Shown piece by piece: positions 1 to 64,000 of a stretch of 64,000 bases of DNA. The first letter of the stretch is position 1; each line of letters opens with the position of its first letter. Position numbers and translations under genes: made by a program. Source of the DNA: Fibrobacter succinogenes (lineage in GTDB: Bacteria; Fibrobacterota; Fibrobacteria; Fibrobacterales; Fibrobacteraceae). The stretch spans positions 1 through 64,000 of the forward strand of contig CACXMH010000006.1 of assembly GCA_902768715.1 (NCBI GenBank). Direction: 5' to 3'. A model generated the notes under the pieces. It searched no databases, had not been told where the DNA came from, and saw only the letters and a program-made list of their open reading frames with translations.

Positions 1-207
1 GGGGTCACCAAGAGGGGCCACCTGCAAAACCTCGAGGGTTACGCCGCGAACCAGTCCCATGGAGAGTAGTTTTGACTTGTAACGGGAATCGCCTTCGTTA
101 TAGCCGACGATTTCCACCTTGTCGCCGCGTTTCAAGTCCGAAAACTGCGGCTCAGTGTTCCATTTCTTTGCCTGCGACTTGCCGCCGCAACCACAATTAC
201 AGCTCAT
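1..207 (-). CDS. feoA: FeoA-domain protein, 3' end beyond the window
   Basis: The reverse strand reads 69 residues from an ATG at 207 and runs off the window edge. The N-terminus carries a short Cys/Gly stretch (CNCGCGGK). It is followed by the FeoA-type SH3-like core: DLKRGDKVEIVGYNEGD, then SKLLSMGLVRGVTLEVLQVAPLG. FeoA proteins support the ferrous iron permease FeoB at the inner membrane, and feoB would be expected beyond the edge. It lies 51 bp downstream of the DtxR-family gene on the same strand, which fits a metal-regulated feo operon. The Cys-rich head is not typical of classical FeoA and may bind metal; that is inference. Confidence 0.85.
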   Translation of the reverse strand, partial: MSCNCGCGGKSQAKKWNTEPQFSDLKRGDKVEIVGYNEGDSRYKSKLLSMGLVRGVTLEVLQVAPLGDP

Positions 208-258
208 ATTTTATCCTCGTATAAAAGGCCGGATACCGCATGAGCCGCGATTTCCAGC

Positions 259-681
259 CTACTTTTTGTTTTTGACGCTCTTTGCCTTTTTGGGCGAGGG
301 CACAGCCTCCGCCGGTTTCATAAAGTCTTCGATTTTTCCAAGAGTCTCCGCCGAAAGGATATGCTCCATGCAGCAGGCGTCCTTGTCGGCAATGGCTTCC
401 GACACGCCGAGCTTGATAAGGAATCCCTTCAGTAATATATGGCGGTTCAGAATCATGGCGGCGACGCGCTGCCCCTCTTCGGTGAGTTCTATGCCGCTAT
501 AGGGTTCCTGGGTCACGAGCCCAAGTTTCTTGAGTTCGATCATCGCCTTTGCCACCGACGGCATCTTGACCGTAAGGGCTGCGGCAATGTCCTTGACTCG
601 GGCGATTCCGTTTGCTAGGCGCAACATGTGCACCATTTCCAAGTAGTCTTCGAGACTCTGGCTTAGTTTTGTATGATCCAT
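259..681 (-). CDS. DtxR/MntR-family metal-dependent transcriptional regulator
   Basis: The protein is 140 aa. Residues 1-65 form the winged helix-turn-helix of the DtxR family (SLEDYLEMVHML, IARVKDIAAALTVKMPSVAK, ELTEEGQ). Residues 70-125 are the dimerisation/metal domain, with HILLKGFL, then DACCMEHILS carrying Cys and His ligands. There is no SH3 domain, so the length matches the short MntR-like class. A Lys-rich tail ends the protein. Members repress uptake genes when loaded with Fe(II) or Mn(II). It precedes feoA on the same strand, and TTAG-type palindromes lie upstream, so autoregulation and feo control are likely. Iron versus manganese cannot be decided from sequence. Confidence 0.9.
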   Translation of the reverse strand: MDHTKLSQSLEDYLEMVHMLRLANGIARVKDIAAALTVKMPSVAKAMIELKKLGLVTQEPYSGIELTEEGQRVAAMILNRHILLKGFLIKLGVSEAIADKDACCMEHILSAETLGKIEDFMKPAEAVPSPKKAKSVKNKK

Positions 682-718
682 TCGAGGCCTCCGATTCGGA
701 TTATACGGGTTAATTTTT

Positions 719-736
719 GTCTAATCGTCATTAGAC
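719..736. promoter_or_regulatory. Perfect 7-bp palindrome, probable DtxR-family operator
   Basis: GTCTAAT and ATTAGAC are perfect inverted arms around a 4-bp centre, 38 bp upstream of the DtxR-family start codon. Related TTAG/CTAA half sites follow at 802-816. The half-site sequence resembles DtxR/IdeR and MntR boxes. Binding is inferred. Confidence 0.6.
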
Positions 737-865
737 GGGGCTAATATAGTTCTTTTCGGCTAATTAGGCAAGGCTAAAATTATTAAAAAAGGCGTACTTT
801 TTTAGGTTTGGCTAACATTTTGCTAAAAATTTACCAAAAATCGCAATTTTGCCCTTGTTTTTATT

Positions 866-881
866 GTTAGATTTGTCTAAC
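866..881. promoter_or_regulatory. Second TTAG-type palindrome
   Basis: GTTAGA and TCTAAC are perfect 6-bp arms around TTTG. It lies on the far side of the intergenic region from the DtxR-family gene, just before the possible small RNA described at 900-1027. Confidence 0.5.
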
Positions 882-899
882 TTTGAATTGGTGGGTCAA

Positions 900-1027
900 A
901 TTCTAATTGTAGCCATAGGGTTAGAATGGAGCCTGCCAGGTTGAAGCAAAAATCCAATTCCCTCCTTGTGTCTCTTTGGGAACGATTTCGCCCCCGCTCA
1001 AGTAGCTCTGAGCAGGGGCGTTTTTGT
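900..1027 (+). ncRNA. Candidate small RNA ending in an intrinsic terminator
   Basis: No same-strand gene lies upstream, yet a strong terminator closes this stretch. The segment can fold into a 7-bp stem (ATTCTAA at 900-906 with TTAGAAT at 921-927), a weak 5-bp stem (958-962 with 978-982) and the terminator stem. The 5' end is unknown and no convincing promoter hexamers were found. It could equally be a terminator for leftover transcription. Confidence 0.3.
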
Positions 1028-1028
1028 T
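989..1028 (+). terminator. Rho-independent terminator
   Basis: CGCCCCCGCTCA at 989-1000 pairs with TGAGCAGGGGCG at 1009-1020 with one mismatch. The run TTTTTGTTT follows. Orientation is plus strand. It isolates the downstream accessory island from the iron-regulator region. Confidence 0.8.
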
Positions 1029-1051
1029 TACCTGGAAAACGGCTTTAAATA

Positions 1052-1083
1052 CGACATTATTTGTCGCAATAATAACCTATTTT
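1052..1083 (+). promoter_or_regulatory. Island promoter element, copy A
   Basis: CGACA-TTATT-TGTCG is a palindrome followed after 11 bp by TATTTT, a -10-like box. The copy sits 27 bp upstream of the ATG at 1111. The same architecture recurs at 2862, 4015 and 8537. The palindrome would cover the -35 region, as expected for a regulator site. Confidence 0.7.
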
Positions 1084-1110
1084 GATAATAAATCAAGATA
1101 AGGAACTATC

Positions 1111-2232
1111 ATGACCAACAAGAAAGCGAAAATCATTAGCGGGCAAGTTTACGAAGGCAAATCCCTGATGAACCTGCTTCATGACTTTTGGGAAAGTTTC
1201 GACGGAGAACGCTTGGTAGCGTTACCATCGTTTAATGACAACGTTCCAGGACTTTTTGACAATTATAGGCCGTTCATCGAAGACGAAGATGACGACGATC
1301 CGGACGATCCCGATTCGCTAGAGATGAGCCGAATTCAGGAGGGCACCAAAATCCGAATTTTGACGGATGCTCTCAACAAGCCGGATTGGCGGACGCTTTG
1401 GGATTTTTCGCAGTATTTTGATATCGAAATTAGACATATCCAAAATCTAGACATGTTTCTGTGCGTCCATCTTGGAGAAAAACGCGCCTTCAGTATCGTG
1501 AGCCCAATGCATTGCGACGGTTCTTACGATGATTTCGAAGACAATTCCATCGCAACGGAAACTACGGATTACAAACCTTTGCAGAGATTGTTCGACAAAC
1601 TTTGGGAAGATGCCGAACCGATTACGAGTGAAAAAATCGAGCACTTTAACAAGCTATGGAGCGACGATAGAAAAGATTCTGACAAAGAACTCCTGCAACA
1701 CACCTATTTCCTTTTCCCGAAGGGGAAAAAGGATGACTATGAATTATGGGAGGATAGGGAGGCATGCTCATTATGCCGAAGCGCCTTCAGTGGCGAAATA
1801 GAGCGAGGTGACGTCGGCATCTATCGCCTTGCCTACATCGTGGGAATCAAGATTCCCAAAGAGGCGGAACAAATCGTCATTTGCCATATAGACGAAAAGA
1901 CAAAGTGCATCAAGCATGACCAGACCTTCCGTGTTTTCGGAAACGATCCCATCCGCGAAATAGACGAGACTCTTGAATTCTATTACCCAGAGCACGGCTT
2001 TTCCATTGTTCAAGGGTGGGATGAAGATTCATCGGTTGCAGATACTCACCCATGCCCCAAACGCTACCACAGCAAGAACATCTATATGGCGATGCAAGTA
2101 TATGATTTTGATTTCGACGAATACGCCAAGAAGATAAAAAAAACGCTAAACAAGAAATTCCATACAGACGCCGCATTTGCCAACTCGCTCAAAAAAACTT
2201 GTTTCGTAAAATGGAGCGAGGTTATGCAATGA
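1111..2232 (+). CDS. Unknown acidic protein, possibly with a degenerate PLD-like domain
   Basis: The 373-aa cytoplasmic protein has no signal peptide or membrane segment. A strongly acidic loop (DEDDDDPDDPD) lies near residue 60. Residues 78-170 read IRILTDALN, then FDIEIRHIQNLDMFLCVHLG, then SIATE and LFDKLWEDAEPI. That order resembles the phospholipase-D-like fold attached to some transcriptional regulators, but the catalytic HxK motif is absent. I do not recognise a named family. An ATG follows AAGGAAC at a good distance. The gene carries island promoter element A and is followed by another unknown gene 77 bp downstream, so it probably belongs to the WYL regulon. Confidence 0.75.
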   Translation: MTNKKAKIISGQVYEGKSLMNLLHDFWESFDGERLVALPSFNDNVPGLFDNYRPFIEDEDDDDPDDPDSLEMSRIQEGTKIRILTDALNKPDWRTLWDFSQYFDIEIRHIQNLDMFLCVHLGEKRAFSIVSPMHCDGSYDDFEDNSIATETTDYKPLQRLFDKLWEDAEPITSEKIEHFNKLWSDDRKDSDKELLQHTYFLFPKGKKDDYELWEDREACSLCRSAFSGEIERGDVGIYRLAYIVGIKIPKEAEQIVICHIDEKTKCIKHDQTFRVFGNDPIREIDETLEFYYPEHGFSIVQGWDEDSSVADTHPCPKRYHSKNIYMAMQVYDFDFDEYAKKIKKTLNKKFHTDAAFANSLKKTCFVKWSEVMQ

Positions 2233-2309
2233 TGCACTAAATATTTTACGACTTTGCTTATTGCTATGAAAAAATGTTTTGATGGTATCTTGAAACAAGG
2301 AGTGCGAAT

Positions 2310-2687
2310 ATGAACACCATTACGACGCCGACACAAAAGTACAACGACCTAAAGGCCCTCGTAAAGCGTTCTTACGCTGACGAAAAAGAGCGGAATGTGA
2401 TATGGGAATACATCATAGGCTACATTTTCACGGATGAAAAAAAGCAAATCCAAGAAGATCGTCTGGAGCAATTTGCAACATTTCTCTGCCACGAGGGTCG
2501 CCTGGCTCACATTGACATCGTTCTCGATACGAGTGATTTCGACAAGTATTCTACCGAAAGGAGAAACGCGCTTGTCGAAGCAATCAAGAACGCATGGCCA
2601 AGTCCATGGGTTTCCATCTGCTATGGCAAAACCATCGGAACCGACCACGAGCTGAACCGATTCTTCTATATGAAAAAGGAGGGATGA
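2310..2687 (+). CDS. Unknown small protein
   Basis: The 125-aa protein starts at an ATG preceded by CAAGGAGTG, a good ribosome site. It is predicted cytoplasmic and mostly helical, with an aromatic C-terminus (PWVSICYG, RFFYMKK). No family was recognised. No terminator separates it from the gene ending at 2232, so the two may form one transcript driven by element A. Its stop codon overlaps a 34-codon reading frame (2684-2788) that begins inside a duplicated 28-bp segment. This suggests the 3' end of the locus was rearranged, so the C-terminus may not be ancestral. Confidence 0.6.
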   Translation: MNTITTPTQKYNDLKALVKRSYADEKERNVIWEYIIGYIFTDEKKQIQEDRLEQFATFLCHEGRLAHIDIVLDTSDFDKYSTERRNALVEAIKNAWPSPWVSICYGKTIGTDHELNRFFYMKKEG

Positions 2688-2788
2688 TTGCGCAGAAGCT
2701 GCCAAAGGCCTTACAGGGTGCGTATTCCAAAATTGACATTCCCAAAACCGATGTCGAAATTGCATGGGAAAAGAACAAGGCTAAATAG
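2684..2788 (+). CDS. 34-aa coupled reading frame over a duplicated fragment
   Basis: An ATGA overlap joins this frame to the preceding gene. It encodes MIAQKLPKALQGAYSKIDIP and a further 14 residues. The first 28 bases after the stop codon (2688-2715) are identical to 7256-7283 inside the SLOG gene, but the reading frame differs. In the SLOG frame the copy meets a stop after 15 codons. It is either a short expressed peptide or, more likely, a scar of a small duplication. Confidence 0.3.
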   Translation: MIAQKLPKALQGAYSKIDIPKTDVEIAWEKNKAK

Positions 2789-2834
2789 AAAAAGTCGGTA
2801 AACTCCTATAAAGTGGTTAATCAGTATCCTTATT

Positions 2835-2844
2835 GGGGGGGGGG
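2835..2844. repeat. G10 homopolymer in the WYL gene promoter region
   Basis: Ten consecutive G residues lie 17 bp upstream of the palindrome of element B. Such tracts often change length by slippage and can alter promoter strength. They are also error-prone in sequencing. Confidence 0.8.
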
Positions 2845-2861
2845 TAAAAAAATCAGAAATG

Positions 2862-2893
2862 CGGCATCTTTTGTCGCAGTAATAAGGTATATT
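2862..2893 (+). promoter_or_regulatory. Island promoter element, copy B, before the WYL regulator
   Basis: CGGCA-TCTTT-TGTCG is followed after 11 bp by TATATT. It is the best -10 of the four copies. It lies 17 bp before the ATG at 2911, implying a very short leader and autoregulation of the WYL gene. Confidence 0.7.
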
Positions 2894-2910
2894 AAGTATT
2901 GAGGTTTATT

Positions 2911-3933
2911 ATGGCAGAAATTACCCGCGCAGACCGAGTATTACAATTATTCGCACTCTTGATATCCAATCCGAGCAGGGCCTACACCATCAGCGACCTG
3001 ATGGCGGCTCTGGAAATCCCCGAAAACGAACGTCGCAACGTGCAACGCGACATGCGGTCACTGACTTCCGCCAACGGGGGTGCCTATATTCGTGTGAGCG
3101 GCGACCAGCGGGCTTTCCGCTACCAGTCCGCAATCAAGTCTGCGGACAATCTGCTTTTTCCAAATTTCGAAAATACCATGCTGCATTTCGTGTTTCTGCA
3201 GCGCATAGCGAATATGTACCCCGCCGCCAGCGAAACGGTTACAGACCTGCTTGAAAAAATCCAGAAAAGCCTGCCCACAAGCGAAAAGAAGGCGGTGGAG
3301 CAGCTCGCCCAAGATTTGAATTCGAGAATCCTTTTTGCAGGAACGCCACCCATGTTCGAGGAAGATTCCAGCGAAAAACTCAAGGTGATTCTGCGGGCGA
3401 TTCACGAACGCCGCAAAATCCTCGTCACCTATATCAGCGAAACTGGGAATACCCCTCGCATGCGGATTCCGCTGATGGTCATCTTGTACCAGGGCGAAAT
3501 CTACATCGGTTGCGAGTCGCATTCGCACCCCGGCGAAACCTACACACTCAAGTTCCGCCGAATCCAGAAGGTCGAACTCACCAAGGAAACCTTTCAGGAC
3601 AACCCAAAGACACTTGAAATGTTGCGCAAGCGTGTGCAGCTCGGCTCAGCCATTTTTGGCCCACAGGATCCAAAAGCCGAAGACGTCGAAATCGTGTTCA
3701 GTAGCCATGCGCAGCATTACCTCGAAGAAAAACCGTTCCAGCGCACCATGAAAGTGGAAAAGATGCATGACGGCCGGCTGCTGGTCACGATGAAGGCTGT
3801 AAACGACGAACTCCTGTTCCGCTGGGTACTCTCGTACGCTGACAGTGCCGAAGTCATCAAGCCCATAGCCCTCCGCAAAAGACTCCACGAGTTCTCATAT
3901 TTCCTCGACAGTACCTACCGCCGAAACCATTAG
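2911..3933 (+). CDS. WYL-domain transcriptional regulator
   Basis: The protein is 340 aa. Residues 1-60 are a winged helix-turn-helix (TRADRVLQLFALLIS, YTISDLMAALEI, NVQRDMRSL). The middle is a helical linker. Residues about 150-220 are a WYL (Sm-like) domain with KLKVILRAIHERRKILVTY, then GEIYIGCES where the usual WYL tripeptide is degenerate, and FRRIQKVELT. Residues about 235-335 are the WCX tail. I chose the ATG at 2911 over a TTG four codons upstream because GAGG sits at 2901. WYL proteins are ligand-sensing repressors or activators, commonly next to defence and stress genes. The shared element in four nearby promoters makes it the likely regulator of the island. Confidence 0.9.
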   Translation: MAEITRADRVLQLFALLISNPSRAYTISDLMAALEIPENERRNVQRDMRSLTSANGGAYIRVSGDQRAFRYQSAIKSADNLLFPNFENTMLHFVFLQRIANMYPAASETVTDLLEKIQKSLPTSEKKAVEQLAQDLNSRILFAGTPPMFEEDSSEKLKVILRAIHERRKILVTYISETGNTPRMRIPLMVILYQGEIYIGCESHSHPGETYTLKFRRIQKVELTKETFQDNPKTLEMLRKRVQLGSAIFGPQDPKAEDVEIVFSSHAQHYLEEKPFQRTMKVEKMHDGRLLVTMKAVNDELLFRWVLSYADSAEVIKPIALRKRLHEFSYFLDSTYRRNH

Positions 3934-4014
3934 CGAAAAAAACTCGAAAACGTCATCCTGGAGCCACATAGTGGCGATAGGACCTAGCGGGCATCTTTTT
4001 TGCGCCTCTAAACA

Positions 4015-4046
4015 CGACATTATTTGTCGCAGTAAAAACCTATTTT
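4015..4046 (+). promoter_or_regulatory. Island promoter element, copy C, before the AAA+ operon
   Basis: CGACA-TTATT-TGTCG, 11 bp, TATTTT. It is nearly identical to copy A and continues with TGATGACAAATCGAAATAAG against TGATAATAAATCAAGATAAG in A, so homology extends to the ribosome site. The operon start codon is at 4076. Confidence 0.7.
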
Positions 4047-4075
4047 GATGACAAATCGAAATAAGGAGCAAAAAT

Positions 4076-6403
4076 ATGAAAAAAGGATATTTTAAGGACG
4101 TTTTTAAATCCCTGCAAAAGAATACTGAAAAGAAGTCTTTGGGCATCAATTTTGTAACTCTCAAAGGCTATGAATACTGGATTCGTATGCTGAGGATTTC
4201 CAAAAACTATCCCGATGCAGACGACAGCATCGGCATATTCCCTATAGAAAACGCTTCCCGAATTTTGAGGGAGATTACAACGCATTTTGAACTCCTGAAC
4301 AAGGCAGAAGACAGACTGCCCAAAACCAAAGACCCAAAATCACGTTCCCCACGAAATAAAATCGACGAATGCTTTTACGGGATCGAAGAAGATGAAGGTA
4401 AATCGGAATCCTATCGAGAGCGCAAAAGAGCCGTCGGCAAAATTCGCGACACTATCAAGAATAGCGGCTCCAGCGAAGATATAAAACATGTCACACACTG
4501 CACTCTTGTTGGCGAAGATATCTTCAACGGCCCAGCCAAAAAGATTTTTTACGAGGGCATCATCAAGGAACTCATGGACCTTCTCAAGCACCAAAAGAAC
4601 ATCTACGATCCATACTTAAAGCGTCTTGACATTGTGCAGAAAGCGTTCAACCTAGACTCCGTCGAAATGGAAATCTTGATATTCTCGTGGATTTTCTTTA
4701 AGAAGGACATTTGCGACCCCCTTCGCGACATGATTGGTTCGCGAAGATTCGGTGATTGCGTTTTTGTCGATGTATTCGCATCCATTTATCCTGAACTGGA
4801 TATAGAAAAGGCGTGTTCCAACAAGTCTTCTCTCAAGCGGATGGGACTTGTCGATAACGACCTGGAAATTTCAAAGAGAATTGGACTGTTTCTAGATGGG
4901 GTCTCAGGAAACGACCTCGATTCGCTCTATTTCAAGATTTACGACGGCAATAACGTACCCTATAAAAAACTGTGCAACAACAACCCGAAAGTAGAAGTTG
5001 CCTTTGACTTGTTGAAACATGTAAAGCCGAATCAAGGAATCAATATTTTCTTCTACGGAGTCGAAGGTACCGGTAAGACTGAACTTGCGAAGGCCATCGC
5101 AAAAGAACTCCGACGTCCGCTGGTTCTTACCAATATCAGCATTGATGGCGTTCATAGAGAAAGCAAGGAGGATTCAACTATCCAGGAGCGCCTGGGAAGC
5201 ATTATGTTTGCGGCGACCAAGTACCAAAACAAGCGTGTCATTCTCTTGGTGGATGAGGCCGATGTAATTTTGAATTGCTGCGAAAAGGGTGCCCTCAACT
5301 TTTTCCTAGAACAAATAAAAGTCCCCGTTATTTGGATCTCAAACGACATCCGATTTATTGAAAATAGTACCCTTCGTCGATTTGATTATTCCATCGCATT
5401 CGAAAGGCTTGATTCTGAAAAAAGATTGCAGATTTGGCAGTCCGTCATTAGCGAGCAGGGCACCGGTAAAATGCTTGAACCCTTGACGGTGCAACAGTTT
5501 GCAGACACCTTCCCCATTACCGCCGGTGGCGTGACCCAGGCGATTGCCGGAGCAAAATTACTGCAGGAGACAGGCAGTAAAATTTCGCCAGAAAAAGCAG
5601 TCCGTATCATTGCCGATGCACAGACAAACTTACTTTCACTGAACTGCGAATATGCCAAATGCGACAAAGAAAGCCATGCGCCCAAATATATCCTTGACGC
5701 ATTGAATGTCGAAGGAGACATGAACCGTATTATGAAGGTGGTGCAGTCTTTTAACACTAAATGGGAAACTATGCAGGAGATGGATTGTCCGGAGTCTTTG
5801 AACATATTGTTCTATGGTGTTCCCGGTACGGGCAAAACAGAACTTGCGAAACACATCGCAAGAACACTGGACCGCAAATTAATCGTTAAGAAAGCGAGCG
5901 ATCTTTTGGATTGCTATGTGGGTGAAACGGAAAAGAAAATCCGCAAGATGTTCCGCGAGGCAGAAGAAAAGAAAGCAATTCTCTTTTTGGACGAAGCGGA
6001 TAGTATGCTCAGCGAACGCGCCGGGGCGGAACACAGTTGGGAAGTATCGCAAGTAAACGAGCTCCTGACGCAGATGGAAAACTTCAAGGGAATATTCATC
6101 GCGGCGACCAACTTCAGCGACAATCTGGATGCGGCCTCACGCAGACGCTTTGCACTCAAGCTCAAGTTCAACTACCTAAAACCTGACGGAATCGAAAAAG
6201 TGTGGCAGGCATTCTTCCCAAAAGTAGAATGTTCCGCAGCCGCACGCGATCTGAAGGCGCTTACCCCAGGCGACTTCAAGGCCGTTCATGACACCTTCCA
6301 ATACTATGACGAGAGCGAAGTAACTGCAGACAGCATCTTGGAGGCTCTCCGCCACGAAATAGAATGCAAAAATACTCGCGAAGGCCGTAGGATGGGACTG
6401 TAA
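4076..6403 (+). CDS. Double AAA+ ATPase
   Basis: The protein is 775 aa. Residues 1-300 are an uncharacterised, largely helical N-terminal region with no membrane segment. The first AAA+ module has Walker A GVEGTGKT at 328-335, Walker B VILLVDEAD near 388 and the pair TLRRF near 432. The second has Walker A GVPGTGKT at 581-588, Walker B AILFLDEAD near 634 and the SRRRF finger near 688. Pore-type and sensor features resemble classical Cdc48/FtsH-like AAA modules, so it is probably a hexameric remodelling or unfolding machine. No protease domain is fused. RBS AAGGAG precedes the ATG. It leads an operon with a hydrolase (16-bp gap) and a SLOG protein (9-bp gap). The partner or substrate is unknown. 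Confidence 0.85.
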   Translation: MKKGYFKDVFKSLQKNTEKKSLGINFVTLKGYEYWIRMLRISKNYPDADDSIGIFPIENASRILREITTHFELLNKAEDRLPKTKDPKSRSPRNKIDECFYGIEEDEGKSESYRERKRAVGKIRDTIKNSGSSEDIKHVTHCTLVGEDIFNGPAKKIFYEGIIKELMDLLKHQKNIYDPYLKRLDIVQKAFNLDSVEMEILIFSWIFFKKDICDPLRDMIGSRRFGDCVFVDVFASIYPELDIEKACSNKSSLKRMGLVDNDLEISKRIGLFLDGVSGNDLDSLYFKIYDGNNVPYKKLCNNNPKVEVAFDLLKHVKPNQGINIFFYGVEGTGKTELAKAIAKELRRPLVLTNISIDGVHRESKEDSTIQERLGSIMFAATKYQNKRVILLVDEADVILNCCEKGALNFFLEQIKVPVIWISNDIRFIENSTLRRFDYSIAFERLDSEKRLQIWQSVISEQGTGKMLEPLTVQQFADTFPITAGGVTQAIAGAKLLQETGSKISPEKAVRIIADAQTNLLSLNCEYAKCDKESHAPKYILDALNVEGDMNRIMKVVQSFNTKWETMQEMDCPESLNILFYGVPGTGKTELAKHIARTLDRKLIVKKASDLLDCYVGETEKKIRKMFREAEEKKAILFLDEADSMLSERAGAEHSWEVSQVNELLTQMENFKGIFIAATNFSDNLDAASRRRFALKLKFNYLKPDGIEKVWQAFFPKVECSAAARDLKALTPGDFKAVHDTFQYYDESEVTADSILEALRHEIECKNTREGRRMGL

Positions 6404-6419
6404 AATATCAGGAGTTTTC

Positions 6420-7016
6420 ATGCAATTCGATTTAATTAAACCTTTCGGCAATGGAGAAAATCACGTTGATTACGGTTTCGTCTTTGGCGGTGACCGTCAA
6501 AAGATTTTGCTGATAAAGGCGGGACAAGGCGGTTCCATTTATGGGTATCGCAACAAGTACCTGAAACTTGCCTGCGAAATGCGCGAGCTGTGCGGGTTCT
6601 CGGTGGTTTGCGCGTCCACTCCATCATCTGACATCAGCCAGATGGCGCAATTCGCCGAAGTGGTAAAATCGGAATTTGAAATCGGTGGCCATACCCAAAT
6701 CTACTTTATGGGAATGTCAATGGGCGCCTCCATCGGGTGCATTGGTCGATCTCTATTTCCGGAAATCAGCCGATTCCTGTTGGTGAATCCCCCGCTCATG
6801 ATTAACACGACTCGGATATGCCGCAGCGCCAAGGCATTTGACGGAGACATGATGACATTCGTTTTCGGGAGTCTTGATCCTTCAGCACACTTGGCTGGGC
6901 TACTCAAATTGCACGAACGCGAAAACGTCCGCGTTGCCATCATCCCCGGCCAAGACCATCATTTTTCAAAAAACAACTTTAACTTGCTAGAGCTCATAAA
7001 ATCAACAATTCTATAA
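6420..7016 (+). CDS. Alpha/beta-hydrolase fold protein
   Basis: The protein is 198 aa. It has the nucleophile elbow GMSMGAS with Ser100, a plausible acid at Asp153 (GSLDPS) and a catalytic His at 180 or 181 in GQDHHF. The elements are in the order expected for a small single-domain alpha/beta hydrolase of the esterase/thioesterase or dienelactone-hydrolase type. It has no signal peptide, so it acts in the cytoplasm. AGGAG precedes the ATG. Its position between the AAA+ ATPase and the SLOG gene with very short gaps indicates co-expression. The substrate cannot be told from the sequence. Confidence 0.75.
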   Translation: MQFDLIKPFGNGENHVDYGFVFGGDRQKILLIKAGQGGSIYGYRNKYLKLACEMRELCGFSVVCASTPSSDISQMAQFAEVVKSEFEIGGHTQIYFMGMSMGASIGCIGRSLFPEISRFLLVNPPLMINTTRICRSAKAFDGDMMTFVFGSLDPSAHLAGLLKLHERENVRVAIIPGQDHHFSKNNFNLLELIKSTIL

Positions 7017-7025
7017 AGAGGCACC

Positions 7026-7436
7026 ATGAAAATATTTATATCCGGATCAAAGTCCATTTCAAAGTTGCCCGATTTGGCAAAAATATTCATCGACCAATTC
7101 ATCGAAAACATCGATGAAATTCTTGTAGGAGATTGTTACGGCGTTGACGCTGCAGTGCAAATGTATTTGGATTCCAAAGGGTACCGCAACGTAACCATCT
7201 ATTGCAGCGGTGAAACGCCAAGGAACAATTTTGTTACGGGGGCAAAAGTACGTTCTTGCGCAGAAGCTGCCAAAGGCCTTACAAAAAGCGCATTCCATTA
7301 TGTTAAAGATATTCAGATGACACAGGACTGCGACCAGGCTCTCATGGTTTGGGACGGAAAAAGCAAAGGCACTGGCGAAAACATCCGCCGCATAAAGGAA
7401 ATGGGAAAACCGTACAGAATTATAAACGAGGATTGA
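7026..7436 (+). CDS. SLOG-fold (DprA/LOG-like) nucleotide-sensing protein
   Basis: The protein is 136 aa. Its Rossmann-like core begins MKIFISGSKSI, continues with EILVGDCYGVDAAVQMYL and then NVTIYCSGE, and ends with DQALMVWDGKSKGTGENI and GKPYRII. This order (GS loop, GDxxGVD motif, late GxxGT-like loop) is typical of the SMF/DprA-LOG superfamily, which binds nucleotides or nucleotide-derived signals. Several SLOG proteins act as sensors in anti-phage systems such as Thoeris. It is the third gene of the AAA+ operon. Its last 17 bp overlap the convergent ORF6N gene. Bases 7256-7283 are repeated at 2688-2715. Confidence 0.75.
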   Translation: MKIFISGSKSISKLPDLAKIFIDQFIENIDEILVGDCYGVDAAVQMYLDSKGYRNVTIYCSGETPRNNFVTGAKVRSCAEAAKGLTKSAFHYVKDIQMTQDCDQALMVWDGKSKGTGENIRRIKEMGKPYRIINED

Positions 7437-8430
7437 CTAATAATTTTTCGATCAAAACATGATAAATTTCCGTGTTTTCAATCTGCATGATGGTAGTGAT
7501 TTTGTTGCCAGCATCTTTGCTTGATGCGCCGCAGTGGAAAAGTTTTTCTCCTCTTAATCCGTAGTCCAGAAAGATATAGCGGTCGTGGAACTTTTCCTTC
7601 GTCTTTTTGTTGTCGAATTTAACATCAGGACGAGCCTTCAAAAAATCTTTCTTAATCTGTTCAGTCAGCGATTCATAGCCATTTTCATCGCTATAAATCA
7701 TTACGGAAACGCCCTTGGCGATTCCTCGCAAAAGGTCAAGCGTCTTGACCCCGACATAGTCATCGATAATAGTGATGGACTTCTTCGCCATACCGTAAAT
7801 TTGCGTATAGGCGACATCGGCGTCCAGCCTCCGCCCATTCAAAATCAAGAAATGCTTGAAAGTCGAAGGATCGACGAAGTTTTCCATGACCTTCTGAAGA
7901 TCGGACTGAATGACTGCAATATCCTTGGTGTTCCTTTCCGTTTGCACGGCAATTTGGGCAATACCGTCATAACCCAATAAATTCCGATTTTCCGCAATGA
8001 TGTAGTCCTTCATCTGCTTGAAAAGGCGGATGATGGCCTTGCTTTGTAAAATGGCCAAATCACCCCTAAGAACAGTCATAAGCATATAAATACCTTGTTC
8101 AGTGAAGGCGTAGGGGAGCTTTCTTACGCCACCCCAACTTGAAGTCGGAATTTCCGACTTCAAGTTTTCCTGTTCTAAGGTCGTTTTTTCCGACCTTAGA
8201 ATTGACTGATACTCTTCTCGAGTCAATTGAAACCGAAAATCCTCGTCAAATCGCTCAATATTACACTTTACTTGTTCATTGAATCTTTTGGTGCTATACC
8301 CATAAATTTCCGCCAAATCAGCGTCAAGCATAACCTTGAGCCCACGAATAGTATATATCCGCGACTTGAGCATATTTTCATCTATCAGGGAGAACTCTGG
8401 TTTAGCAATCGCCGTTATATCTTTCTTCAT
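7420..8430 (-). CDS. ORF6N-domain protein with a PLD-like C-terminal region
   Basis: The protein is 336 aa. Residues 15-110 match the ORF6N DNA-binding domain of phage and accessory proteins (YTIRGLKVMLDADLAEIYG, NIERFDEDFRFQLT, YAFTEQGIYMLMTVL). Residues 120-190 are a coiled-coil linker. The C-terminus has KKSITIIDDYVGVKTLDLL, then KFHDRYIFLDY and FHCGASSKDAG, an HxR plus GASSKD arrangement like phospholipase-D-type nucleases. A DNA-binding nuclease role is therefore possible. The ATG at 8430 follows GGAG. It converges on the SLOG gene with a 17-bp overlap. Such proteins are common on mobile and defence islands. Confidence 0.85.
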   Translation of the reverse strand: MKKDITAIAKPEFSLIDENMLKSRIYTIRGLKVMLDADLAEIYGYSTKRFNEQVKCNIERFDEDFRFQLTREEYQSILRSEKTTLEQENLKSEIPTSSWGGVRKLPYAFTEQGIYMLMTVLRGDLAILQSKAIIRLFKQMKDYIIAENRNLLGYDGIAQIAVQTERNTKDIAVIQSDLQKVMENFVDPSTFKHFLILNGRRLDADVAYTQIYGMAKKSITIIDDYVGVKTLDLLRGIAKGVSVMIYSDENGYESLTEQIKKDFLKARPDVKFDNKKTKEKFHDRYIFLDYGLRGEKLFHCGASSKDAGNKITTIMQIENTEIYHVLIEKLLVNPRL

Positions 8431-8536
8431 TTAAACTCCTTCTCGTCTACATGCAAAAAAGACGAGACTACACACTTGTTCACTATAAATATAAATTCAT
8501 GGATTTTGAGTAATTTTTTTCAAAAAAAACTGAATG

Positions 8537-8568
8537 CGAATGTATTTGTCGCAGTAGAAACCTAATTT
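8537..8568 (+). promoter_or_regulatory. Island promoter element, copy D
   Basis: CGAAT-GTATT-TGTCG, 11 bp, TAATTT. The left arm is degraded, the right arm and the 11-bp CAGTAGAAACC spacer are kept. It lies only 7 bp before the ATG at 8576, so the transcript could be leaderless, or translation could start at the ATG at 8600. Confidence 0.6.
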
Positions 8569-8575
8569 AAGCATC

Positions 8576-9139
8576 ATGAGCAAAGATCTCGAAGAACTCA
8601 TGGACCATGAATGCGAAGAGGCGCAAAAGCGCGCGAGGGAAAAGGTCGAATCGCGATGGCGCATGCGTGAACGGCAGAAAAAGCAGAACGAAGCTTTCGT
8701 CTGGTCGCCGGAAAATGTCGCGAAGATTCTCCACCTCAACGACAAACTATGGGTACTCATGCAAGAAGCCGACCGCATCGGGAAAGCCATCTACAGCGAC
8801 ATCCAAAAGATGATAGGCGAAGGCAAGGACTACTACGACAAAGACGCCGATGTAGAAGTTCGCATCATCTATGAAGACGTCCTGGCCGAAGGCGCCGAAG
8901 AGGATACCCTATGGGACTCCGTTAATACATGGTACGGTCACAACGGCTTGGATTCGATGAACGATTACGACGGCGCTCCACTCAACTGGAACATCAACGA
9001 ATTCGCCCGCCCCGAACTCGACGGACACTATATTTGCTACATGATGCACTGGTACTTTCACGAAGGACTCTACTCTCTGCAGGACGCCGTCACCATGGAT
9101 CCTGAACAATTCCGAATTTATACGAAGATTTATAATTAA
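8576..9139 (+). CDS. Unknown protein of the WYL-linked island
   Basis: The protein is 187 aa and soluble. The N-terminal 50 residues are charged and probably coiled coil (ECEEAQKRAREKVESRWRM). The rest is rich in Trp, Tyr and acidic residues (DTLWDSVNTWYGHNGLDSMN, HYICYMMHWYFHEGLYSLQD). No family was recognised. There is no clear ribosome site before 8576, so 8600 (MDHECEEA) is an alternative start. Element D directly upstream ties it to the WYL regulon, although the ORF6N gene on the other strand separates it from the operon. Confidence 0.65.
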   Translation: MSKDLEELMDHECEEAQKRAREKVESRWRMRERQKKQNEAFVWSPENVAKILHLNDKLWVLMQEADRIGKAIYSDIQKMIGEGKDYYDKDADVEVRIIYEDVLAEGAEEDTLWDSVNTWYGHNGLDSMNDYDGAPLNWNINEFARPELDGHYICYMMHWYFHEGLYSLQDAVTMDPEQFRIYTKIYN

Positions 9140-9140
9140 A

Positions 9141-9161
9141 GGGGAAAGCCTTCCCCTCGCT
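9141..9161. repeat. Repeat module with inner hairpin, also at 60249
   Basis: GGGGAA-AGCC-TTCCCC followed by TCGCT. The 21-bp module is identical at 60249-60269. In both places a GTCATCCCCG element and later a GCTTA/GGTGGGG module follow in the same order. Confidence 0.7.
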
Positions 9162-9192
9162 ACAGCCGCTTTGTCTGCATATCCTGCAGACT

Positions 9193-9216
9193 GTCATCCC
9201 CGACTTGGTCGGGGAT
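9193..9216. repeat. REP-like hairpin, variant with GACTTGGTC centre
   Basis: GTCATCCCCGAC and GTCGGGGAT flank a short loop. It is one of nine copies of the GTCATCCCCG family in this window. The loop differs from the usual GCGAAGGC. Confidence 0.75.
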
Positions 9217-9280
9217 TTCCTTTTCAGTCTGCGTCCAAACCGTCTTTCGCTACCCTTTCGCCTAGTGGCTTCGCCCCTAA

Positions 9281-9348
9281 AACCCCCGCAAGTGAGAGCT
9301 GCAGCCAATGCGCTTGCGCATTTGGCTATAGCCGAACGCAAGGGGGTT
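9281..9348. repeat. Nested imperfect inverted repeat
   Basis: AACCCCC at 9281-9287 pairs with GGGGGTT at 9342-9348. Inside, AATGCGC-TT-GCGCATT at 9307-9322 forms a perfect stem. It has no T tract, so it is not a standard terminator. The surrounding 9140-9940 stretch has no recognised gene. Confidence 0.55.
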
Positions 9349-9382
9349 CTGTAAACCCAGGGACATCTTTTACACACCAGGT

Positions 9383-9560
9383 TCAATCGTCCGCGAGGTG
9401 GTGAAAATTGGTAAAATTCATTTGCCTGTGGTAAAATGTGGCATAATTCGCATACGCCCGATTCGGATTTACCCGATTGTTCAAAAAAGATTCACTCATC
9501 TGCGTGGTGGTAGAAACTGATATTATTTCTTCATTAAGTGGGAAAATGTGGCATATTTTT
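9383..9560. repeat. Two degenerate direct copies of a GTGG-rich unit
   Basis: TCCGCGAGGTGGTGAAAATT (from 9389) and TCTGCGTGGTGGTAGAAACT (from 9499) start the two units. They end in GTGGTAAAATGTGGCATA and GTGGGAAAATGTGGCATA. The 10-bp spaced GTGG pairs recall MraZ boxes, but no mraZ gene is present. The function is unknown. Confidence 0.45.
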
Positions 9561-9615
9561 AGAACCTTATCTATTCGCACCTTCGCCTAAAGCGGATAGT
9601 ACTTAACCACTTGTT

Positions 9616-9644
9616 GCTTAATGCGCATGGCCACCACGGTGGGG
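9616..9644. repeat. 29-bp repeat module, also at 60380
   Basis: GCTTA, TGCGCATGGCCACCA, GGTGGGG. It differs at two positions from 60380-60408. It contains a CCACC/GGTGG inverted repeat. Confidence 0.65.
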
Positions 9645-9772
9645 TTTTGCCTCTAAAGTCCTAGGATATTTTCAAATAGAGCTTACTCAATGCTCAGGGC
9701 AAGGACTAGTGACCAGATTCAGAATCTCGTGCGTCTACAGATTTAGGTAGGCACCTTATGTTAGAAAAAATG

Positions 9773-9801
9773 TTGACATAGAATAAAAATGTTTTTATAT
9801 T
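9773..9801 (+). promoter_or_regulatory. Consensus sigma-70-type promoter
   Basis: TTGACA, exactly 17 bp, TATATT. It lies about 140 bp upstream of the small gene at 9943. The long leader contains a TTTCATTTATTT direct repeat and a small ATTCAT-type hairpin between 9890 and 9932. Confidence 0.75.
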
Positions 9802-9942
9802 CCACAATGATGGATGGATAATCCTCGTTAAATATAGGCTTTTTCAGCCACTTTCAATCTCTTAACATACTGAATCTATAACACGTTTATTTCATTTATT
9901 TGAAATGAAGCGTAATGTTTCATTTATTTTAAGGAGGAAATC

Positions 9943-10247
9943 ATGCCTCAATATAAAGAAAAAAAACATTCACTCTCCTTGTTAACATTCTAAAGGATGC
10001 TGAATTAAGGATGAAAGGTATTAAGGATAAATTATATAGTAATGAGAGAATCGCTTCCGTAGCATCTATAAGTCCCAAAAATCGAATATACGAAATAGAA
10101 AGCTCTCTTGCAGAAATGAATTGTATATTTGAATCCTTGAAACCTTTTATCAAAGTAGGTGAATACATGACTTGCCACTCTGCCGACAAGTGTTTCAACA
10201 AATGCTATGGCCCCCAAAATAAAGTGATAGTAATTGAATTACATTAA
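9943..10247 (+). CDS. Small protein interrupted by a frameshift at an A8 run
   Basis: AAGGAGG precedes an ATG at 9943, but that frame ends after 16 codons. A -1 shift in the eight-A run at 9959-9966 would join it to a frame that stays open to 10247. The joined product is about 101 aa and begins MPQYKEKK, then FTLLVNILKDAELRMKG. The tail has Cys and His residues (MTCHSADKCFNKCYG). The run contains A AAA AAA, a known type of -1 slippery heptamer, so programmed frameshifting, recent inactivation or a homopolymer sequencing error are all possible. The frame starting at ATG 10011 could be expressed alone but lacks a well-placed ribosome site. No family was recognised. Confidence 0.5.
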
Positions 10248-10275
10248 TAATATGCAGTAATGGTTAATCCATAAA

Positions 10276-10296
10276 GTCCTTGGCGCTGCCAAGGAC
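10276..10296. terminator. Hairpin between convergent genes
   Basis: GTCCTTGGC-GCT-GCCAAGGAC is a perfect 9-bp stem with a 3-nt loop. No clear T tract follows on either strand. It may separate the small gene from the convergent HNH gene. Confidence 0.5.
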
Positions 10297-10390
10297 ATAT
10301 TATAAAGAGTTGAAAGAAAAGTCTATCATCCCATATAGATTAAATTTTTGGTTCAGGAATCAATCTAATTCCTAAAAACCTGATAAGATA

Positions 10391-11659
10391 TCAAGAGAAT
10401 TCTTTAAGTATTTCTTTCATCCATTTTTCTTTTACAGCGTCTTTGGAAAGATATCGCATAAATTTATGCGCTTCTTGAGCTATGCGTGACCTATTATGTA
10501 TATTTTGTTCTTTTTTAAATAATTCATAAAGATTCTTTAAATGAAAAGGAATATAGTCAAAATTTTTAGCTGAAATGACTTTAGATGCTTTTCTTGCAGC
10601 ATTTAAACGTTTTTTTTCATAACAACGTTTTTGGTATAAATCCCTCAATTCTTCGTAATTCGGATTTTTCATTTTGTGAATCATTGCGTGGCAATTAGCG
10701 CATAGCGGAATCATGTCCGTTGCTGGATTAACTTCATGATTTTCTTTGATTTCGGACAATGGAGTTAGGTGATGAGCTTCAATGAAATTACGTCCTAAGT
10801 CACCATAAGTATCTTCAAAATCAAAACCGCAAACTTGACATTTATAACCATTCTTTGGGTCTATTTCACTGCAATATGCATCTATCATATCACATTTGGT
10901 TGTGGAGTCACGTTCATAGCGGTTTACAAGAACGGTTAGTTGCTTGCCTTCATAATGTTTGTCAGCTTCTTGAACTAATGTTTCGCCAGACAACATATCA
11001 AATGGGGTCTTTGATGCAGCAAAACGTTTTTTCTTATTTTGGGGAATGCTGATTTGTTTTTTTATGCACTCCCATTGCGAGCGTTGCGATTGGTGAATAT
11101 TTGCATCGATTACATCAATTACATCTAAAAGATGATCTTTTATTTCCCTAACAGGTCTACTACACCAAGATTTGTCTTTGTGCTCTTCTTTGGGGAATAT
11201 TATTTCTGAGGCATTTTCAATAGTGTTCTTAAAAAGAATTGAATTTTTATAGAGAGCTTCGTATTTAAAACACAATGGCCCAAATCTTTTTTCTTCTATA
11301 TATTTCTGTAGCTTTGCGGGAACATCTTTTCTCTTGGTTTCTTTGACAAGCCTACAGCCGACTTGGACTCCAATAATTCTATCATACATACCACAAAGGA
11401 TTGCTTCTTTTTCGTTTGCTTTTGATGTTATATAGACAAAAACAAAAGGCTCTTCTTCAGGAAGTTTTGCACCATGAGGAGGAATATACCCTTTTATTTT
11501 TCCTTCACAATTACGAAAATTTACGCATTCATGGAATCCATCTTGATCAGTATTGAGTAACCCAATATGTGCGTACTCGTTTGGAGAAGGATATTCGGTA
11601 TATCGATTCGTTTTTTTCTTTCTAACATCAGGCTGAATTTTTATAGCGAAGCACTTCAT
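10391..11659 (-). CDS. HNH endonuclease
   Basis: The protein is 422 aa from the ATG at 11659, which follows AAAGGAAAA. A longer frame back to 11749 lacks a ribosome site. The N-terminal 250 residues match no family I recognise. The C-terminal part carries an HNH/McrA-type zinc nuclease: CQVC at 274-277, EAHHLTPLSE with His 296-297, and LCANCHAMIH with Cys 320, Cys 323 and His 324/328. The tail is rich in Lys. This layout fits a solitary restriction-type endonuclease, possibly modification-dependent. No methylase is adjacent. The gene is strikingly AT-rich against its neighbours, a sign of transfer. Confidence 0.85.
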   Translation of the reverse strand: MKCFAIKIQPDVRKKKTNRYTEYPSPNEYAHIGLLNTDQDGFHECVNFRNCEGKIKGYIPPHGAKLPEEEPFVFVYITSKANEKEAILCGMYDRIIGVQVGCRLVKETKRKDVPAKLQKYIEEKRFGPLCFKYEALYKNSILFKNTIENASEIIFPKEEHKDKSWCSRPVREIKDHLLDVIDVIDANIHQSQRSQWECIKKQISIPQNKKKRFAASKTPFDMLSGETLVQEADKHYEGKQLTVLVNRYERDSTTKCDMIDAYCSEIDPKNGYKCQVCGFDFEDTYGDLGRNFIEAHHLTPLSEIKENHEVNPATDMIPLCANCHAMIHKMKNPNYEELRDLYQKRCYEKKRLNAARKASKVISAKNFDYIPFHLKNLYELFKKEQNIHNRSRIAQEAHKFMRYLSKDAVKEKWMKEILKEFS

Positions 11660-11992
11660 AAAAATTTTCCTTTTTCTAGTAGTTTTATGATTAATTGTAG
11701 TCTTTTCTAATAATACATTCTTTTTTAGAAAAAACATTTTCGCTAGCATCCTTCAATACAATTCGCAGGACTAATTGCCATAAACGGTGGAATTTTTATG
11801 ATTTTCCTGTCGCAGGATAGATTGTACATTGAAAAACATAGTAGTGTCATATAATGCTTATCTCTTTTACACCGCATAAAGCGGAACATTAGTCAATGAC
11901 GACTGTTCCTTATAGGGGCGCACAGATATGACTCTCGCCTGCAGTCCCTATAGCAATCCTCCCAGGATTTTCACGAACAGCAAGCGAAAAAA

Positions 11993-12358
11993 TCAATCCA
12001 TTTTCCGAATGAGTTTCCCCGCATAGTAAAGTGGTAGATTCACTAGCGTGTAGGGCTTACGTCCCTTGGGCGTTTCGTTTTGTGCTGCCAAATGTTCCTG
12101 CTCTACAATATGTTCGGCAATCATTCCGTTGTAGGCGTCGCTTAGCGGGATTCCGTGACCATTTACAGGGTACCGCAGATACAGGAACATGGCGCGTTCG
12201 AGAATCTTGAGCGATTCGCCGACTTCCCTGGATTTGTAGTTGCCGTTTCCGAAGCGTTCAAACTTGATTCGCTTGCCGGTTTCGTAAGGTGCGGTTTCTA
12301 TGACATGCCGGATAACGTTCGCTTCGGAGAGCGTCTTTGCGTATTTGGGAACGTATAG
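11993..12358 (-). pseudogene. Decayed DUF4143/AAA_14-family ATPase
   Basis: The reverse strand reads, without a start codon, LYVPKYAKTLSEANVIRHVI, then KFERFGNGNYKSREVGESL and RAMFLYLRYPV. This is the middle of the DUF4143 region of AAA_14 ATPases. It then jumps to MIAEHIVEQEHLAA and to YTLVNLPLYYAGKL, which normally ends such proteins. The whole AAA domain and at least two internal segments are missing. It is a remnant with internal deletions. The flanking 230 bp up to the HNH gene contain only a weak TTGAAA-N15-TATAAT promoter-like pair at 11829-11855. Confidence 0.7.
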
Positions 12359-12378
12359 AATCCTATTAAAAACAAAGC

Positions 12379-12406
12379 AAAAAGGCAGTCCATAGACTAC
12401 CTTTTT
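12379..12406 (-). terminator. Terminator for the P-type ATPase transcript
   Basis: AAAAAGGCAGTC and GACTACCTTTTT flank CATA with one mismatch. T-rich sequence follows on both strands, so it may act in both directions. Confidence 0.75.
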
Positions 12407-12449
12407 AGTTTTTTTTTGATAATTTGGGCCGTTTTCGAGCGTTGTGGCC

Positions 12450-14531
12450 CTACGCCTGCTTCAGTGGCGTCATGCTCTTGGCGCAAATCGCCATGGTCGA
12501 GAGGTTGTGCAACAGGGCCGAAGTCGATGGAGCCAGCAGGCCAAAGAAGCCTGCCGCGAGCAGCGACGTGTTGAAGGCGACGATAAAGCGGTAGTTCGCC
12601 TGGATGCGTTCCATGAGCTGCGTACTCAACGTACGGAGTTCGGCGAGGTCGCGCAGGTCTTCGCTGCGGAGCGTCACGTCGGCAGTTTCGCGGGCAATGT
12701 CACTGGCATCGCTCATGGCGACCGACACGTTCGCGGCGGCAAGGGCGGGAGCATCGTTGATTCCGTCGCCCACCATAATCACGCGGCGGCCTTCGGCCTT
12801 CATCTTTTCCACATAGCGGTGTTTGTCTTCGGGCAGCACCTGTGCAAAGAAGGTGTCGATGCCCAAAAGTTGCGCCGTGCGTTCAGCGGCTTTCTGGCTG
12901 TCGCCGGTAATCATCGCCACATGCTTGATTCCGCGTTCGCGCAGCATGCGAACCGCCTCGGCGGCTTCATCCCGGGGAGGATCGCTGATACAGAGAACGC
13001 CTGCCAGCTTTCCGCCAATGGCAAGGTAAATCACGGATGCGGCTCCGGCGAGTTCGTCAATCTTTTTTTGTTCCGCTTCGCCTACTGCAATCTTCTCATC
13101 TTCGACGACGAAATGCTTGCTACCGATAACGGCGCGTTCACCGTCGAGAGTCGTCGCGATTCCATGCGCCACAATGTACTTGACATCGGCGTGTTCTTCT
13201 TCGTGGTCGATTCCCCGTTCGGCAGCCCCGCGCACAATGGCGCGCGCCATGCTATGCGGGAAATGCTCCTCGATGCAGGCCGCAATGCGCAGAATTTCTT
13301 CTTCGCTGCGGTCTCCGAACGGAATCACGCGCTCGAGTTTCGGTTCCGCCTTGGTGAGCGTTCCCGTCTTGTCGAAAACGATGGTGTCTGCAAGCGCAAA
13401 TTCTTCCAGGTACTTGCCGCCCTTCACGGTCATGTTGCGGTCGGCCGCCTCGCGCAGCGCCGAAATCACCGAAATTGGCGTCGAAAGCTTGATGGCGCAA
13501 GAATAGTCCACCATCAGAATCGAGACGGCCTTGGTGATGTTGCGCGTAAACAGAAGCGTGAGCCCGAATCCGATAAAGCTGAACGGCACGATACCATCGG
13601 CAAGGCGTTCGGCGCGGCTCTGGATAGAAGCCTTCAGGTCTTCGGAGCGATCAATGAGTTCAATGATTTTCTGAATCTTGGTATTGCCGCTCACGGCCCG
13701 CACAGATACTACGATGGAGCCTTCGTCCACGACGGTGCCTGCAAAAACGGACTTTCCGACCGTCTTGTGCACCGCCTGCGATTCGCCCGTCATGGTCGCT
13801 TCGTTCACAAAGGCATCGCCTTCGGCAACGGTTCCGTCCACCGGAATCATGCTGCCGGAACGCACTCGCACGAGGTCGCCCACCTGAACATCCTGCATAC
13901 GCACCTGGACATCGACGCCGTCCTTGACAACCCACACGCGGTCTACCTTCACGGCAAGGCTTGCGGTAAGGGCGGTACGGGTCCGCGCCTTGGTGTAATC
14001 TTCCAGAAGGCTGCTCACGTTCAGCAGGAACATGATGGTCCCTGCCGACTCGTAATTGCGCTGCAAGATGCTCGCCCCGATGGCGGCACCGTCCAGCACT
14101 TCGACGGAGAGTTTCCCTTCGCCAAGGCAGTTCAAGCCCTTCGCTACAAACTTCAGGCCCCTGTAAATCAGGTGTGCCGTACGAATGGGGGCAGGGATCA
14201 GCAACTTGGCCAGGTAACGCCGCGCAATCATGAACGCGAGTCGGTTCTTGAATTGCGTGTCGAGTTCCTGTAATTGGTACTCGGTATCGGGTTCACATTC
14301 AGGGAGATTCGCGATGTTCAGATTACGAACGAAATCAATCACCTGTTCACGATAGCCGTTTTCGTATTCCAGCAGAATGCCGCCGTTTTCCGAATGGACT
14401 ACCGCTTTCTGGACATAAGGTTCACTCACGCATGCCTTGTGGATGCGCGGTTCATGCACGCGTTCAAATGCATAGGCCCCCGCCCGAAAGCGGATACGCC
14501 CCGGCTGATCGTAAACGATTCTACATTTCAT
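12450..14531 (-). CDS. Heavy-metal P1B-type ATPase with a SCA membrane motif
   Basis: The protein is 693 aa. It has an HMA2-like N-terminal region (residues 1-100) without CxxC. The actuator loop carries TGE at 248-250, the phosphorylation site DKTGT is at 387-391, PHSMARAI near 425 replaces the usual HP locus, and GDGINDAP is at 588-595. The ion-binding helix reads DYSCAIKLSTP (342-352) where copper and zinc pumps have CPC, so substrate class is uncertain; Mn, Fe or Co are candidates. It pumps cations across the inner membrane. A DUF6110-like small gene lies 44 bp upstream on the same strand. A DtxR-type palindrome lies upstream of both. Confidence 0.9.
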   Translation of the reverse strand: MKCRIVYDQPGRIRFRAGAYAFERVHEPRIHKACVSEPYVQKAVVHSENGGILLEYENGYREQVIDFVRNLNIANLPECEPDTEYQLQELDTQFKNRLAFMIARRYLAKLLIPAPIRTAHLIYRGLKFVAKGLNCLGEGKLSVEVLDGAAIGASILQRNYESAGTIMFLLNVSSLLEDYTKARTRTALTASLAVKVDRVWVVKDGVDVQVRMQDVQVGDLVRVRSGSMIPVDGTVAEGDAFVNEATMTGESQAVHKTVGKSVFAGTVVDEGSIVVSVRAVSGNTKIQKIIELIDRSEDLKASIQSRAERLADGIVPFSFIGFGLTLLFTRNITKAVSILMVDYSCAIKLSTPISVISALREAADRNMTVKGGKYLEEFALADTIVFDKTGTLTKAEPKLERVIPFGDRSEEEILRIAACIEEHFPHSMARAIVRGAAERGIDHEEEHADVKYIVAHGIATTLDGERAVIGSKHFVVEDEKIAVGEAEQKKIDELAGAASVIYLAIGGKLAGVLCISDPPRDEAAEAVRMLRERGIKHVAMITGDSQKAAERTAQLLGIDTFFAQVLPEDKHRYVEKMKAEGRRVIMVGDGINDAPALAAANVSVAMSDASDIARETADVTLRSEDLRDLAELRTLSTQLMERIQANYRFIVAFNTSLLAAGFFGLLAPSTSALLHNLSTMAICAKSMTPLKQA

Positions 14532-14575
14532 CGAAAACTCTTTTGTCTGTAGGACCGAAAGGTCCGTTCTTTCGT

Positions 14576-14797
14576 CTATTTCTCCGCTTCTTTCTTCGCG
14601 TCGTTGCAGATGTCGGCAGCTTCGTCCTTCATATCCTGGAAGGCGGCCTTAGCATCGGCAGTAATCTTCATGCCTTCGGCAAGTCCCTTGACGGCATATT
14701 CGCGGGTTTTGGGAGCCTTGAGAATCTTCTTGATGATAGTCGGGCCAACGACACCGGCCACCACACACCAGAACTTTTCATTTTTCCATACGGACAT
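14576..14797 (-). CDS. Small DUF6110-like membrane protein paired with the P-type ATPase
   Basis: The protein is 73 aa. It has one N-terminal membrane segment (FWCVVAGVVGPTIIKKIL), followed by an amphipathic helical tail (ADAKAAFQDMKDEAADICND). Proteins of this size and layout, which I associate with DUF6110, are repeatedly found next to P1B ATPases with unusual metal motifs. The start is supported by AAGGAG. Its role may be to stabilise or regulate the pump; that is inference. The C-terminus is followed by the ATPase gene without a terminator. Confidence 0.7.
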   Translation of the reverse strand: MSVWKNEKFWCVVAGVVGPTIIKKILKAPKTREYAVKGLAEGMKITADAKAAFQDMKDEAADICNDAKKEAEK

Positions 14798-14838
14798 AGT
14801 TTACTCCTTTTGTTGATTTGTCATTCACCGCTATTCAT

Positions 14839-14864
14839 GTCATGCCCGCGCAGGCGGGCATCTC
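14839..14864. repeat. REP-like hairpin
   Basis: GTCATGCCCGCGCAGGCGGG then CATCTC. It is a member of the GTCATCCCCG family with compensating C-to-G changes that keep the stem. Confidence 0.75.
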
Positions 14865-14981
14865 CATTTCAAGTGGCATTGTTCCTTGCACAATAATCTA
14901 CCTAAAATTTCATCCAAAAGCAACTTACATACAAACTAACAAGCGGACTTCGAACCCAAGTCCTGTATGGCTTCCGCGCGA

Positions 14982-14994
14982 CTAACATTGTTAG
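14982..14994. promoter_or_regulatory. TTAG-type palindrome, possible DtxR-family operator
   Basis: CTAAC-ATT-GTTAG is perfect. More TTAG half sites follow at 15000-15055 (CCTAATTTAG, GTTAGC twice). The cluster resembles the one at 719-881 and lies upstream of the P-type ATPase operon and of a decayed exporter gene. Confidence 0.45.
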
Positions 14995-15060
14995 AATTTT
15001 CCTAATTTAGTTCAGTCTATTTAACTTAGTTAGCGTAAAAAAAGTTAGCCCTATTCTTGT

Positions 15061-15255
15061 TCCAACTCGTTTATCAACTGAATATTGACCACCTTCATCC
15101 TTTGCGCAATGTTCTTCGTGTTCATCTTCAGCCCCATGGGTGCCCTCCACAACGTGGGCCTGCTTTCCATCGTGGGTCTTGGTGCCGCCCTCATCGCCGA
15201 CTACACGCTCACCACGGCGCTCGTGTACCTGAGCAAACCGTATGGGAAAGGTTAA
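15061..15255 (+). pseudogene. C-terminal remnant of an RND/MMPL-type exporter
   Basis: The frame ends with FIFSPMGALHNVGLLSIVG, then ALIADYTLTTALVYL and SKPYGKG before a stop at 15253. This is the last membrane helices of an RND/MMPL protein. The frame has an internal stop after SNSFIN and no upstream domain. The stop lies 16 bp before the ZIP transporter, so the fragment may once have been co-transcribed with it. Confidence 0.6.
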
Positions 15256-15270
15256 TACTATCTTTATGGC

Positions 15271-16059
15271 ATGAACGAGCCTGTCTTACAAATTGCCCAA
15301 GGTCTTGCCATCCCGTTTTTAGGGACGGTTCTCGGTGCCGCCTGCGTATTCTTTATGAAAAAGCAGATGGGGCAAAATCTCAAACGTGGCCTTTTGTCGT
15401 TTGCGGCGGGCGTCATGGTGGCAGCTTCTGTATGGAGCCTGCTTTTGCCTGCAATCAGCGCGAGCGAATCAATGGGGAAGTTGGCATTCATCCCCGCGAC
15501 GGTCGGATTCTGGGCCGGCATCCTGTTCTTGTTCGTTTTAGATAAAATTACGCCACACTTGCATTTGGGCAGCGCCACGCCCGAAGGCCCCAAGGCTAAA
15601 CTCAAGCGCACGACCATGCTTACGCTGGCGGTAACATTGCACAACTTGCCCGAGGGCATGGCTGTCGGTATCGTTTTCGCAGGCTGGCTTTCGGGGAATG
15701 TTGCCATCACGCTTTCGTGTGCGTTTGCGCTCGCCATAGGCATCGCCATCCAGAATTTCCCTGAAGGGGCGGTGGTTTCGCTCCCGCTCCGTGCCGAAGG
15801 AGCATCCCGCAAAAAGGCTTTTGCACTGGGCGCGCTCTCTGGAGCGGTAGAGCCCGTAGGAGCCTTGATCACGCTGCTTGCGGCCGAGGCGCTCTCGCCG
15901 TTCATGCCTTACCTGCTTTCGCTTGCAGCGGGCGCCATGATTTACGTAGTTGTCGAAGAAATGCTCCCCGAAGTCAGCGAAGGCGAGCACTTTGACGCCG
16001 GCACCATCCTTTTTGCCGTGGGCTTCACGCTCATGATGGTGCTGGATTCGGCCCTGTAG
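15271..16059 (+). CDS. ZIP-family metal transporter
   Basis: The protein is 262 aa with about eight membrane helices. The two hallmark metal sites are visible: HNLPEGMAVG near residue 124 and NFPEGAVVSLPL near 162, both with conserved His/Asn, Pro-Glu-Gly. VEEMLPEV comes later. The length fits the GufA/ZupT branch. It imports zinc, iron or other divalent cations across the inner membrane. It sits just upstream of the zur-znu operon but has no copy of the Zur-type repeat. Its own start has no strong ribosome site. Confidence 0.9.
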   Translation: MNEPVLQIAQGLAIPFLGTVLGAACVFFMKKQMGQNLKRGLLSFAAGVMVAASVWSLLLPAISASESMGKLAFIPATVGFWAGILFLFVLDKITPHLHLGSATPEGPKAKLKRTTMLTLAVTLHNLPEGMAVGIVFAGWLSGNVAITLSCAFALAIGIAIQNFPEGAVVSLPLRAEGASRKKAFALGALSGAVEPVGALITLLAAEALSPFMPYLLSLAAGAMIYVVVEEMLPEVSEGEHFDAGTILFAVGFTLMMVLDSAL

Positions 16060-16084
16060 GGCAAAAATCCCCAAAAATACAGAA

Positions 16085-16127
16085 TTGACAATCATTCGCA
16101 AATTGACTATATTTGAATTTGCGAATG
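16085..16127 (+). promoter_or_regulatory. zur-znu promoter with overlapping operator
   Basis: TTGACA at 16085-16090, exactly 17 bp, TATATT at 16108-16113. A perfect 11-bp inverted repeat, CATTCGCAAAT (16093-16103) and ATTTGCGAATG (16117-16127), brackets the -10 box. This is the arrangement of a repressible promoter. The AT-rich arms fit a Fur-family operator. Confidence 0.85.
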
Positions 16128-16155
16128 AGTTGCAAATTGTGAAATTAGAGGAAAA

Positions 16156-16569
16156 ATGGAATACAAAACTCAGTCAAAACAGCAGATTTTGGACTTTATG
16201 GTAGGCAATCCGGACCGGATTTTCAAGGCATCTGAAATAGCCCAGAGCCTACCCGAAATCTCGCTGAGCACCGTTTACAGGAACCTTTCCAGGCTCGAAA
16301 AAGCCGGACTAATCCAGATTGTGGGTGCTGCTGAGAACAACGAATTGCAATACCGCTATACAGGTCCTGGCCGTTGCGAAGCCAAGATGCACCTGGTCTG
16401 CAAGGATTGCGGCAAATTCTTTCACTTGGACGGTCCCGCTCTCAAGATGTTGCAGCTTTCCGTGCAGCGGGTAAGCGGCTTTGAACTGGACCAGCAGCAG
16501 TCGGTGCTGCTTGGCCGTTGTGCCGGTTGCTCCGGAAAGCCTCGCCACTCAAGGAGGCGCCATGTTTAA
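16156..16569 (+). CDS. zur: Fur-family regulator, probably Zur
   Basis: The protein is 137 aa. A winged helix (residues 1-75, with KASEIAQSLPEISLSTVYRN and LSRLEKAGLI) is followed by the dimerisation domain with HLVCKDCG and a C-terminal CAGC. These CxxC pairs make the structural zinc site of the family. The typical HHDH regulatory cluster is reduced. Its place as first gene of znuA-znuC-znuB argues for zinc sensing. AGAGGAAAA precedes the ATG. The last 8 bp overlap znuA. Autorepression through the 16093-16127 repeat is likely. Confidence 0.85.
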   Translation: MEYKTQSKQQILDFMVGNPDRIFKASEIAQSLPEISLSTVYRNLSRLEKAGLIQIVGAAENNELQYRYTGPGRCEAKMHLVCKDCGKFFHLDGPALKMLQLSVQRVSGFELDQQQSVLLGRCAGCSGKPRHSRRRHV

Positions 16570-17581
16570 GGGATTTGTAGTCAAGGCGTTCCTCGCCGTG
16601 ACTTTGTTGCTGGCCGCTTGCGGAACAAAGTCCGAAACCGAGGGTGCTGCGAAGAAAATTTCTGTTATTGCCGTGACATACCCGCAGTACGACTGGCTCA
16701 AGAATGTTCTTGGCGGACGAATTGATTCCGTAAATTTGCAGTTGCTCATCAAGAACGGCGCAGACCTGCACAGTTACCAGCCTTCGGCTCAGGATATTGC
16801 GGCCATTGCAGGTGCGAACATGGTGGTGTATGTAGGCGGCGAATCCGACGAATGGATTGAGAGGGCTCTTGCGGCGACCCCGAAAGAAGGGCGCATAGAA
16901 GTAAACATGATGAAGGTCTTGGGAGACCGGGTGAAGGAAGAGGAAGTCGTAGAGGGCATGCAAGGCGAGACGAAAGAAATCGCAGAAGAGAACCACGAAC
17001 ACGCTAAAGGACATCACCATCACGACGAAGAGGAAGAAGTCGAGAACGACGAACACATCTGGCTATCGCTGAAAAACGCCGAAATGCTGGTAAAGACTCT
17101 TGCAGAGTCCATCGCAAAACTGGATACGGCCCATGCCACGGAATACCACATGAATGCGGCACTCTACATTGCAAAAATCAGTGCGCTGGACGCCCAGTAT
17201 CGTGCCACAATGGAAAACGCAACGCTCAAGACAATCCTGTTCGGTGACCGTTTCCCCTTCCGTTACCTGGTGGACGATTACGGCATCAAGTATTATGCCG
17301 CTTTTGTGGGTTGTTCTGCCGAAAGTGAGGCCAGTTTCGAGACGATAACCTTCCTTGCAGGTAAAATGGATTCCCTCGCCCTGCCTGCCATTTTCACCAT
17401 TGACGGCAGCGATGGAAAAATCGCCCGTGCCATTCTTGATGCCAGCAAGAATTCGAAAAACGCCGAAGTGTTGATGCTGAATTCCATGCAGTCGGTGAAA
17501 GACGAACAGATAAAGGCCGGGGCTGATTATCTCTCCATTATGCGAGATAATTTGGAAGTTTTGAAAAAGGCGATTAAGTAG
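16562..17581 (+). CDS. znuA: Zinc ABC transporter substrate-binding lipoprotein
   Basis: The protein is 339 aa. I chose the ATG at 16562 because a lipoprotein signal follows directly (FLAVTLLLAACG, Cys near 20). A frame extending to 16481 lies inside zur. It matches cluster 9 (TroA/ZnuA) proteins: VTYPQYDWLKNVLGG, ADLHSYQPSAQDI with a metal His, a His/Glu-rich loop (HEHAKGHHHHDEEEE near 150), EHIWLS with the next ligand, then FGDRFPFRYLVDDYGI. It captures Zn(II) outside the inner membrane and hands it to ZnuB. The His-rich loop is typical of zinc-specific members. Confidence 0.92.
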   Translation: MFKGFVVKAFLAVTLLLAACGTKSETEGAAKKISVIAVTYPQYDWLKNVLGGRIDSVNLQLLIKNGADLHSYQPSAQDIAAIAGANMVVYVGGESDEWIERALAATPKEGRIEVNMMKVLGDRVKEEEVVEGMQGETKEIAEENHEHAKGHHHHDEEEEVENDEHIWLSLKNAEMLVKTLAESIAKLDTAHATEYHMNAALYIAKISALDAQYRATMENATLKTILFGDRFPFRYLVDDYGIKYYAAFVGCSAESEASFETITFLAGKMDSLALPAIFTIDGSDGKIARAILDASKNSKNAEVLMLNSMQSVKDEQIKAGADYLSIMRDNLEVLKKAIK

Positions 17582-17590
17582 CATTTATAG

Positions 17591-17616
17591 GAGAAGCCCG
17601 CCTTCGCGGGCATGAC
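17591..17616. repeat. REP-like hairpin inside the znu operon
   Basis: GAGAAGCCCGCCTTCGCGGG, then CATGAC. It is in reverse orientation between znuA and znuC, 7 bp before the znuC start. Confidence 0.8.
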
Positions 17617-17622
17617 AAACGG

Positions 17623-18279
17623 ATGGTAAACGCACAGACACTTATCAAATGCAGGCAGCTGACGCTAGGTTATGGTAGCAAGGATCTGGTCCGGGATTTG
17701 GATTATGATATAAACGAAGGCGATTACCTTTGTATTGTAGGTCATAATGGTTCCGGCAAGACCACGTTCCTGAAGGGAATTGCCGGCCTTCTTTCGCCTA
17801 AGTCGGGAAGCATTGAACTTTGTGGCGGTCTTAACCGCAATCAAATCGGGTACTTGCCGCAGATGACGGTGGTGCAAAAAGACTTTCCCGCTTCTGTCGA
17901 AGAGATTGTACTGTCGGCGTTCCAGGGGAAACACCGGCTGTTGCCTTTTTACAAGTCGGCGCACCGGGAGCGCGCCATGGAATGCATGGCGCTCACCCGA
18001 ACCGAAAGTTTGCGTAAGTCCTGCTTCCGCGAACTTTCGGGGGGCCAGAAGCAGCGGGTACTGCTGGCGAGGGCCCTGTGCGCCGCCGAACGCCTGCTCT
18101 TGCTGGATGAGCCCGTTACCGGTCTGGACCCTGAATCTACCGGAACCATGTACCGCGTTATCGAAGACCTGCACCAAAAGGGAATGACGGTCGTCATGGT
18201 GACCCACGACGTGGATACCGCCCTGGACGATGCCACCCGCGTCATGGATTTCAATAAGATATCAACTAAGGAAAGATAA
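17623..18279 (+). CDS. znuC: Zinc ABC transporter ATP-binding protein
   Basis: The protein is 218 aa. Walker A is GHNGSGKT (near 40), the Q loop is GYLPQ, the signature is LSGGQKQR, Walker B is LLLLDEP and the switch His lies in VTHDVD. The length and the MTVV...THD ending match metal-type ABC ATPases. It powers ZnuB at the cytoplasmic face of the inner membrane. It lies between two REP-like hairpins, which may tune relative expression of the znu genes. Confidence 0.92.
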   Translation: MVNAQTLIKCRQLTLGYGSKDLVRDLDYDINEGDYLCIVGHNGSGKTTFLKGIAGLLSPKSGSIELCGGLNRNQIGYLPQMTVVQKDFPASVEEIVLSAFQGKHRLLPFYKSAHRERAMECMALTRTESLRKSCFRELSGGQKQRVLLARALCAAERLLLLDEPVTGLDPESTGTMYRVIEDLHQKGMTVVMVTHDVDTALDDATRVMDFNKISTKER

Positions 18280-18293
18280 AACCATTAAGCCAA

Positions 18294-18320
18294 GGAGATC
18301 CCCGCCTTCGCGGGGATGAC
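18294..18320. repeat. REP-like hairpin between znuC and znuB
   Basis: GGAGATCCCCGCCTTCGCGG then GGATGAC, 8 bp before the znuB start and in the same orientation as the copy at 17591. Confidence 0.8.
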
Positions 18321-18328
18321 AGTGTGGT

Positions 18329-19174
18329 ATGCCAATTGACAAGCTTCTTTTCTACCTAGATTTCCCATTTGTGCGCTATGCCATTATAGTAGGGGTCCTG
18401 GTTTCGCTCTGCTCGTCGCTCCTGGGCGTAACCTTGGTGCTCAAACGTTACTCCTATATCGGTGACGGCCTTTCCCATGTGGCCTTCGGGGCCCTTGCCA
18501 TTGCCGCCGTGCTCAAGGTGACCAACAACATGTTCGTCATTTTGCCTGTTACCATTGCCGTTGCCATACTGTTGCTTTGTACCGGCAAGAACGCCCGGGT
18601 CAAGGGGGACGCCGCCATCGCCATGGTCTCGGTTGGGGCACTTGCTCTTGGTTATCTGTTGATGAACCTGTTTTCTACATCGGCGAATATTTCGGGCGAT
18701 GTGTGCACCACCTTGTTTGGTTCTACATCCATTCTTACATTGAAAGCAGGGGAAGTGTATCTCTGTGTAGTCCTTTCCGTTGTCGTGCTGGCCATTTTTG
18801 TGTTGTTTTACCACAAAATCTTTGCCATTACCTTTGACGAAAATTTTGCCCAGGCGACCGGCGTGAATACCGCTTTTTTCAACCTGCTGATTGCCGTTGT
18901 CGTTGCGGTCATTATCGTGCTTGCTATGAACCTGGTGGGGGCGCTACTAGTATCGGCCTTGGTGGTGTTTCCGGCCCTTTCGGCCATGCGGGTATTCAAG
19001 AGCTTTTTTGCCGTAACCGTTGCCGCAGCCATTATCTCAGTAGTCTGTTCGTTAGTCGGAATCCTTGTGGCCATTCTTGCAGGCACACCCGTAGGCTCCA
19101 CCATTGTGGCCGCCGACATTGTTGCCTTCGGCAGTTTCTATCTGATGAGCCTGATTCAAAGTAAAGAAGCTTAG
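18329..19174 (+). CDS. znuB: Zinc ABC transporter permease
   Basis: The protein is 281 aa with about eight membrane helices. It has the ABC-3 permease hallmarks: LVLKRYSYIGDGLSHVAFGA near 42, a central GDAAIAMVSVGALALG, LFGS, and SALVVFPALSAM near 210. It forms the channel of the ZnuABC importer. The ATG lies 49 bp after znuC with a REP-like hairpin between them. No terminator separates it from the following biotin operon, only 8 bp away. Confidence 0.92.
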   Translation: MPIDKLLFYLDFPFVRYAIIVGVLVSLCSSLLGVTLVLKRYSYIGDGLSHVAFGALAIAAVLKVTNNMFVILPVTIAVAILLLCTGKNARVKGDAAIAMVSVGALALGYLLMNLFSTSANISGDVCTTLFGSTSILTLKAGEVYLCVVLSVVVLAIFVLFYHKIFAITFDENFAQATGVNTAFFNLLIAVVVAVIIVLAMNLVGALLVSALVVFPALSAMRVFKSFFAVTVAAAIISVVCSLVGILVAILAGTPVGSTIVAADIVAFGSFYLMSLIQSKEA

Positions 19175-19182
19175 CGTAAGTG

Positions 19183-20394
19183 ATGAAAATGAATCCTGTT
19201 ATTGATAAGTTTACAGACGCGGCTCTTTCGGAGATGCGGCAAAACCACACGTACCGTACCATGCGCCTGATGGAATCTCCTGAAGCCTCCCGCGTGTTGC
19301 TTCGCGATGCAAAAGACGGAACTTCTCGCGAGCAAGTTCTGCTGGCGTCTAATTCTTACCTGGATTTGGCGAATGTCCCGGAACTGAAGCAGGCCATGGC
19401 CAATGCCGTGCTGGAATGGGGCACAGGGAGTGGCGGTGCTCGACTCACCACGGGCAACAAGACGCCCCATGTGGAGCTGGAATCCGAAATTGCCCGTTTC
19501 AAGTGCGAAGAAGCCGCCATTACATTCAACACGGGCTACATGGCGAATGTGGGGACGATATCGGCTCTTTGCGGAAAGGGCGACTACGTCTTTAGTGACG
19601 AGCTGAACCACGCAAGCATTATAGACGGAATTCGTTTGTCGCGTTCCAAGTGCCTTGTTTACAAGCATAACGACATGGCCGATTTGGAACGTGCCATTTT
19701 GGAAGCGAAAGATGCTGTCGCAAAATCCGGTGCGGAATTTCGTGGAATGGTCGTAACCGATGCAGTGTTCAGCATGGACGGCGACCTGGCGGATTTGCCT
19801 GAACTTTTACGTATTGCCCATGGGCATGATTGCCTTCTGATGATTGACGAGGCCCATGCTACAGGCGTAATTGGCAAAACAGGGCGCGGGTTAGCGGAGC
19901 ACTACGGTTGCGGACATGCCGATGTTACCGTAGGTACGCTCAGCAAGGCCGTTGCCGCCGAGGGCGGCTTTGTGGCGGGTTCGGCGAAGTTGATAGATTT
20001 TTTGAGAAACAAGGCCCGGAGTTTCATTTTTACGACAGCGATGGCCCCTGCTGTTGCCGCTGCCGCCCTGAACAACCTGAAGTTTATCGACGCCCATCCG
20101 GAAAGGGTTCGGCAGCTTCGTGGCAATGTGGATTTCTTCTGTGAAAGCCTCCGCTGCGAAGGTTTAGATGTTGCTACGTCGCCATCGGCTATCGTTCCCA
20201 TTGTTATCGGTGACGAGGCCAAGGCGATGCAGGTCTCGGAGGCTTTGCAAGAACGCGGAATTTTGATTCCTGCCATCCGCTATCCGACGGTTGCCAAGGG
20301 GCAAGCCCGTCTGCGCGCAAGCCTTATGGCGACCCACACCAAAGAGGAACTTGAATTTGCCGCGAAAAGCATCGCCGAAACAATAAAAATTTAG
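19183..20394 (+). CDS. bioF: 8-amino-7-oxononanoate synthase
   Basis: The protein is 403 aa. It is a PLP-dependent alpha-oxoamine synthase. NSYLDLANVPEL near 45, GTGSGGARLTTGN with the Gly-rich loop, LNHASIIDGIRLS, DEAHATGVIGKTGRG and the PLP lysine in VGTLSKAVAAEGG are all present. It condenses pimeloyl-CoA with L-alanine. ATG at 19183 was chosen over a GTG directly before it. It opens bioF-bioD-bioA-bioW. The gap after znuB is only 8 bp, so read-through from the zinc promoter is possible. Confidence 0.93.
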   Translation: MKMNPVIDKFTDAALSEMRQNHTYRTMRLMESPEASRVLLRDAKDGTSREQVLLASNSYLDLANVPELKQAMANAVLEWGTGSGGARLTTGNKTPHVELESEIARFKCEEAAITFNTGYMANVGTISALCGKGDYVFSDELNHASIIDGIRLSRSKCLVYKHNDMADLERAILEAKDAVAKSGAEFRGMVVTDAVFSMDGDLADLPELLRIAHGHDCLLMIDEAHATGVIGKTGRGLAEHYGCGHADVTVGTLSKAVAAEGGFVAGSAKLIDFLRNKARSFIFTTAMAPAVAAAALNNLKFIDAHPERVRQLRGNVDFFCESLRCEGLDVATSPSAIVPIVIGDEAKAMQVSEALQERGILIPAIRYPTVAKGQARLRASLMATHTKEELEFAAKSIAETIKI

Positions 20395-20406
20395 TAGATA
20401 CTAATC

Positions 20407-21117
20407 ATGTCCAAAGGTTATTTCATTGCAGCAACCGGAACCGATGTCGGAAAAACCTATGTTACGGCCCTTCTTGTAAAAAAATGGCGTGACTTGGGAA
20501 TAGACGCTGGCTACTATAAAGCGGCCCTCAGCGGGGCGGAACTCAGGAACGGCAAGTGGGTTGCGGGCGATGCCGATTATGTCAAGCGCTTTGCAAATCT
20601 CGTTGATTCCCAAGAACAGTTGGTCAGTTACGTGTATAAGGAGGCCGTTTCACCCCACCTTGCTGCCCGTAAAGAAGGAAATCCTGTAGAACTTTCGAAA
20701 GTCCGCGAAGATTTCGAGGCGGCTTGCAAACGTCACGAATTTATTTTCGCAGAAGGTTCCGGCGGAATCATTTGCCCCATTCGCTATGACGGCGATATAG
20801 CCACTGGTATTGATGATGCTGCAAAGGCCGTGCCGCAAAAAATTTTCCTTGTGGATATTATCAAGGCGTTAAACTTGCCAATCCTTGTGGTGACCACGGC
20901 GGCGTTAGGTTCCATCAATGCCTGCGTTCTTACCGTAGAATACGCAAGGTCTCGAGGAATCAACGTTCACGGCTTGATCGTGAACCGCTACGGCATGAGC
21001 AAAAATTTCGAGATGGAAGATGACAACATCAAGATGATGCAGGACTTGACCGGGTTACCTGTTTTTGCTAAAATTTCTGAAGGGGACAATGATTTAGGAG
21101 TCGATAAAACTTTCTAG
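20407..21117 (+). CDS. bioD: Dethiobiotin synthetase
   Basis: The protein is 236 aa. It has the P-loop ATGTDVGKTYVTALL at 8-22, the substrate region GYYKAALSG, EGSGGIICPI and the base-binding VNRYG. It closes the ureido ring of dethiobiotin from 7,8-diaminononanoate, CO2 and ATP in the cytoplasm. The usual K37 is kept in YYKA. It starts 12 bp after bioF and ends 11 bp before the bioA ATG. Confidence 0.92.
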   Translation: MSKGYFIAATGTDVGKTYVTALLVKKWRDLGIDAGYYKAALSGAELRNGKWVAGDADYVKRFANLVDSQEQLVSYVYKEAVSPHLAARKEGNPVELSKVREDFEAACKRHEFIFAEGSGGIICPIRYDGDIATGIDDAAKAVPQKIFLVDIIKALNLPILVVTTAALGSINACVLTVEYARSRGINVHGLIVNRYGMSKNFEMEDDNIKMMQDLTGLPVFAKISEGDNDLGVDKTF

Positions 21118-21128
21118 ATTTGGCCCGT

Positions 21129-22445
21129 ATGAATTTTGATAGCGAACACCTGTGGCACCCTTACGCGGCGCTCAGGAATACACCTGCACGTTTTTTAGCA
21201 AAAGCAGCCCACGGCACGACCATCGAAACAGCCGATGGGCTGAAACTTATAGATGCCGTGTCTAGCTGGTGGTGCATGGCGCACGGACACAATGCTCCCG
21301 AAATCGTAGAAGCGATCAAGAAGCAGAGCGAAAAGATGTGTCACGTGATGTTCGGCGGGTTCACTCACGAACCTGCTATTGAACTTGGCAAGCACCTTGT
21401 AAAATTCTTGCCCGAAGGCCTGAACAGGATTTTCTATGCGGATTCTGGCAGCATTGCTGTAGAATGTGCCGCCAAGATGGCGGTGCAATACCAGCATTCC
21501 CTTGGTCATGCCGAACGTTGCAAGCTGGTGGCTTTGAAAGGCGGGTATCATGGGGATACGGCCGGAGCCATGGCGCTCAGCGATCCCGACGGGATGCATG
21601 TGCTTTTCCGTGGAATCATGCCGCAACATTATTTTGCCGAGCGTCCGAACTGCCGCTTTGATGCCCCTAGGGACGATAACGACTTTGCCTCGATGGAGCG
21701 TGTTGTGGAAGAGCACGAGAACGAAATAGCCGCCGTCATTTGCGAGCCTGTTTTTCAGGGTGGAAACGGCATGTGGCTCTACAATGCGGGCTACCTAAAA
21801 CGCCTCCGCAAGCTTTGCGACGAAAGGGGCATCCTGTTGATTCTGGATGAAATCGCTTCGGGATTTTACCGCACGGGCCCGCGATTTGCAATGCAGCATA
21901 CCGCCGATGCGAACGGCGAATACATCAAACCCGACATTTTGTGTATCGGCAAGGCCCTTACCGGCGGAAGCATTACCATGGCCGCCTGCGTCGCTTCGGA
22001 GAATGTGGCCGAAACCATTACGAACAGCAAGATTCCCGCGTTTATGCACGGGCCCACCTACATGGCGAACCCGCTGGCATGCGCTGCAGGTATTGCCTCC
22101 CTTACGCTTTTTGAAAACCGAAACTATGCGAGCGAAGTCGCCCGAATCGAAAAGCGGCTCCGTGCAAATCTGGAACCACTCCGCAATCTCGAAAACGCCG
22201 CAGACGTGCGTGTTCTTGGCGCCATCGGTGTTCTGGAGCTGAAGGCAAAACCCTCCGCAGACGATATTCTGCGCGTGATTCGCGAAACGGGCGTGTGGCT
22301 CAGGCCTTTCTGCAACTACGTCTATACGATGCCTCCGTTTATTACAACCGATGCCGAAATTGACCGCATTTGCGAAGCAATCAAGATGATTGGAAAATGT
22401 GAGCCTGCTCCAATTGTGGATGGCGAAGACGAATTTCACGAGTAA
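21129..22445 (+). CDS. bioA: Adenosylmethionine-8-amino-7-oxononanoate aminotransferase
   Basis: The protein is 438 aa. It is a class III aminotransferase with the BioA start LWHPYAAL, the SSWWCMAHGH substrate loop, GGYHGDTAGAMAL, ILDEIASGFYRTG and the PLP lysine in CIGKALTGGSITMAA. The motif HGPTYMANPLACA follows. The ATG at 21129 gives the usual N-terminus; a TTG three codons upstream is possible. It makes 7,8-diaminononanoate. The bioW ATG follows 3 bp after its stop. Confidence 0.93.
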   Translation: MNFDSEHLWHPYAALRNTPARFLAKAAHGTTIETADGLKLIDAVSSWWCMAHGHNAPEIVEAIKKQSEKMCHVMFGGFTHEPAIELGKHLVKFLPEGLNRIFYADSGSIAVECAAKMAVQYQHSLGHAERCKLVALKGGYHGDTAGAMALSDPDGMHVLFRGIMPQHYFAERPNCRFDAPRDDNDFASMERVVEEHENEIAAVICEPVFQGGNGMWLYNAGYLKRLRKLCDERGILLILDEIASGFYRTGPRFAMQHTADANGEYIKPDILCIGKALTGGSITMAACVASENVAETITNSKIPAFMHGPTYMANPLACAAGIASLTLFENRNYASEVARIEKRLRANLEPLRNLENAADVRVLGAIGVLELKAKPSADDILRVIRETGVWLRPFCNYVYTMPPFITTDAEIDRICEAIKMIGKCEPAPIVDGEDEFHE

Positions 22446-22448
22446 AAA

Positions 22449-23195
22449 ATGGACTATTACAGTTTGAAAATGCGGGCTTCGCAGCAGATTGGCGAAGGTG
22501 ACCAGAAACATGAACAGCATATTTCCGGAGCGGAACGCATTGTAAGTCGTGAAGCCGTTGAGGCGGTTTGTTCGGCAATGGCCCGCCGAGCCCTTACCCA
22601 TTCCAAGGGCGACCCGGACTTTATCAACATAAAAATCGAGAAGGTCTGCGAAAAGGATATCCAGATTTTAAAGGCACTGCCGGTCACACGGGTGGATGTG
22701 GACTCTTGGCAACAAGGACTGGACAAGGCCTTTGAACTCATCGACAAAGCTGCAGAACTAAAGGATTTCAGAAAAAAGCTTCCTGAACTTTTGCGCGAAA
22801 CCTTCCCCATGCGGGGTGCCATGCTTTACGACATTGCTACCGGAGAGCGGCTTGAACCCGATCATGAGCGGGGTGTGCGGGCCACCTACATGGATGCGCT
22901 CCGTTCTAGCGATGTCGATAGCCAAAAGAACCATTTCAACGAAGCTATCGTGCTTGCGACCAAGGTGGCCAATGCCCCCGGCATGGTGGCGGAGCTCTGC
23001 TTTTCTGACGACCCTGAATACGTAACGGGTTACGTGGCAAGCAGGGAACTGGGTTACGTGCGCATTATGAAAATGAAGGAAATGGGCGACGAAAACGGCG
23101 GCCGTATATTCCTGTTTGATTCCCGCAAAGCCACAGCCGAAGAATGCATAGAGTACCTACAAAAGAAGAAAGTCCTTGTAGATACGCAGCTATAG
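22449..23195 (+). CDS. bioW: 6-carboxyhexanoate-CoA ligase
   Basis: The protein is 248 aa. Diagnostic BioW segments are YYSLKMRAS, then EQHISGAERIVS, LTHSKGDPDFINIKIE, PMRGAMLYD and ERGVRATYMD. Late motifs are VASRELGYVRI and GGRIFLFDSR. It activates free pimelate to pimeloyl-CoA, so this organism can start biotin synthesis from pimelate and does not need BioC/BioH at this locus. bioB is not in the window. It is the last gene of the operon and converges on the NicO-type permease gene. Confidence 0.9.
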   Translation: MDYYSLKMRASQQIGEGDQKHEQHISGAERIVSREAVEAVCSAMARRALTHSKGDPDFINIKIEKVCEKDIQILKALPVTRVDVDSWQQGLDKAFELIDKAAELKDFRKKLPELLRETFPMRGAMLYDIATGERLEPDHERGVRATYMDALRSSDVDSQKNHFNEAIVLATKVANAPGMVAELCFSDDPEYVTGYVASRELGYVRIMKMKEMGDENGGRIFLFDSRKATAEECIEYLQKKKVLVDTQL

Positions 23196-23213
23196 CTTTA
23201 ATGTAGTGGGATT

Positions 23214-24215
23214 TTACACCCGTCCAGCGAACATATTGCTGAACAGCATCAGTCCCGAAACAAAGATGATGATACCGCCAGCAAATGTAGCGACGGTGTA
23301 GATTTTCGTGGCGATTTTAGTATGGGCGCTTCCTTTGTCGATTCCCTTGCGGAACGCGACGGCGGCAATGCCGAAGGCCACGTTGGTAATGGTCATGCCG
23401 ATGCAAATGACGAGCGCTCCCAAGAGGGAAAGTGCTACCATGGAGTTCAGCAGGCAGAAAAGCACAATCAGCGCCACGGCGGGGCAGGGAACAATTCCCG
23501 TGACGGCGGCCACCCCGATGATTTCGCGCCAGCGGGCAATGGGCGAGAGAGGCGTTTCCGAACTATGTTCTGCGCTTTCTCCACCCTGTGCAACCATTTT
23601 GGCCTGCTTTCGTTGTGTGATAATATCGCGGATGCCGAGTACCACAAGTAAAATGCCTGTAAGCATCACTAGCGCATAGCTTGCTTTTTCGATGCCTATA
23701 CGGCCGTTTTCAAAGGCGTTGAATACGGTGGCCTTGAAAATGGCATACAAAATAAGCAAAAGCAAGACGGCGCTCATGGTGTGGGTCACGGTAATGCCCG
23801 CTCCCAGTGCAACACCTTGTTTCCAGCGTCCGCGTCGGGCTATAAAATAGCCTACCACGATGGATTTTCCGTGCCCGGGGCCTAATGCATGCAGCATGCC
23901 GTACACGAGGCAAATGGCGAGAAATTTCCAGATGACGCCCCAGTCGCCGCCTTTCATGGCCGAAATGACAGCGGTGAGCTTTTCACGGAGGATTTTTTGT
24001 TCCTGGGCAATGACGGCGTAAAACGAGGTTTGCTTTTTTTGTGCGACGGTGGAGGCTACAGGTTCGCTTGTTGTGTTGCCGTTATCGGGTGCAGCGACTT
24101 GTTCTGTGGGAGCCGCTTTTTTGACATCGCCCATGTCAAAGCGTTTCTTTTTTACATCGGAAAACGCCAGGGAGGCGAGAATCAGGATCAAGAAGAGAGC
24201 GATAGTCTTTTTCAT
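23214..24215 (-). CDS. NicO/RcnA-type nickel-cobalt permease
   Basis: The protein is 333 aa. A signal-like segment (TIALFLILILASLAFS) precedes a polar region. Then come about six membrane helices with the family motif GMLHALGPGHGKSIVVGYF near 120 and GIVPCPAVALIVLF near 250. A charged cytoplasmic loop separates the halves. I took the ATG at 24215, which lies 14 bp after the upstream exporter gene; the longer frame overlaps it. The family moves Ni or Co, often as an efflux pump. Co-transcription with an RND/MMPL exporter is unusual. The substrate is inferred only from the family. Confidence 0.8.
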   Translation of the reverse strand: MKKTIALFLILILASLAFSDVKKKRFDMGDVKKAAPTEQVAAPDNGNTTSEPVASTVAQKKQTSFYAVIAQEQKILREKLTAVISAMKGGDWGVIWKFLAICLVYGMLHALGPGHGKSIVVGYFIARRGRWKQGVALGAGITVTHTMSAVLLLLILYAIFKATVFNAFENGRIGIEKASYALVMLTGILLVVLGIRDIITQRKQAKMVAQGGESAEHSSETPLSPIARWREIIGVAAVTGIVPCPAVALIVLFCLLNSMVALSLLGALVICIGMTITNVAFGIAAVAFRKGIDKGSAHTKIATKIYTVATFAGGIIIFVSGLMLFSNMFAGRV

Positions 24216-24229
24216 AGCGGGGCACCAAC

Positions 24230-26851
24230 CTATTTCTTTTTCAGCCAAGAACCGCACAGGTACATCGTAAAGATGATGCTTGTAATCAGGAACATGGCAA
24301 TGCTGATGCAGGCCAGGTCGCCGATGCCCTTGAGGCCGCGGTGGGTGGTGAACAGGAACCCGACAAAGCCAGCAATGGTCGTAGTAGAGCTTGCCATCAC
24401 GTTACGGCCGGTAGTATCCATCAGCTGACGGAGAGTCAGGTTCTTGTCCGAAATCCAGGAAGTAATCATGTGGATGGTGGCATCGATACCGATACCCAGT
24501 GCCATGGGGATTACAATCACATTGTAGATGCTGATCTTGCCGAATTCAAACATGTCGGTCAAGAACCCCAGAAGTCCGAGGGTGAGTAGCGTTCCCATGC
24601 CAAAGGAAATACAGCCTGCCAAGAAGAGTTTCGGCTTGCGGAAAGAGATTACCAGCGTGCCGAAAATCACGAGGATGATGACCAGAGCCAGGCGGAAACT
24701 GTCTTTCTTTACGGAATCGATCACGTCGGAGAGGATAAACTGCGAGGAGAAGGTCCGGAGTTCTTCGCCGTCGAAATTCCAGTGTCCATAGCGCTCCTGA
24801 AAACGGTGCAGGGCGTGGGCATCCCAACTGGGGAAGTCTCCGTAGATAAAGCCGATCTTTCCGTAGCTGCCGTCTTTTTCGCGAAGCAGGTCCAGCGTCC
24901 AGCTCGGTACATCTTCGGCGGTGAAGGGCTTTTCTACAGCAGAGAGCTTGCGGAGGTTCCCGATGTTTACGGAATCTTCGCCTTCGGCCCGGTCGAACAC
25001 GCGGGCCTCTACCAGGTCGCGGATTTCTTCAATCACTTCGAGGCGGGCCTCTTGGGAATCCTTGGGCGGCACGAAACTCTTGAGGGTGAGGAAACTCCCG
25101 AGGGTGGAATCGTGCTCCACATGGAGGCGTACCATCAGGGTGTCGTAAAGCATGTCCAACTGTTCGGGCTTGCTCCCCATCACGGCCGCGGGGGTCGATG
25201 TTACCGCCTTACCCGTTGCACGGGTCACCTTTGTGGAAATTTTGTTGCTCTTTACCTTGACGTTTGTCGAGACGCGGCGCAGATTACGCAGGTTGTGTTC
25301 GAAGTCCACATCTTGTGCAAACCAGAGGGAAACGGCACCCAGGGCAAAACCTGCGAAAGCCGCATACTTGAAAAAGCGCAAAATCTTCGCTTCGTCCCAG
25401 GATTTGGGCAACAGGGAATTGTCCGGAGCCTTCGGGATACCGCCCATGCACTTCACAAGCACCGGCAAGAACAGCACCGAGGTAAGCATACTGAACAGCA
25501 CGCCCATGGAGGCCACCACGCCGAATTCATAAAAACCGCGGAAGTGAGCCGCAAGCAAGGTGAGGAAGGCGGCAATGGTCGTGAAGCTTGCGAGAATGAA
25601 GGGCTTGAGCATCTTCCTCTGGGCCGCTTCCAGGACTTCTTCAAGGGTCGCATGCTTGTGCATCAATTTTTGGGAAGTGCCTAAGATGTGGATGGAATAG
25701 TCGATGCCGATACCCAGAATAATGGAGGCCACAAACACCGTAAAGGGGTTCAGCTTGCCGTAGAACAGAGCCGTGAACGCAAGCGTCGGGAGGCAGGCGT
25801 AAAGCACGGAAGAAACCACCAGAATCGGGCCCTTTACGCTCCTGAAGAAGAATATGGTGAGGAAGATGATAAGCACCAGGCTGATGGCGAAGGAGAAAAC
25901 GGAATCGTTGGCCACTTCGTCCACTTCCTTGAGGCCCTCGTAGGTACCTTCCACCGTAAAGCGTGTGGGAACGGGATAGGTCTTGCTGCTGAAATAGGCC
26001 AGCAGGGAATCGGTACGGGCCAAAATATGCGTTACAAATTCATAGTCGGTAGAAGGCTTGATGAGCTTCGCATTCACCACGCCGTTGTAGAGAATCTTTC
26101 CGGTGCTGTCGGGGCGGGGGGAACCGATGAGGCGGTTCTTGAGCTCTGTGGGAATGGTGGATTTCGGATTCCATTCTTCCTCTTCGTTTGCGGCCTTGGC
26201 TATATCGACGGAGTCGGCCTTGTCCTTCTTGAAGAATGCGGCAAAGGCGCTAACCGCTTCGTCGGGGAGACCCAGTTCCTGCGGCAGGTTTTCATCGATC
26301 CAGACCCGTTCTTTTTTGGGCTCGGCTGTTGTCGCACTATCGGTCCCTGAATTTGTCGAAGGGTCGCCCAACAGGTCAACTACCAGGGGGCCGTTCTTGC
26401 GACCAATTTCAAGCTGCAACTCTTCCAGATTGTCGCGGATGTGTTCCAGGTGCTTTATGGGCAAGTAGAGGAGAGCGTTATCCTTGAAAAACTGGTTGTC
26501 GTTATCTACCTGGGTAGAAACGAAATCGCCTTCCCAATTCTTGTGGATGTAATCGGCGATGGAATCCTGCAGGGCCACCACCAGGTTCACGTCTTCGCTC
26601 TGGATGGCAATCATGAACTTGTCGGTAGAGCCGAAACGCTGGTAAGATTCCTCGAGAGCCTTTACGCTGGGAGTGCCTTCGGGCAGCAAGTGGGAAAGGT
26701 CGGCGTCAAGCTTGAGTCCCGGCTTGAATAAAATGGGAATCGCAAAAAGTAGCGCCAAAATCAGGTAAAAGGCGAGGGTCTTGTACTGGTGCTTGCAAAT
26801 CAGGGGAATGTACCAGTTGGAAAAACGTTCAATCAGTGTCTTTCTATTCAT
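24230..26851 (-). CDS. RND/MMPL-superfamily exporter
   Basis: The protein is 873 aa with twelve predicted membrane helices in two halves, each with a large periplasmic loop. Family signatures are GIGIDYSIHILGTSQKLMHK in the first half and GIGIDATIHMITSWISDK in the second, with ILASFTTIAAFLTLLAAHF and ASSTTTIAGFVGFLF. This pattern fits MMPL/HpnN-like lipid exporters rather than tripartite drug pumps. No membrane-fusion protein is adjacent. ATG 26851 was chosen because it begins NRKTLIERFSNWY, a sensible cytoplasmic lead. It is followed by the NicO-type gene. Confidence 0.85.
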   Translation of the reverse strand: MNRKTLIERFSNWYIPLICKHQYKTLAFYLILALLFAIPILFKPGLKLDADLSHLLPEGTPSVKALEESYQRFGSTDKFMIAIQSEDVNLVVALQDSIADYIHKNWEGDFVSTQVDNDNQFFKDNALLYLPIKHLEHIRDNLEELQLEIGRKNGPLVVDLLGDPSTNSGTDSATTAEPKKERVWIDENLPQELGLPDEAVSAFAAFFKKDKADSVDIAKAANEEEEWNPKSTIPTELKNRLIGSPRPDSTGKILYNGVVNAKLIKPSTDYEFVTHILARTDSLLAYFSSKTYPVPTRFTVEGTYEGLKEVDEVANDSVFSFAISLVLIIFLTIFFFRSVKGPILVVSSVLYACLPTLAFTALFYGKLNPFTVFVASIILGIGIDYSIHILGTSQKLMHKHATLEEVLEAAQRKMLKPFILASFTTIAAFLTLLAAHFRGFYEFGVVASMGVLFSMLTSVLFLPVLVKCMGGIPKAPDNSLLPKSWDEAKILRFFKYAAFAGFALGAVSLWFAQDVDFEHNLRNLRRVSTNVKVKSNKISTKVTRATGKAVTSTPAAVMGSKPEQLDMLYDTLMVRLHVEHDSTLGSFLTLKSFVPPKDSQEARLEVIEEIRDLVEARVFDRAEGEDSVNIGNLRKLSAVEKPFTAEDVPSWTLDLLREKDGSYGKIGFIYGDFPSWDAHALHRFQERYGHWNFDGEELRTFSSQFILSDVIDSVKKDSFRLALVIILVIFGTLVISFRKPKLFLAGCISFGMGTLLTLGLLGFLTDMFEFGKISIYNVIVIPMALGIGIDATIHMITSWISDKNLTLRQLMDTTGRNVMASSTTTIAGFVGFLFTTHRGLKGIGDLACISIAMFLITSIIFTMYLCGSWLKKK

Positions 26852-26919
26852 ATTTTGCAATATAAAAAAAACACCCATTTCTGTTGAATGCTAAATTCTG
26901 ATATTCTATATTTTATTAT

Positions 26920-28884
26920 ATGGATTTATACAACGAAAAAAATAATATTTCTCCTGCAAGCTCCTTTTTCTGGCTTTTTTTTGGACTCATCCTAGTCGCT
27001 GGACGATTTTCCCTGCTCTGTTCGCTTTATATGCTGGACACTCCCACCGGCGACTCTCTTGTGCCGGATTACAATCGATTTATATGGCACACCTTATATG
27101 CTGAAATCGGATTCAGCATGGCTCTTTCGCTTCTCTTTTTCGGCATTTCGCGATTTGTTTGTGAAAAACAAATAAAGATGGTTAAAATAGCAGCTGTAAT
27201 CTGTGCCGCTATCTACCTGATTTTAAGCGGTACCGACGATGAACTACAACGTTGGATGAGTCAAAAATTGTCCCTCTCTTTTATCAAGACTTATTCAAAT
27301 GCTTGGACTGACACAGGTTTGGTTTCTAAGATAGCCATTGGTGGGTTGCAACATTTTCTGTTGACTGTGGGAATTGTCATTGTATCCGTCACGGGCCTTT
27401 CTTTTTTTTGTTATAAAGTTAATGTCGGTAAAATATGGCAACGGCCCATTCAGAAGAAAACCTGGATATCGTTGGGGCTTGTCTTAGCATTTGCAGTACT
27501 CGGGTGCACATCTCACTTGTGGTACAATTATTCTCCTCGCCGCTGGGATCGCATTCGCCCAGTGGTTTACACCTTGGTAGGTGATATATTTGAAGATTTT
27601 GAACTTCAGACAGAACCGCCTGACTTTATTGAGGGCATTAAGCTACTTGGTGGAAATCCTGACAGCGAGTACCCGTTTTGGAAAGAATCTCCAAACGAGG
27701 ATGCGTCCATCAATGCTTTCAAACAAAAGCCGCTTGAAGAAAAACCTGACATCCTCTTGCTCACCATAGAATCCTTGAGAGGTTGGACGTGCGATATGCG
27801 GGTTGAATCTAACTGCAAGCGATATCCAAACTTATGCAGGCTTTCTAAACAGGGGCTATACTTTCCAAATGCCTATAGCGTTGGAAACCCTTCTGTAGAG
27901 GGCCTGCTCGGAATCATGACTGGCATTCACAGCCACTCGACCAAAACGCTTCTTAGAGATTACCCGAATACAAACATTCGTGCATTTTCTGAGATTCTTT
28001 CTAAGGCGGGCTACTATAACGAAGTCATCCTTGGCGCAGATCCAAGATTTGACAACGAAGAAGCGTGGTATTCCAAGTGGTTCGATTATCATGAATTTAA
28101 GCAAGAATATGGCGATGACGTATCCTCGGCTTTACGATTTGTTGAGCGCTACCGCGAGCGCCCCAAAGATCGCCCCGCATTTTTCCACTGGATGAGTCTC
28201 AGTATGCACACTCCTTTTGTATTGCCTTCAAAATATGGTGAAAATCCTAAAGATGCTGGAGAGGCTTATTTAAGGGCGAGCGTCTTTATGGACAGTGCTG
28301 TGGGGATCATTCTTGACTCACTTTCGATGGACCCTCGTTTTAACAATACATTAGTCATATTGACGGGAGACCATTCCACGCCTAACGGCAAGCAACAACA
28401 GGCTTCAGAGCGTATTGGCATGGGCAACGAGGGCTATTCTTGGATATCCCTTATGATGAGTGGTCCAAATATCGACACGGTTGTTGACAGCCGTATTGTG
28501 TCACAAGAAAACATAGCTCCGTCGATTATGGCTTATTTGGGATTGGATGTTTCGAACCATTACATGGGCATTAACTTGTTTGACGATTCACTTTCGTTTA
28601 AGGAACTACCCACAATCTATTCGTACAAGTATGGCAGCATGGCGATGCGTAAAGATTCTATGTCGTACTATGTAGTTCCTGTCGAAGGCACGGATCCGGC
28701 CATTGCACAAAAAGTTCTTTTGGAACCGTCTTGGGATACAGGAAATCCTGTAGATGGCTTTGTGACTGGCACTCCTGTTGATCTACCCAAGGACTCCCTA
28801 ATTGAAATTGCTCGCAAAATGCGCGCTGTTGCCAGGGCTTGGGATTATGTAGTTTACCGAAATAAGGTGATGCCGCAACAATAA
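26920..28884 (+). CDS. LTA-synthase-like sulfatase-fold membrane enzyme
   Basis: The protein is 654 aa. Residues 15-205 hold about five membrane helices. The extracytoplasmic part is an alkaline-phosphatase-superfamily domain: PDILLLTIESLRGWTCD near 285, a nucleophile region GNPSVEGLLGIMTG where Ser stands in for the usual Thr, HWMSLSMHTPF, and VILTGDHSTPNG with metal ligands Asp and His. Members transfer phosphoglycerol or phosphoethanolamine to lipids or glycans. It ends MPQQ and converges with a paralogue that ends MPQH, 9 bp apart. It is moderately AT-rich. The true substrate is unknown. Confidence 0.8.
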   Translation: MDLYNEKNNISPASSFFWLFFGLILVAGRFSLLCSLYMLDTPTGDSLVPDYNRFIWHTLYAEIGFSMALSLLFFGISRFVCEKQIKMVKIAAVICAAIYLILSGTDDELQRWMSQKLSLSFIKTYSNAWTDTGLVSKIAIGGLQHFLLTVGIVIVSVTGLSFFCYKVNVGKIWQRPIQKKTWISLGLVLAFAVLGCTSHLWYNYSPRRWDRIRPVVYTLVGDIFEDFELQTEPPDFIEGIKLLGGNPDSEYPFWKESPNEDASINAFKQKPLEEKPDILLLTIESLRGWTCDMRVESNCKRYPNLCRLSKQGLYFPNAYSVGNPSVEGLLGIMTGIHSHSTKTLLRDYPNTNIRAFSEILSKAGYYNEVILGADPRFDNEEAWYSKWFDYHEFKQEYGDDVSSALRFVERYRERPKDRPAFFHWMSLSMHTPFVLPSKYGENPKDAGEAYLRASVFMDSAVGIILDSLSMDPRFNNTLVILTGDHSTPNGKQQQASERIGMGNEGYSWISLMMSGPNIDTVVDSRIVSQENIAPSIMAYLGLDVSNHYMGINLFDDSLSFKELPTIYSYKYGSMAMRKDSMSYYVVPVEGTDPAIAQKVLLEPSWDTGNPVDGFVTGTPVDLPKDSLIEIARKMRAVARAWDYVVYRNKVMPQQ

Positions 28885-28893
28885 ACTTGCCAA

Positions 28894-30918
28894 TTAATGT
28901 TGTGGCATCATGATGTCGTTGCGGAGCACGGAGCGCACAGCTCTGGCGGCACCTACAGCCCTCTCTTTCCATGCAAGGTCGCCCGCATCTGTCGTAATCG
29001 CATACGGGAATTCGCCGCCCGCACTTGTCCGATAGACATCTTCGTTTTCGAGCCCCCCTGCAAGCACGTGGTCGCGGAATCCCAAGTAGTAGGCGTTTTG
29101 TGAGAAGAATATCGAGGGCTGTTCTGCAGGGCGATCATGGACGAGTAAGTCGTAACCCCAGAAATGGTTCGGTTCGCGGATCTGAGCCAAGTCAAAAATC
29201 GTGGGCCCTAAATCCAGTTGCGATGCCACATCTTCGCGAACGGTAAGCCCGTTAAAGAGCGCGGTATCAGCTGAGAAAATCCCGATAAAGATTTGCGATG
29301 CCGAAAGCCCAAGTGGTTGCGGGACCAGGTAATCAACAGAATCTACGGGAGTGTCGTGGTCGCCTAAAATAATGATTACCGTATTTTCAAAATCGGTGCG
29401 GGCCGAGAGCTTTTCGAAGAAACGACCCAGCTGCTGGTCGGTATAGCGGATAGCGTTCCGGTAACGCACCATGGCGTCTTCAGGTTTTTCTGCATAAGCA
29501 TCAGGGTAGCCGTAGAACGGGATATGCGATGAAATGGTATTGAACGAAAGTTCCCAGGAACTGTCTGCAGGCATCTTGTTGAGCAAATCAATGGCGAGAT
29601 CCACTCCTAGGCTGTCTGCAGAACCTTCGATTTTTTCTTCGCCAATCAGGTGCCAATCCTTGCCGAAAAATTTTTCAATGAAGGGAAGGGTATGGTCAAA
29701 AATCGGGTTAGAAACGGTCGCATAGGTGCGGTGATAATTTGTTAAAAATTCAGGCCAACCCTTGAACCTGTTCGCCGCATAGAAACTGGGCACGTCGCGG
29801 TTGGGATGCGAGGGGAACCCCATATAGGTGGCCATGGTGCCGCGCACCGTCGGGTAGCCGCCGCTAAAGGCGTTCTTGAACCAGAGTGTGCCACCAAGAG
29901 CATTGCCGGCAGAATCCTTGGCGTAATAGCCACCATTTGCCAGTTTCCAGATGTTCGGGGCTACTGCGGTATCGCCATTGAGCATCTTGTTAAAGATGCG
30001 GCCCTTGAACGATTCACCCATAATGAACACGATGTTGTAGGGCCTTTTCGCCTTGTATTCGTGAGCCGGAGCGCCGCGATACATCGGAAATTCTAGAGCA
30101 TCGCTGCGACTGCTCGCAAAGTCCTTCGGCAAGAATGCGTCTAAATCGTCGACAAGCTCCTCGGTAATCTTTGCGTTGTCGTGGATGAATTCAAAAGTTT
30201 CAACCGCAGCAATGTGCAAAATGGGCGCGGTAAGCGTATGCTTGCCCAAGGTAAACCGCATATCTACTTTGGTGTGAATTATTGGGATTTCAATATCGCC
30301 GCGAGTGCCCGTAAGGAACAGCACGAGCGGCGTAAGCGATAGAGCCATGCCGATGGCGAACATCGCGACAGGAATTTTTTTGGAAGTAGGTTTCCAGGCG
30401 CCGTCCTGATTGCTGAGCACGAGCGAACAGCGCTGTTTACGGAGCCTAAGCGAGTGCGCGATTACATAAGCAAATGCGCCTGCAAAGCACAAGATGACCA
30501 TCGAAACCCATAGCACCGTCCCGAGCAGGTCGCCACCGAGAGTCGAAACCGTGGTGGCATCGGTGATGTTTGAAATGTGAAAATACGTGCGCAGGAACGA
30601 ATAAGAGAGGCGCTGGTGCGAAAAGCGGAAAACATCGTAGTCAGCGATGGCGATAAAGAAGTAGAGAGCATAAAAGACGGCAAGCCCGCGGGGAGCCCGT
30701 GCAAACCCGAAAAGGGCTGCCATTACGAGAATGGCTCCAAACGCCATAAAAATCTGCCAGAGGGTCTTGCCTTCGAACATCTCGGCCATCGAGAGCCCCA
30801 GCGGGTCTGGCAAGCTGTAGAAAAACACCAGCAAGACGCTCTGTACCACAAGGGCAATGAGTGCCATTGTGAGGTAGGGATTTTTCAAAAGATTCTTCAC
30901 TTTATTAAGCAGACTCAT
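28894..30918 (-). CDS. LTA-synthase-like sulfatase-fold membrane enzyme, paralogue
   Basis: The protein is 674 aa, with about five N-terminal membrane helices to residue 205. The catalytic domain reads YNIVFIMGESFKGRIFNKML, then GGYPTVRGTMATYMG with the Thr nucleophile, FNTISSHIPFYG and VIIILGDHDTPVDS. All expected metal ligands of the family are visible. It is likely a periplasm-facing phosphoglycerol- or phosphoethanolamine-type transferase for surface glycans. It shares order and tail with the convergent neighbour. It has higher GC than the neighbour, so the pair is not a recent duplication. It precedes the glycan cluster on the same strand. Confidence 0.8.
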   Translation of the reverse strand: MSLLNKVKNLLKNPYLTMALIALVVQSVLLVFFYSLPDPLGLSMAEMFEGKTLWQIFMAFGAILVMAALFGFARAPRGLAVFYALYFFIAIADYDVFRFSHQRLSYSFLRTYFHISNITDATTVSTLGGDLLGTVLWVSMVILCFAGAFAYVIAHSLRLRKQRCSLVLSNQDGAWKPTSKKIPVAMFAIGMALSLTPLVLFLTGTRGDIEIPIIHTKVDMRFTLGKHTLTAPILHIAAVETFEFIHDNAKITEELVDDLDAFLPKDFASSRSDALEFPMYRGAPAHEYKAKRPYNIVFIMGESFKGRIFNKMLNGDTAVAPNIWKLANGGYYAKDSAGNALGGTLWFKNAFSGGYPTVRGTMATYMGFPSHPNRDVPSFYAANRFKGWPEFLTNYHRTYATVSNPIFDHTLPFIEKFFGKDWHLIGEEKIEGSADSLGVDLAIDLLNKMPADSSWELSFNTISSHIPFYGYPDAYAEKPEDAMVRYRNAIRYTDQQLGRFFEKLSARTDFENTVIIILGDHDTPVDSVDYLVPQPLGLSASQIFIGIFSADTALFNGLTVREDVASQLDLGPTIFDLAQIREPNHFWGYDLLVHDRPAEQPSIFFSQNAYYLGFRDHVLAGGLENEDVYRTSAGGEFPYAITTDAGDLAWKERAVGAARAVRSVLRNDIMMPQH

Positions 30919-30937
30919 TTTTCAAATATGCTATGAA

Positions 30938-30961
30938 GATCCCCGCCTTCGCGGGGATGAC
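30938..30961. repeat. REP-like hairpin between two minus-strand genes
   Basis: GATCCCCGCCTTCGCGGGGA then TGAC. It is nearly the whole 45-bp gap between the sulfatase-fold gene and the GT4 gene, which lies upstream of it on the same strand. Confidence 0.85.
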
Positions 30962-30963
30962 AA

Positions 30964-32214
30964 TTAAAGGGGCGACGCTTTACCATCCGGATTCAATATA
31001 AAATCTACCGCCTTTTCCAAATCTTCGGCCTGGCGGGCGTGAACCTGCGCGTAGCGTTTCGGGGCACGTTCTGCAAAATCCGCATAAATGCGGGCATCGA
31101 GCAGTTGCACCAGGCGATTCTTGATTTCGCTCACGGAATACGGGTCAAAGTACAGCACCGCATCGCCGCAGACCTCGGGAATGGAAGTCGTGCCGCTTGC
31201 CGCCACAGGCACGCCGTAACGCATGGACTGCACCGGCGGGTAGCCAAAGCCTTCGTTCAGGCTCGGGAATACAAAAGCGTAGGCGTTCTGGTGCAAGAAT
31301 TCCAGTTCCCTGTTTTCGACATAGCCGAGCAGCACAAAGCGGTCTTTATGCTTGAGGTGGCGCAGGTAGGCACGCGCATTCGTAGCGCCGGTGATTACCA
31401 TCTTGTAATCAAATGGCTTGCCTTGCGACTGATACATGCCCACCAGTTCATCGAACGCGCGGGCTGCGCGCAGGTTGTTCTTTTCCCAGCGGGCTCCGCT
31501 GGTGAGCAAGAAGTACTTTTTTTTGGCCACACCCGGCGGCAAGAATCCTTCGGGCTCATATGACCTCATGGGGCTGTAGAGCACCGGGATTTCCAGGTCC
31601 ATGAGTTCCGGAAAGAACGCCTTGATGGAGGCGCGGCTGTGTTCGCTCACCGTGATGGTACGGACCTTGCGACCCTCCGGCCCTGAAGTCAACGACTCCG
31701 CCATGCGGGCAGCGAGCGCTTGGTACTTGGGCTTGTAGTAATGCTTTTTCCAGCTTTCGCGGTAACGGACCAATGCCTCGAATTTTTGTCCGAGTTTCTT
31801 GGCGAAGCCGACACCGGCCCAGCTGTACTGCATTTCCAGGGCGCGCGCGCCATGCCAGGTAAACACGAAATCCTTTACGTCGATATCCCACTTTTTTTCG
31901 AGCGAATAAAGCGGGGTGTAAAAAGTATCAATCTGGTTTTCGTTGATAATCTGCTGCGGTGTTTTTTCGTTGATATCGAACAGAGGAATGTTCTGCGTTT
32001 TGCACGCGTCAAGAATCGCCGGATCCAGATATTTTTTGCCGTCGTAAGCGCAGAAGAGAGACAACGATGCATCGGCCACTTCGGCTGGCTCAGTGACCTT
32101 GCCATAGAGACGCTTGACCAGCGCCCAAAAAATCACTTCTCCGTAAGAACCACCGCCATGGAACTTGGCACTATGAATCGGCTGTACTGCGACCAGATTG
32201 AAAAGCAAGTTCAT
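30964..32214 (-). CDS. GT4-family glycosyltransferase
   Basis: The protein is 416 aa with a GT-B fold. The C-terminal donor half carries FLLTSGARWEKNNLRAARAF, then YKMVITGATNARAYL and RFVLLGYVENRELEFLHQN. AYAFVFPSLNEGFGYPPVQS, with the conserved Glu pair region, and SGTTSIPEVCGDAVLYFDP follow. The N-terminal half has GGGSYGEVIFWALV. It probably adds a sugar to a lipid-linked glycan in the cytoplasm. The start overlaps the end of the next upstream gene by 4 bp, showing tight coupling in the cluster. Confidence 0.88.
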   Translation of the reverse strand: MNLLFNLVAVQPIHSAKFHGGGSYGEVIFWALVKRLYGKVTEPAEVADASLSLFCAYDGKKYLDPAILDACKTQNIPLFDINEKTPQQIINENQIDTFYTPLYSLEKKWDIDVKDFVFTWHGARALEMQYSWAGVGFAKKLGQKFEALVRYRESWKKHYYKPKYQALAARMAESLTSGPEGRKVRTITVSEHSRASIKAFFPELMDLEIPVLYSPMRSYEPEGFLPPGVAKKKYFLLTSGARWEKNNLRAARAFDELVGMYQSQGKPFDYKMVITGATNARAYLRHLKHKDRFVLLGYVENRELEFLHQNAYAFVFPSLNEGFGYPPVQSMRYGVPVAASGTTSIPEVCGDAVLYFDPYSVSEIKNRLVQLLDARIYADFAERAPKRYAQVHARQAEDLEKAVDFILNPDGKASPL

Positions 32215-33254
32215 TTGCGACCCCCGCGATTATTCTTCCCGAGAAGCGTTCCCAAAATTCTCAGCGGGAACATGAGGATAGGCATTTTCTTGTAAATCCA
32301 GGTGAGCGACTTGGCGAAGGCGTAGCTGCGGATAATGTAGGCGCCTGCTGCCCCCACCTTGCGGGTCTGGAATTCAAATTCTTCCTTGACGTGGGCAATC
32401 ACATCGTCATAGTATTCGTTGATGGTAATACTCTTGTCGGCGTTGACCTTTACCGGAATGTTCTTCAGGTTGGTGTAGAAATTCTTGCGCAAAATCTTGG
32501 GCAAGAACAGGTCCATGCTGGCGGGCACCTTGTGGCCGCGGGTATCGATGATTCGCGAACCGAAGAAGTGCAACACCTTCGCTGTGGGCAAGAAGCGGTT
32601 GCCGTAGGCCAGCTGGCAGTTCCAGCCGCCGGGCATTTTCTTGGTGATGTAATTAAACTTGAAGTTCGTCTCGGCGAGGCTTGCCATGTCATAGGGGAAA
32701 TTCTTGGACACGCAATAGAGCCAAAGTTCGTGCCAAGTCTCAAAAAATTTGCGGGCTTCGGGAGTGTCTGCTGCAAACATCACGCCCCCGTTGAAAATCT
32801 CGTCGTTCAGAATCGGCGAGAATCCCATCATCTTCGCGTTGTTCAAGACCTTCTTGCGGTTAATCGCCTTCGAAAGGTTGGTGTGAAAGTCCAGCACCGC
32901 ATAGATGCCGCCTTTCCATTCTTCGGGAATGGAAAGGTCGCCCACGATGGCGATGTCGGAATCCATGTAAAGGAAATCGCCGTCGATGACGTTGCGCATG
33001 ACCGTCTTGAGGTAGCGGGAGCGGAGCATGGGCGTGAACTTCTCGTCGAGGGTCAGAACCTTCAGTTCATCCACCGCCTCCTTCAAAACGGCACGGGGGC
33101 CAACCAGCGTTTCGGCCGTCTTGTCGTCGGTCAAAAGCGTCACGAAGGCGCCCGGGTTATGCACCCGGAGCGAAGCAATCGCCACCAGCGTCTGTTCGCA
33201 GAAAAAATCTTTCGGGGAACTGGTCAGAACAAAAAGGTATTTGGTCATGGGCAT
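32211..33254 (-). CDS. GT-A-fold glycosyltransferase
   Basis: The protein is 347 aa. The N-terminus is KYLFVLTSSPKDFFCEQTLV, and residues about 90-100 carry the DxD motif in FLYMDSDIAIVGD. FNGGVMFA and FNYITKKMPGGWNC follow, with a final HFFGS. The pattern resembles GT8-like nucleotide-sugar transferases. A basic amphipathic C-terminus suggests membrane association. AAGGAAT lies before the ATG at 33254. It lies between LicD and GT4 genes in the surface-glycan operon. Confidence 0.8.
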   Translation of the reverse strand: MPMTKYLFVLTSSPKDFFCEQTLVAIASLRVHNPGAFVTLLTDDKTAETLVGPRAVLKEAVDELKVLTLDEKFTPMLRSRYLKTVMRNVIDGDFLYMDSDIAIVGDLSIPEEWKGGIYAVLDFHTNLSKAINRKKVLNNAKMMGFSPILNDEIFNGGVMFAADTPEARKFFETWHELWLYCVSKNFPYDMASLAETNFKFNYITKKMPGGWNCQLAYGNRFLPTAKVLHFFGSRIIDTRGHKVPASMDLFLPKILRKNFYTNLKNIPVKVNADKSITINEYYDDVIAHVKEEFEFQTRKVGAAGAYIIRSYAFAKSLTWIYKKMPILMFPLRILGTLLGKNNRGGRK

Positions 33255-33266
33255 GGCAATTCCTTA

Positions 33267-34076
33267 TTAATCCTTCCACCAAGCGTCAAAGTCATGACAA
33301 AAACGTTTTTCAACGGGGGGCAGCTGCATATAGTCGTGGTAGATCTCGGTCAAATAATAGTCGTAATTCTTAAAACCGTCATATTTACGGTTTTCAAATT
33401 GATATGAAGCCATTTCTTGAAGTTTCTCTAAGCAGAGCACATGGTCTGCTTTTAAATCAAAAAAGAGCGCGGCAACCCGATTAGAATTATTGACAGGATA
33501 GTGACGATATACGCGGTCCATGTATCGGCAGAATCTTTTTTTCCCGATGACAGACGCAATCGCATAGAGAAATTTTTTATAGAGACGAGTCCAAGCAGTA
33601 TATGCTTTAGAATTGAGGTCGGAACTCAGAGCAAGACCAATTACGCGTAGAAAACTGCAATATAGCACAAAGGGGCGTTCTAACCATTGCCACTTTGGCA
33701 ATCCGTCTAGTGGAAAGATGTCTACCCAGAGCCCCATTTCTCCCTTATGGCGAGACATATTTACGTAGGTTCGGTTGTCGTACACTTTGGCGAATCCGTA
33801 ATAATAGTCATCGCATTCGATATCTACAAGCGTAAGCCAACCTTTTTTTTGAGTAGCAGGGTCTTTTAGAATGGAAATTAATTTCTCGTAATCCTCGCGC
33901 AACATGCAAATGTCAATATCGTCGTCCCAAGGGATATAGCCCTTGTGACGCACCGCGCCCAAAAGCGTGCCGTAGGCTAGGCTATACTTCAGGTTGTTTT
34001 CCTTGCAAATGCGGTCAATCTCGTCCAGAATGGACATCTGGATTTCACGACATTCCTGCTGTTCAATCTTCTTCAT
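33267..34076 (-). CDS. LicD-family phosphotransferase
   Basis: The protein is 269 aa. The family core is clear: YSLAYGTLLGAVRHKGYIPW, followed by DDDIDICMLREDYEKL, then GLWVDIFPLDGLP. LicD proteins are nucleotidyltransferase-fold enzymes that attach phosphocholine or other phospho-groups to surface glycans. No licA or licC homologue for choline handling is visible nearby, so another phospho-substituent is possible. The start overlaps the flippase stop by 4 bp. The gene is AT-richer than its neighbours. Confidence 0.88.
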   Translation of the reverse strand: MKKIEQQECREIQMSILDEIDRICKENNLKYSLAYGTLLGAVRHKGYIPWDDDIDICMLREDYEKLISILKDPATQKKGWLTLVDIECDDYYYGFAKVYDNRTYVNMSRHKGEMGLWVDIFPLDGLPKWQWLERPFVLYCSFLRVIGLALSSDLNSKAYTAWTRLYKKFLYAIASVIGKKRFCRYMDRVYRHYPVNNSNRVAALFFDLKADHVLCLEKLQEMASYQFENRKYDGFKNYDYYLTEIYHDYMQLPPVEKRFCHDFDAWWKD

Positions 34077-35521
34077 TTTTTATTTCCTGCCGAGACGGCG
34101 TTCCTGTCTTTGTCCATCTTTTTCTTGACTACAAGGCCATAAGCGCCAAGAGCCAAAAGAATCACCACGTAAACGACGGCTTTTTCGAGTATGGACAATG
34201 TAAATACCTGCATGTTGATGGCAATATAGAATGCAATCAAGAATAAGATCCAGAACACTTGCGACAAGAGCCGCAGGGAGTAAGGCTGCAAGCCCATCTT
34301 GAAAAGGTAAATGTTGTTACAGATAACCGCAAATATGTTGTAGCTGAGCATCGAAAGGGCTGCCCCCACAAGGCCGTAGGTCGGAATCAGCAAATAGCCC
34401 GACAGGAGTGCCACGCCAAGCGAAACGATATCCATAATCAAAGAATACAGGCTCTTGCCCATGCCGTTCAGCACCACCAGGGACATACCGCCAAAACCCG
34501 CCACTAGGTGCACCAGCAAAAGGATGCCCAAGGTTTCAGGCTGCACGATAAAGTCCTTGCCCGCAATACCCAGAATCAAGTCCGGGAACAGCACGATAAA
34601 GAATCCGATCATGAGCTGAATGAAGGTGACCATGAAAACGCAATAGCTGTAAACCGGCTTTAGGTCGGTCTTGAGGCGTTCCTTGTTCATTCCCGCCACC
34701 ACCGGCGTAAGAATCGGGGTGAATCCGACGCGAATGGTCTGGAGTGCATTGGAAATGGTGACCATGATTCCGTAGGCACCCGCCTTTTCAGGGCCAAGGA
34801 ACAACATGACCATCCAGAGGCTTGAACGGATCAGGAACGATGACACGAATTCATCGACCCCTAGCGGGAGCGAGTAACGCAACAGCACCCACGAAACCGT
34901 CTTGTGAGGGCGCAAAGGCATTTCGGGGAACTGCCTGCGGACCAGCACAAAATGCACGATAAAGCCCACCACCTGGCCCACAAGCAAGCCCAGCGGAAGG
35001 GCGTGGGGGATTCCCATAAAGTGGAGTGCAATGGAGGTTGCCGGTGCAAGAGTCACCGTCAAAAAGGAATTCACGAATACGGCGTTTTGCGGACGGCGGT
35101 TGCCTTCGGAAGCGGTGCTAAAGACATAGGTGCCCACGTAGAACAAAAGCGAAAGGGCGTACCAGGGGAGTTCCTTGGAAATGTAGGGCGTGAAGGAGCC
35201 CACAAAAATGACAGCTGTGCAAAGAACCGAAATAGCTGCCGAAATCCAGAAGGATTCCATGATGCCGTCGTATCGGGGTCGGCCGTGCAGGCCGTTTTGT
35301 GGCAAGTACCAGTACAGGCCCTTGTCGAGCCCAAGAGTTGCCGAATGCGCAATGGTCAAAAGGAGGGTCTGGGCAGATACAAAGATTCCAAATTCGGCGG
35401 CGCCAAAAATACGTGCCATCACGAAAGTCAAAAGCGGACCGCAAACCTTGAGGATTGTCCCCACGATGTTTACAATCATCGCCTTTTTTAGGAACTTGCT
35501 GTCGGTTTCCAGATTGCTCAT
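34073..35521 (-). CDS. Wzx-like polysaccharide flippase
   Basis: The protein is 482 aa with about fourteen membrane helices and few charged residues, the MOP/PST layout. It starts with KFLKKAMIVNIVGTILKVCG and has FGAAEFGIFVSAQTLLL, which match the oligosaccharide flippase family. It would move lipid-linked glycan to the periplasmic face for the GT, LicD and sulfatase-fold enzymes encoded downstream. No polymerase or ligase gene was recognised in the cluster. It is first in the minus-strand operon and diverges from rpiB. Confidence 0.85.
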   Translation of the reverse strand: MSNLETDSKFLKKAMIVNIVGTILKVCGPLLTFVMARIFGAAEFGIFVSAQTLLLTIAHSATLGLDKGLYWYLPQNGLHGRPRYDGIMESFWISAAISVLCTAVIFVGSFTPYISKELPWYALSLLFYVGTYVFSTASEGNRRPQNAVFVNSFLTVTLAPATSIALHFMGIPHALPLGLLVGQVVGFIVHFVLVRRQFPEMPLRPHKTVSWVLLRYSLPLGVDEFVSSFLIRSSLWMVMLFLGPEKAGAYGIMVTISNALQTIRVGFTPILTPVVAGMNKERLKTDLKPVYSYCVFMVTFIQLMIGFFIVLFPDLILGIAGKDFIVQPETLGILLLVHLVAGFGGMSLVVLNGMGKSLYSLIMDIVSLGVALLSGYLLIPTYGLVGAALSMLSYNIFAVICNNIYLFKMGLQPYSLRLLSQVFWILFLIAFYIAINMQVFTLSILEKAVVYVVILLALGAYGLVVKKKMDKDRNAVSAGNKK

Positions 35522-35563
35522 AACAGGCCAAAAATAGATTTATTTTGCTTGGAATCCGAGAAA

Positions 35564-35580
35564 GGATTAGGCTTTAATCC
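35564..35580. other. Small hairpin in the flippase/rpiB divergent region
   Basis: GGATTA-GGCTT-TAATCC forms a perfect 6-bp stem about midway between the divergent starts. It could be an operator or a leader structure. No further support. Confidence 0.35.
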
Positions 35581-35652
35581 GATGAATTATCTATATTGGG
35601 TGACGAAGTTCAAATAAGTGGACCTTTTCAACTCGCAAAACGGGATTTTATC

Positions 35653-36090
35653 ATGTTCAAGACCATCGCTATCGGCTGTGACCACGCCGCATTCGAATAC
35701 AAGGAAAAACTCGTCAAGTTCCTGGAAGGCAAGGGCTACAAGGTCCTTGACATGGGAACCGATTCAACGGAATCCTGTGACTACCCGATTTTTGCCGACA
35801 GGGTCTGCAACAAGATTACGGGCAAAGAGGCAGATTGCGGAATCCTCATTTGCGGTACGGGTATCGGCATGAGCATGGCGGCAAACAAGCACAAGGGTAT
35901 TCGCGCTGCCGTGGTGGGCGATCTTACCTCCTGCGAATTCACTCGACTCCACAACGATGCCAACGTGCTTTGCATGGGTGCCCGCATTATCGCTTACGCC
36001 CAGTGCGAAGTGTTCGCCACCAAGTTCCTGGAAACGGAATTCATGGGCGGCAAGCACAAGAAGCGCATCGACATGTTCGAAGCGGGCTAA
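35653..36090 (+). CDS. rpiB: Ribose-5-phosphate isomerase B family protein
   Basis: The protein is 145 aa. ATG 35653 gives the standard N-terminus KTIAIGCDHAAFEYKEKL. CDYPIFADRVCN, then CGILICGTGIGMSMAANKHK with the active Cys, and RAAVVGDLTSCEFTRLHNDA follow. It interconverts ribose-5- and ribulose-5-phosphate. It directly precedes lptC, a place that sugar-phosphate enzymes of the KDO pathway (kdsD, kdsC) occupy in E. coli. The gap to the lptC GTG is 9 bp. Confidence 0.92.
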   Translation: MFKTIAIGCDHAAFEYKEKLVKFLEGKGYKVLDMGTDSTESCDYPIFADRVCNKITGKEADCGILICGTGIGMSMAANKHKGIRAAVVGDLTSCEFTRLHNDANVLCMGARIIAYAQCEVFATKFLETEFMGGKHKKRIDMFEAG

Positions 36091-36099
36091 GGGTAGCCG

Positions 36100-36747
36100 G
36101 TGGCACGACTTTTGCCAAGCATCACCAGGTGGTGTCGCGTTCTTGCCTTGGGCGCGGTTTTGGTGGGTTGTGCCGAAATCGAAGAAGAAAAGCCCTGGAT
36201 CCATGTAGATAGGCCCCAGATGCTTTTTACCGACACTACCCTCATGGACAGCTACGACAAGGGCGTGCTGAGCTGGAAACTCAAGACGGCCTATCTGGAG
36301 CGGTGGTCCAACACCGAAGAGGTTTTCGTGCGGCCTGTGCTGGTGGACATCTACGATTCCCTGGGGGAACGTTCCGCATTCTTGCGGGCGGATTCCGGCC
36401 GGCTCGACATGAAGTTTACCTACGTCTATGCCTACGGCCATGTCTATGCGCTTACGCCTAAGGGGGCTTCTGTTCGTGCCGATTCCCTGCTCTGGAACAA
36501 GAAGGACAACTTGGTCAAGACCGAAAGCTACGTGCGGGTGGTCTCCGAAGATGGCGACGTGCTGCAGGGCAAGGGCTTCGAAAGTGACGCCAAGATGGAC
36601 AACTGGAAAATTCTTTCCAACATTACCGGAATTTTTCAGGATGCGGCCAACCGTATCAAGGAAGAGGATAAGGCAAAGGCTGAAGAAATCGAGAAACGGG
36701 ATTCTGCGGCAGCTGTACCGCAACAGGCAGAGGAACACAAGGAATGA
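36100..36747 (+). CDS. lptC: LptC-like lipopolysaccharide export lipoprotein
   Basis: The protein is 215 aa. The GTG at 36100 follows AAGGG at a good distance. A lipoprotein signal ends GAVLVGC (Cys near 24) in place of the usual uncleaved helix of proteobacterial LptC. The periplasmic part has GVLSWKLKTAYLERW, then EEVFVRPVLVDIYDS and FLRADSG, matching LptC beta-jellyroll repeats. An acidic/charged tail follows. It would link the LptBFG complex to LptA. Its stop overlaps the lptA start by ATGA. Confidence 0.85.
   Translation: MARLLPSITRWCRVLALGAVLVGCAEIEEEKPWIHVDRPQMLFTDTTLMDSYDKGVLSWKLKTAYLERWSNTEEVFVRPVLVDIYDSLGERSAFLRADSGRLDMKFTYVYAYGHVYALTPKGASVRADSLLWNKKDNLVKTESYVRVVSEDGDVLQGKGFESDAKMDNWKILSNITGIFQDAANRIKEEDKAKAEEIEKRDSAAAVPQQAEEHKE
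36101..36116 (+). promoter_or_regulatory. Sigma-54-like sequence at the lptC start
   Basis: TGGCACG-ACTT-TTGCC matches the -24/-12 consensus except the last base. It lies within the first codons of lptC. A transcript from it would begin inside lptC and carry lptA, lptB and rpoN. It may be coincidence of coding sequence. Confidence 0.3.
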
Positions 36748-38126
36748 GTGTTCTTTCGAAGAAAGTCTTGTTCCTGTTTCTGGTTGCATTCGGTTGTGCC
36801 TTTTCGCAGACGTCTCCTCTCATCATGAAACATGCGGACAATCTGGAAGTGGCCCGTACCCGCGGGAACCTGCTGCTGCAGGGCAAGGTCCATTTTGTTC
36901 ACGACTCCCTGGATTTCAAGACCGAAAAGGCCACCTGGAACAAGGATGCCGAAATCCTCCAGTGCGAGGGAGGTTTCTTGGCGGCACACCCGTCCGGCTA
37001 CATCAAGGCGCAAACCGGCATTTACAACAAGAAAAAGGGTATCGCTTCGGCCCGTGGGAGTGTTGTGGCCGCCGATTCGGCAAAGACCTACATGTTTACA
37101 GGGGACTATCTGGTTTACGACCGGGAAAAAGAAATTCTCACTATGCCCGAAAAACCGCGACTCTATGAGTTCGAAACAAAGAAGGATGGTAAAATCGATA
37201 CGGTCCTGATTGAAGCCAAGACCATCATTTACAACAAGGGAGAATCTTTTGCCGAAGCCTACCAGAAGGTAAAAGTCACCCAGGACGACATGGTGGTCAC
37301 CTGCGATACGGGTTATTTCAACCGCAAGGACAACTGGCTTTCCATGAAGGGTAACCCCACATTCGATATGAAGAATTACCACCTGACGGGGGATTCCATC
37401 TACCTCACCCTGGATTCTACGGGTAAGTCCCTGCGGTCGGCCTTGGTCATTCGGAACGCCCACGGTATTCAGCAAGAGGACGCCAAGAAAAATGCCCCCG
37501 GAAGTGTGACGGAAGCCTTCGGTGACACCCTCTATGCCGCCTTCAAGGACAACAAGATTGAACGCCTGTATGTAAATTTGAATGCACGGGGGTTCTTTTA
37601 CGAGACGGACCTTCCCGATTACCAGAACCAGATGGACGGAAACAGGCTAGATATGTACTTTAACGAGGGAAAGATGGACCATGCGGTTGTGTCCGGCAAG
37701 GCCCAGAGTACCTATTTCTACGTCAAGAAAGACCGCACCGTCGCAGGCAAGAACGAAGCCGCCGGAGACACCATCAATATTCTTTTCGATGCCCAGAAAA
37801 ACGCCGTCAAGTCGTTACGGCTTTTGGGCGGCGGTACCATGGCCAGCGGAAGGTATATCGACATGGAAAAGGAACAGCGGAACAAGAAGAAACTGTTGGA
37901 TGCCGATTCCTCCAAAACCGATTCTACGAAATCTGTTTCTGCGCAGTCTTCGGACAGTTCCAAGGTTTCGGCTCCCAAGGCCAGCAGCGTAGAAACCAAG
38001 CCCGAAGGCAGCGTCCAGGATAGGTTGATGCATGAAAATTCCAAGAGGGGAGAGCTGTTCCGCAAGGCCATGAAATCCAAGGAATCACAATCTCGACCTG
38101 CCCCGAAAAAGGAGAACGCCAAATGA
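36744..38126 (+). CDS. lptA: LptA/OstA-family periplasmic LPS transport protein
   Basis: The protein is 460 aa, much longer than the roughly 185-aa E. coli LptA. A signal peptide ([12 protein letters not shown]) is followed by repeated OstA-type strands: [31 protein letters not shown] and [13 protein letters not shown]. Later come [15 protein letters not shown] and [20 protein letters not shown]. The extended jellyroll could span more of the periplasm. The C-terminal 90 residues are low-complexity Ser/Lys. It overlaps lptC and lptB by 4 bp each, an operon with translational coupling. Confidence 0.85.
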
Positions 38127-38860
38127 GAACGGTAGTGAGCACGATTCGCACGGACAAGTTGCGCAAGGTTTACGGCGGTCGCCAGGTGGTGAGCGATGTT
38201 TCCATCAGCGTCTCTCAGGGCGAGGTGGTTGGACTCTTGGGACCAAACGGCGCCGGCAAGACCACATCTTTCTACATGATCGTGGGCATGGTCCGCCCGG
38301 ATTCCGGCCACATCTTTCTGGACGACATCGAGATGACGGACAAGCCCATGTACAAGCGGGCGCGCTTGGGCGTGGGCTACCTGCCGCAAGAAGCTTCCAT
38401 CTTCCGCAAGCTCTCCGTAGAAGACAACATCATGGCCATCTTGGAAACCCAGGACATGAAACGCGCCCAGCGCAAGAGGCGGCTGGAAGAACTCCTGGAA
38501 GAATTCAAGATAACCCACATTCGCAAGACAAAATCATATAGTTGTTCCGGCGGTGAACGGCGCCGTCTAGAAATCGCTCGCGCTCTTGCCAGCGATCCGT
38601 CGTTCCTGTTGCTGGACGAACCTTTCGCCGGTATTGACCCTATTGCCGTGGCCGACATCCAGTCCATCATTTCGGAGCTGAAAGAGAAGGGCATGGGCGT
38701 GCTCATTACCGACCACAACGTGCGCGAGACCCTCTCCATTACGGACAGGGCCTACATCATGTACAAGAGCCAGGTGCTTACCGAAGGTACGGCGGAATAC
38801 CTGGCCAACGACCCCGAGGCCAGGCGCATCTACCTTGGCGATAGCTTTAGACTGGACTAG
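38123..38860 (+). CDS. lptB: LPS export ABC transporter ATPase
   Basis: The protein is 245 aa. Walker A is GPNGAGKTT, the Q loop is [19 protein letters not shown], the signature is [15 protein letters not shown] and Walker B is [13 protein letters not shown]. The switch is TDHNVRETL. The segment around EASIFRKL and the ERRR signature are diagnostic for LptB. It drives LPS extraction from the inner membrane with LptF/LptG, which are not in this window. It is followed after 8 bp by rpoN, the same order as in proteobacteria. Confidence 0.95.
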
Positions 38861-38868
38861 GAACGTTT

Positions 38869-40521
38869 ATGGATGTAGGAATGCATTTAGGCCAGAGCCA
38901 ACGGCTGGAGCAGAATATCTCGCCCCAGATGCTCCAGTCCATTGCTATCCTGCAAAAAAATTCCCTGGAGCTTGAAACCGCCATCAAGGCTGAGGTAGAG
39001 GCGAACCCTCTGCTGGAATTTGACGACGAACCCTTGGGAGAATCATTGGATTCCCCCTCGGAATCGGTGCAGTCCGGCGAATCGGACTTCGATACCGAAG
39101 ACACGTCCCGCAATTCCGACGATAGCGGTGTTTCTTCTTTGGATTTTGAACGGGGCACTCTCGAAGATAGCGCCGACGTGGACCACGGTCTTTTGGACGG
39201 CTCTACTCCTTCGGAGCTGAACTGGGCCCAGTATCTCGAAGACGGCACCGACCATACGGATTCGCTTTACAGGGATTCCGTCAACCAGCAGAAGGACCCC
39301 GACGACGCCTGGGACCGCCCGCAAAAAGACAGGGAGGCAAGCCTCCAGGACCGCCTGCTGTTACAACTTAGGGACTGGAACGGAACCCGCGAACTTATGG
39401 CACAGCTTGCAAAGGCGGGCTGTCCGGAAGTTCGTTTCCGCAGCCTGGTGGAATACCTGATTGACTCCCTGGACGAAAACGGTTTTCTGCAAAGTGCCGA
39501 CGAGATGGCCATGGCAAAGGTCATGTCCGACAACGATCCTTTCATCATCGAAATCGAGAAGGTAATCCGTAACGAAATTCCCCTCGAAGAGGCGAGCCTC
39601 CCGGTGGTAGAGGCCTTCCATGTGCTCCGGAGTTTTAGACCCAGGGGAATCGGCGCCAGGAACCTTCAAGAATGTTTTATCATTCAGGCGGAATCCCTGG
39701 AAAATTTTCCGGCCCTTTCGCTCCAGATTTTGAAAGATCGTTTCGACGACCTGATGGCGCTTCGCTACGCCAAGATTGCAAAGGACCTGTGTGTTTCTAC
39801 CGAAGAGGTGCAACAGGCGGTGAGCAGTCTTTCTAGGCTTGCGCCCCACCCGGGTCAGCAGATGTCAAGTGCCCCGAACCAGATTAAGGTGGCCGACATG
39901 AAGGTGGTAGAAAAGAAGGGCCGGTTCGAGGTGGAATGCTACCGCCGCCGCGTCCAGAAACGACTGCACCTGAACCAGACTTACGCCTCTCTCTTGAACG
40001 ACGGTCACCTGAGCAAGAACGACAGGGAATATATCCAGAACAACCTCTCCAAGGCAAAAGAATTCATCAAGGCGGTGGACAACCGTTTCTCTACTATGGA
40101 AAATGTGATGATGGCCATCGTCAAGCATCAGGAGGCTTTTTTCCGTCAGGGGCCTGCCTTCTTGAAGCCCATGATTCTGCAGGACATTGCCGACGAGGTT
40201 GGCCGCGACCTGAGCACCATCAGCCGCGTGACCAACGGAAAGTACGTGGATACGCCCTACGGCATCTTTGAACTCAAGCAGTTCTTTACTACCGGTATCA
40301 AGCAGGGGAGTGCCGCAAACGATGAAGTAATCGGCTCGGCCCAGATTCTCGAAGCTATCAAGAAACTGGTAGATGAAGAAGACAAGAAAAAGCCCCTTTC
40401 GGACCAGGCCATCGCAGACGCCCTGGACAAGCAGGGCATCAAGGTGGCCCGCCGCACGGTGGCCAAGTATCGGGAAGAGGAACTGAAAATCCTCCCTGCC
40501 AGGCTCCGCAAGGCGCTTTAG
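38869..40521 (+). CDS. rpoN: RNA polymerase sigma-54 factor
   Basis: The protein is 550 aa. The N-terminal activator-interacting region is Gln/Leu-rich (QSQRLEQNISPQMLQSIAIL). An acidic stretch of about 110 residues follows (region II). The core-binding domain has FRPRGIGARNLQECF and APHPGQQ. The C-terminus has the helix-turn-helix DEVGRDLSTISRVTNGKYV and the RpoN box ARRTVAKYRE. It directs RNA polymerase to -24/-12 promoters with enhancer-binding activators, none of which is in the window. A perfect target lies at 45185 before hsp20. Confidence 0.95.
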   Translation: MDVGMHLGQSQRLEQNISPQMLQSIAILQKNSLELETAIKAEVEANPLLEFDDEPLGESLDSPSESVQSGESDFDTEDTSRNSDDSGVSSLDFERGTLEDSADVDHGLLDGSTPSELNWAQYLEDGTDHTDSLYRDSVNQQKDPDDAWDRPQKDREASLQDRLLLQLRDWNGTRELMAQLAKAGCPEVRFRSLVEYLIDSLDENGFLQSADEMAMAKVMSDNDPFIIEIEKVIRNEIPLEEASLPVVEAFHVLRSFRPRGIGARNLQECFIIQAESLENFPALSLQILKDRFDDLMALRYAKIAKDLCVSTEEVQQAVSSLSRLAPHPGQQMSSAPNQIKVADMKVVEKKGRFEVECYRRRVQKRLHLNQTYASLLNDGHLSKNDREYIQNNLSKAKEFIKAVDNRFSTMENVMMAIVKHQEAFFRQGPAFLKPMILQDIADEVGRDLSTISRVTNGKYVDTPYGIFELKQFFTTGIKQGSAANDEVIGSAQILEAIKKLVDEEDKKKPLSDQAIADALDKQGIKVARRTVAKYREEELKILPARLRKAL

Positions 40522-40736
40522 GCCTGCCCTTGCGTAAACTTTTGCTTACAAACAAGCACAAATATCCTGCAATTATTCCGAAATTCCCCAAAATTTCCCC
40601 TCATTATTCCAAATTGGGCGAATTATTTTTCGAAAAAAACATATTATATTTGCTTTTTTTATAAAAAAAGATGTATATACTCTAAATGCGATGCTAGAAC
40701 ATCGAAATGTGCCATCTCAACATACGGAGGTTTACA

Positions 40737-41054
40737 ATGGATATTCAATTTTCTGCCCGTCATTTTAATGCATCTGCCGGTCTCCAGGATAGGATTCAAG
40801 AAGAAATGGACAAACTGGCAAAGTTCTACCCGAACATCACGGGAGCCTCCGTCATTTTGGATCACGAAGTGGAGCACCAGCGCCATTGCGAAATCTCCGT
40901 GAACATCACGGGCTCCGTAGTGGTGGCTTCTGCCGACGAAGAGAACATGGGCAAGGCTGTGGACGTGGCCCTGGAAAGAGTCAAGACCCAGCTGAAGAAG
41001 GCCAACGAAAAGCAGAACGACCATCGTGCCCAGCCCCTCTCTGATTTGTCCTAA
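40737..41054 (+). CDS. hpf: Short-form ribosome hibernation factor
   Basis: The protein is 105 aa. The ATG at 40737 follows GGAGG; an earlier frame start at 40707 lacks one. It is the short HPF/RaiA type: DIQFSARHFNASAGLQDRIQ, EEMDKLAKFYPN, ILDHEVEHQRHCEISVNITG and DVALERVKTQLKK. It binds 30S subunits and promotes inactive ribosome dimers in stationary phase. The 216-bp gap after rpoN is AT-rich and may hold its own promoter. Its stop overlaps the hprK start (TAATG). Confidence 0.92.
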   Translation: MDIQFSARHFNASAGLQDRIQEEMDKLAKFYPNITGASVILDHEVEHQRHCEISVNITGSVVVASADEENMGKAVDVALERVKTQLKKANEKQNDHRAQPLSDLS

Positions 41055-42085
41055 TGGCTGAATCCAGATTGAAAGACATCAAGGTTTTGCACCGGGAAAA
41101 ACTCTCGGTGCGAGACTTTTTCTGTCGCTACGGCAAGGATTTGCAGCTGGCCCTCCATTCTCCTGAAGAGGACCTGAATACAAACATTGCCGAAAGCGGT
41201 ATCCACCGCCCTGGCCTTGCCATGGCGGGTTATACCAAAGTTTATAGTTCGGAGCAAATCCAGGTGGTGGGCCATACGGAATGGAACTATCTGGAATCCT
41301 TGGGCACCGCGGGCCGTGTGAAGGTCTTTGAAAGCCTTTCTGTTTTCAAGGCGCCCATGTGGGTAGTGACCCATGCCCAGATGCCCCACCCGGAACTTCG
41401 GGCCATGTGCAGCAAGTTGCATATCCCGCTGTTCTCTACGACGCTCCACACCTACGAATTCAACAAGATTGCCCAGAGAATTCTCGAGGAATTCTTTGCG
41501 CCTCACGCCATTATTCACGGGAGTCTCGTGGATGTCTATGGTATAGGCATGCTCTTTGTGGGCGACAGCAATGTGGGCAAGTCCGAATGCGTGCTGGACC
41601 TGGTAGAAAGCGGACACCGCATGGTGGCCGACGATGTGGTTCATGTGGCCCACATGGGTAACGTGATTATCGGACGCCCCGATCCCTTGATCCGCCACCA
41701 CATGGAAATCCGCGGGGTGGGCCTTTTGGATATCCGCTCCATGTTCGGTATCCACGCTATCCGCAAGGTGAAAAAGATTGAAGTCATCGTGGAACTCCAG
41801 CCCTGGAGCCAGAACGTTTCTTACGAGCGTACGGGCCTGAACGAACTGGACGAAGTCGTCATGGGCGTTTCTATCCCGAAGATTGTGATTCCCGTGTCGC
41901 CGGGCAAGAACCTGACGGTGATTTGCGAAGTGATTGCCATGAACGCCCTCATGAAAATGAACGGCCAGAACGTGGCCCGGGATTTCAACGAAAACCTGAT
42001 GCAGAAAATCAAGGCCAAGGCGAAGGGCGAATACACCGACGACCTCTTGGAAATGGAGCCGGAGAACTGGTCCCCCTATGAATAA
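41054..42085 (+). CDS. hprK: HPr kinase/phosphorylase
   Basis: The protein is 343 aa. The N-terminal domain has NIAESGIHRPGLAMAGY and the catalytic domain has GIGMLFVGDSNVGKSECVLD (P loop) and HRMVADDVV. The HPrK signature region IRGVGLLDIRSMFG is followed by NELDEVVMGV. It phosphorylates Ser46-type sites of HPr. In E. coli the same place after hpf is held by ptsN. It suggests PTS-derived regulation even where sugar PTS enzymes are few; that is inference. Its last 8 bp overlap the MCE gene. Confidence 0.93.
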   Translation: MAESRLKDIKVLHREKLSVRDFFCRYGKDLQLALHSPEEDLNTNIAESGIHRPGLAMAGYTKVYSSEQIQVVGHTEWNYLESLGTAGRVKVFESLSVFKAPMWVVTHAQMPHPELRAMCSKLHIPLFSTTLHTYEFNKIAQRILEEFFAPHAIIHGSLVDVYGIGMLFVGDSNVGKSECVLDLVESGHRMVADDVVHVAHMGNVIIGRPDPLIRHHMEIRGVGLLDIRSMFGIHAIRKVKKIEVIVELQPWSQNVSYERTGLNELDEVVMGVSIPKIVIPVSPGKNLTVICEVIAMNALMKMNGQNVARDFNENLMQKIKAKAKGEYTDDLLEMEPENWSPYE

Positions 42086-42995
42086 CTTCCGTCGAAAATT
42101 CCGTTCCAATTTTTTCCCGTTTATTGTCCTCTCGGTTATTGTGGTAGGCTGCGGTATGGCCCTGTACCTGTTCCACCCGGCAAGCCCCCACCATGACCGC
42201 TACAGCTTTGTGGTGCGCTACGAAAGCGTCGGAACTCTTTCTCCGGGCAACCGCGTAGAAGTTCGCGGAATCACCAAGGGCGAAATCGAGAAGGTGCAGT
42301 TGACAGACGAAGCGGTCTATGTGACGGCTCGCGTGCTTGCCGATACCAAGATTCCAAAAAACTCCGAGTTCCGCCTGAAGACGGCGGGGCTTATGGGCGA
42401 GCGGGAACTTAGCGTGTTGACCGGGGATTCAAAGGACGTTATTGCCGACGGTGATACGGTGAACGGCTACTACGAAGAGGGTGCCAACGCCATAGGCCGA
42501 AACATTGCCTTTATCCTTTCGGAACTGGACTCCATCGCCACCCAGATGGGCGCCCTGAAAGATTCCGTGACCAAGGGTACAGCGGGCAAGCGTCTTGACC
42601 GCGTGCTCAAGAAGGCCGATGACCTGGTGGGAACATCGCAGGAATCGGTCCAGGAATGGGTGGGCGAGGCCAAGGACCTGCTTTCAAAGGCCGAAGGCAC
42701 TCTGGACAAGGCGAAATCCAGCCTGGGAAATGTCCCCGAAAGGGCCGAAGGTACAGTCCAGAAAGTGGAAAACCTTGTGGCTCATGTAGATACCATCTTG
42801 GCTCAGGTTCACGGACTTAAAACGGAACTTGAAACCATCCAGGCGAAACTCTCCCAGGATGACAACACCGTGGGGCTGATTTTGTCTAAAAAAGGCGACA
42901 TAATTAAGGAACTGGGCCGCATAGGTGCCGATATTGACGGCCTAATCGCAGACGTCAAGAAACAGGGCCTTAGATTAAATATGGATATTTTCTAA
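42078..42995 (+). CDS. MCE-domain protein of the MlaD type
   Basis: The protein is 305 aa. One membrane helix lies at 13-32 (FFPFIVLSVIVVGCGMALYL). The MCE domain at 38-120 has YSFVVRYESVGTLSPGNRVE, then VRGITKGEIEKVQL and LKTAGLMGERELSV. The C-terminal 170 residues are helical, likely coiled coil (VLKKADDLVGTSQESVQEW). MCE proteins bind phospholipid in the periplasm and pair with an MlaE permease and MlaF ATPase, not seen here. Its overlap with hprK shows it is in the same operon. Confidence 0.85.
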   Translation: MNNFRRKFRSNFFPFIVLSVIVVGCGMALYLFHPASPHHDRYSFVVRYESVGTLSPGNRVEVRGITKGEIEKVQLTDEAVYVTARVLADTKIPKNSEFRLKTAGLMGERELSVLTGDSKDVIADGDTVNGYYEEGANAIGRNIAFILSELDSIATQMGALKDSVTKGTAGKRLDRVLKKADDLVGTSQESVQEWVGEAKDLLSKAEGTLDKAKSSLGNVPERAEGTVQKVENLVAHVDTILAQVHGLKTELETIQAKLSQDDNTVGLILSKKGDIIKELGRIGADIDGLIADVKKQGLRLNMDIF

Positions 42996-43075
42996 AATTG
43001 TGTCCTCTTTTGAAAAAAATAATTTAGTTTAACACGAAAAAGATTAAGAAGGGAACCCCAAGAAAGGAGCGAACT

Positions 43076-43549
43076 ATGGCCGAAAAGAAACCTGCAAAGA
43101 TGAGTGCTGCAGACCTCAAGTTTTTTGAGGAGATGCTTCTGGAAAAACGGCGCCAGCTGGTGACCGCCCAGAGCGAGACCGAAAAGTCCAATGCATTCCA
43201 GGGCCAAAAGCACCAGTCCGGCGACGGCGGGGATTCCGACAGTGCCGATTCCGCTACCGACTACAACGCTCTCGAGACTACGTTCTCCCTGGCGGCCCGC
43301 GAAGGCAAGTACCTGGTTTATTTGGAAGAGGCTCTCCAGCGTATCAAGAAGGGCACCTTCGGCATTTGCAAGGTGTGCCAGCAGTTGATTCCCAAGGCCC
43401 GCCTCATGGCAGTGCCTACCGCCACCAAGTGCGTGAATTGCAAGGAAGAGACCAAGAAGAAAGAGCAGGAAATCAACCGTATCGAGATGGCCCGCCTCTT
43501 TGCCGAAGAACAGCGCCGCGAGATGATGAAAAAGAATGCTGGAAGGTAA
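43076..43549 (+). CDS. DksA/TraR-family zinc-finger regulator
   Basis: The protein is 157 aa. The N-terminal part is coiled coil (FEEMLLEKRRQLVTAQSET). The C-terminus carries the C4 finger: CKVCQQLIPKARLMAVPTAT, then KCVNC. DksA-like proteins enter the RNA polymerase secondary channel and support the stringent response. The classical DxxDxA tip motif is represented by DSDSADSATD, which keeps acidic residues. AGAAAGGAGC precedes the ATG. It is separated from the MCE gene by an 80-bp gap that may contain a promoter. Confidence 0.88.
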   Translation: MAEKKPAKMSAADLKFFEEMLLEKRRQLVTAQSETEKSNAFQGQKHQSGDGGDSDSADSATDYNALETTFSLAAREGKYLVYLEEALQRIKKGTFGICKVCQQLIPKARLMAVPTATKCVNCKEETKKKEQEINRIEMARLFAEEQRREMMKKNAGR

Positions 43550-43591
43550 TTAGGACTGAAAGTCCGTGGTTAGTGGTTGCTGGCTAGGAAC

Positions 43592-43618
43592 GTCATCCTC
43601 GCGAAGGCGAGGATCCGC
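43592..43618. repeat. REP-like hairpin
   Basis: GTCATCCTCGCGAAGGCGAG then GATCCGC. Paired changes keep the stem. It lies between the dksA-like and tolC-like genes with a GTGGTTAGTGGTT stretch before it. Confidence 0.75.
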
Positions 43619-43667
43619 TTGAGGAAAAGAGACGCAACCCTCCGTCATTGTCAAGCATCTAAAGGTC

Positions 43668-44963
43668 ATGAATATCACGAAAGCCTCCTTGTTTGGGATT
43701 CTAGCGGCAGCGACGCTTTTGCATGCCGGTACGTCTTGGACTTTGGAGGCCTGTCTTAAACAGGCGGCTGAAAAAAGCCTTTCCCTTGAGACGGCTAAGC
43801 TCCGGGAGCAGCAGGCCCAGGTTAACGTAAAGCAGGCAAAGATTGGGCATTACCCGACGGTTTCTGCGAACATCCAGAACACCCTTTACGATCATCCTTT
43901 TATAGACCAAGAAGACCATTACCGCCTGAACTTGGGATTGAACGGTTCCGTGACCCTGTGGGACGGCGGCGCTACCAGCCTGAACGTTGAGGCCAAGGAA
44001 CTGAGCCGCGAGGCTGCGGAACTTTCTACCCTGCAGGCCAAACGCACCGTACAAGAAAACGTGCTGAACGCCTACATGAGCCTGCTTCTGGCCAAGGAAA
44101 ATCTGCGGACGGCGGATTACGCGGTCGAGGTGGCCCAGGCGGAATTCGAATACTTTACGAACCTCTACGGGGTAGGTTCCGTGACCAAGAAGGACCTGAC
44201 CCAGTCCGAGGCCAGCGTGCTCCAGAAACAGGCGGCAAAGATTACGGCCGAACTGAAGGTCTCTACCGCAAGGACCACGCTCCGGCAGCTGCTGGAATTG
44301 CCCGAGACCGAAGAGTTCGACGTGTCCGCTCCCGAAATCAGCATGAACAATCCGGATTCCTTGCCGCCCCTGCCGGAATATGGCGAGCTGCAGGCCCGCA
44401 TCAGGGCCGCACATCCGGGACTCAAGTCCGACAGTATTTCTGTGAAGGCCGCCCAGAAGAACACCAAGGTGGCAGGCAAGAACAGCTCTATCTCCGTGAC
44501 CCTGGGGGCAAATTCCAGCACAGGCTTGCAGGCCTGGGAATCCAAGGGCTACAAGGACCAGCTCAAGTACGGCTGGCAGAATTCCTTGACCCTCGGGATC
44601 AGCATTCCCATCATTGACGCGGGGGCTACCGCCAACAAGGTGCTGCTGGCCCAGGTGAACGAGGCGGAGACCCAGGTGGGCCTGCAGGAGACGGCAAAGA
44701 ATTTGGAAAACAGCATCGAAAAGCTTTACCTGAACGCCCTCAGCGCCGATTTGCAGTGGAAAGCCGCCGTCTTGCAGGTGGCCGCCGAGCAGGAGGCCCT
44801 GAAGGTGGCCGAAGAGCAGCGCAGGCTGGGGGCGCTGACCTACACCGATTACCTGAACCAGAAAAACAGCCTGGAATCGGCGCAGGTCGCCCTGAACAAC
44901 GCCAAGTACACGAGCCTCCTTTCCCGCAAGCTTCTGGACCTGTACCAGGGCCTGCTGGACTAA
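43668..44963 (+). CDS. TolC-family outer-membrane efflux protein
   Basis: The protein is 431 aa. A signal peptide (LFGILAAATLLHAG) precedes two repeats of the OEP fold: WTLEACLKQAAEKSLSLETA with long helices, YPTVSANIQNTLYDHPF strands, and a second half with KVLLAQVNEAETQVG and RRLGALTYTDYLNQKNS. It would form a trimeric channel across the outer membrane. No inner-membrane pump or fusion protein is adjacent, so its partner is elsewhere. The extended C-terminus ends in DLYQGLLD. Confidence 0.9.
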   Translation: MNITKASLFGILAAATLLHAGTSWTLEACLKQAAEKSLSLETAKLREQQAQVNVKQAKIGHYPTVSANIQNTLYDHPFIDQEDHYRLNLGLNGSVTLWDGGATSLNVEAKELSREAAELSTLQAKRTVQENVLNAYMSLLLAKENLRTADYAVEVAQAEFEYFTNLYGVGSVTKKDLTQSEASVLQKQAAKITAELKVSTARTTLRQLLELPETEEFDVSAPEISMNNPDSLPPLPEYGELQARIRAAHPGLKSDSISVKAAQKNTKVAGKNSSISVTLGANSSTGLQAWESKGYKDQLKYGWQNSLTLGISIPIIDAGATANKVLLAQVNEAETQVGLQETAKNLENSIEKLYLNALSADLQWKAAVLQVAAEQEALKVAEEQRRLGALTYTDYLNQKNSLESAQVALNNAKYTSLLSRKLLDLYQGLLD

Positions 44964-44971
44964 CCCAACCT

Positions 44972-44998
44972 GTCATCCCCGCGAAGGCGGGGATCTCC
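44972..44998. repeat. REP-like hairpin, perfect copy
   Basis: GTCATCCCCGCGAAGGCGGG then GATCTCC. It is identical to 45083-45109 and 60301-60327. Confidence 0.9.
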
Positions 44999-45028
44999 TT
45001 TTCTTGCCTGCTTAAAAACAAAACGTCC

Positions 45029-45058
45029 CCCTGTTTCTTACCTGAAACAGGGCCGTTT
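45029..45058. terminator. Hairpin terminator candidate after the tolC-like gene
   Basis: CCCTGTTTC-TTACCT-GAAACAGGG is a perfect 9-bp stem. It is flanked by AAACG and CGTTT, which extend it. A short T-rich stretch follows. It lies between two identical REP-like copies. Confidence 0.65.
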
Positions 45059-45082
45059 CTTATTGAAAGGGATGTCCGATTT

Positions 45083-45109
45083 GTCATCCCCGCGAAGGCG
45101 GGGATCTCC
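45083..45109. repeat. REP-like hairpin, perfect copy
   Basis: Identical to the copy 111 bp upstream. Confidence 0.9.
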
Positions 45110-45184
45110 CATTTTCACCCCCAAAACGCCATTTTTTGCCGTTTCCTGGCTTTTTTTCCGAATGGGTGCCGTCTTCTGCAAAAA

Positions 45185-45201
45185 TTGGCACGGCCTTTGC
45201 A
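45185..45201 (+). promoter_or_regulatory. Consensus sigma-54 promoter of hsp20
   Basis: TTGGCACG-GCCT-TTGCA. GG at 45187-45188 and GC at 45199-45200 are separated by 10 bp, the exact -24/-12 geometry. Transcription would start near 45212, giving a leader of about 75 bases before the hsp20 ATG. Confidence 0.88.
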
Positions 45202-45286
45202 TATAGGAGTGTGAAAACAAAAAACCGGGTCCCCGGCTAAGGCAAACCGCCCAGGCCAGGGGCCCACAACCAGTGAGGTTAAAATT

Positions 45287-45664
45287 ATGCTCAATACTCA
45301 GATTCTTCCTTCCGCTTTCTATGGTATCCAGAACTTCCTTGACAACCTTAACGCCTGCAACGCTCAGGGCGAATGTGCCTACACTCCCAAGGCCGACTAC
45401 TACGAAGTGGACAACGGCTTTGTGCTAGAGGTGGAATTGCCGGGCGTCAAGAAAGAAGACCTGGATGTGCAGGTAGAAAAGAACATCATCACCGTCAAGG
45501 CCACCCGCGCCCGCAAGGACAGCAAGTACACCTACGAACGGAGCTTCCGCCTGGCCGACGATATTGACCCCGAGAACATCAAGGTCTCGTTGGAAAACGG
45601 CGTGTTGACCTTCTCGCTAGCCAAGAAGCAGCAGGCTTCCGCACGCAAGTTGACCGTGGACTAA
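45287..45664 (+). CDS. Small heat-shock protein
   Basis: The protein is 125 aa. The alpha-crystallin domain spans about 33-120: PKADYYEVDNGFVLEVELPG, VKKEDLDVQVEKNIITVKA, YERSFRLADDIDPENI and VSLENGVLTFSLAKK. The short N-terminal arm (NTQILPSAFYGIQNFLDNL) is variable as usual. It holds unfolded proteins in a refoldable state. A strong sigma-54 promoter lies upstream and a strong terminator downstream, so the gene is a single-gene unit under RpoN control. Confidence 0.93.
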   Translation: MLNTQILPSAFYGIQNFLDNLNACNAQGECAYTPKADYYEVDNGFVLEVELPGVKKEDLDVQVEKNIITVKATRARKDSKYTYERSFRLADDIDPENIKVSLENGVLTFSLAKKQQASARKLTVD

Positions 45665-45706
45665 CTCGGCGATTGTAACGATTCTTCATTGTGCTCCTTA
45701 AACACC

Positions 45707-45738
45707 AGGGACATCCGCAAGGATGTCCCTTCTTTTTT
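45707..45738 (+). terminator. Rho-independent terminator of hsp20
   Basis: AGGGACATCC-GCAA-GGATGTCCCT is a perfect 10-bp stem followed by TCTTTTTTG. Confidence 0.92.
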
Positions 45739-45798
45739 GTTGAAGGGGGAAGTTTCCCCCGCACCTCACACTCCATATCGCACACTTCTTGTCCCCAG

Positions 45799-45879
45799 CG
45801 CCCCTAACACCTAAAACCTATTACCTAGCCCCTAGATTCTAAATCCTAGCCCCTATTACCTAACACCTAGCCCCTATCC
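45799..45879. repeat. Degenerate CCTA-rich tandem repeat
   Basis: Phrases such as CCCCTAACACCTAA, TTACCTAGCCCCTA and TACCTAACACCTAGCC recur with irregular spacing of 7-30 bp. No coding frame explains it. It sits between the hsp20 terminator and the ECF promoter motif. Confidence 0.7.
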
Positions 45880-45897
45880 ACTTTTTTTACATTTTCG

Positions 45898-45926
45898 GTG
45901 ACACTTTTAACCTCCACAAGTGTTAC
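45898..45926 (+). promoter_or_regulatory. Promoter/operator motif of the ECF sigma gene
   Basis: GTGACACTTTTAACC, 7 bp, GTGTTAC. The outer parts GTGACACTT and AAGTGTTAC are inverted with one mismatch. The same motif with equal spacing occurs at 59771. It is 6 bp before the ATG, so the transcript would be nearly leaderless, or the motif is an operator. Confidence 0.6.
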
Positions 45927-45932
45927 ACAGGC

Positions 45933-46436
45933 ATGGAAAGGATAAATTCCGCAGACCGCATGGCGTTCTCTAGACTGTACGAGGCCTACGCCCCGATGGT
46001 TTACCGTCGCTGCATGGCCCTGCTCAAGGACGAGGCGGAGGCTTCGGACCTGATGCAGGACGTGTTTTTGCGGATTTATGCCGGCATGAACCGCCTGAAC
46101 CTGGACAGTCCCAGCAGTCTTTTGTGGAATACGGCCACCAGGCTCTGCCTGAACCGCATCCGCGACAAGAAACGCAGGGGGCTGGACGTGGATTCCAGCG
46201 AACTGCTCCTGAATATCGCCTGCGCAGACGACGAGCAGGAAGGCTACGAGGCTCGCGGCATATTGGCGAAAATTTTTTCGCGGGAGCAGGAATCTACCCG
46301 GACCATTGCGGTGTTACACTATGTAGATGGTATGACGCTGGAAGAAACCGCCGAGATGGTGGGGCTTTCGGTAAGCGGGGTGCGCAAGCGTTTACGCACC
46401 TTGCAGGCAAGAGTTAAAAACCTGGAGGTGAAGTGA
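45933..46436 (+). CDS. ECF sigma-70-family factor
   Basis: The protein is 167 aa. Region 2 is FSRLYEAYAPMVYRRCMALL, then KDEAEASDLMQDVFLRIY and LWNTATRLCLNRIRDKKRRG. Region 4 is IAVLHYVDGMTLEETAEMVG, then LSVSGVRKRLRTLQARV. It redirects RNA polymerase to a small set of promoters. The next gene is an anti-sigma-like membrane protein that starts 1 bp inside the sigma stop codon, followed by a caspase-like protease. The shared motif at 45898 and 59771 suggests autoregulation and a TonB-receptor-like target. Confidence 0.92.
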   Translation: MERINSADRMAFSRLYEAYAPMVYRRCMALLKDEAEASDLMQDVFLRIYAGMNRLNLDSPSSLLWNTATRLCLNRIRDKKRRGLDVDSSELLLNIACADDEQEGYEARGILAKIFSREQESTRTIAVLHYVDGMTLEETAEMVGLSVSGVRKRLRTLQARVKNLEVK

Positions 46437-47236
46437 TGATTCCCGACTGGAAACTGGAAAAATACTTGACGGGCGACTTGCCTGCCGAAGAAATGCGCGA
46501 AATCCGCGAGATGGAAGCGGCTGACGAGATCTTCGCCAACCGCGTGAAGATGTTGCGTGAGGACAATGCGGCAATCCTCAAGAGGCTCCCTTTCGAAAAA
46601 CTTTCGGAAAAGATTGCCGCGATGCCCGGACGCTCCAATGCAGGTGCCGGAAACATGGTGCGTGTGAATTTCAAGTTGGTGAAGTTTGCGGCCGCTGCGG
46701 CCTTAGTGCTTGCGGTGATGACTGTGGCGGTGTTCAGCCAGCGTTCCCTTTCGGAGCAGGGCGGCACGGTTCTTGCGACCGCCGCAAACACCCAGGTTAT
46801 GGAAGTGGCCATGGCCGACGCCTCCGGTGACGATGGCGTGCGTATCAAGGGACTCTCTGCCCGCATGGAAGTCTGGAAAAAGACAGGCGATAGCGCCGTG
46901 CAAATGGAAAATCTGGGAGAAGCTCGGGAGGGCGACGAAATCCAGCTGCGTTACGCCGTTGCCGAAAAATGTTTCGGTCTGCTTTTCAGCATGGACGGAA
47001 ACGGGACTATCACCATGCACATGGGGCACGGGAACCGCGCCGTAGAACTTGAACCCGGCAAGATGACCACCCTCCCCTTTGCCTACAAGCTAGATAACGC
47101 CCCGAAATTCGAGAAGTTCTTTTTCTTGACCTCGAAAAATGAATTCGAGTTGAACGCGGGGGATATTGACGCCTCGCTGAAACAGGAGGGCGTGAAGACG
47201 GTAAGCCTCACGCTTCGCAAGACGGAGGGCAAGTAA
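46436..47236 (+). CDS. Membrane anti-sigma-like protein with DUF4384-like periplasmic part
   Basis: The protein is 266 aa from the ATG at 46436 (GGAGGTGA upstream). The N-terminal 75 residues are an acidic/helical cytoplasmic domain (DWKLEKYLTGDLPAEEMREI) in the place of an anti-sigma domain; the zinc-binding HxxxCxxC motif is absent. A single membrane helix is at about 81-100 (FAAAAALVLAVMTVAVF). The exported part has VWKKTGDSAVQMENLGEARE, GDEIQLRYAVAEKCFGLLFS and MDGNGTITMHMG, resembling DUF4384 domains found beside caspase-like proteins. It probably holds the sigma factor at the membrane. Confidence 0.75.
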   Translation: MIPDWKLEKYLTGDLPAEEMREIREMEAADEIFANRVKMLREDNAAILKRLPFEKLSEKIAAMPGRSNAGAGNMVRVNFKLVKFAAAAALVLAVMTVAVFSQRSLSEQGGTVLATAANTQVMEVAMADASGDDGVRIKGLSARMEVWKKTGDSAVQMENLGEAREGDEIQLRYAVAEKCFGLLFSMDGNGTITMHMGHGNRAVELEPGKMTTLPFAYKLDNAPKFEKFFFLTSKNEFELNAGDIDASLKQEGVKTVSLTLRKTEGK

Positions 47237-47237
47237 G

Positions 47238-49622
47238 ATGATGAATTTGATTAAAAAGGTGGACGCGTCCTTGACGCTCCAGATTGTTTCGGTCATCGCA
47301 TTGGTCCTGTTGGCCGCGGCTTCCAGTGTTTCCGCCGCCCAGGAGATTCAGATCAACCGCTACGTGCTGGCCGTAAGCGCCAATTACGGCGGCGAGGGCC
47401 GCCCCACCCTCCGCTATGCCGCAAGCGATGCCCGCTCCTTCGTGAACGTGCTGAAGGAAATGGGCGGTGTGCAGGCGGGGAACATCGTGGAGGTGAAGGA
47501 ACCCAGCGTCGCCGCATTCCAGCAGAAGATTGACGAACTGGACAAGAAGATTGCAAAGAACAAGCCGGCAGGCGGTCGCGACGAGGTGCTGGTCTATTAC
47601 AGCGGTCACGCCGACGAAAAGGGCCTGCGTCTGGGCAAGGAGACCTTCGCCTGGAAGACGCTCCGCACAAAAATCGATTCCCTCCATGCCGACGTGAAGA
47701 TTGCGGTGATAGACGCCTGCGGTTCAGGAGCCATTACCCGCGCGAAGGGTGGCGTGGCTGTGCCCGCCTTTATGGTGGACAAGAGTTCCGACATGAAGGG
47801 CTATGCCTTTATTACCAGCAGCACGCAAGATGAATCCAGCCAGGAAAGCGACAGGCTGAAGGGTTCCTTTTTTACCCACTCCCTGGTGAGCGGCCTACGC
47901 GGGGCTGGCGATATCAGCGGCGATGGCAAGGTGACCCTTTCCGAAGCTTACCAGTTTGCCTTTAACGAAACACTCCAGAAAACGGAAGCCACCATGGGTG
48001 GCGCCCAGCACCCCAGCCGGGACATGAACCTGGCTGGTACTGGCGACGTGGTGATGACGGATTTGCGCAGCATGAACGCGGGCCTTGACATCGGCGAAGA
48101 CGTGGAAGGCCGTCTGTTCATCCGTGACGAGCGGGGCGAGCTGGTGGCGGAACTTTACAAGAAGGCAGGGCGGCCCATCAACCTGGGGCTTGCCGCCGGC
48201 AAGTACAGCGTGCGTCTGGAAAGGCCCGCCGAATATAAGGAGGCGAGCGTCACCCTGCAGGACAATTACCGTGCCCAGCTCACGCAAAAACAGTTCAGCG
48301 CCATCGTTGCCGAAAAGACCACCCTCCGGGGCGAAATCGCCCGCCGCGGGGACTGTGCCTCCGGCGATACCGTCGCCTGTTCCTTGGATTCCCTGGACCA
48401 CAACGGAAAATTCCGGGTGACCTTCAACTTGGTGGACAAGGACCGCGAAGCCCGCAAGGGCCTGCAGATGGGCCTGTTCGTGACCCGTACCGACAGCTAT
48501 ATGCTGGGTTCGCAAATCAGCATCTTTGCAAACATCGCCCGCAAGGAAATGCATGGCCTGCAACTTTCGGCGGTGTTCAACGGCGCGAAGGAGCATTACG
48601 AAGGGGCGCAGATTTCGAGCGTCATGAACTATGCGGGTTCCTTTGACGGAATCCAGGTGTCTCCCGTGATCAACGTGGCCAAGGAGAATTCTTCGGGTGT
48701 GCAGGTCTCAGCCACCATGAACGTGGCCCGTGATTCCCTGAACGGCGTGCAGGTTGCCCCCGCTATCAACTACGCCCGTGAAACCAAGGCCCAGATTTCT
48801 GCGGCCCTGAACGTGGCCAAGGAAACCCATGCCCAGATTACCGCCGCGGCGAACATCGCGAGAGAGTCTGACGTGCAGGTGTCCACTGCTTTGAACGCCG
48901 CCAAGAAATCCGGTGTGCAGGTGACTGCGGCCCTGAACGCGGCCAAGGAATCGGACGTGCAGGTGGCAGCCGCCATGAATGTGGCGGGCAAGCTCAACAC
49001 CGCCCAGGTGAGCGTCTTGAACATTGCGGGTCGTGCCGACGGCCGCCAAGTGGGCATCCTGAACATCTGCGGCCACTGCGAAAAGACTCCCGTGGGCCTC
49101 ATCAACATCGTGGGTAACGGCGTGTGGAGCGTCACGGGCTCACTCAACGAAATGGGCGCCCTGGGCGTTGCTCTCCACATGGGTACGGCCAACCTCTACA
49201 CCGCTCTCGAAGGAGAACGACTGATTGAAAAGGGCACTAAGTTCAAGCACTTTAGCGACGTTTCCGAGGCGGGTATCGGTCTTGGAACGCAGTTTGGTCA
49301 ATATGGTAGCCATTTTGATCTGGAATACATGCTCCTGATGGAACAGAACAAGGTAGACTTTAGCTTTGACGATTCAAATTTTGAATACGGTTCCGAAGAC
49401 GGAGTCAATTTCCACCACCGTTTGCGCTTGGGCTATACGACTCGAGTGTTCCCCTTCTTCGGACTCTCGGTGGGCGGCACCCTCAACGTTGCAGCGCAGG
49501 GCTATGGCGAAAAGATTCTGGTAAAGCCCCTCAGCGAATACCACGACGACTTCGGCCACGAAGGGGATAAATTCCGCTTCTGGCCCGGATTCTACGCCGG
49601 CATTACCGTCGGAAGGTTCTAG
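47238..49622 (+). CDS. Exported caspase-like (C14) protease with surface repeats
   Basis: The protein is 794 aa. A signal or anchor segment is at 14-33. Residues 38-255 are a caspase-fold domain with RYVLAVSANYGGEGRPTLRY, catalytic His124 in YYSGHAD and Cys161 in VIDACGSGAI, plus DESSQESDRLKGSFFTHSL. Residues about 420-625 consist of repeats of some 15-20 residues (GVQVSATMNVARDSLN, QVTAALNAAKESD) like LA_2272-type surface repeats. A C-terminal barrel-like region of about 150 residues ends in F. It closes the sigma/anti-sigma operon 1 bp after the previous gene. The cleavage target is unknown; the anti-sigma protein is an obvious candidate. Confidence 0.85.
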   Translation: MMNLIKKVDASLTLQIVSVIALVLLAAASSVSAAQEIQINRYVLAVSANYGGEGRPTLRYAASDARSFVNVLKEMGGVQAGNIVEVKEPSVAAFQQKIDELDKKIAKNKPAGGRDEVLVYYSGHADEKGLRLGKETFAWKTLRTKIDSLHADVKIAVIDACGSGAITRAKGGVAVPAFMVDKSSDMKGYAFITSSTQDESSQESDRLKGSFFTHSLVSGLRGAGDISGDGKVTLSEAYQFAFNETLQKTEATMGGAQHPSRDMNLAGTGDVVMTDLRSMNAGLDIGEDVEGRLFIRDERGELVAELYKKAGRPINLGLAAGKYSVRLERPAEYKEASVTLQDNYRAQLTQKQFSAIVAEKTTLRGEIARRGDCASGDTVACSLDSLDHNGKFRVTFNLVDKDREARKGLQMGLFVTRTDSYMLGSQISIFANIARKEMHGLQLSAVFNGAKEHYEGAQISSVMNYAGSFDGIQVSPVINVAKENSSGVQVSATMNVARDSLNGVQVAPAINYARETKAQISAALNVAKETHAQITAAANIARESDVQVSTALNAAKKSGVQVTAALNAAKESDVQVAAAMNVAGKLNTAQVSVLNIAGRADGRQVGILNICGHCEKTPVGLINIVGNGVWSVTGSLNEMGALGVALHMGTANLYTALEGERLIEKGTKFKHFSDVSEAGIGLGTQFGQYGSHFDLEYMLLMEQNKVDFSFDDSNFEYGSEDGVNFHHRLRLGYTTRVFPFFGLSVGGTLNVAAQGYGEKILVKPLSEYHDDFGHEGDKFRFWPGFYAGITVGRF

Positions 49623-49666
49623 AACTTGGCGGGGGAAGAACGGGGTTGATTGCAGCCCCTCCAGTT

Positions 49667-50023
49667 TTAGACCTTATACATAGATTTCTTCTCGGCCGCG
49701 GCAATTGGCGTTGGAGTCCGCCTGCGTTTGAATTTTACTCTGGGAACCAGATGCATTTGAATGCCCAGCGCGGCAAGAACCTTGAATACGGTTTCAAAGC
49801 GCGGATGGGCATTTTCGGCTAAAGCCTTGTAGAGGCTTTCTCGTCCGAGTCCTGACGATTCCGCAATTTTCGCCATGCCCTTGCTACGTGCGACATGTCC
49901 GATAGCATGCAGCAACAATGCGGGGTCGTTTTCTTGGCAAATCAGGTCGAGGTATTCGGCAACGATTTCTTTGCTGTCAAGATACTCTGCGATGTCTAAA
50001 CGAGTGACTTCACTTTTTTTCAT
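49667..50023 (-). CDS. HigA-like addiction-module antitoxin
   Basis: The protein is 118 aa. It has the TIGR02684-type architecture: an N-terminal strand region (RLDIAEYLDSKEIVAEYL), then a helix-turn-helix (GHVARSKGMAKIAESSGLGR, ESLYKALAENAHPRFETVFK). The Arg/Lys-rich tail is longer than usual. It would neutralise the toxin encoded upstream and repress the shared promoter. The start lies within the end of the toxin gene (14-bp overlap). Confidence 0.88.
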   Translation of the reverse strand: MKKSEVTRLDIAEYLDSKEIVAEYLDLICQENDPALLLHAIGHVARSKGMAKIAESSGLGRESLYKALAENAHPRFETVFKVLAALGIQMHLVPRVKFKRRRTPTPIAAAEKKSMYKV

Positions 50024-50312
50024 TTTTCATTCCTTGCCAAATGTTTTTTGCTTTTACGATGTCTTGATCTTGTGTGGATTTTTCGCCGCCAATCAGAATA
50101 ATTACAATAATCTCGCCATCTTTTGCAAAATAGAGTCTGTAGCCTGGTCCATAATCGATGCGCATCTCCAATACGCCGTTCCCTACAGATTTAAAGTCGC
50201 CAAGATTGCCTTTTTCAACTTGCGTCAATCGGGAAAGTATGTGTGCTTTAGCCCGAAAATCTCGTAATTTTTGCATCCATTTCTGAAATACAGGGGTTTG
50301 GTTTACGATCAT
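50010..50312 (-). CDS. RelE/HigB-like addiction-module toxin
   Basis: The protein is 100 aa from the ATG at 50312, which follows GGAG. It matches the TIGR02683 killer family: FQKWMQKLRDFRAKAHILSR, NLGDFKSVGNGVLEMRIDYG, GYRLYFAKDGEIIVIILIGG, EKSTQDQDIVKAK. Family members are ribosome-dependent or free mRNA endonucleases. The toxin-first gene order is normal for HigBA. A perfect 16-bp palindrome sits 15 bp before the start. Confidence 0.9.
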   Translation of the reverse strand: MIVNQTPVFQKWMQKLRDFRAKAHILSRLTQVEKGNLGDFKSVGNGVLEMRIDYGPGYRLYFAKDGEIIVIILIGGEKSTQDQDIVKAKNIWQGMKNEKK

Positions 50313-50326
50313 TGTTTTCTCCAAAT

Positions 50327-50342
50327 GTATCCAATTGGATAC
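50327..50342. promoter_or_regulatory. Palindromic operator of the toxin-antitoxin pair
   Basis: GTATCCAATTGGATAC is a perfect palindrome immediately upstream of the toxin ribosome site. It is the expected place for antitoxin binding. Confidence 0.8.
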
Positions 50343-50648
50343 GAATTGTCAAGGGGCGGATGTTTTTAAGACTTTCTGTCTGCTATATAAACGGAGATGA
50401 AGGCCAAAATATGCCGAAAATTTTTGTTTACGTGCTTTTTTTACAAAGGGTGGTTGGCCGACTATTGTAAATTATTTGCCTAAAATTCGAAATTTCAATC
50501 ACAAAAAATGCATAATTTAAATAAATTTCAAAACTTTTGTATCATATAAATGTAAATAAACAAAAATATACGTCAAAACGGCAGAAAAATCGGCAGATTG
50601 TATCTTTTTTCGCTCCTTTTTGGGCGTTTTGCATTTATATTCTGGAAT
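50343..50648. other. AT-rich intergenic region
   Basis: No gene is visible. It contains TGTATCATA at 50538-50546, a phrase repeated at 53719 and 55880 in front of other genes of this array. It is presumably the promoter region of the TIGR02147 gene. Confidence 0.5.
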
Positions 50649-51482
50649 ATGGATTCCGTCATCGCATTCCAGGATTATCGAAAGTTCATGGGCCATTGGT
50701 TTCAGGAGAAAAAGGCCCATGCCGTAATGACGTGGCGTGAATTTTCAAAACTGGCCGGATTCCGTTCTCCCGTTTACCTGAAGCTGGTTTGCGAAGGCAA
50801 GTCGGGGTTGAGCGGAGCAGGGGTTTCCCGCGTGGCTCATGCCATGGGGCTGGAGGGCTTTGAACTGGCCTATTTCAAGGCGCTAGTGGCATTTAATCAG
50901 GCAAAACGGGAATCCATAAGGCAGAAATATTTCGACGAGATGCAGGCCCTTTCCAAGGCGCACCAGGTGAATGTCCTGGGGCAAAAGTCCATGGGGTATT
51001 TTGAATCCTGGCAGAACCCGGTACTCAGGGAATTGGTGCCCCACATGGCGGGCAAAAAGGCAAAGCAAATCGCGGTCCAGTGCATGCCGAAAATCACGGC
51101 GCGACAGGTGTCGGCCACCATCAAGTACCTGACATCAATGGGCCTCTTGAAAAAAGTCGGCAAGGATACCTTTATACAAACGAACAAGACCGTATCGACG
51201 GGGAAAATGGATTTTGTCCCGCTGGCGGTTCAGCAGATGCACTTGCAGATGGGTGCGCTCGCTCTAGAGGCTATAAAGAACGTGCCCCTGTCCGGCCGTT
51301 CCGTTTCAGGGCTCACGCTGGGCCTTACTGAAAAAACATTTCAGAAAATTGTCAAGGAATTGGCGGATTTCCGTAAGCGCGTTATCGCCATCGCCACCGA
51401 AGACGACGACATGGAACAGGTGTTCCGATTGAACCTTCAGCTTTTCCCCTTGACATGGAAACTTGCCTCCGGGAAAAAATGA
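50649..51482 (+). CDS. TIGR02147-family (Fibrobacter paralogous) regulator
   Basis: The protein is 277 aa. The ATG at 50649 gives the family start DSVIAFQDYRKFMGHWFQEK. WREFSKLAGFRSPVYLKLVC and EGKSGLSGAGVSRVAHAMGL form an N-terminal helix-turn-helix. The middle has QKYFDEMQALSK and FESWQNPVLREL, typical of the DUF4423 region. GLTEKTFQKIVKELADFRKR lies near the C-terminus. This family is strongly expanded in Fibrobacter and often sits beside lipoprotein genes, as here. Transcriptional control of the neighbours is inference from the HTH. A 17-codon longer frame upstream is less likely. Confidence 0.88.
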   Translation: MDSVIAFQDYRKFMGHWFQEKKAHAVMTWREFSKLAGFRSPVYLKLVCEGKSGLSGAGVSRVAHAMGLEGFELAYFKALVAFNQAKRESIRQKYFDEMQALSKAHQVNVLGQKSMGYFESWQNPVLRELVPHMAGKKAKQIAVQCMPKITARQVSATIKYLTSMGLLKKVGKDTFIQTNKTVSTGKMDFVPLAVQQMHLQMGALALEAIKNVPLSGRSVSGLTLGLTEKTFQKIVKELADFRKRVIAIATEDDDMEQVFRLNLQLFPLTWKLASGKK

Positions 51483-51502
51483 AACAAGGAAAATTTGCAC
51501 AG

Positions 51503-52156
51503 ATGAAAAAGACATTTGAACATAGCTTTTTTTGGCTTGCGTTGTTTGCCTTGGTCGCGTTGTTTGCGTGCGCCTGTTCAGGAGACGACAAACAGGCCGG
51601 TGGCGCTACCGAAGAGACCCAGATAGCCATCGAAGACAAGACCGTTGCCGGTGTCTCTGAAAAGGGTCCCTTCACGGTGGGTTCTGCAGTCCACATTTAC
51701 GAATTGGAATTTGAAACCCTCGGACATACGGGACGCTCCATTCCTGGAAAAATCGCCAGCGACCGTGGGGATTTTCGGTTTACCCATTTGAATTTGGAAT
51801 GCCAATTTGCATTTATGGAGGTTTCGGGATATTACCGCAATGAAAATACCGGAAAACAATCAACGGCCCCTATAACCCTTAATGCCCTGGTGGATTTGTC
51901 CGACAAGGAAACGGCCAATATCAACCTTTTGACTCATTTGGCTTTTGAGCGCACCCTGTTCCTGGTAAACGAGGGCAAGCCTGTAAAAGACGCCAAGCAG
52001 CAGGCTGAACAGGAAATCCTGAAGGCGTTTCATATTGAAAACGAATTGATTGGCGACTTCGAAGGACTTTCCATATTCAAGAAGGGAGAGGGGAATGCCG
52101 CCCTCCTGGCCATAAGTTCCTTGATGCAGGCGGATTCCCGGAGGACCTTGCGGTAG
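51503..52156 (+). CDS. Truncated lipoprotein
   Basis: The protein is 217 aa. AAGGAAAA precedes the ATG at 51503. A lipoprotein signal is clear (LALFALVALFACACSG). The mature part has VSEKGPFTVGSAVHIYELE, then a carboxypeptidase-regulatory-like strand set and LNALVDLSDKETANINLLTH, typical of large Fibrobacter lipoproteins that normally run further. It ends abruptly with SLMQADSRRTLR, where another sequence begins, see 52129. The family is usually surface-associated. It follows the TIGR02147 gene with a 20-bp gap. Confidence 0.7.
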   Translation: MKKTFEHSFFWLALFALVALFACACSGDDKQAGGATEETQIAIEDKTVAGVSEKGPFTVGSAVHIYELEFETLGHTGRSIPGKIASDRGDFRFTHLNLECQFAFMEVSGYYRNENTGKQSTAPITLNALVDLSDKETANINLLTHLAFERTLFLVNEGKPVKDAKQQAEQEILKAFHIENELIGDFEGLSIFKKGEGNAALLAISSLMQADSRRTLR

Positions 52157-52317
52157 CTTTCAACGACGTGGATCTGTGCTATTCGATTCATGAGAAGGGC
52201 TACTACAATGTCTGCTGCAATCATATTTATCTCTATCACCACGAGTCCCTGACCAGGGGCCTTGATAACCTCGATCCCAAGGGACAAGTTCTGGTGGGAA
52301 AACTACGGCCTCGGTGA
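52129..52317 (+). pseudogene. C-terminal fragment of a GT2 glycosyltransferase
   Basis: In the frame different from the lipoprotein, GGFPEDLAVAFNDVDLCYSI is followed by HEKGYYNVCCNHIYLYHHES and LTRGLDNLDP, then a stop at 52315. FNDVD and YHHES are signatures of rhamnosyltransferase-type GT2 enzymes. Nothing of the N-terminal catalytic half is present. The fragment is fused between the truncated lipoprotein and the FISUMP protein. Confidence 0.75.
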
Positions 52318-53476
52318 TTGCGACAAGGAGCGGGAAGGTGTTGTGAAAGCAAACACCAATGCGTTGAGCAAGTTGAACGGCGTTCATTTCATTTGCAAGG
52401 ATAAGTTGTGGCGCCTGGCTTCAGACATCGAGAAGGATACAGCAACGTGGGGTGTCGGAGAATTTGATGGTGAAATACGTCCAGGCCAAGTCAATAAGGG
52501 TATGCGCTACATCTACGAAGACGCTAAAAAAGTTTGGCGTGAGGCTTCGGAAATAGAAGTTGAAACTTACCAAAAGGATTGTTTAAAAGATGGTAAACTT
52601 TTCAAAGGCAATGAGAACAAATCTGCAATGTATGTTTGCGATGGCGAAAAATTCCGTATTGCAAGCGACATGGAAATACTGGGCGAGTTAGGCTGTACTA
52701 GTTATAATCGGGATAGCTATCATATTTTGACACAAGTTTCGTATCCGCACATAGATAGTATCGGCTATGGGGATATGACATATAGGAGTGATAAAATTTC
52801 GAAGAATTATTCCTATTACAAGTGTACCGAGAATGGCTGGGCACTTACAATCGAAAAGTTAAATTACGGAACTTTGGTTGATGCCCGTGATGGTCACGAA
52901 TATAAGACCATAGGTATTGGAAGTCAAATGTGGATGGCTGAAAATTTGAATTATGGTGATGAAGAAAAGTATCCCAGTATGAAAGAGCAAAATTGGTGTC
53001 AAAACGATGCACGCTACCTCGATACCTCCTGTGCCGCTTATGGTCGTTATTACACTTGGTGTGCCACTATAGATTGCGAATATTGGGCTAGACAAGGACA
53101 AAAATGTGGTTATGGAGAGCAGCCCTGTGAATTGCCAAAAACAGTGCAAGGAATTTGCCCCGAAGGGTGGCATGTCCCAAACGGTGAGGAATGGGAAACG
53201 CTGTATTCTTTTGTGAACAATGACTATAGAGCGATGCAAAAAAAAGGATATGATATGTGGCAGGGGGCAACAGATGAATATGGTTTTTCGGCGATTCCGG
53301 CAGGTATTGAAGGAAACAATTACTTTGGATTTGGTGGATATGCTTTCTTTTGGAGTTCCTCCGTACAGGGGATTAATGAAGCGAGGAATTGGTATTTGCA
53401 ACCGGATGCGGCGACCCTTGGCAGTGATAAAAAACACTATGGTTTTTCTGTCCGCTGCATCAAAGACGAAGAATGA
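52262..53476 (+). CDS. FISUMP-domain protein without its own signal peptide
   Basis: The frame is 404 aa from a TTG inside the GT2 remnant. Residues 40-165 hold three copies of a short motif (VHFICKDKLWRLASDIEKDT, YIYEDAKKVWREASEIEVET, AMYVCDGEKFRIASDMEI). Residues 200-404 are one FISUMP domain: DARDGHEYKTIGIGSQMWMA, then PEGWHVPNGEEW, FFWSSS and GFSVRCIKDEE. Relatives are exported, but no signal peptide is present, so the 5' end is missing and the true start is unclear. It is possibly non-functional as a secreted protein. Confidence 0.7.
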   Translation: MITSIPRDKFWWENYGLGDCDKEREGVVKANTNALSKLNGVHFICKDKLWRLASDIEKDTATWGVGEFDGEIRPGQVNKGMRYIYEDAKKVWREASEIEVETYQKDCLKDGKLFKGNENKSAMYVCDGEKFRIASDMEILGELGCTSYNRDSYHILTQVSYPHIDSIGYGDMTYRSDKISKNYSYYKCTENGWALTIEKLNYGTLVDARDGHEYKTIGIGSQMWMAENLNYGDEEKYPSMKEQNWCQNDARYLDTSCAAYGRYYTWCATIDCEYWARQGQKCGYGEQPCELPKTVQGICPEGWHVPNGEEWETLYSFVNNDYRAMQKKGYDMWQGATDEYGFSAIPAGIEGNNYFGFGGYAFFWSSSVQGINEARNWYLQPDAATLGSDKKHYGFSVRCIKDEE

Positions 53477-53864
53477 GGCTTTACATATAGGCCTTCGGCA
53501 AGCGTCAAAATCACGTCAAACCGACAAAAGTCTCTGAAAAAGCACTAAAAAGTGCGTTAACGAAAATTTACATCGTTTCGTTTTTTTTTGTTTACATTTA
53601 ACAAGTTAAGTGTAGGAAAGGAGTGTTCACCCTGTAAAAGCCCACAATGTAAAAAAATCGAGAAAAATCCTAAAATTTTGAGTTGAGATAGTCATTTTTT
53701 GCAAAAATTCGGCGGTTCTGTATCATAGAGCAGTAAAAAATTTCGCCAAACTATCAAAAAGTGGCAAATTCGCGGTTTTGGGGGCTTTGGGGCGTTTCTT
53801 TCAAACCTGGCCCATATATATTCATGTATATGGAAATTGAGCTTTAAAAAATGGAGTAGAAATA
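53477..53864. other. AT-rich intergenic region before the FISUMP array
   Basis: No gene is visible. Poly-T and poly-A tracts and TGTATCATA at 53719-53727 are the only marks. The bend-prone composition suggests a promoter region for the four-gene array downstream. Confidence 0.5.
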
Positions 53865-54998
53865 GTGCTTAGCAAAAATCCTCTTCTGGAGCTATTAGGG
53901 CTTGTTATCGGAACATTAATACTTGTGGCGTGTGTTCCTGAAAATGCGAATAATGTGGATTCTTACTACCAAAAGGAATACAAGTATAACGAAGTTAAGG
54001 ATTCTGTAGATGGTCAAAAATACCGGGCAATTCAAATTGGAAATCAGTATTGGATTGTTCAGAATATTAATAGAGTGACATCAGGAAGTGTTTGCGATTC
54101 TTGTGATATATATGGTCGAATATATAATTATGAAGAAGCTAAGAATGTGTGTCCAAGTGGGTTTACTTTGCCGACATATGCGGATGTTGAGGAGTTAATT
54201 AAAAATACAAAAGAAGTGAATGCATGGCAGTCTAAAAAAGGGTGGATGAAAAAAGGAAAAGATTCTTTTGGTTTTGCGTCAATTCCTGGCGGTTTCTATA
54301 GCCGGGCAGATGGTATTGTAAAAAAAAGAGGGGAAATGGTTGGATATTGGTTGCAAGATGAGAGCGATGATTTTGCTTTGCGTTGGAAAATAAGTAATCA
54401 AGACAGCTTTGTGGATGTCTCAGCCTTGAAAAAGGATTATGGCTTTTCCGTGAGATGTATTAGCGTAGGATCTTCTATTCAAAATAACTTGGTTCTTATT
54501 GATGAACGGGATTTAAAATTTTATAAAACGATTGCAATTGGCACGCAAACATGGATGGCCGAAAATTTAAAGTACAAAATAAAAGAAAGCTCTTGTTCAA
54601 AGGGTGAAATTGATAAATGCGAAAATGAAGGGAGGCTATACCGATTCTGGGAGGCGAAAAAAGAAAAGATTTGTCCTAAAGGTTGGAAAATACCTTCTGT
54701 TGGAGACTGGAATAAATTCTTTTCCTTTGCGAACATGAGAAGAAAATGTGAAAGTTTTGGGTATGAGTATGAATTTGGGAACGAGTGTGACTATTACGTT
54801 TGGAATACAGCTAATGAAAAAATCAAAAAAATAGGATTAAGTGGCAATTATGCTACAACAGGATTGACTTATTTCAATAGAAAGGGCGTAGAATTTGATT
54901 CTCATTATTGTTTTCATGAGTCTTCTGATGGTATTACTGCATCGGATTATTGTTGCCAAGATGTTTGTGAAGACTATGTTCGTTGTATAAAAAAATAG
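53865..54998 (+). CDS. FISUMP lipoprotein with two domains
   Basis: The protein is 377 aa with a GTG start after GGAG. The lipobox is LILVAC. Domain 1 (about 45-205) is diverged: DSVDGQKYRAIQIGNQYWIV and FGFASIPGGFY, ending YGFSVRCIS. Domain 2 (about 207-377) has FYKTIAIGTQTWMAENLKYK and GWKIP in place of GWHLP and ends DYVRCIKK. FISUMP domains are extracellular and of unknown function. The gene is AT-rich and leads a four-gene same-strand array. Confidence 0.85.
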   Translation: MLSKNPLLELLGLVIGTLILVACVPENANNVDSYYQKEYKYNEVKDSVDGQKYRAIQIGNQYWIVQNINRVTSGSVCDSCDIYGRIYNYEEAKNVCPSGFTLPTYADVEELIKNTKEVNAWQSKKGWMKKGKDSFGFASIPGGFYSRADGIVKKRGEMVGYWLQDESDDFALRWKISNQDSFVDVSALKKDYGFSVRCISVGSSIQNNLVLIDERDLKFYKTIAIGTQTWMAENLKYKIKESSCSKGEIDKCENEGRLYRFWEAKKEKICPKGWKIPSVGDWNKFFSFANMRRKCESFGYEYEFGNECDYYVWNTANEKIKKIGLSGNYATTGLTYFNRKGVEFDSHYCFHESSDGITASDYCCQDVCEDYVRCIKK

Positions 54999-55009
54999 GG
55001 GTGCTTTTT

Positions 55010-55870
55010 ATGAAACGATTTCAGATTGTTCTCAAAATATTGGCAAGTGTATTTGCAACATTGCTTACGTCATGTGCGTACACGCCAAAGGCGCAATTTG
55101 TGGAGACGAATTCGGCGGAAGGAACATTTGTTGATACACGTGATGGGCAGACATACAAGACTGTTACAATTGGAACGCAAACTTGGATGGCCGAAAATCT
55201 TAAATATAAAGTAGAAGATAGTTATTGTTACGATAATGATGAAACTAAATGTGAAAAATATGGGCGTCTCTATTCATGGTCTAGTGCTCTTGATGATAAG
55301 TTGTGCCCAAGTGGCTGGCATTTACCTTTTTTTGAAGAATGGGAAATATTGAGCGATGCTGTTGGTGGAAGGGATGTTGCTAGTCAAAAGTTAAGATCCT
55401 CAAAAGGCTGGGGGAATGAATACAATGGTGATGATAATTATTCATTCTCAGTTAGGCCATCAGGGTTTCGGCATCCCTCAGGATACAGCCATAAAAAAGG
55501 TGAGTTTGAAGGGATGAAAACGAAAGCGTATTTTTGGTTAAATGGAGATTTTTCGCTAAGCAGAATATTGCCGTATGCAGGTGAACATCGTCTTGGTGAC
55601 TGTGTTAAGCGTGAATTTGGCGAAATTGGCGAATGTGTTGAGTATGCGGATGCACATGGACGTCGTATTGCAGCGAATCAGCCAGCTAGAGGCGTACTAA
55701 TGTTTGAACAAAAAGATAGTGAAATTGGATTTATAAAGTGGGGCGTAAAAGATGTTGTAATTAAAATTGACGGAAAGGAATGGACTCCGATTGATTTCGC
55801 AGATGATTATTGGCTTCCTGTTCGCTGTATATCGGATGCTCAGGCGGTAAGTGAATCTGAAGAAGATTGA
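55010..55870 (+). CDS. FISUMP lipoprotein with one domain
   Basis: The protein is 286 aa from the ATG at 55010. The lipobox is ATLLTSC. One domain spans about 40-280: DTRDGQTYKTVTIGTQTWMA, ENLKYKVEDSYCYDNDETKC, LCPSGWHLPFFEEW, then GFRHPSG and a final WLPVRCIS. It starts 11 bp after the previous gene stop and is probably co-transcribed. The Ser/Glu tail (VSESEED) is not part of the domain. Confidence 0.88.
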   Translation: MKRFQIVLKILASVFATLLTSCAYTPKAQFVETNSAEGTFVDTRDGQTYKTVTIGTQTWMAENLKYKVEDSYCYDNDETKCEKYGRLYSWSSALDDKLCPSGWHLPFFEEWEILSDAVGGRDVASQKLRSSKGWGNEYNGDDNYSFSVRPSGFRHPSGYSHKKGEFEGMKTKAYFWLNGDFSLSRILPYAGEHRLGDCVKREFGEIGECVEYADAHGRRIAANQPARGVLMFEQKDSEIGFIKWGVKDVVIKIDGKEWTPIDFADDYWLPVRCISDAQAVSESEED

Positions 55871-55899
55871 CATAGACATTGTATCATAAGGTGACAACC

Positions 55900-57780
55900 G
55901 TGTTAAAAAAAGTAATTAAGCTTAGTTGGGTCATTATGCTAATGGTGGGGCTATCGGTATTTCTAGAGTCCTGCCATTCGACAGCCCAATATGTTTATAT
56001 CGATCCCCGCGATGGGAAAACATATAAGACTGTTAAAATAGGAAAGCAGCTATGGATGGCAGAAAATATGAACTACAAAACAGCAGAAGGGTCACATTGC
56101 TTTCAGTGTAAGGAATATGGTCGATTGTATGAATGGAATGCTGCGCAGGAAGCATGTCCCGATGGTTGGCATTTACCCACGAAAGCAGAGTGGAATATTT
56201 TGTTTTCTAATCGGCATGCCAAAAATCTAAAATCATATGAAGAATGGTATAATGCTGATGCTATCGATCGTTATGGTTTTTCGATACTTCCAACAGGTCG
56301 CTACGATGACGGAAAATTAAGTAATCGGGGGAATTTTGCTCAATTTTGGAGTGCAGATGGAAATGAGGGACCTTATTTTATGCCACGAGGCGATGTGAAA
56401 TGGTCCGAATTGTCTGACAATAAAGTTGGTGTTTCTGTTAGATGTATTAGAGGTAGTAAAAAAAATGTTGTGCGAAAGAAAAAAGATGGTTTCGAATATA
56501 ACAAAAAAATCGAAAGTGTAGAATATGAAGAAGAATATGAAGAAGGAAATCAATACGAAAATGAGCAATATGTAAACAATCAAGTGATGAATATTCTTGA
56601 TACGATATTTGATGCGCGTGATGGGCAAACGTATAAAGTTGTTACGATAGGTAATCAAACGTGGTTGGCTGAAAATTTGAAATATAAAACAAGAAAAAGC
56701 GCTTGCTATGCTGATGATCCTTCCAATTGTGAAAAATATGGAATGCTTTATTCTTATGAAGACGCTCAAAATGTTTGTCCTACTGGTTGGCATTTACCGG
56801 ATGCGATTGAATGGACTGTTTTGAAATATGAATCGGAACGAATACTGATGGATGTCCTTCGAAGTTCAGAACAAAGTATAGGATCTGGCTACACAACTCC
56901 TGGTACAGCTCCTTATTTAGCAGATGATAATCTTGGCTTTCCTCCCTACGCTTGTGGAAGATTTGCCAAAACAAAGAGCTGCCCTACGATGGGAAATAGT
57001 GGGTTTTCGGCCTTATATTCGGGATGTCTTGCAGAAGAAAGAAGAAATAGTGAAAAATATATGGAATTAGGAGAAACGTCTGCGTTTTGGTATAGTGCGA
57101 AAAATTATGCCAGACCGCCTGTTTTTGCTGCAAATAAACCGCAAAGATATTCCTATTGTGCGTCGCAAGATGTATCAAAATTACCTGTTCGTTGTATAAA
57201 GGGAAAAATCATTCCTTTAGGAAAGACTGAAATACTGAAGGATTCTCGTGATAATAAGAAATATAAAACTGTAAAAATGGGAAATTATGTTTGGATGGCT
57301 GAAAATTTGAATTATGAATCTCCAGATGGGGGAAGTCGGTGCTATAATGACAAATCGTCTATGTGTGCGAAATATGGGCGTTTATACTCCAGGGAGGCTG
57401 CAAAAAGCGCTTGTCCTGTGGGATGGCATCTTCCCACTGATGAGGAATATTTATTTCTACTCACGTTGGCGTCTCTTCCAAGTTCAGTTCGCACAGGTTG
57501 GGAGGTAACTGCATTGCGATCAAAAAAAGGATGGGGTAATAAAAAACATCAAAATGGAACAGATGATTATGGGTTTTCTGTGATACCGGGAGGGTTCTAT
57601 GTTGGATATAAAGATGGTTTAAATCGATATACAGGTGAAGGAAAATTTGTTGATGTTGGAGAAAGAGCGATTTTTTGGCGGTCAAAAGATGATTATGTCG
57701 GAATTAGCTCTATAGGAATAGACCCTAAAATCGGTTATTCATACCCAATGCTCTCTATTCGATGTGTCCAAGATTATTAG
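55900..57780 (+). CDS. FISUMP lipoprotein with three domains
   Basis: The protein is 626 aa. I chose GTG 55900 because AAGGTG lies 6 bp upstream; an earlier TTG at 55879 is less likely. The lipobox region is VGLSVFLESC. Three domains begin DPRDGKTYKTVKIGKQLWMA, DARDGQTYKVVTIGNQTWLA and DSRDNKKYKTVKMGNYVWMA, each with GWHLP about 60 residues later and an RCI-type end. The linker after domain 1 is very acidic (EYEEEYEEGNQYENEQ). The tandem domains differ enough that the duplication is not recent. Confidence 0.88.
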   Translation: MLKKVIKLSWVIMLMVGLSVFLESCHSTAQYVYIDPRDGKTYKTVKIGKQLWMAENMNYKTAEGSHCFQCKEYGRLYEWNAAQEACPDGWHLPTKAEWNILFSNRHAKNLKSYEEWYNADAIDRYGFSILPTGRYDDGKLSNRGNFAQFWSADGNEGPYFMPRGDVKWSELSDNKVGVSVRCIRGSKKNVVRKKKDGFEYNKKIESVEYEEEYEEGNQYENEQYVNNQVMNILDTIFDARDGQTYKVVTIGNQTWLAENLKYKTRKSACYADDPSNCEKYGMLYSYEDAQNVCPTGWHLPDAIEWTVLKYESERILMDVLRSSEQSIGSGYTTPGTAPYLADDNLGFPPYACGRFAKTKSCPTMGNSGFSALYSGCLAEERRNSEKYMELGETSAFWYSAKNYARPPVFAANKPQRYSYCASQDVSKLPVRCIKGKIIPLGKTEILKDSRDNKKYKTVKMGNYVWMAENLNYESPDGGSRCYNDKSSMCAKYGRLYSREAAKSACPVGWHLPTDEEYLFLLTLASLPSSVRTGWEVTALRSKKGWGNKKHQNGTDDYGFSVIPGGFYVGYKDGLNRYTGEGKFVDVGERAIFWRSKDDYVGISSIGIDPKIGYSYPMLSIRCVQDY

Positions 57781-57792
57781 GAGGCTATCGTA

Positions 57793-59001
57793 ATGAAAGG
57801 GAATATTTGTCTACTTGTTTTAGTTTTCGCTATCGTTTGTTTGTGTGGGGGGTGTAGAGAAGCTGAATCTAAAGAAAATGTCATCCTAAAGGGTTTCAAA
57901 TCTTTTTTGGGACAAGATGTATTGAAAGATAAACGGGATGGCCAAACTTATAGGATTGTAAAGGTTGGAAATCAAATATGGATGGCAGAAAATTTAAGAT
58001 TTAAGATAAAAGAAAGTTGGTGCTTAGATAATAAAGAAGTTAACTGTAAAAAATATGGTCGCTTATACAGGAATAGCGAGGCTTCAGTGGTTTGTCCTGA
58101 TGGATGGCATTTGCCGAGTTATGATGAATTTGGCACATTGTTTGGTGGAGTTGGTGATTATAGGACATTGTTATCAAAAAAGGGATGGGATGTTTATGGC
58201 GGCAATGATTATTATAATTTTACGATACTTCCAGCAGGATATAAGACAAATGAAGGCTTTGCTGGTGAAGGCCAGATGACTTATCTTCTAACCTCATCAT
58301 TAGATAAAAATAATCATATTGCAGTGATTAAAATTACAAGGGATAAATGGAATTGGTTGTCTGCCGGAGAAAATGGAGCGTCATCTGTTCGCTGTGTCAA
58401 AGATAGTGGTTCTGATGATGAAGCCAGTTCTCAAGGCGATGTTTCTTCTATGATTGATTCACGTGATGGAACTAGATATAAGATTGTGAATATTGGAGAA
58501 CAAGTGTGGATGGCTGAAAACTTAAGATATAAGACAGAGGAAAGCTTCTGTTATGATGATGTAAATTCGAATTGCGCTAATTATGGAAGATTGTATTCTT
58601 GGGATGCTGCAATGACAGCATGTCCTCAAGGATGGCATATCCCGTCAAGATTAGAGTTTAATGATTTGATTAAGGTTGTTGAATCTGGCCGTGGGCAAAA
58701 AATTGGTGGAGCAATGCTTAAATCTTGGAATGGATGGGGAGAGAATAATGGAAAGATTTTTGAAGATAATCAAAGATCAGGAAATGGTTTGGATGCGTTT
58801 GGTTTTTCTGCTTTCCCCGCAGGGTACATACATTTATTTGAGGAGGAATATTATAATAAGGGTAAGTCTGCATATTTTTGGAGTTCTTCAGAAAATGATT
58901 GGGGGGAAGGGTATTATTTGGAATTAAGCGTAAAAGCTAATGCTCAAATAAATGTAACAAAGGAAGTATACGGATACTCTGTACGTTGTTTAAGGGATTA
59001 G
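57793..59001 (+). CDS. FISUMP lipoprotein with two domains
   Basis: The protein is 402 aa. GGAGG precedes the ATG. The lipobox is VCLCGGC. Domain 1 begins DKRDGQTYRIVKVGNQIWMA and has PDGWHLPSYDEF. Domain 2 begins DSRDGTRYKIVNIGEQVWMA and has PQGWHIPSRLEF and FWSSSEND, ending YSVRCLRD. It is the last of the array, 12 bp after the preceding stop. It brings the cluster to nine domains in five genes. Confidence 0.88.
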   Translation: MKGNICLLVLVFAIVCLCGGCREAESKENVILKGFKSFLGQDVLKDKRDGQTYRIVKVGNQIWMAENLRFKIKESWCLDNKEVNCKKYGRLYRNSEASVVCPDGWHLPSYDEFGTLFGGVGDYRTLLSKKGWDVYGGNDYYNFTILPAGYKTNEGFAGEGQMTYLLTSSLDKNNHIAVIKITRDKWNWLSAGENGASSVRCVKDSGSDDEASSQGDVSSMIDSRDGTRYKIVNIGEQVWMAENLRYKTEESFCYDDVNSNCANYGRLYSWDAAMTACPQGWHIPSRLEFNDLIKVVESGRGQKIGGAMLKSWNGWGENNGKIFEDNQRSGNGLDAFGFSAFPAGYIHLFEEEYYNKGKSAYFWSSSENDWGEGYYLELSVKANAQINVTKEVYGYSVRCLRD

Positions 59002-59105
59002 ATGTAATATAGCAACCTGTATTGAATCTGATTGAGTTTTCTTTGGTTTGAAAAATGATAATAAAAAACATAAAAAACTAATAATCCAAAATAAGGAGAA
59101 AAATT

Positions 59106-59567
59106 ATGTTCTGTTCTCAATGTGGGAAAAAATTGCCTGATGAAGCCAAATTCTGCGATAATTGCGGAACGGCTTTGCAACAGGTTGTCGAAAAAGCTCC
59201 TGTGGTACCCAAGCCAAATCCGTTTGCGGAACCAGGCTCTCAAACTCCGGTAACCCATATTAATATTGGAGTACCGAATGTTGGGCTTAATGTAGGAAAT
59301 GTCGAAGTGTCGCCCAAAAGCAAAATAGGTGCATTCCTCCTAGCCTTATTTTTTGGTGGCCTGGGCTTCCATAATTTTTACATGGGCCATTCTGGAACGG
59401 GGGCTCTTCAATTAATTTTGCAGATACTTATTTGGGTGTTGTCTATACCGACTTTTGGGATGAGTATTTTCCTGGAAATTCCTTTTTTCCTTTGGGTATT
59501 TATAGAGATGATTATGATTCTTTGCGGTTCCGTTAAGGATGGTGAGGGTCTTCCAATTAGATTGTAG
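59106..59567 (+). CDS. Zinc-ribbon plus TM2-domain membrane protein
   Basis: The protein is 153 aa. The N-terminal zinc ribbon is MFCSQCGKKLPDEAKFCDNC. A Pro-rich linker follows, then a TM2 domain with KSKIGAFLLALFFGGLGFHN and FYMGHSGTGALQLILQ, and a second hydrophobic segment with an Asp-Gly turn. Such proteins are small inner-membrane proteins of unclear function. AAGGAG precedes the ATG. It follows the FISUMP array after 104 bp and is AT-rich in its upstream part. Confidence 0.88.
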   Translation: MFCSQCGKKLPDEAKFCDNCGTALQQVVEKAPVVPKPNPFAEPGSQTPVTHINIGVPNVGLNVGNVEVSPKSKIGAFLLALFFGGLGFHNFYMGHSGTGALQLILQILIWVLSIPTFGMSIFLEIPFFLWVFIEMIMILCGSVKDGEGLPIRL

Positions 59568-59642
59568 GTTGTTTTTGGGGATAGAACCCGTTTCTCGTGA
59601 CAAACTTGAGGAAGGTAGGGCAATTTTTCTTGGTATATGGCA

Positions 59643-59667
59643 ATTTGACAGACAGTGTCTGTCAAAT
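59643..59667. repeat. Perfect 12-bp inverted repeat
   Basis: ATTTGACAGACA, one G, TGTCTGTCAAAT. It lies between the TM2 gene and the TonB-receptor-like gene and could be an operator or a bidirectional transcript stop. Confidence 0.75.
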
Positions 59668-59699
59668 CTCAGATTTCTCAAATTTCAAACTCCCGCTAA

Positions 59700-59726
59700 A
59701 ATTTCGTAAGCGCTGTTTACGAAATT
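59700..59726. repeat. Perfect 10-bp hairpin
   Basis: AATTTCGTAA-GCGCTGT-TTACGAAATT. No T tract. It sits between the previous palindrome and the ECF-type motif. Confidence 0.65.
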
Positions 59727-59770
59727 GTGCCAATATTTACACCGCTGTTTATGAGTTGTCTCTTAAAAAA

Positions 59771-59799
59771 GTAACACTTTTAACCCCGTTAGGTGTTTC
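59771..59799 (+). promoter_or_regulatory. ECF-type promoter/operator motif, second copy
   Basis: GTAACACTTTTAACC, 7 bp, GTGTTTC. It matches 45898-45926 at 20 of 22 defined positions with equal spacing. It lies upstream of the TonB-receptor-like gene. Confidence 0.6.
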
Positions 59800-59852
59800 A
59801 ATGGCAAATAGGTCCGCCTATTTGCTATTTTTGTCCGAAATTCGGGAATCGT

Positions 59853-62474
59853 TTGTTGAAAGTCTGGTCTTACATCGTCTTTTTGCTGTCCTTGGCGGCC
59901 TCTCTTGCTTTTGCGCAAGGGACGGCAGGTTCCGCGCAACCCGTTCCCGGCTCTGCAACAGCAGACTCTGTAAAGGTCGTGGGCATCGTCTTCAACGGCG
60001 TGGTGCAGGACAGTTCCTTTGCCGTGGGCGAAAAGCTCAACGTTGAAATTCTCGAATCCGGCGAGGCGCTCCAGACCACCGTGGGCACGCCTTTTAGCGT
60101 GGTGCTTCCCGAAGATACCCTCTGGAACATTTGCGTGACCAATTCCGACACGGCCGGCGCCGAGAAGGAAAAATGCTACGAACTCAAGTATGTCGGCGCA
60201 GAACGTGCCTTTTCCCAGGCCCTGGGCGACGGATTTGCTTTGGGTGAGGGGGAAAGCCTTCCCCTCGCTCCTGCTGATTGTCATCCCCGTTCCTCTCATT
60301 GTCATCCCCGCGAAGGCGGGGATCTCCAATCATCATCCGCTTCCCTTTCTAGCGGGCGGACAGCACTTAGCGATTCATCGCTTAGTGCGCATGGCCACCA
60401 AGGTGGGGACACCCCGCAACGCCCCGACTCCGGCGATGTCAACGTAGACTCCCTCTTGGCTGCAGGCGAAAACACAAAGGTCACCGAACTCAAGAAGGTG
60501 GTGGTGCAGCTGCGGCGCCGCCCCAAGCGCAGCCCGGGTGAGTCCGTAGTGTCGGCCAAGTCCATCAAGCGCATGCCGAGCCTCGCCGAGGCCGACGTCA
60601 TCAAGAGTATCCAGGCTCTCCCGGGAGTGGTCGCCAGTTCCGATTTCAGTTCCAAGATTTACGTTCGAGGCGGCGCCGCGGACCAGAACCTGTTCCTGTT
60701 TGACAATGCCGTCGTCTATTCTCCGGTCCATTTCTTCGGGCTGTTCAGCACATTTCTCGTAGAAGGTATCGACGACGTGAAGTTCTACAAGAGCGGTTTT
60801 CCGGCCCAATACGGCAACCGCCTGAGCTCGGTACTCAAGATGGACGGCCGTGCCGGCGGCCAAGATACCGTCGATGAATGGTTTAGCAAGTCTAGCATCA
60901 AGATAAGCACTTTTGCAGCCCAGCTCCATACCGAGGGTCATCAGGGCCCAGCCCGCTGGGTAGTGGCTGGGCGTACCACCTACATCGGCTATGTGCTGGA
61001 CCTGTGCAACGCTATCGGGCTTCTGGACCTTGATCTGGACTACGAGTTTACGGACTTGCAGGGAACGTTCCTTTACAACCTGACAGACGATACCCGATTC
61101 AAGTTCAGCTTTTATGTAGGCAAGGACGTGCTGGCCTTTGACCCCCTTTACGTGGACTGGGGGAACGTGGCGATTCCTCTCGGAATCTACCACCGCTTCA
61201 ACGGCAACTGGGATTACAATTCCACATACGCCTTCAGCCGTTTTTACCAGAACATGGAAATATCGGACCTGATGTCCATCAGCATGAACCTGATGACCTT
61301 TTCGGGCAAGCAGTGGCTCAACTATCGCGGCGTCAAGGACCACGTGATAACCGGCGGTTACGAACTGGAATATACTTACGACCGCCTGGGAGAGCGGGTT
61401 TCCGACACCAAGCTGGAAGACAAGCAGAGACCTTTCCACCATGTGGGCTACCTGCAAGACGCCTGGAAGGTTACTCCCGATCATTTGCTGCAGTACGGTG
61501 CGCGATTCAACTACCAGACGGCGGCCAAGCATTTTGGCGTAGAACCCAGGGCGTCCTTGACTGTGAACCTGGATGAAACCAAGACGGTTGAATTTTATGG
61601 TGGTTACTATTTGCAATACTTGAATTCCATCATGTTCAGTGATCAGGAAACCTTGAACGAGTTTTACTACCCGGCAACCACGGACAATTACGGCAAGCAG
61701 ATGAAACCCGCCTCGTCATGGCTGTTTGCCACGGAATACAGCCACAGGAACTTGTTTGACGGCTACGATGCCACCGTCGGGCTCTATTACAAGACCCAGA
61801 GCGACCTCAAGACATTTGCCATGGACTCGGACTCCACCGAAGACGACAGCGAGGCCTCTGCCAATTCCCAAAGCATGGTCATGGCGGATTACTTCGGCAC
61901 GGCGTCGGGCTATTCCTTCGGTTACGAGCTTTCGCTCCGCAAGGATAGGGGCTGGTGGTTCGGCGGTATCAACTGGAGCCAGAGCATAAGCGTTATCCGC
62001 TCCGACGACGGAACCAAGGCCTATTACCCCAGCTGGCACCAGCCCTACGCCCTGAAGCTGGATGCAGGCATCAATTGGAAGGGCGACGAGGACGCCCTGA
62101 AAAAGCACCCGGTCAAGGGCCGCTATTTCCGCTCCTCCATTGCCCTCAAGTATTCTGCGGGCATGCCCATCACGGGATACAAGGGCTATTTCTACCGGGA
62201 AGATTTGGGAAACAGGAATTATTCCGACAACATCGTGGTGGTGCAGGATAGTCGCAATGCGGAGAGGCAGACCGACTATTTCCGCGTAGATGTGAAGGTC
62301 ATCGATATCGGCCGCGAAAACAAGTGGAACTTCAGCTGGACCATCATCAACCTGACCAACCACGACAACATGTTCTACTCCTTCTACGACACCCGCGAGA
62401 ACCCGCCTGAATACAACGAAATATACCAGTTCCCCTTTTTACCGATTATGCTGAGTTATGAGTATTATTTCTAG
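59853..62474 (+). CDS. TonB-receptor-like outer-membrane protein with an internal repeat insertion
   Basis: The frame is open from 59793, but that part contains the promoter motif. A TTG at 59853 or 59856 places a signal peptide (WSYIVFLLSLAASLAFAQG) at the start. The product is about 873 aa. After a small beta domain and a linker, the plug-like part reads VIKSIQALPGVVASSDFSSK, IYVRGGAADQNLFLFDNAVV, then FSTFLVEGIDDVKFYKSGFP. The rest is a beta-barrel ending YEYYF. The linker (about residues 130-190) contains CHPREGGDLQSS and AHGHQGGD, translated from REP-like DNA. The following gene encodes a DUF4249-like lipoprotein, a known partner type. Confidence 0.85.
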   Translation: MLKVWSYIVFLLSLAASLAFAQGTAGSAQPVPGSATADSVKVVGIVFNGVVQDSSFAVGEKLNVEILESGEALQTTVGTPFSVVLPEDTLWNICVTNSDTAGAEKEKCYELKYVGAERAFSQALGDGFALGEGESLPLAPADCHPRSSHCHPREGGDLQSSSASLSSGRTALSDSSLSAHGHQGGDTPQRPDSGDVNVDSLLAAGENTKVTELKKVVVQLRRRPKRSPGESVVSAKSIKRMPSLAEADVIKSIQALPGVVASSDFSSKIYVRGGAADQNLFLFDNAVVYSPVHFFGLFSTFLVEGIDDVKFYKSGFPAQYGNRLSSVLKMDGRAGGQDTVDEWFSKSSIKISTFAAQLHTEGHQGPARWVVAGRTTYIGYVLDLCNAIGLLDLDLDYEFTDLQGTFLYNLTDDTRFKFSFYVGKDVLAFDPLYVDWGNVAIPLGIYHRFNGNWDYNSTYAFSRFYQNMEISDLMSISMNLMTFSGKQWLNYRGVKDHVITGGYELEYTYDRLGERVSDTKLEDKQRPFHHVGYLQDAWKVTPDHLLQYGARFNYQTAAKHFGVEPRASLTVNLDETKTVEFYGGYYLQYLNSIMFSDQETLNEFYYPATTDNYGKQMKPASSWLFATEYSHRNLFDGYDATVGLYYKTQSDLKTFAMDSDSTEDDSEASANSQSMVMADYFGTASGYSFGYELSLRKDRGWWFGGINWSQSISVIRSDDGTKAYYPSWHQPYALKLDAGINWKGDEDALKKHPVKGRYFRSSIALKYSAGMPITGYKGYFYREDLGNRNYSDNIVVVQDSRNAERQTDYFRVDVKVIDIGRENKWNFSWTIINLTNHDNMFYSFYDTRENPPEYNEIYQFPFLPIMLSYEYYF
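60249..60408. repeat. Composite repeat insertion in coding sequence
   Basis: Module GGGGAAAGCCTTCCCCTCGC at 60249, a half element GTCATCCCCG at 60280, a full REP-like hairpin at 60301-60327 and the GCTTA/GGTGGGG module at 60380-60408. All are also present between 9141 and 9644 in the same order. The reading frame is kept through the insertion. Confidence 0.8.
60301..60327. repeat. REP-like hairpin, perfect copy, within a gene
   Basis: GTCATCCCCGCGAAGGCGGG then GATCTCC, identical to 44972 and 45083. It is translated as CHPREGGDL. Confidence 0.9.
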
Positions 62475-64000
62475 AGTGATTAGTGGTTGGTGGTTAGTGG
62501 TTGGGGTGTTTCTCGCTGCCTGCGGGGATTTTCACGGGCCTTGGGAATACTACCCCCACACCACGGAAATCTATGCAGGCGTTTACACCTACGGATACAT
62601 TATGGAGGGCGAGTCCCCGCGAATCTGTTTTTCCAAGATGTATGAACTGGAAGAATCCTCGGCAGAAAACTTCGCGTTCTATGACAGCGCCAAGGTGACC
62701 GTCCTCGACACCACGGCAAAATCCGCTCCCGTGCAGCTTGTCCCCGAAACGGGCAAGCCCAACTGTTTCGTGGCGGATTCGTCGTCGGGCCTTGTGGGCA
62801 AGGCTGGCAATTCCTACAAGATGGAGGCGTTCTTCAAGTGGGACAGTTCCGGCGAAAAGGTTTCTACCACCTATAAGGCCGTTGCTACTATCCCCAAGAA
62901 ATTCTCTGTCAAGAAGGTGAAAATCCCCCAGCAAGACGGCAAGACCAAGGATGTGGCCTTGAACGGCAAGGGATTTGAAACGAATTTCTTGACTTTCCCC
63001 AGGGACATGGACATCTACAAGTTCTACACGGAACACGACAAGGATTTGGGCGGCGTGCTGGTGACACTGACCTACGACAACGTGAACGGTGGCGAATCCA
63101 TGAACACCACCATCCACAAGATGCTTTCTAGCTTCGCAGACGAAGATTCCGCCGGCTTTGTTTTCTCCCTGAGCAACAGCCTTGAAAACACCAAGAGGCT
63201 GGGGTACAACGACAACTGGACCATCGGTGGCTACAACAGCGCCGACACCATTTTCGTGTCGAACATCTCTTTCCCCATAGGGGAATCGATGCTCCATTTT
63301 TATGCCACCGACAGTGCGTACATGGATTACGAGGACTATGTTTTGGAAGCCCTGGAAGACCCTCGGGTGGTTCCTGTGTCCAACATCGAAAACGGCATGG
63401 GCGTTTTTTCGGGCATGAAACGGGTGGACATCCCCGTAAAAATCAAGGGCGACGACTATCTGGAATTTGAATACATCAGAAGTGCCTCCTGCAAGCAGGC
63501 GGGCGATGACCCCGACGACGATGAAGGCTGGAAAAACAGAGCCTGCAGGCTGTACCAGGATGTCTATTGCTCTGGAATGCCCTATGGAGATTCGGCGGCT
63601 GGCGGCGTGGATTTGATTACGGCCAATTCGAAGGCGGTCGCCTACTTCGAAGAAGGGGATTACCTGGTGAACGAGACCTGCTACCCCTCCTTGGTCAAGG
63701 CCGCCATGATGCTGGATACTACCAAGTGGTCCGTGTTCCTGCCCGATACGATTGATGCCAAGGACAAGTCAAACGCCTACGCCGACGGCCTCAAGCGCTA
63801 CTGTGTGGCAAACAACTTTGAAAGCAACAAGATTGCGGACTGTTCAAGCCTCAAGAAGGACTGCCTGGAAAGCACCGAAAAGAACGACTGCCTGGAGTAT
63901 TTCTGGGAGTGGTGCGCCGACAGGGACTGGGATTACGGGAGGTTTCCCCAGTGTAAATCCGCCCTGGTAAGCCGCTACTACATAGAAAAACAAAAATCCC
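62458..64000 (+). CDS. DUF4249-like lipoprotein, 3' end beyond the window
   Basis: The frame runs 514 codons from the ATG at 62458 to the window edge without a stop. It begins inside the previous gene (17-bp overlap). The signal ends in WWLVVGVFLAACGDFHG, a lipobox. The mature part has EIYAGVYTYGYIMEGESPRI and AFYDSAKVTVLDT, then AGNSYKMEAFFKWDSSGEKV, the layout of DUF4249 surface lipoproteins that accompany TonB-type receptors. A Cys-rich region lies near the end (YCVANNFESNKIADCSSLKK). It is probably outer-membrane-anchored. Part of the start is a GTGGTTAGTGGTT stretch also seen near 43570. Confidence 0.75.
   Translation, partial: MSIISRVISGWWLVVGVFLAACGDFHGPWEYYPHTTEIYAGVYTYGYIMEGESPRICFSKMYELEESSAENFAFYDSAKVTVLDTTAKSAPVQLVPETGKPNCFVADSSSGLVGKAGNSYKMEAFFKWDSSGEKVSTTYKAVATIPKKFSVKKVKIPQQDGKTKDVALNGKGFETNFLTFPRDMDIYKFYTEHDKDLGGVLVTLTYDNVNGGESMNTTIHKMLSSFADEDSAGFVFSLSNSLENTKRLGYNDNWTIGGYNSADTIFVSNISFPIGESMLHFYATDSAYMDYEDYVLEALEDPRVVPVSNIENGMGVFSGMKRVDIPVKIKGDDYLEFEYIRSASCKQAGDDPDDDEGWKNRACRLYQDVYCSGMPYGDSAAGGVDLITANSKAVAYFEEGDYLVNETCYPSLVKAAMMLDTTKWSVFLPDTIDAKDKSNAYADGLKRYCVANNFESNKIADCSSLKKDCLESTEKNDCLEYFWEWCADRDWDYGRFPQCKSALVSRYYIEKQKS

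Follow-up and report, generated by a model that had tools for sequence, protein, structure and literature searches.

The small heat-shock gene hsp20 of this Fibrobacter genome appears to belong to a sigma-54-dependent chaperone (heat-shock) regulon, in which an enhancer-binding protein that we call P0002 would act through GTTTC-N5/6-GAAAC dyads; judging from sequence comparisons, we put the probability of this reading at roughly 0.7. The window, by which we mean the whole 64,000-nt stretch of DNA analysed, is part of a 2.84 Mb draft genome (G000, contig C6), and its hsp20 is the sole Hsp20 gene detected in that genome. The DnaK encoded there shows 100% identity to DnaK from a Fibrobacter succinogenes MAG and from Fibrobacter sp. 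UBA7003, which places the genome in the genus Fibrobacter. A first-pass annotation had described a textbook sigma-54 promoter before hsp20 and a strong terminator closing the unit, and both descriptions are borne out (Table 1). The segment TTGGCACGGCCTTTGCA (45185-45201) contains TGGCACGGCCTTTGCA, a match to TGGCACR-N4-TTGCW with 0 mismatches in which the -24 GG and the -12 GC stand 10 bp apart, as in sigma-54 promoters, at a distance of 101 nt from the hsp20 ATG, and the terminator lies just beyond the annotated stretch 45185-45664.

Table 1. Features of the hsp20 locus and of rpoN in the window.
Feature	Position	Strand	Basis
rpoN (sigma-54)	38869..40521	+	Sigma54_AID, CBD and DBD domains
Enhancer-like dyad 1, GTTTCTTACCTGAAAC	45033..45048	.	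GTTTC-N6-GAAAC
Enhancer-like dyad 2, GTTTCTTATTGAAAG	45055..45069	.	GTTTC-N5-GAAA
Sigma-54 -24/-12 promoter, TGGCACGGCCTTTGCA	45186..45201	+	genome pattern scan, genus conservation, information content
GC-rich hairpin, predicted 5' leader	45227..45265	+	folding
hsp20, 125-aa small heat-shock protein	45287..45664	+	Pfam Hsp20, 63.9 bits (cut-off 20.8)
Intrinsic terminator, AGGGACATCC-GCAA-GGATGTCCCT-TCTTTTTTG	45707..45738	+	10 pairs, loop of 4, T-rich tail

The hsp20 site is the single match to TGGCACG-N4-TTGCW at 0 mismatches in the whole window; when up to 2 mismatches are allowed, the window holds 17 matches versus a mean of 10.4 in shuffled sequence, so that little weight attaches to the weak sigma-54-like sites elsewhere in the window. 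From the position of the -12 element, transcription of hsp20 is predicted to start near 45212. No sigma-70-like site was found in 44950-45800, which is a weak negative since the chance expectation there is just 0.4. The genome encodes both partners that a sigma-54 promoter needs, enhancer-binding proteins and rpoN itself, the latter inside the window 4.7 kb upstream of the hsp20 promoter. As for the surroundings, TGTCATCCCCGCGAAGGCGGGGATCTCC is present twice (44971-44998 and 45082-45109) between a TolC-like gene and hsp20 and looks like a dispersed hairpin repeat, and the adjoining region 45933-49622 encodes an ECF-type sigma factor, a protein without a Pfam match and a large caspase-domain protein.

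That hsp20 is under RpoN control, as the first-pass annotation had claimed while proposing orthologous promoters as a check, is supported by the conservation of the -24/-12 site in all readable promoters of the genus and in most other Fibrobacterota copies examined. The gene was found in 55 of 61 Fibrobacter genomes; its promoter is readable in 54, the remaining one being at a contig end, and all 54 carry the site (25 with 0 mismatches, 29 with 1) at 82-101 nt upstream of the ATG. When these promoters are anchored on the site, the fixed positions have a mean information content of 1.74 bits versus 0.32 in the 60 nt upstream. Outside the genus one fetched copy per genome was assessed, with start codons set by a simple rule, and many outgroup genomes have several Hsp20 genes, so the following counts refer to the fetched copies. 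A site with at most 1 mismatch precedes hsp20 in 19 of 21 loci from other genera of the family, the two remaining loci having a site with 2 mismatches at -65; it is present in the single order-level locus, in 8/8 assessable first copies at class level (at -130 and -183 in two cases), and in 20 of the 24 loci from other classes that could be assessed, when up to 350 nt is allowed (within 125 nt in 13). Two loci (L128 and L108) could not be judged and were left out of the counts. No site was seen at the second tandem copies L155 and L156 or at the second paralogue of G155 (L154), all of them uncounted.

The predicted 5' leader offers another conceivable level of control, namely that hsp20 is regulated mainly post-transcriptionally by an RNA thermometer, with sigma-54 providing the supply of transcript. 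The whole leader folds at -30.4 kcal/mol (z -2.4; 2 of 200 shuffles as good), the leaders of four relatives have z values of -0.9 to -2.05, and each of the 5 folded leaders has a GC-rich hairpin. The main hairpin, however, leaves the ribosome-binding site free. A small second hairpin does touch the ribosome-binding site in two of the five folds, those of the window copy (4 pairs) and L065 (6 pairs), but it is absent from the centroid structure of the window copy and from L051. RNAalifold gave 3 pairs and no covariation on an admittedly imperfect alignment, so we claim no conserved leader structure, and the leader had no match in Rfam at the gathering score. Control mainly by a thermometer is very unlikely in our judgement.

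The sigma-54 pattern reaches well beyond hsp20. A genome-wide scan gave 14 perfect and 73 one-mismatch sites, 87 altogether, versus 40 matches of a reversed control pattern at the same tolerance of 1 mismatch. By this measure some 40 of the 87 could be expected without any function, and one might ask whether the sites at the chaperone genes are likewise chance sequence matches; their conservation and position at hsp20, groES and dnaK make this extremely improbable for these three genes, while the sites at the Clp, spoVG and sigma-70-family genes may be chance matches. In the window's own genome, perfect sites precede hsp20, dnaK and groES (downstream genes assigned by Pfam), and sites with one mismatch, the tolerance at which about half of the genome matches are expected by chance, precede htpG, grpE and a Clp-type ATPase gene. 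The first-pass description of a single hsp20 unit thus stands as far as hsp20 under sigma-54 is concerned, but the unit of control would be a chaperone gene set rather than hsp20 alone. Nitrogen genes with sigma-54 sites in the same genome are those of PII, a glutamate-synthase-type amidotransferase and a type III glutamine synthetase. We also note that htpG is split over two open frames in the draft genome (L167:1577-3014 and L222:1010-1951), and that a SpoVG gene (L202:641-967) is preceded by a similar sigma-54 site. A one-mismatch site lies 53 nt before the start of a 270-aa sigma-70-family factor (L209:195-1004), and a sigma cascade is therefore possible.

Of 80 dnaK loci, 28 from Fibrobacter or Fibrobacteraceae were counted, some of them near-duplicates, and 34 are titled as other phyla. 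The site has 0-1 mismatch in 27 of the 28 and 2 mismatches in the last. The grpE site is weaker: where grpE is readable, at 13 of the Fibrobacter/Fibrobacteraceae dnaK loci, it has 0-2 mismatches. No site with at most 1 mismatch was found before dnaK in 17 other Fibrobacterota-like loci, 16 of which have grpE upstream.

At groES, the sigma-54 site can be set against the classical HrcA/CIRCE system. Thirty groES loci were fetched and assessed; G165 gave no match, and second strong copies of G064, G077 and G153, as well as weak divergent matches, were left out. All 19 loci of families f1 and f2 have a sigma-54 site, perfect in 15, and none of them has a CIRCE element, the closest stretch having 5 mismatches. 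Eight outgroup loci show the reverse, CIRCE with 0-2 mismatches and no sigma-54 site of up to 2 mismatches within 125 nt, and three more (two of G085, one of G077) have a sigma-54 site and no CIRCE. The distribution of the repressor follows suit: HrcA is absent from 15 of 15 f1 genomes and from the 1 f2 genome, that is, from all 16 genomes of the order searched, and present in 10 of the 11 other genomes searched, the exception being G085. The window's own genome has no HrcA match, and its best CIRCE-like stretch at groES has 8 mismatches, so neither part of the HrcA/CIRCE system is recognizable there. It appears from these comparisons that HrcA/CIRCE was lost in the order Fibrobacterales and that control of groESL and dnaK passed to sigma-54 with P0002; that the change ran from HrcA to sigma-54, and not the reverse, we infer from the distribution. 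G085 looks like a second, independent switch, because both of its fetched groES copies have a sigma-54 site and it has no HrcA. In none of 27 genomes does a protein score above the TIGR02392 cut-off for RpoH, other sigma-70-family genes reaching 150-173 bits; since TIGR02392 is a proteobacterial model, other sigma-70-family factors could still act.

Upstream of the hsp20 promoter lie the two enhancer-like dyads of Table 1, with centres 21.5 bp apart, or about two helical turns. The arms of dyad 1 are conserved, with a variable N6, in many promoters of the genus; the same element also scans as a terminator-like stem (45029-45052), with no T-run behind it. The paired dyads score 19 of 20 in the window, versus 14 for the best of 30 shuffles of the same promoter. 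Across the genus the array of four half-sites at hsp20 outscores every one of 20 dinucleotide shuffles in 54 of 54 promoters; it exceeds all 40 shuffles in 11 of 21 promoters from the rest of the family, in 1 of 9 at order and class level and in 5 of 20 from other classes. From these shuffle results we regard the array as secure within the genus and probable for the family, but unproven beyond it. Dyads matching at least 9 of 10 arm letters also occur in all 27 dnaK loci that have 400 nt upstream and in 7 of 7 groES loci of the genus. In the window's own genome such dyads are found at 4 of 6 chaperone promoters versus 3 of 81 other sites (Fisher p 2e-4, for a set tested after the motif had been seen and with one of the 'other' sites adjoining groES). 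No dyad was found there at the sites of PII, the glutamate-synthase-type gene and glutamine synthetase, nor any with at least 9 arm letters at the Clp and grpE promoters, and the htpG dyad is located downstream of its promoter. Across the genome, perfect dyads show no enrichment (16 versus 13 for the reversed control), and one inside the activator gene itself (C5:17039) was taken as chance. Perfect GTTTC-N5-GAAAC dyads are also present upstream of groES in G163 and G160 (L238 and L242), yet these genomes carry both CIRCE and HrcA and lack a sigma-54 site at that place.

For sigma-54 polymerase to open DNA, an AAA+ activator is indispensable. Twelve matches in the window's genome comprise eight enhancer-binding proteins or fragments and, by eye, four other AAA+ proteins. 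Seven of the eight were used in a reciprocal-best-hit comparison, the fragment L009 being left out, and P0002 alone among them finds its reciprocal best hit in each of the 8 other genomes; three of these genomes encode just three enhancer-binding proteins. At E <= 1e-85, P0002 is found in 158 of 167 genomes of the phylum, including 88 of 89 good ones, and it is single-copy in each listed genome except G082. The protein (G000 C5:16750) has a REC-like/AAA+/Fis-HTH architecture, with the Sigma54_activat AAA+ domain and the Fis-type HTH expected of an enhancer-binding protein. Its version of the GAFTGA loop is GSYTGS in 39 of 59 sequences, including our own, GAFTGA in 10 and something else in 10; the Thr-Gly of the loop is conserved in all 59, a set in which three genomes are included twice. 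An HTH core LG(I/L/V)SR(S/T/A)TLWRK is common to the 14 sequences inspected. The dedicated activator for protein stress that the first-pass annotation had predicted for the phylum, and had suggested seeking by genomic context, thus has a plausible candidate: P0002 follows dnaJ in 14 of 22 loci (7 of the 22 were known beforehand to be near chaperones), ordered with grpE and dnaK wherever the locus extends so far, and hrcA heads the cluster in 8 of these 14. The activator gene of G104 lies 0.8 kb away from dnaJ. At the other 8 of the 22 loci (families f7 and f9-f12) no chaperone gene was seen alongside. The grpE operon ending in P0002 has a sigma-54-like site of its own in G146 (1 mismatch) and G104 (2 mismatches), which would mean positive feedback.

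Another enhancer-binding protein might instead drive the sigma-54 regulon, for example the short, PspF-like L006 type held inactive by a partner. This type is without an N-terminal (sensor) domain, has reciprocal best hits in all 4 other genomes of the family compared, and lies about 3 kb from hsp20 in G152. It has no reciprocal hit, however, in G102, G160, G162 and G085, three of which (G102, G160 and G085) have a sigma-54 site at hsp20, and in G117, G144, G145 and G152 the gene next to it looks by eye like one for an aspartokinase. We hold control by another enhancer-binding protein to be quite unlikely.

The receiver of P0002 is unusual. Response_reg scores 29.3 bits, where Pfam sets its cut-off slightly higher at 30.2, and in 31 of 31 sequences of the genus (two from the same genome) Glu occupies the phospho-Asp position, Cys replaces the Thr/Ser switch residue and the second acidic residue is absent. 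P0002 thus has neither the phospho-acceptor Asp nor the acidic pair of an NtrC-type phosphorylated receiver. Among the copies compared, 13 of 14 linked to dnaJ are without the phospho-Asp, whereas 8 of 8 unlinked outgroup copies (L436-L443) keep the Asp, a contrast that is confounded with phylogeny. In Fibrobacter itself dnaJ is not a neighbour of P0002, whose gene instead follows those of a histidine kinase and a receiver. P0002 might accordingly be the two-component output of these neighbours, responding to envelope or metabolic stress rather than to chaperone occupancy, a possibility that overlaps with our preferred explanation and differs from it in the signal. In the window's genome P0002 comes after the kinase and a canonical receiver, by eye similar genes lie before it in G144, G152 and G117, and the Asp retained in outgroup copies without a chaperone neighbour fits this possibility as well; the degenerate receiver throughout the genus and the position behind dnaJ in so many loci speak against it. 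On balance we consider it unlikely, if still to be taken seriously, and a phosphorelay is possible in Fibrobacter given the kinase beside P0002.

Our preferred explanation is then as follows. A closed complex of sigma-54 RNA polymerase would wait at the -24/-12 site until an AAA+ enhancer-binding protein on the GTTTC-N5/6-GAAAC dyads opens it under protein stress, so that hsp20 would be induced together with dnaK, groESL, htpG and probably grpE and the Clp ATPase gene. The activator would most likely be P0002, as the candidate dyad-binding protein, whose gene closes a (hrcA-)grpE-dnaK-dnaJ cluster in much of the phylum. The degenerate receiver and the gene position beside dnaJ suggest that DnaK/DnaJ may keep P0002 inactive; chaperones, rather than phosphorylation, would then hold the activator off, and misfolded proteins would compete for DnaK/DnaJ and free it, heat or misfolded protein being the presumed signal. 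Going further, and at somewhat less than even odds, we tentatively propose P0002 as a new type of master heat-shock activator: a protein with a degenerate receiver, encoded by the last gene of the dnaK-dnaJ cluster and kept inactive by the chaperones that it induces. It would have coexisted with HrcA in early Fibrobacterota, assumed control of groESL and dnaK upon the loss of HrcA in Fibrobacterales, and done so once more in the G085 lineage.

Fibrobacter is a major rumen cellulose degrader, and sigma-54 is chiefly associated with genes for nitrogen metabolism and flagella. A chaperone response run through sigma-54, with a candidate activator, an operator motif and a switch from HrcA, would, if true, be a testable rewiring of a core stress circuit, and would hint at which type of activator to seek behind the similar promoters mapped in Bacteroidota. 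Among the dnaK loci titled Bacteroidota, eight of nine (L407, L410, L418, L419, L420, L421, L423 and L424) have a sigma-54-like site with 1-2 mismatches at -57 to -70. Five of these eight carry another candidate enhancer, the dyad TGACA-N3/7-TGTCA, at -132 to -148; the ninth (L379, Bacteroidales, 76% identical, no site) is probably misnamed.

Among the matches listed in our literature search, which had most subscription journals outside its reach, no title announced a sigma-54 heat-shock study of Fibrobacter, and neither the phylum nor the dyad, the candidate activator or the replacement of HrcA turned up there. The first-pass annotation had set the hsp20 promoter against the sigma-32, HrcA or ROSE control usual for small heat-shock genes, a contrast to be tempered, as sigma-54 control of chaperones has precedents in the excerpted texts of PMC4370416 and PMC9723704. 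Such control is, in fact, already published for Bacteroidota, in Flavobacterium psychrophilum, and for E. coli ibpB, and a similar set is predicted for Bacteroidota and Planctomycetota. In F. psychrophilum, as excerpts of the study report, start-mapped -24/-12 promoters precede groESL, dnaK, grpE-dnaJ, htpG, lon and clpB, most of the sigma-54 chaperone genes fall in one co-expression cluster, and the activator was left open with three candidates mentioned (PMC9723704). The set is like that of Fibrobacter in having sigma-54 promoters at chaperone genes; it differs in belonging to Bacteroidota and, within those excerpts, in a selection table without hsp20 and in giving no enhancer motif (PMC9723704). 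The GroEL, GroES, IbpA, GrpE, DnaJ, DnaK and Hsp90 families are enriched among predicted sigma-54 targets in Bacteroidota and Planctomycetota, according to a survey whose main text is without the words 'Fibrobact' and 'HrcA' and whose activator section gives distribution only (PMC12316311). The small heat-shock gene ibpB of E. coli is transcribed by sigma-54, as stated in part of PMC4370416, and is in this respect like Fibrobacter hsp20; E. coli differs in using sigma-32 also for ibpAB and in that a single gene is concerned. A further published system, going by its excerpted account, shares with Fibrobacter a chaperone operon with a sigma-54 promoter and differs in that HrcA is kept and the sigma-54 gene falls on heat shock. 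Within the phylum, HrcA/CIRCE is found at groES in the outgroups, whereas searches of the order to which the window genome belongs did not reveal it. In the actinobacterial HspR/DnaK feedback, the heat-shock regulator is encoded at the end of the dnaK operon; HspR is a repressor, whereas the Fibrobacter candidate P0002 would be a sigma-54 activator.
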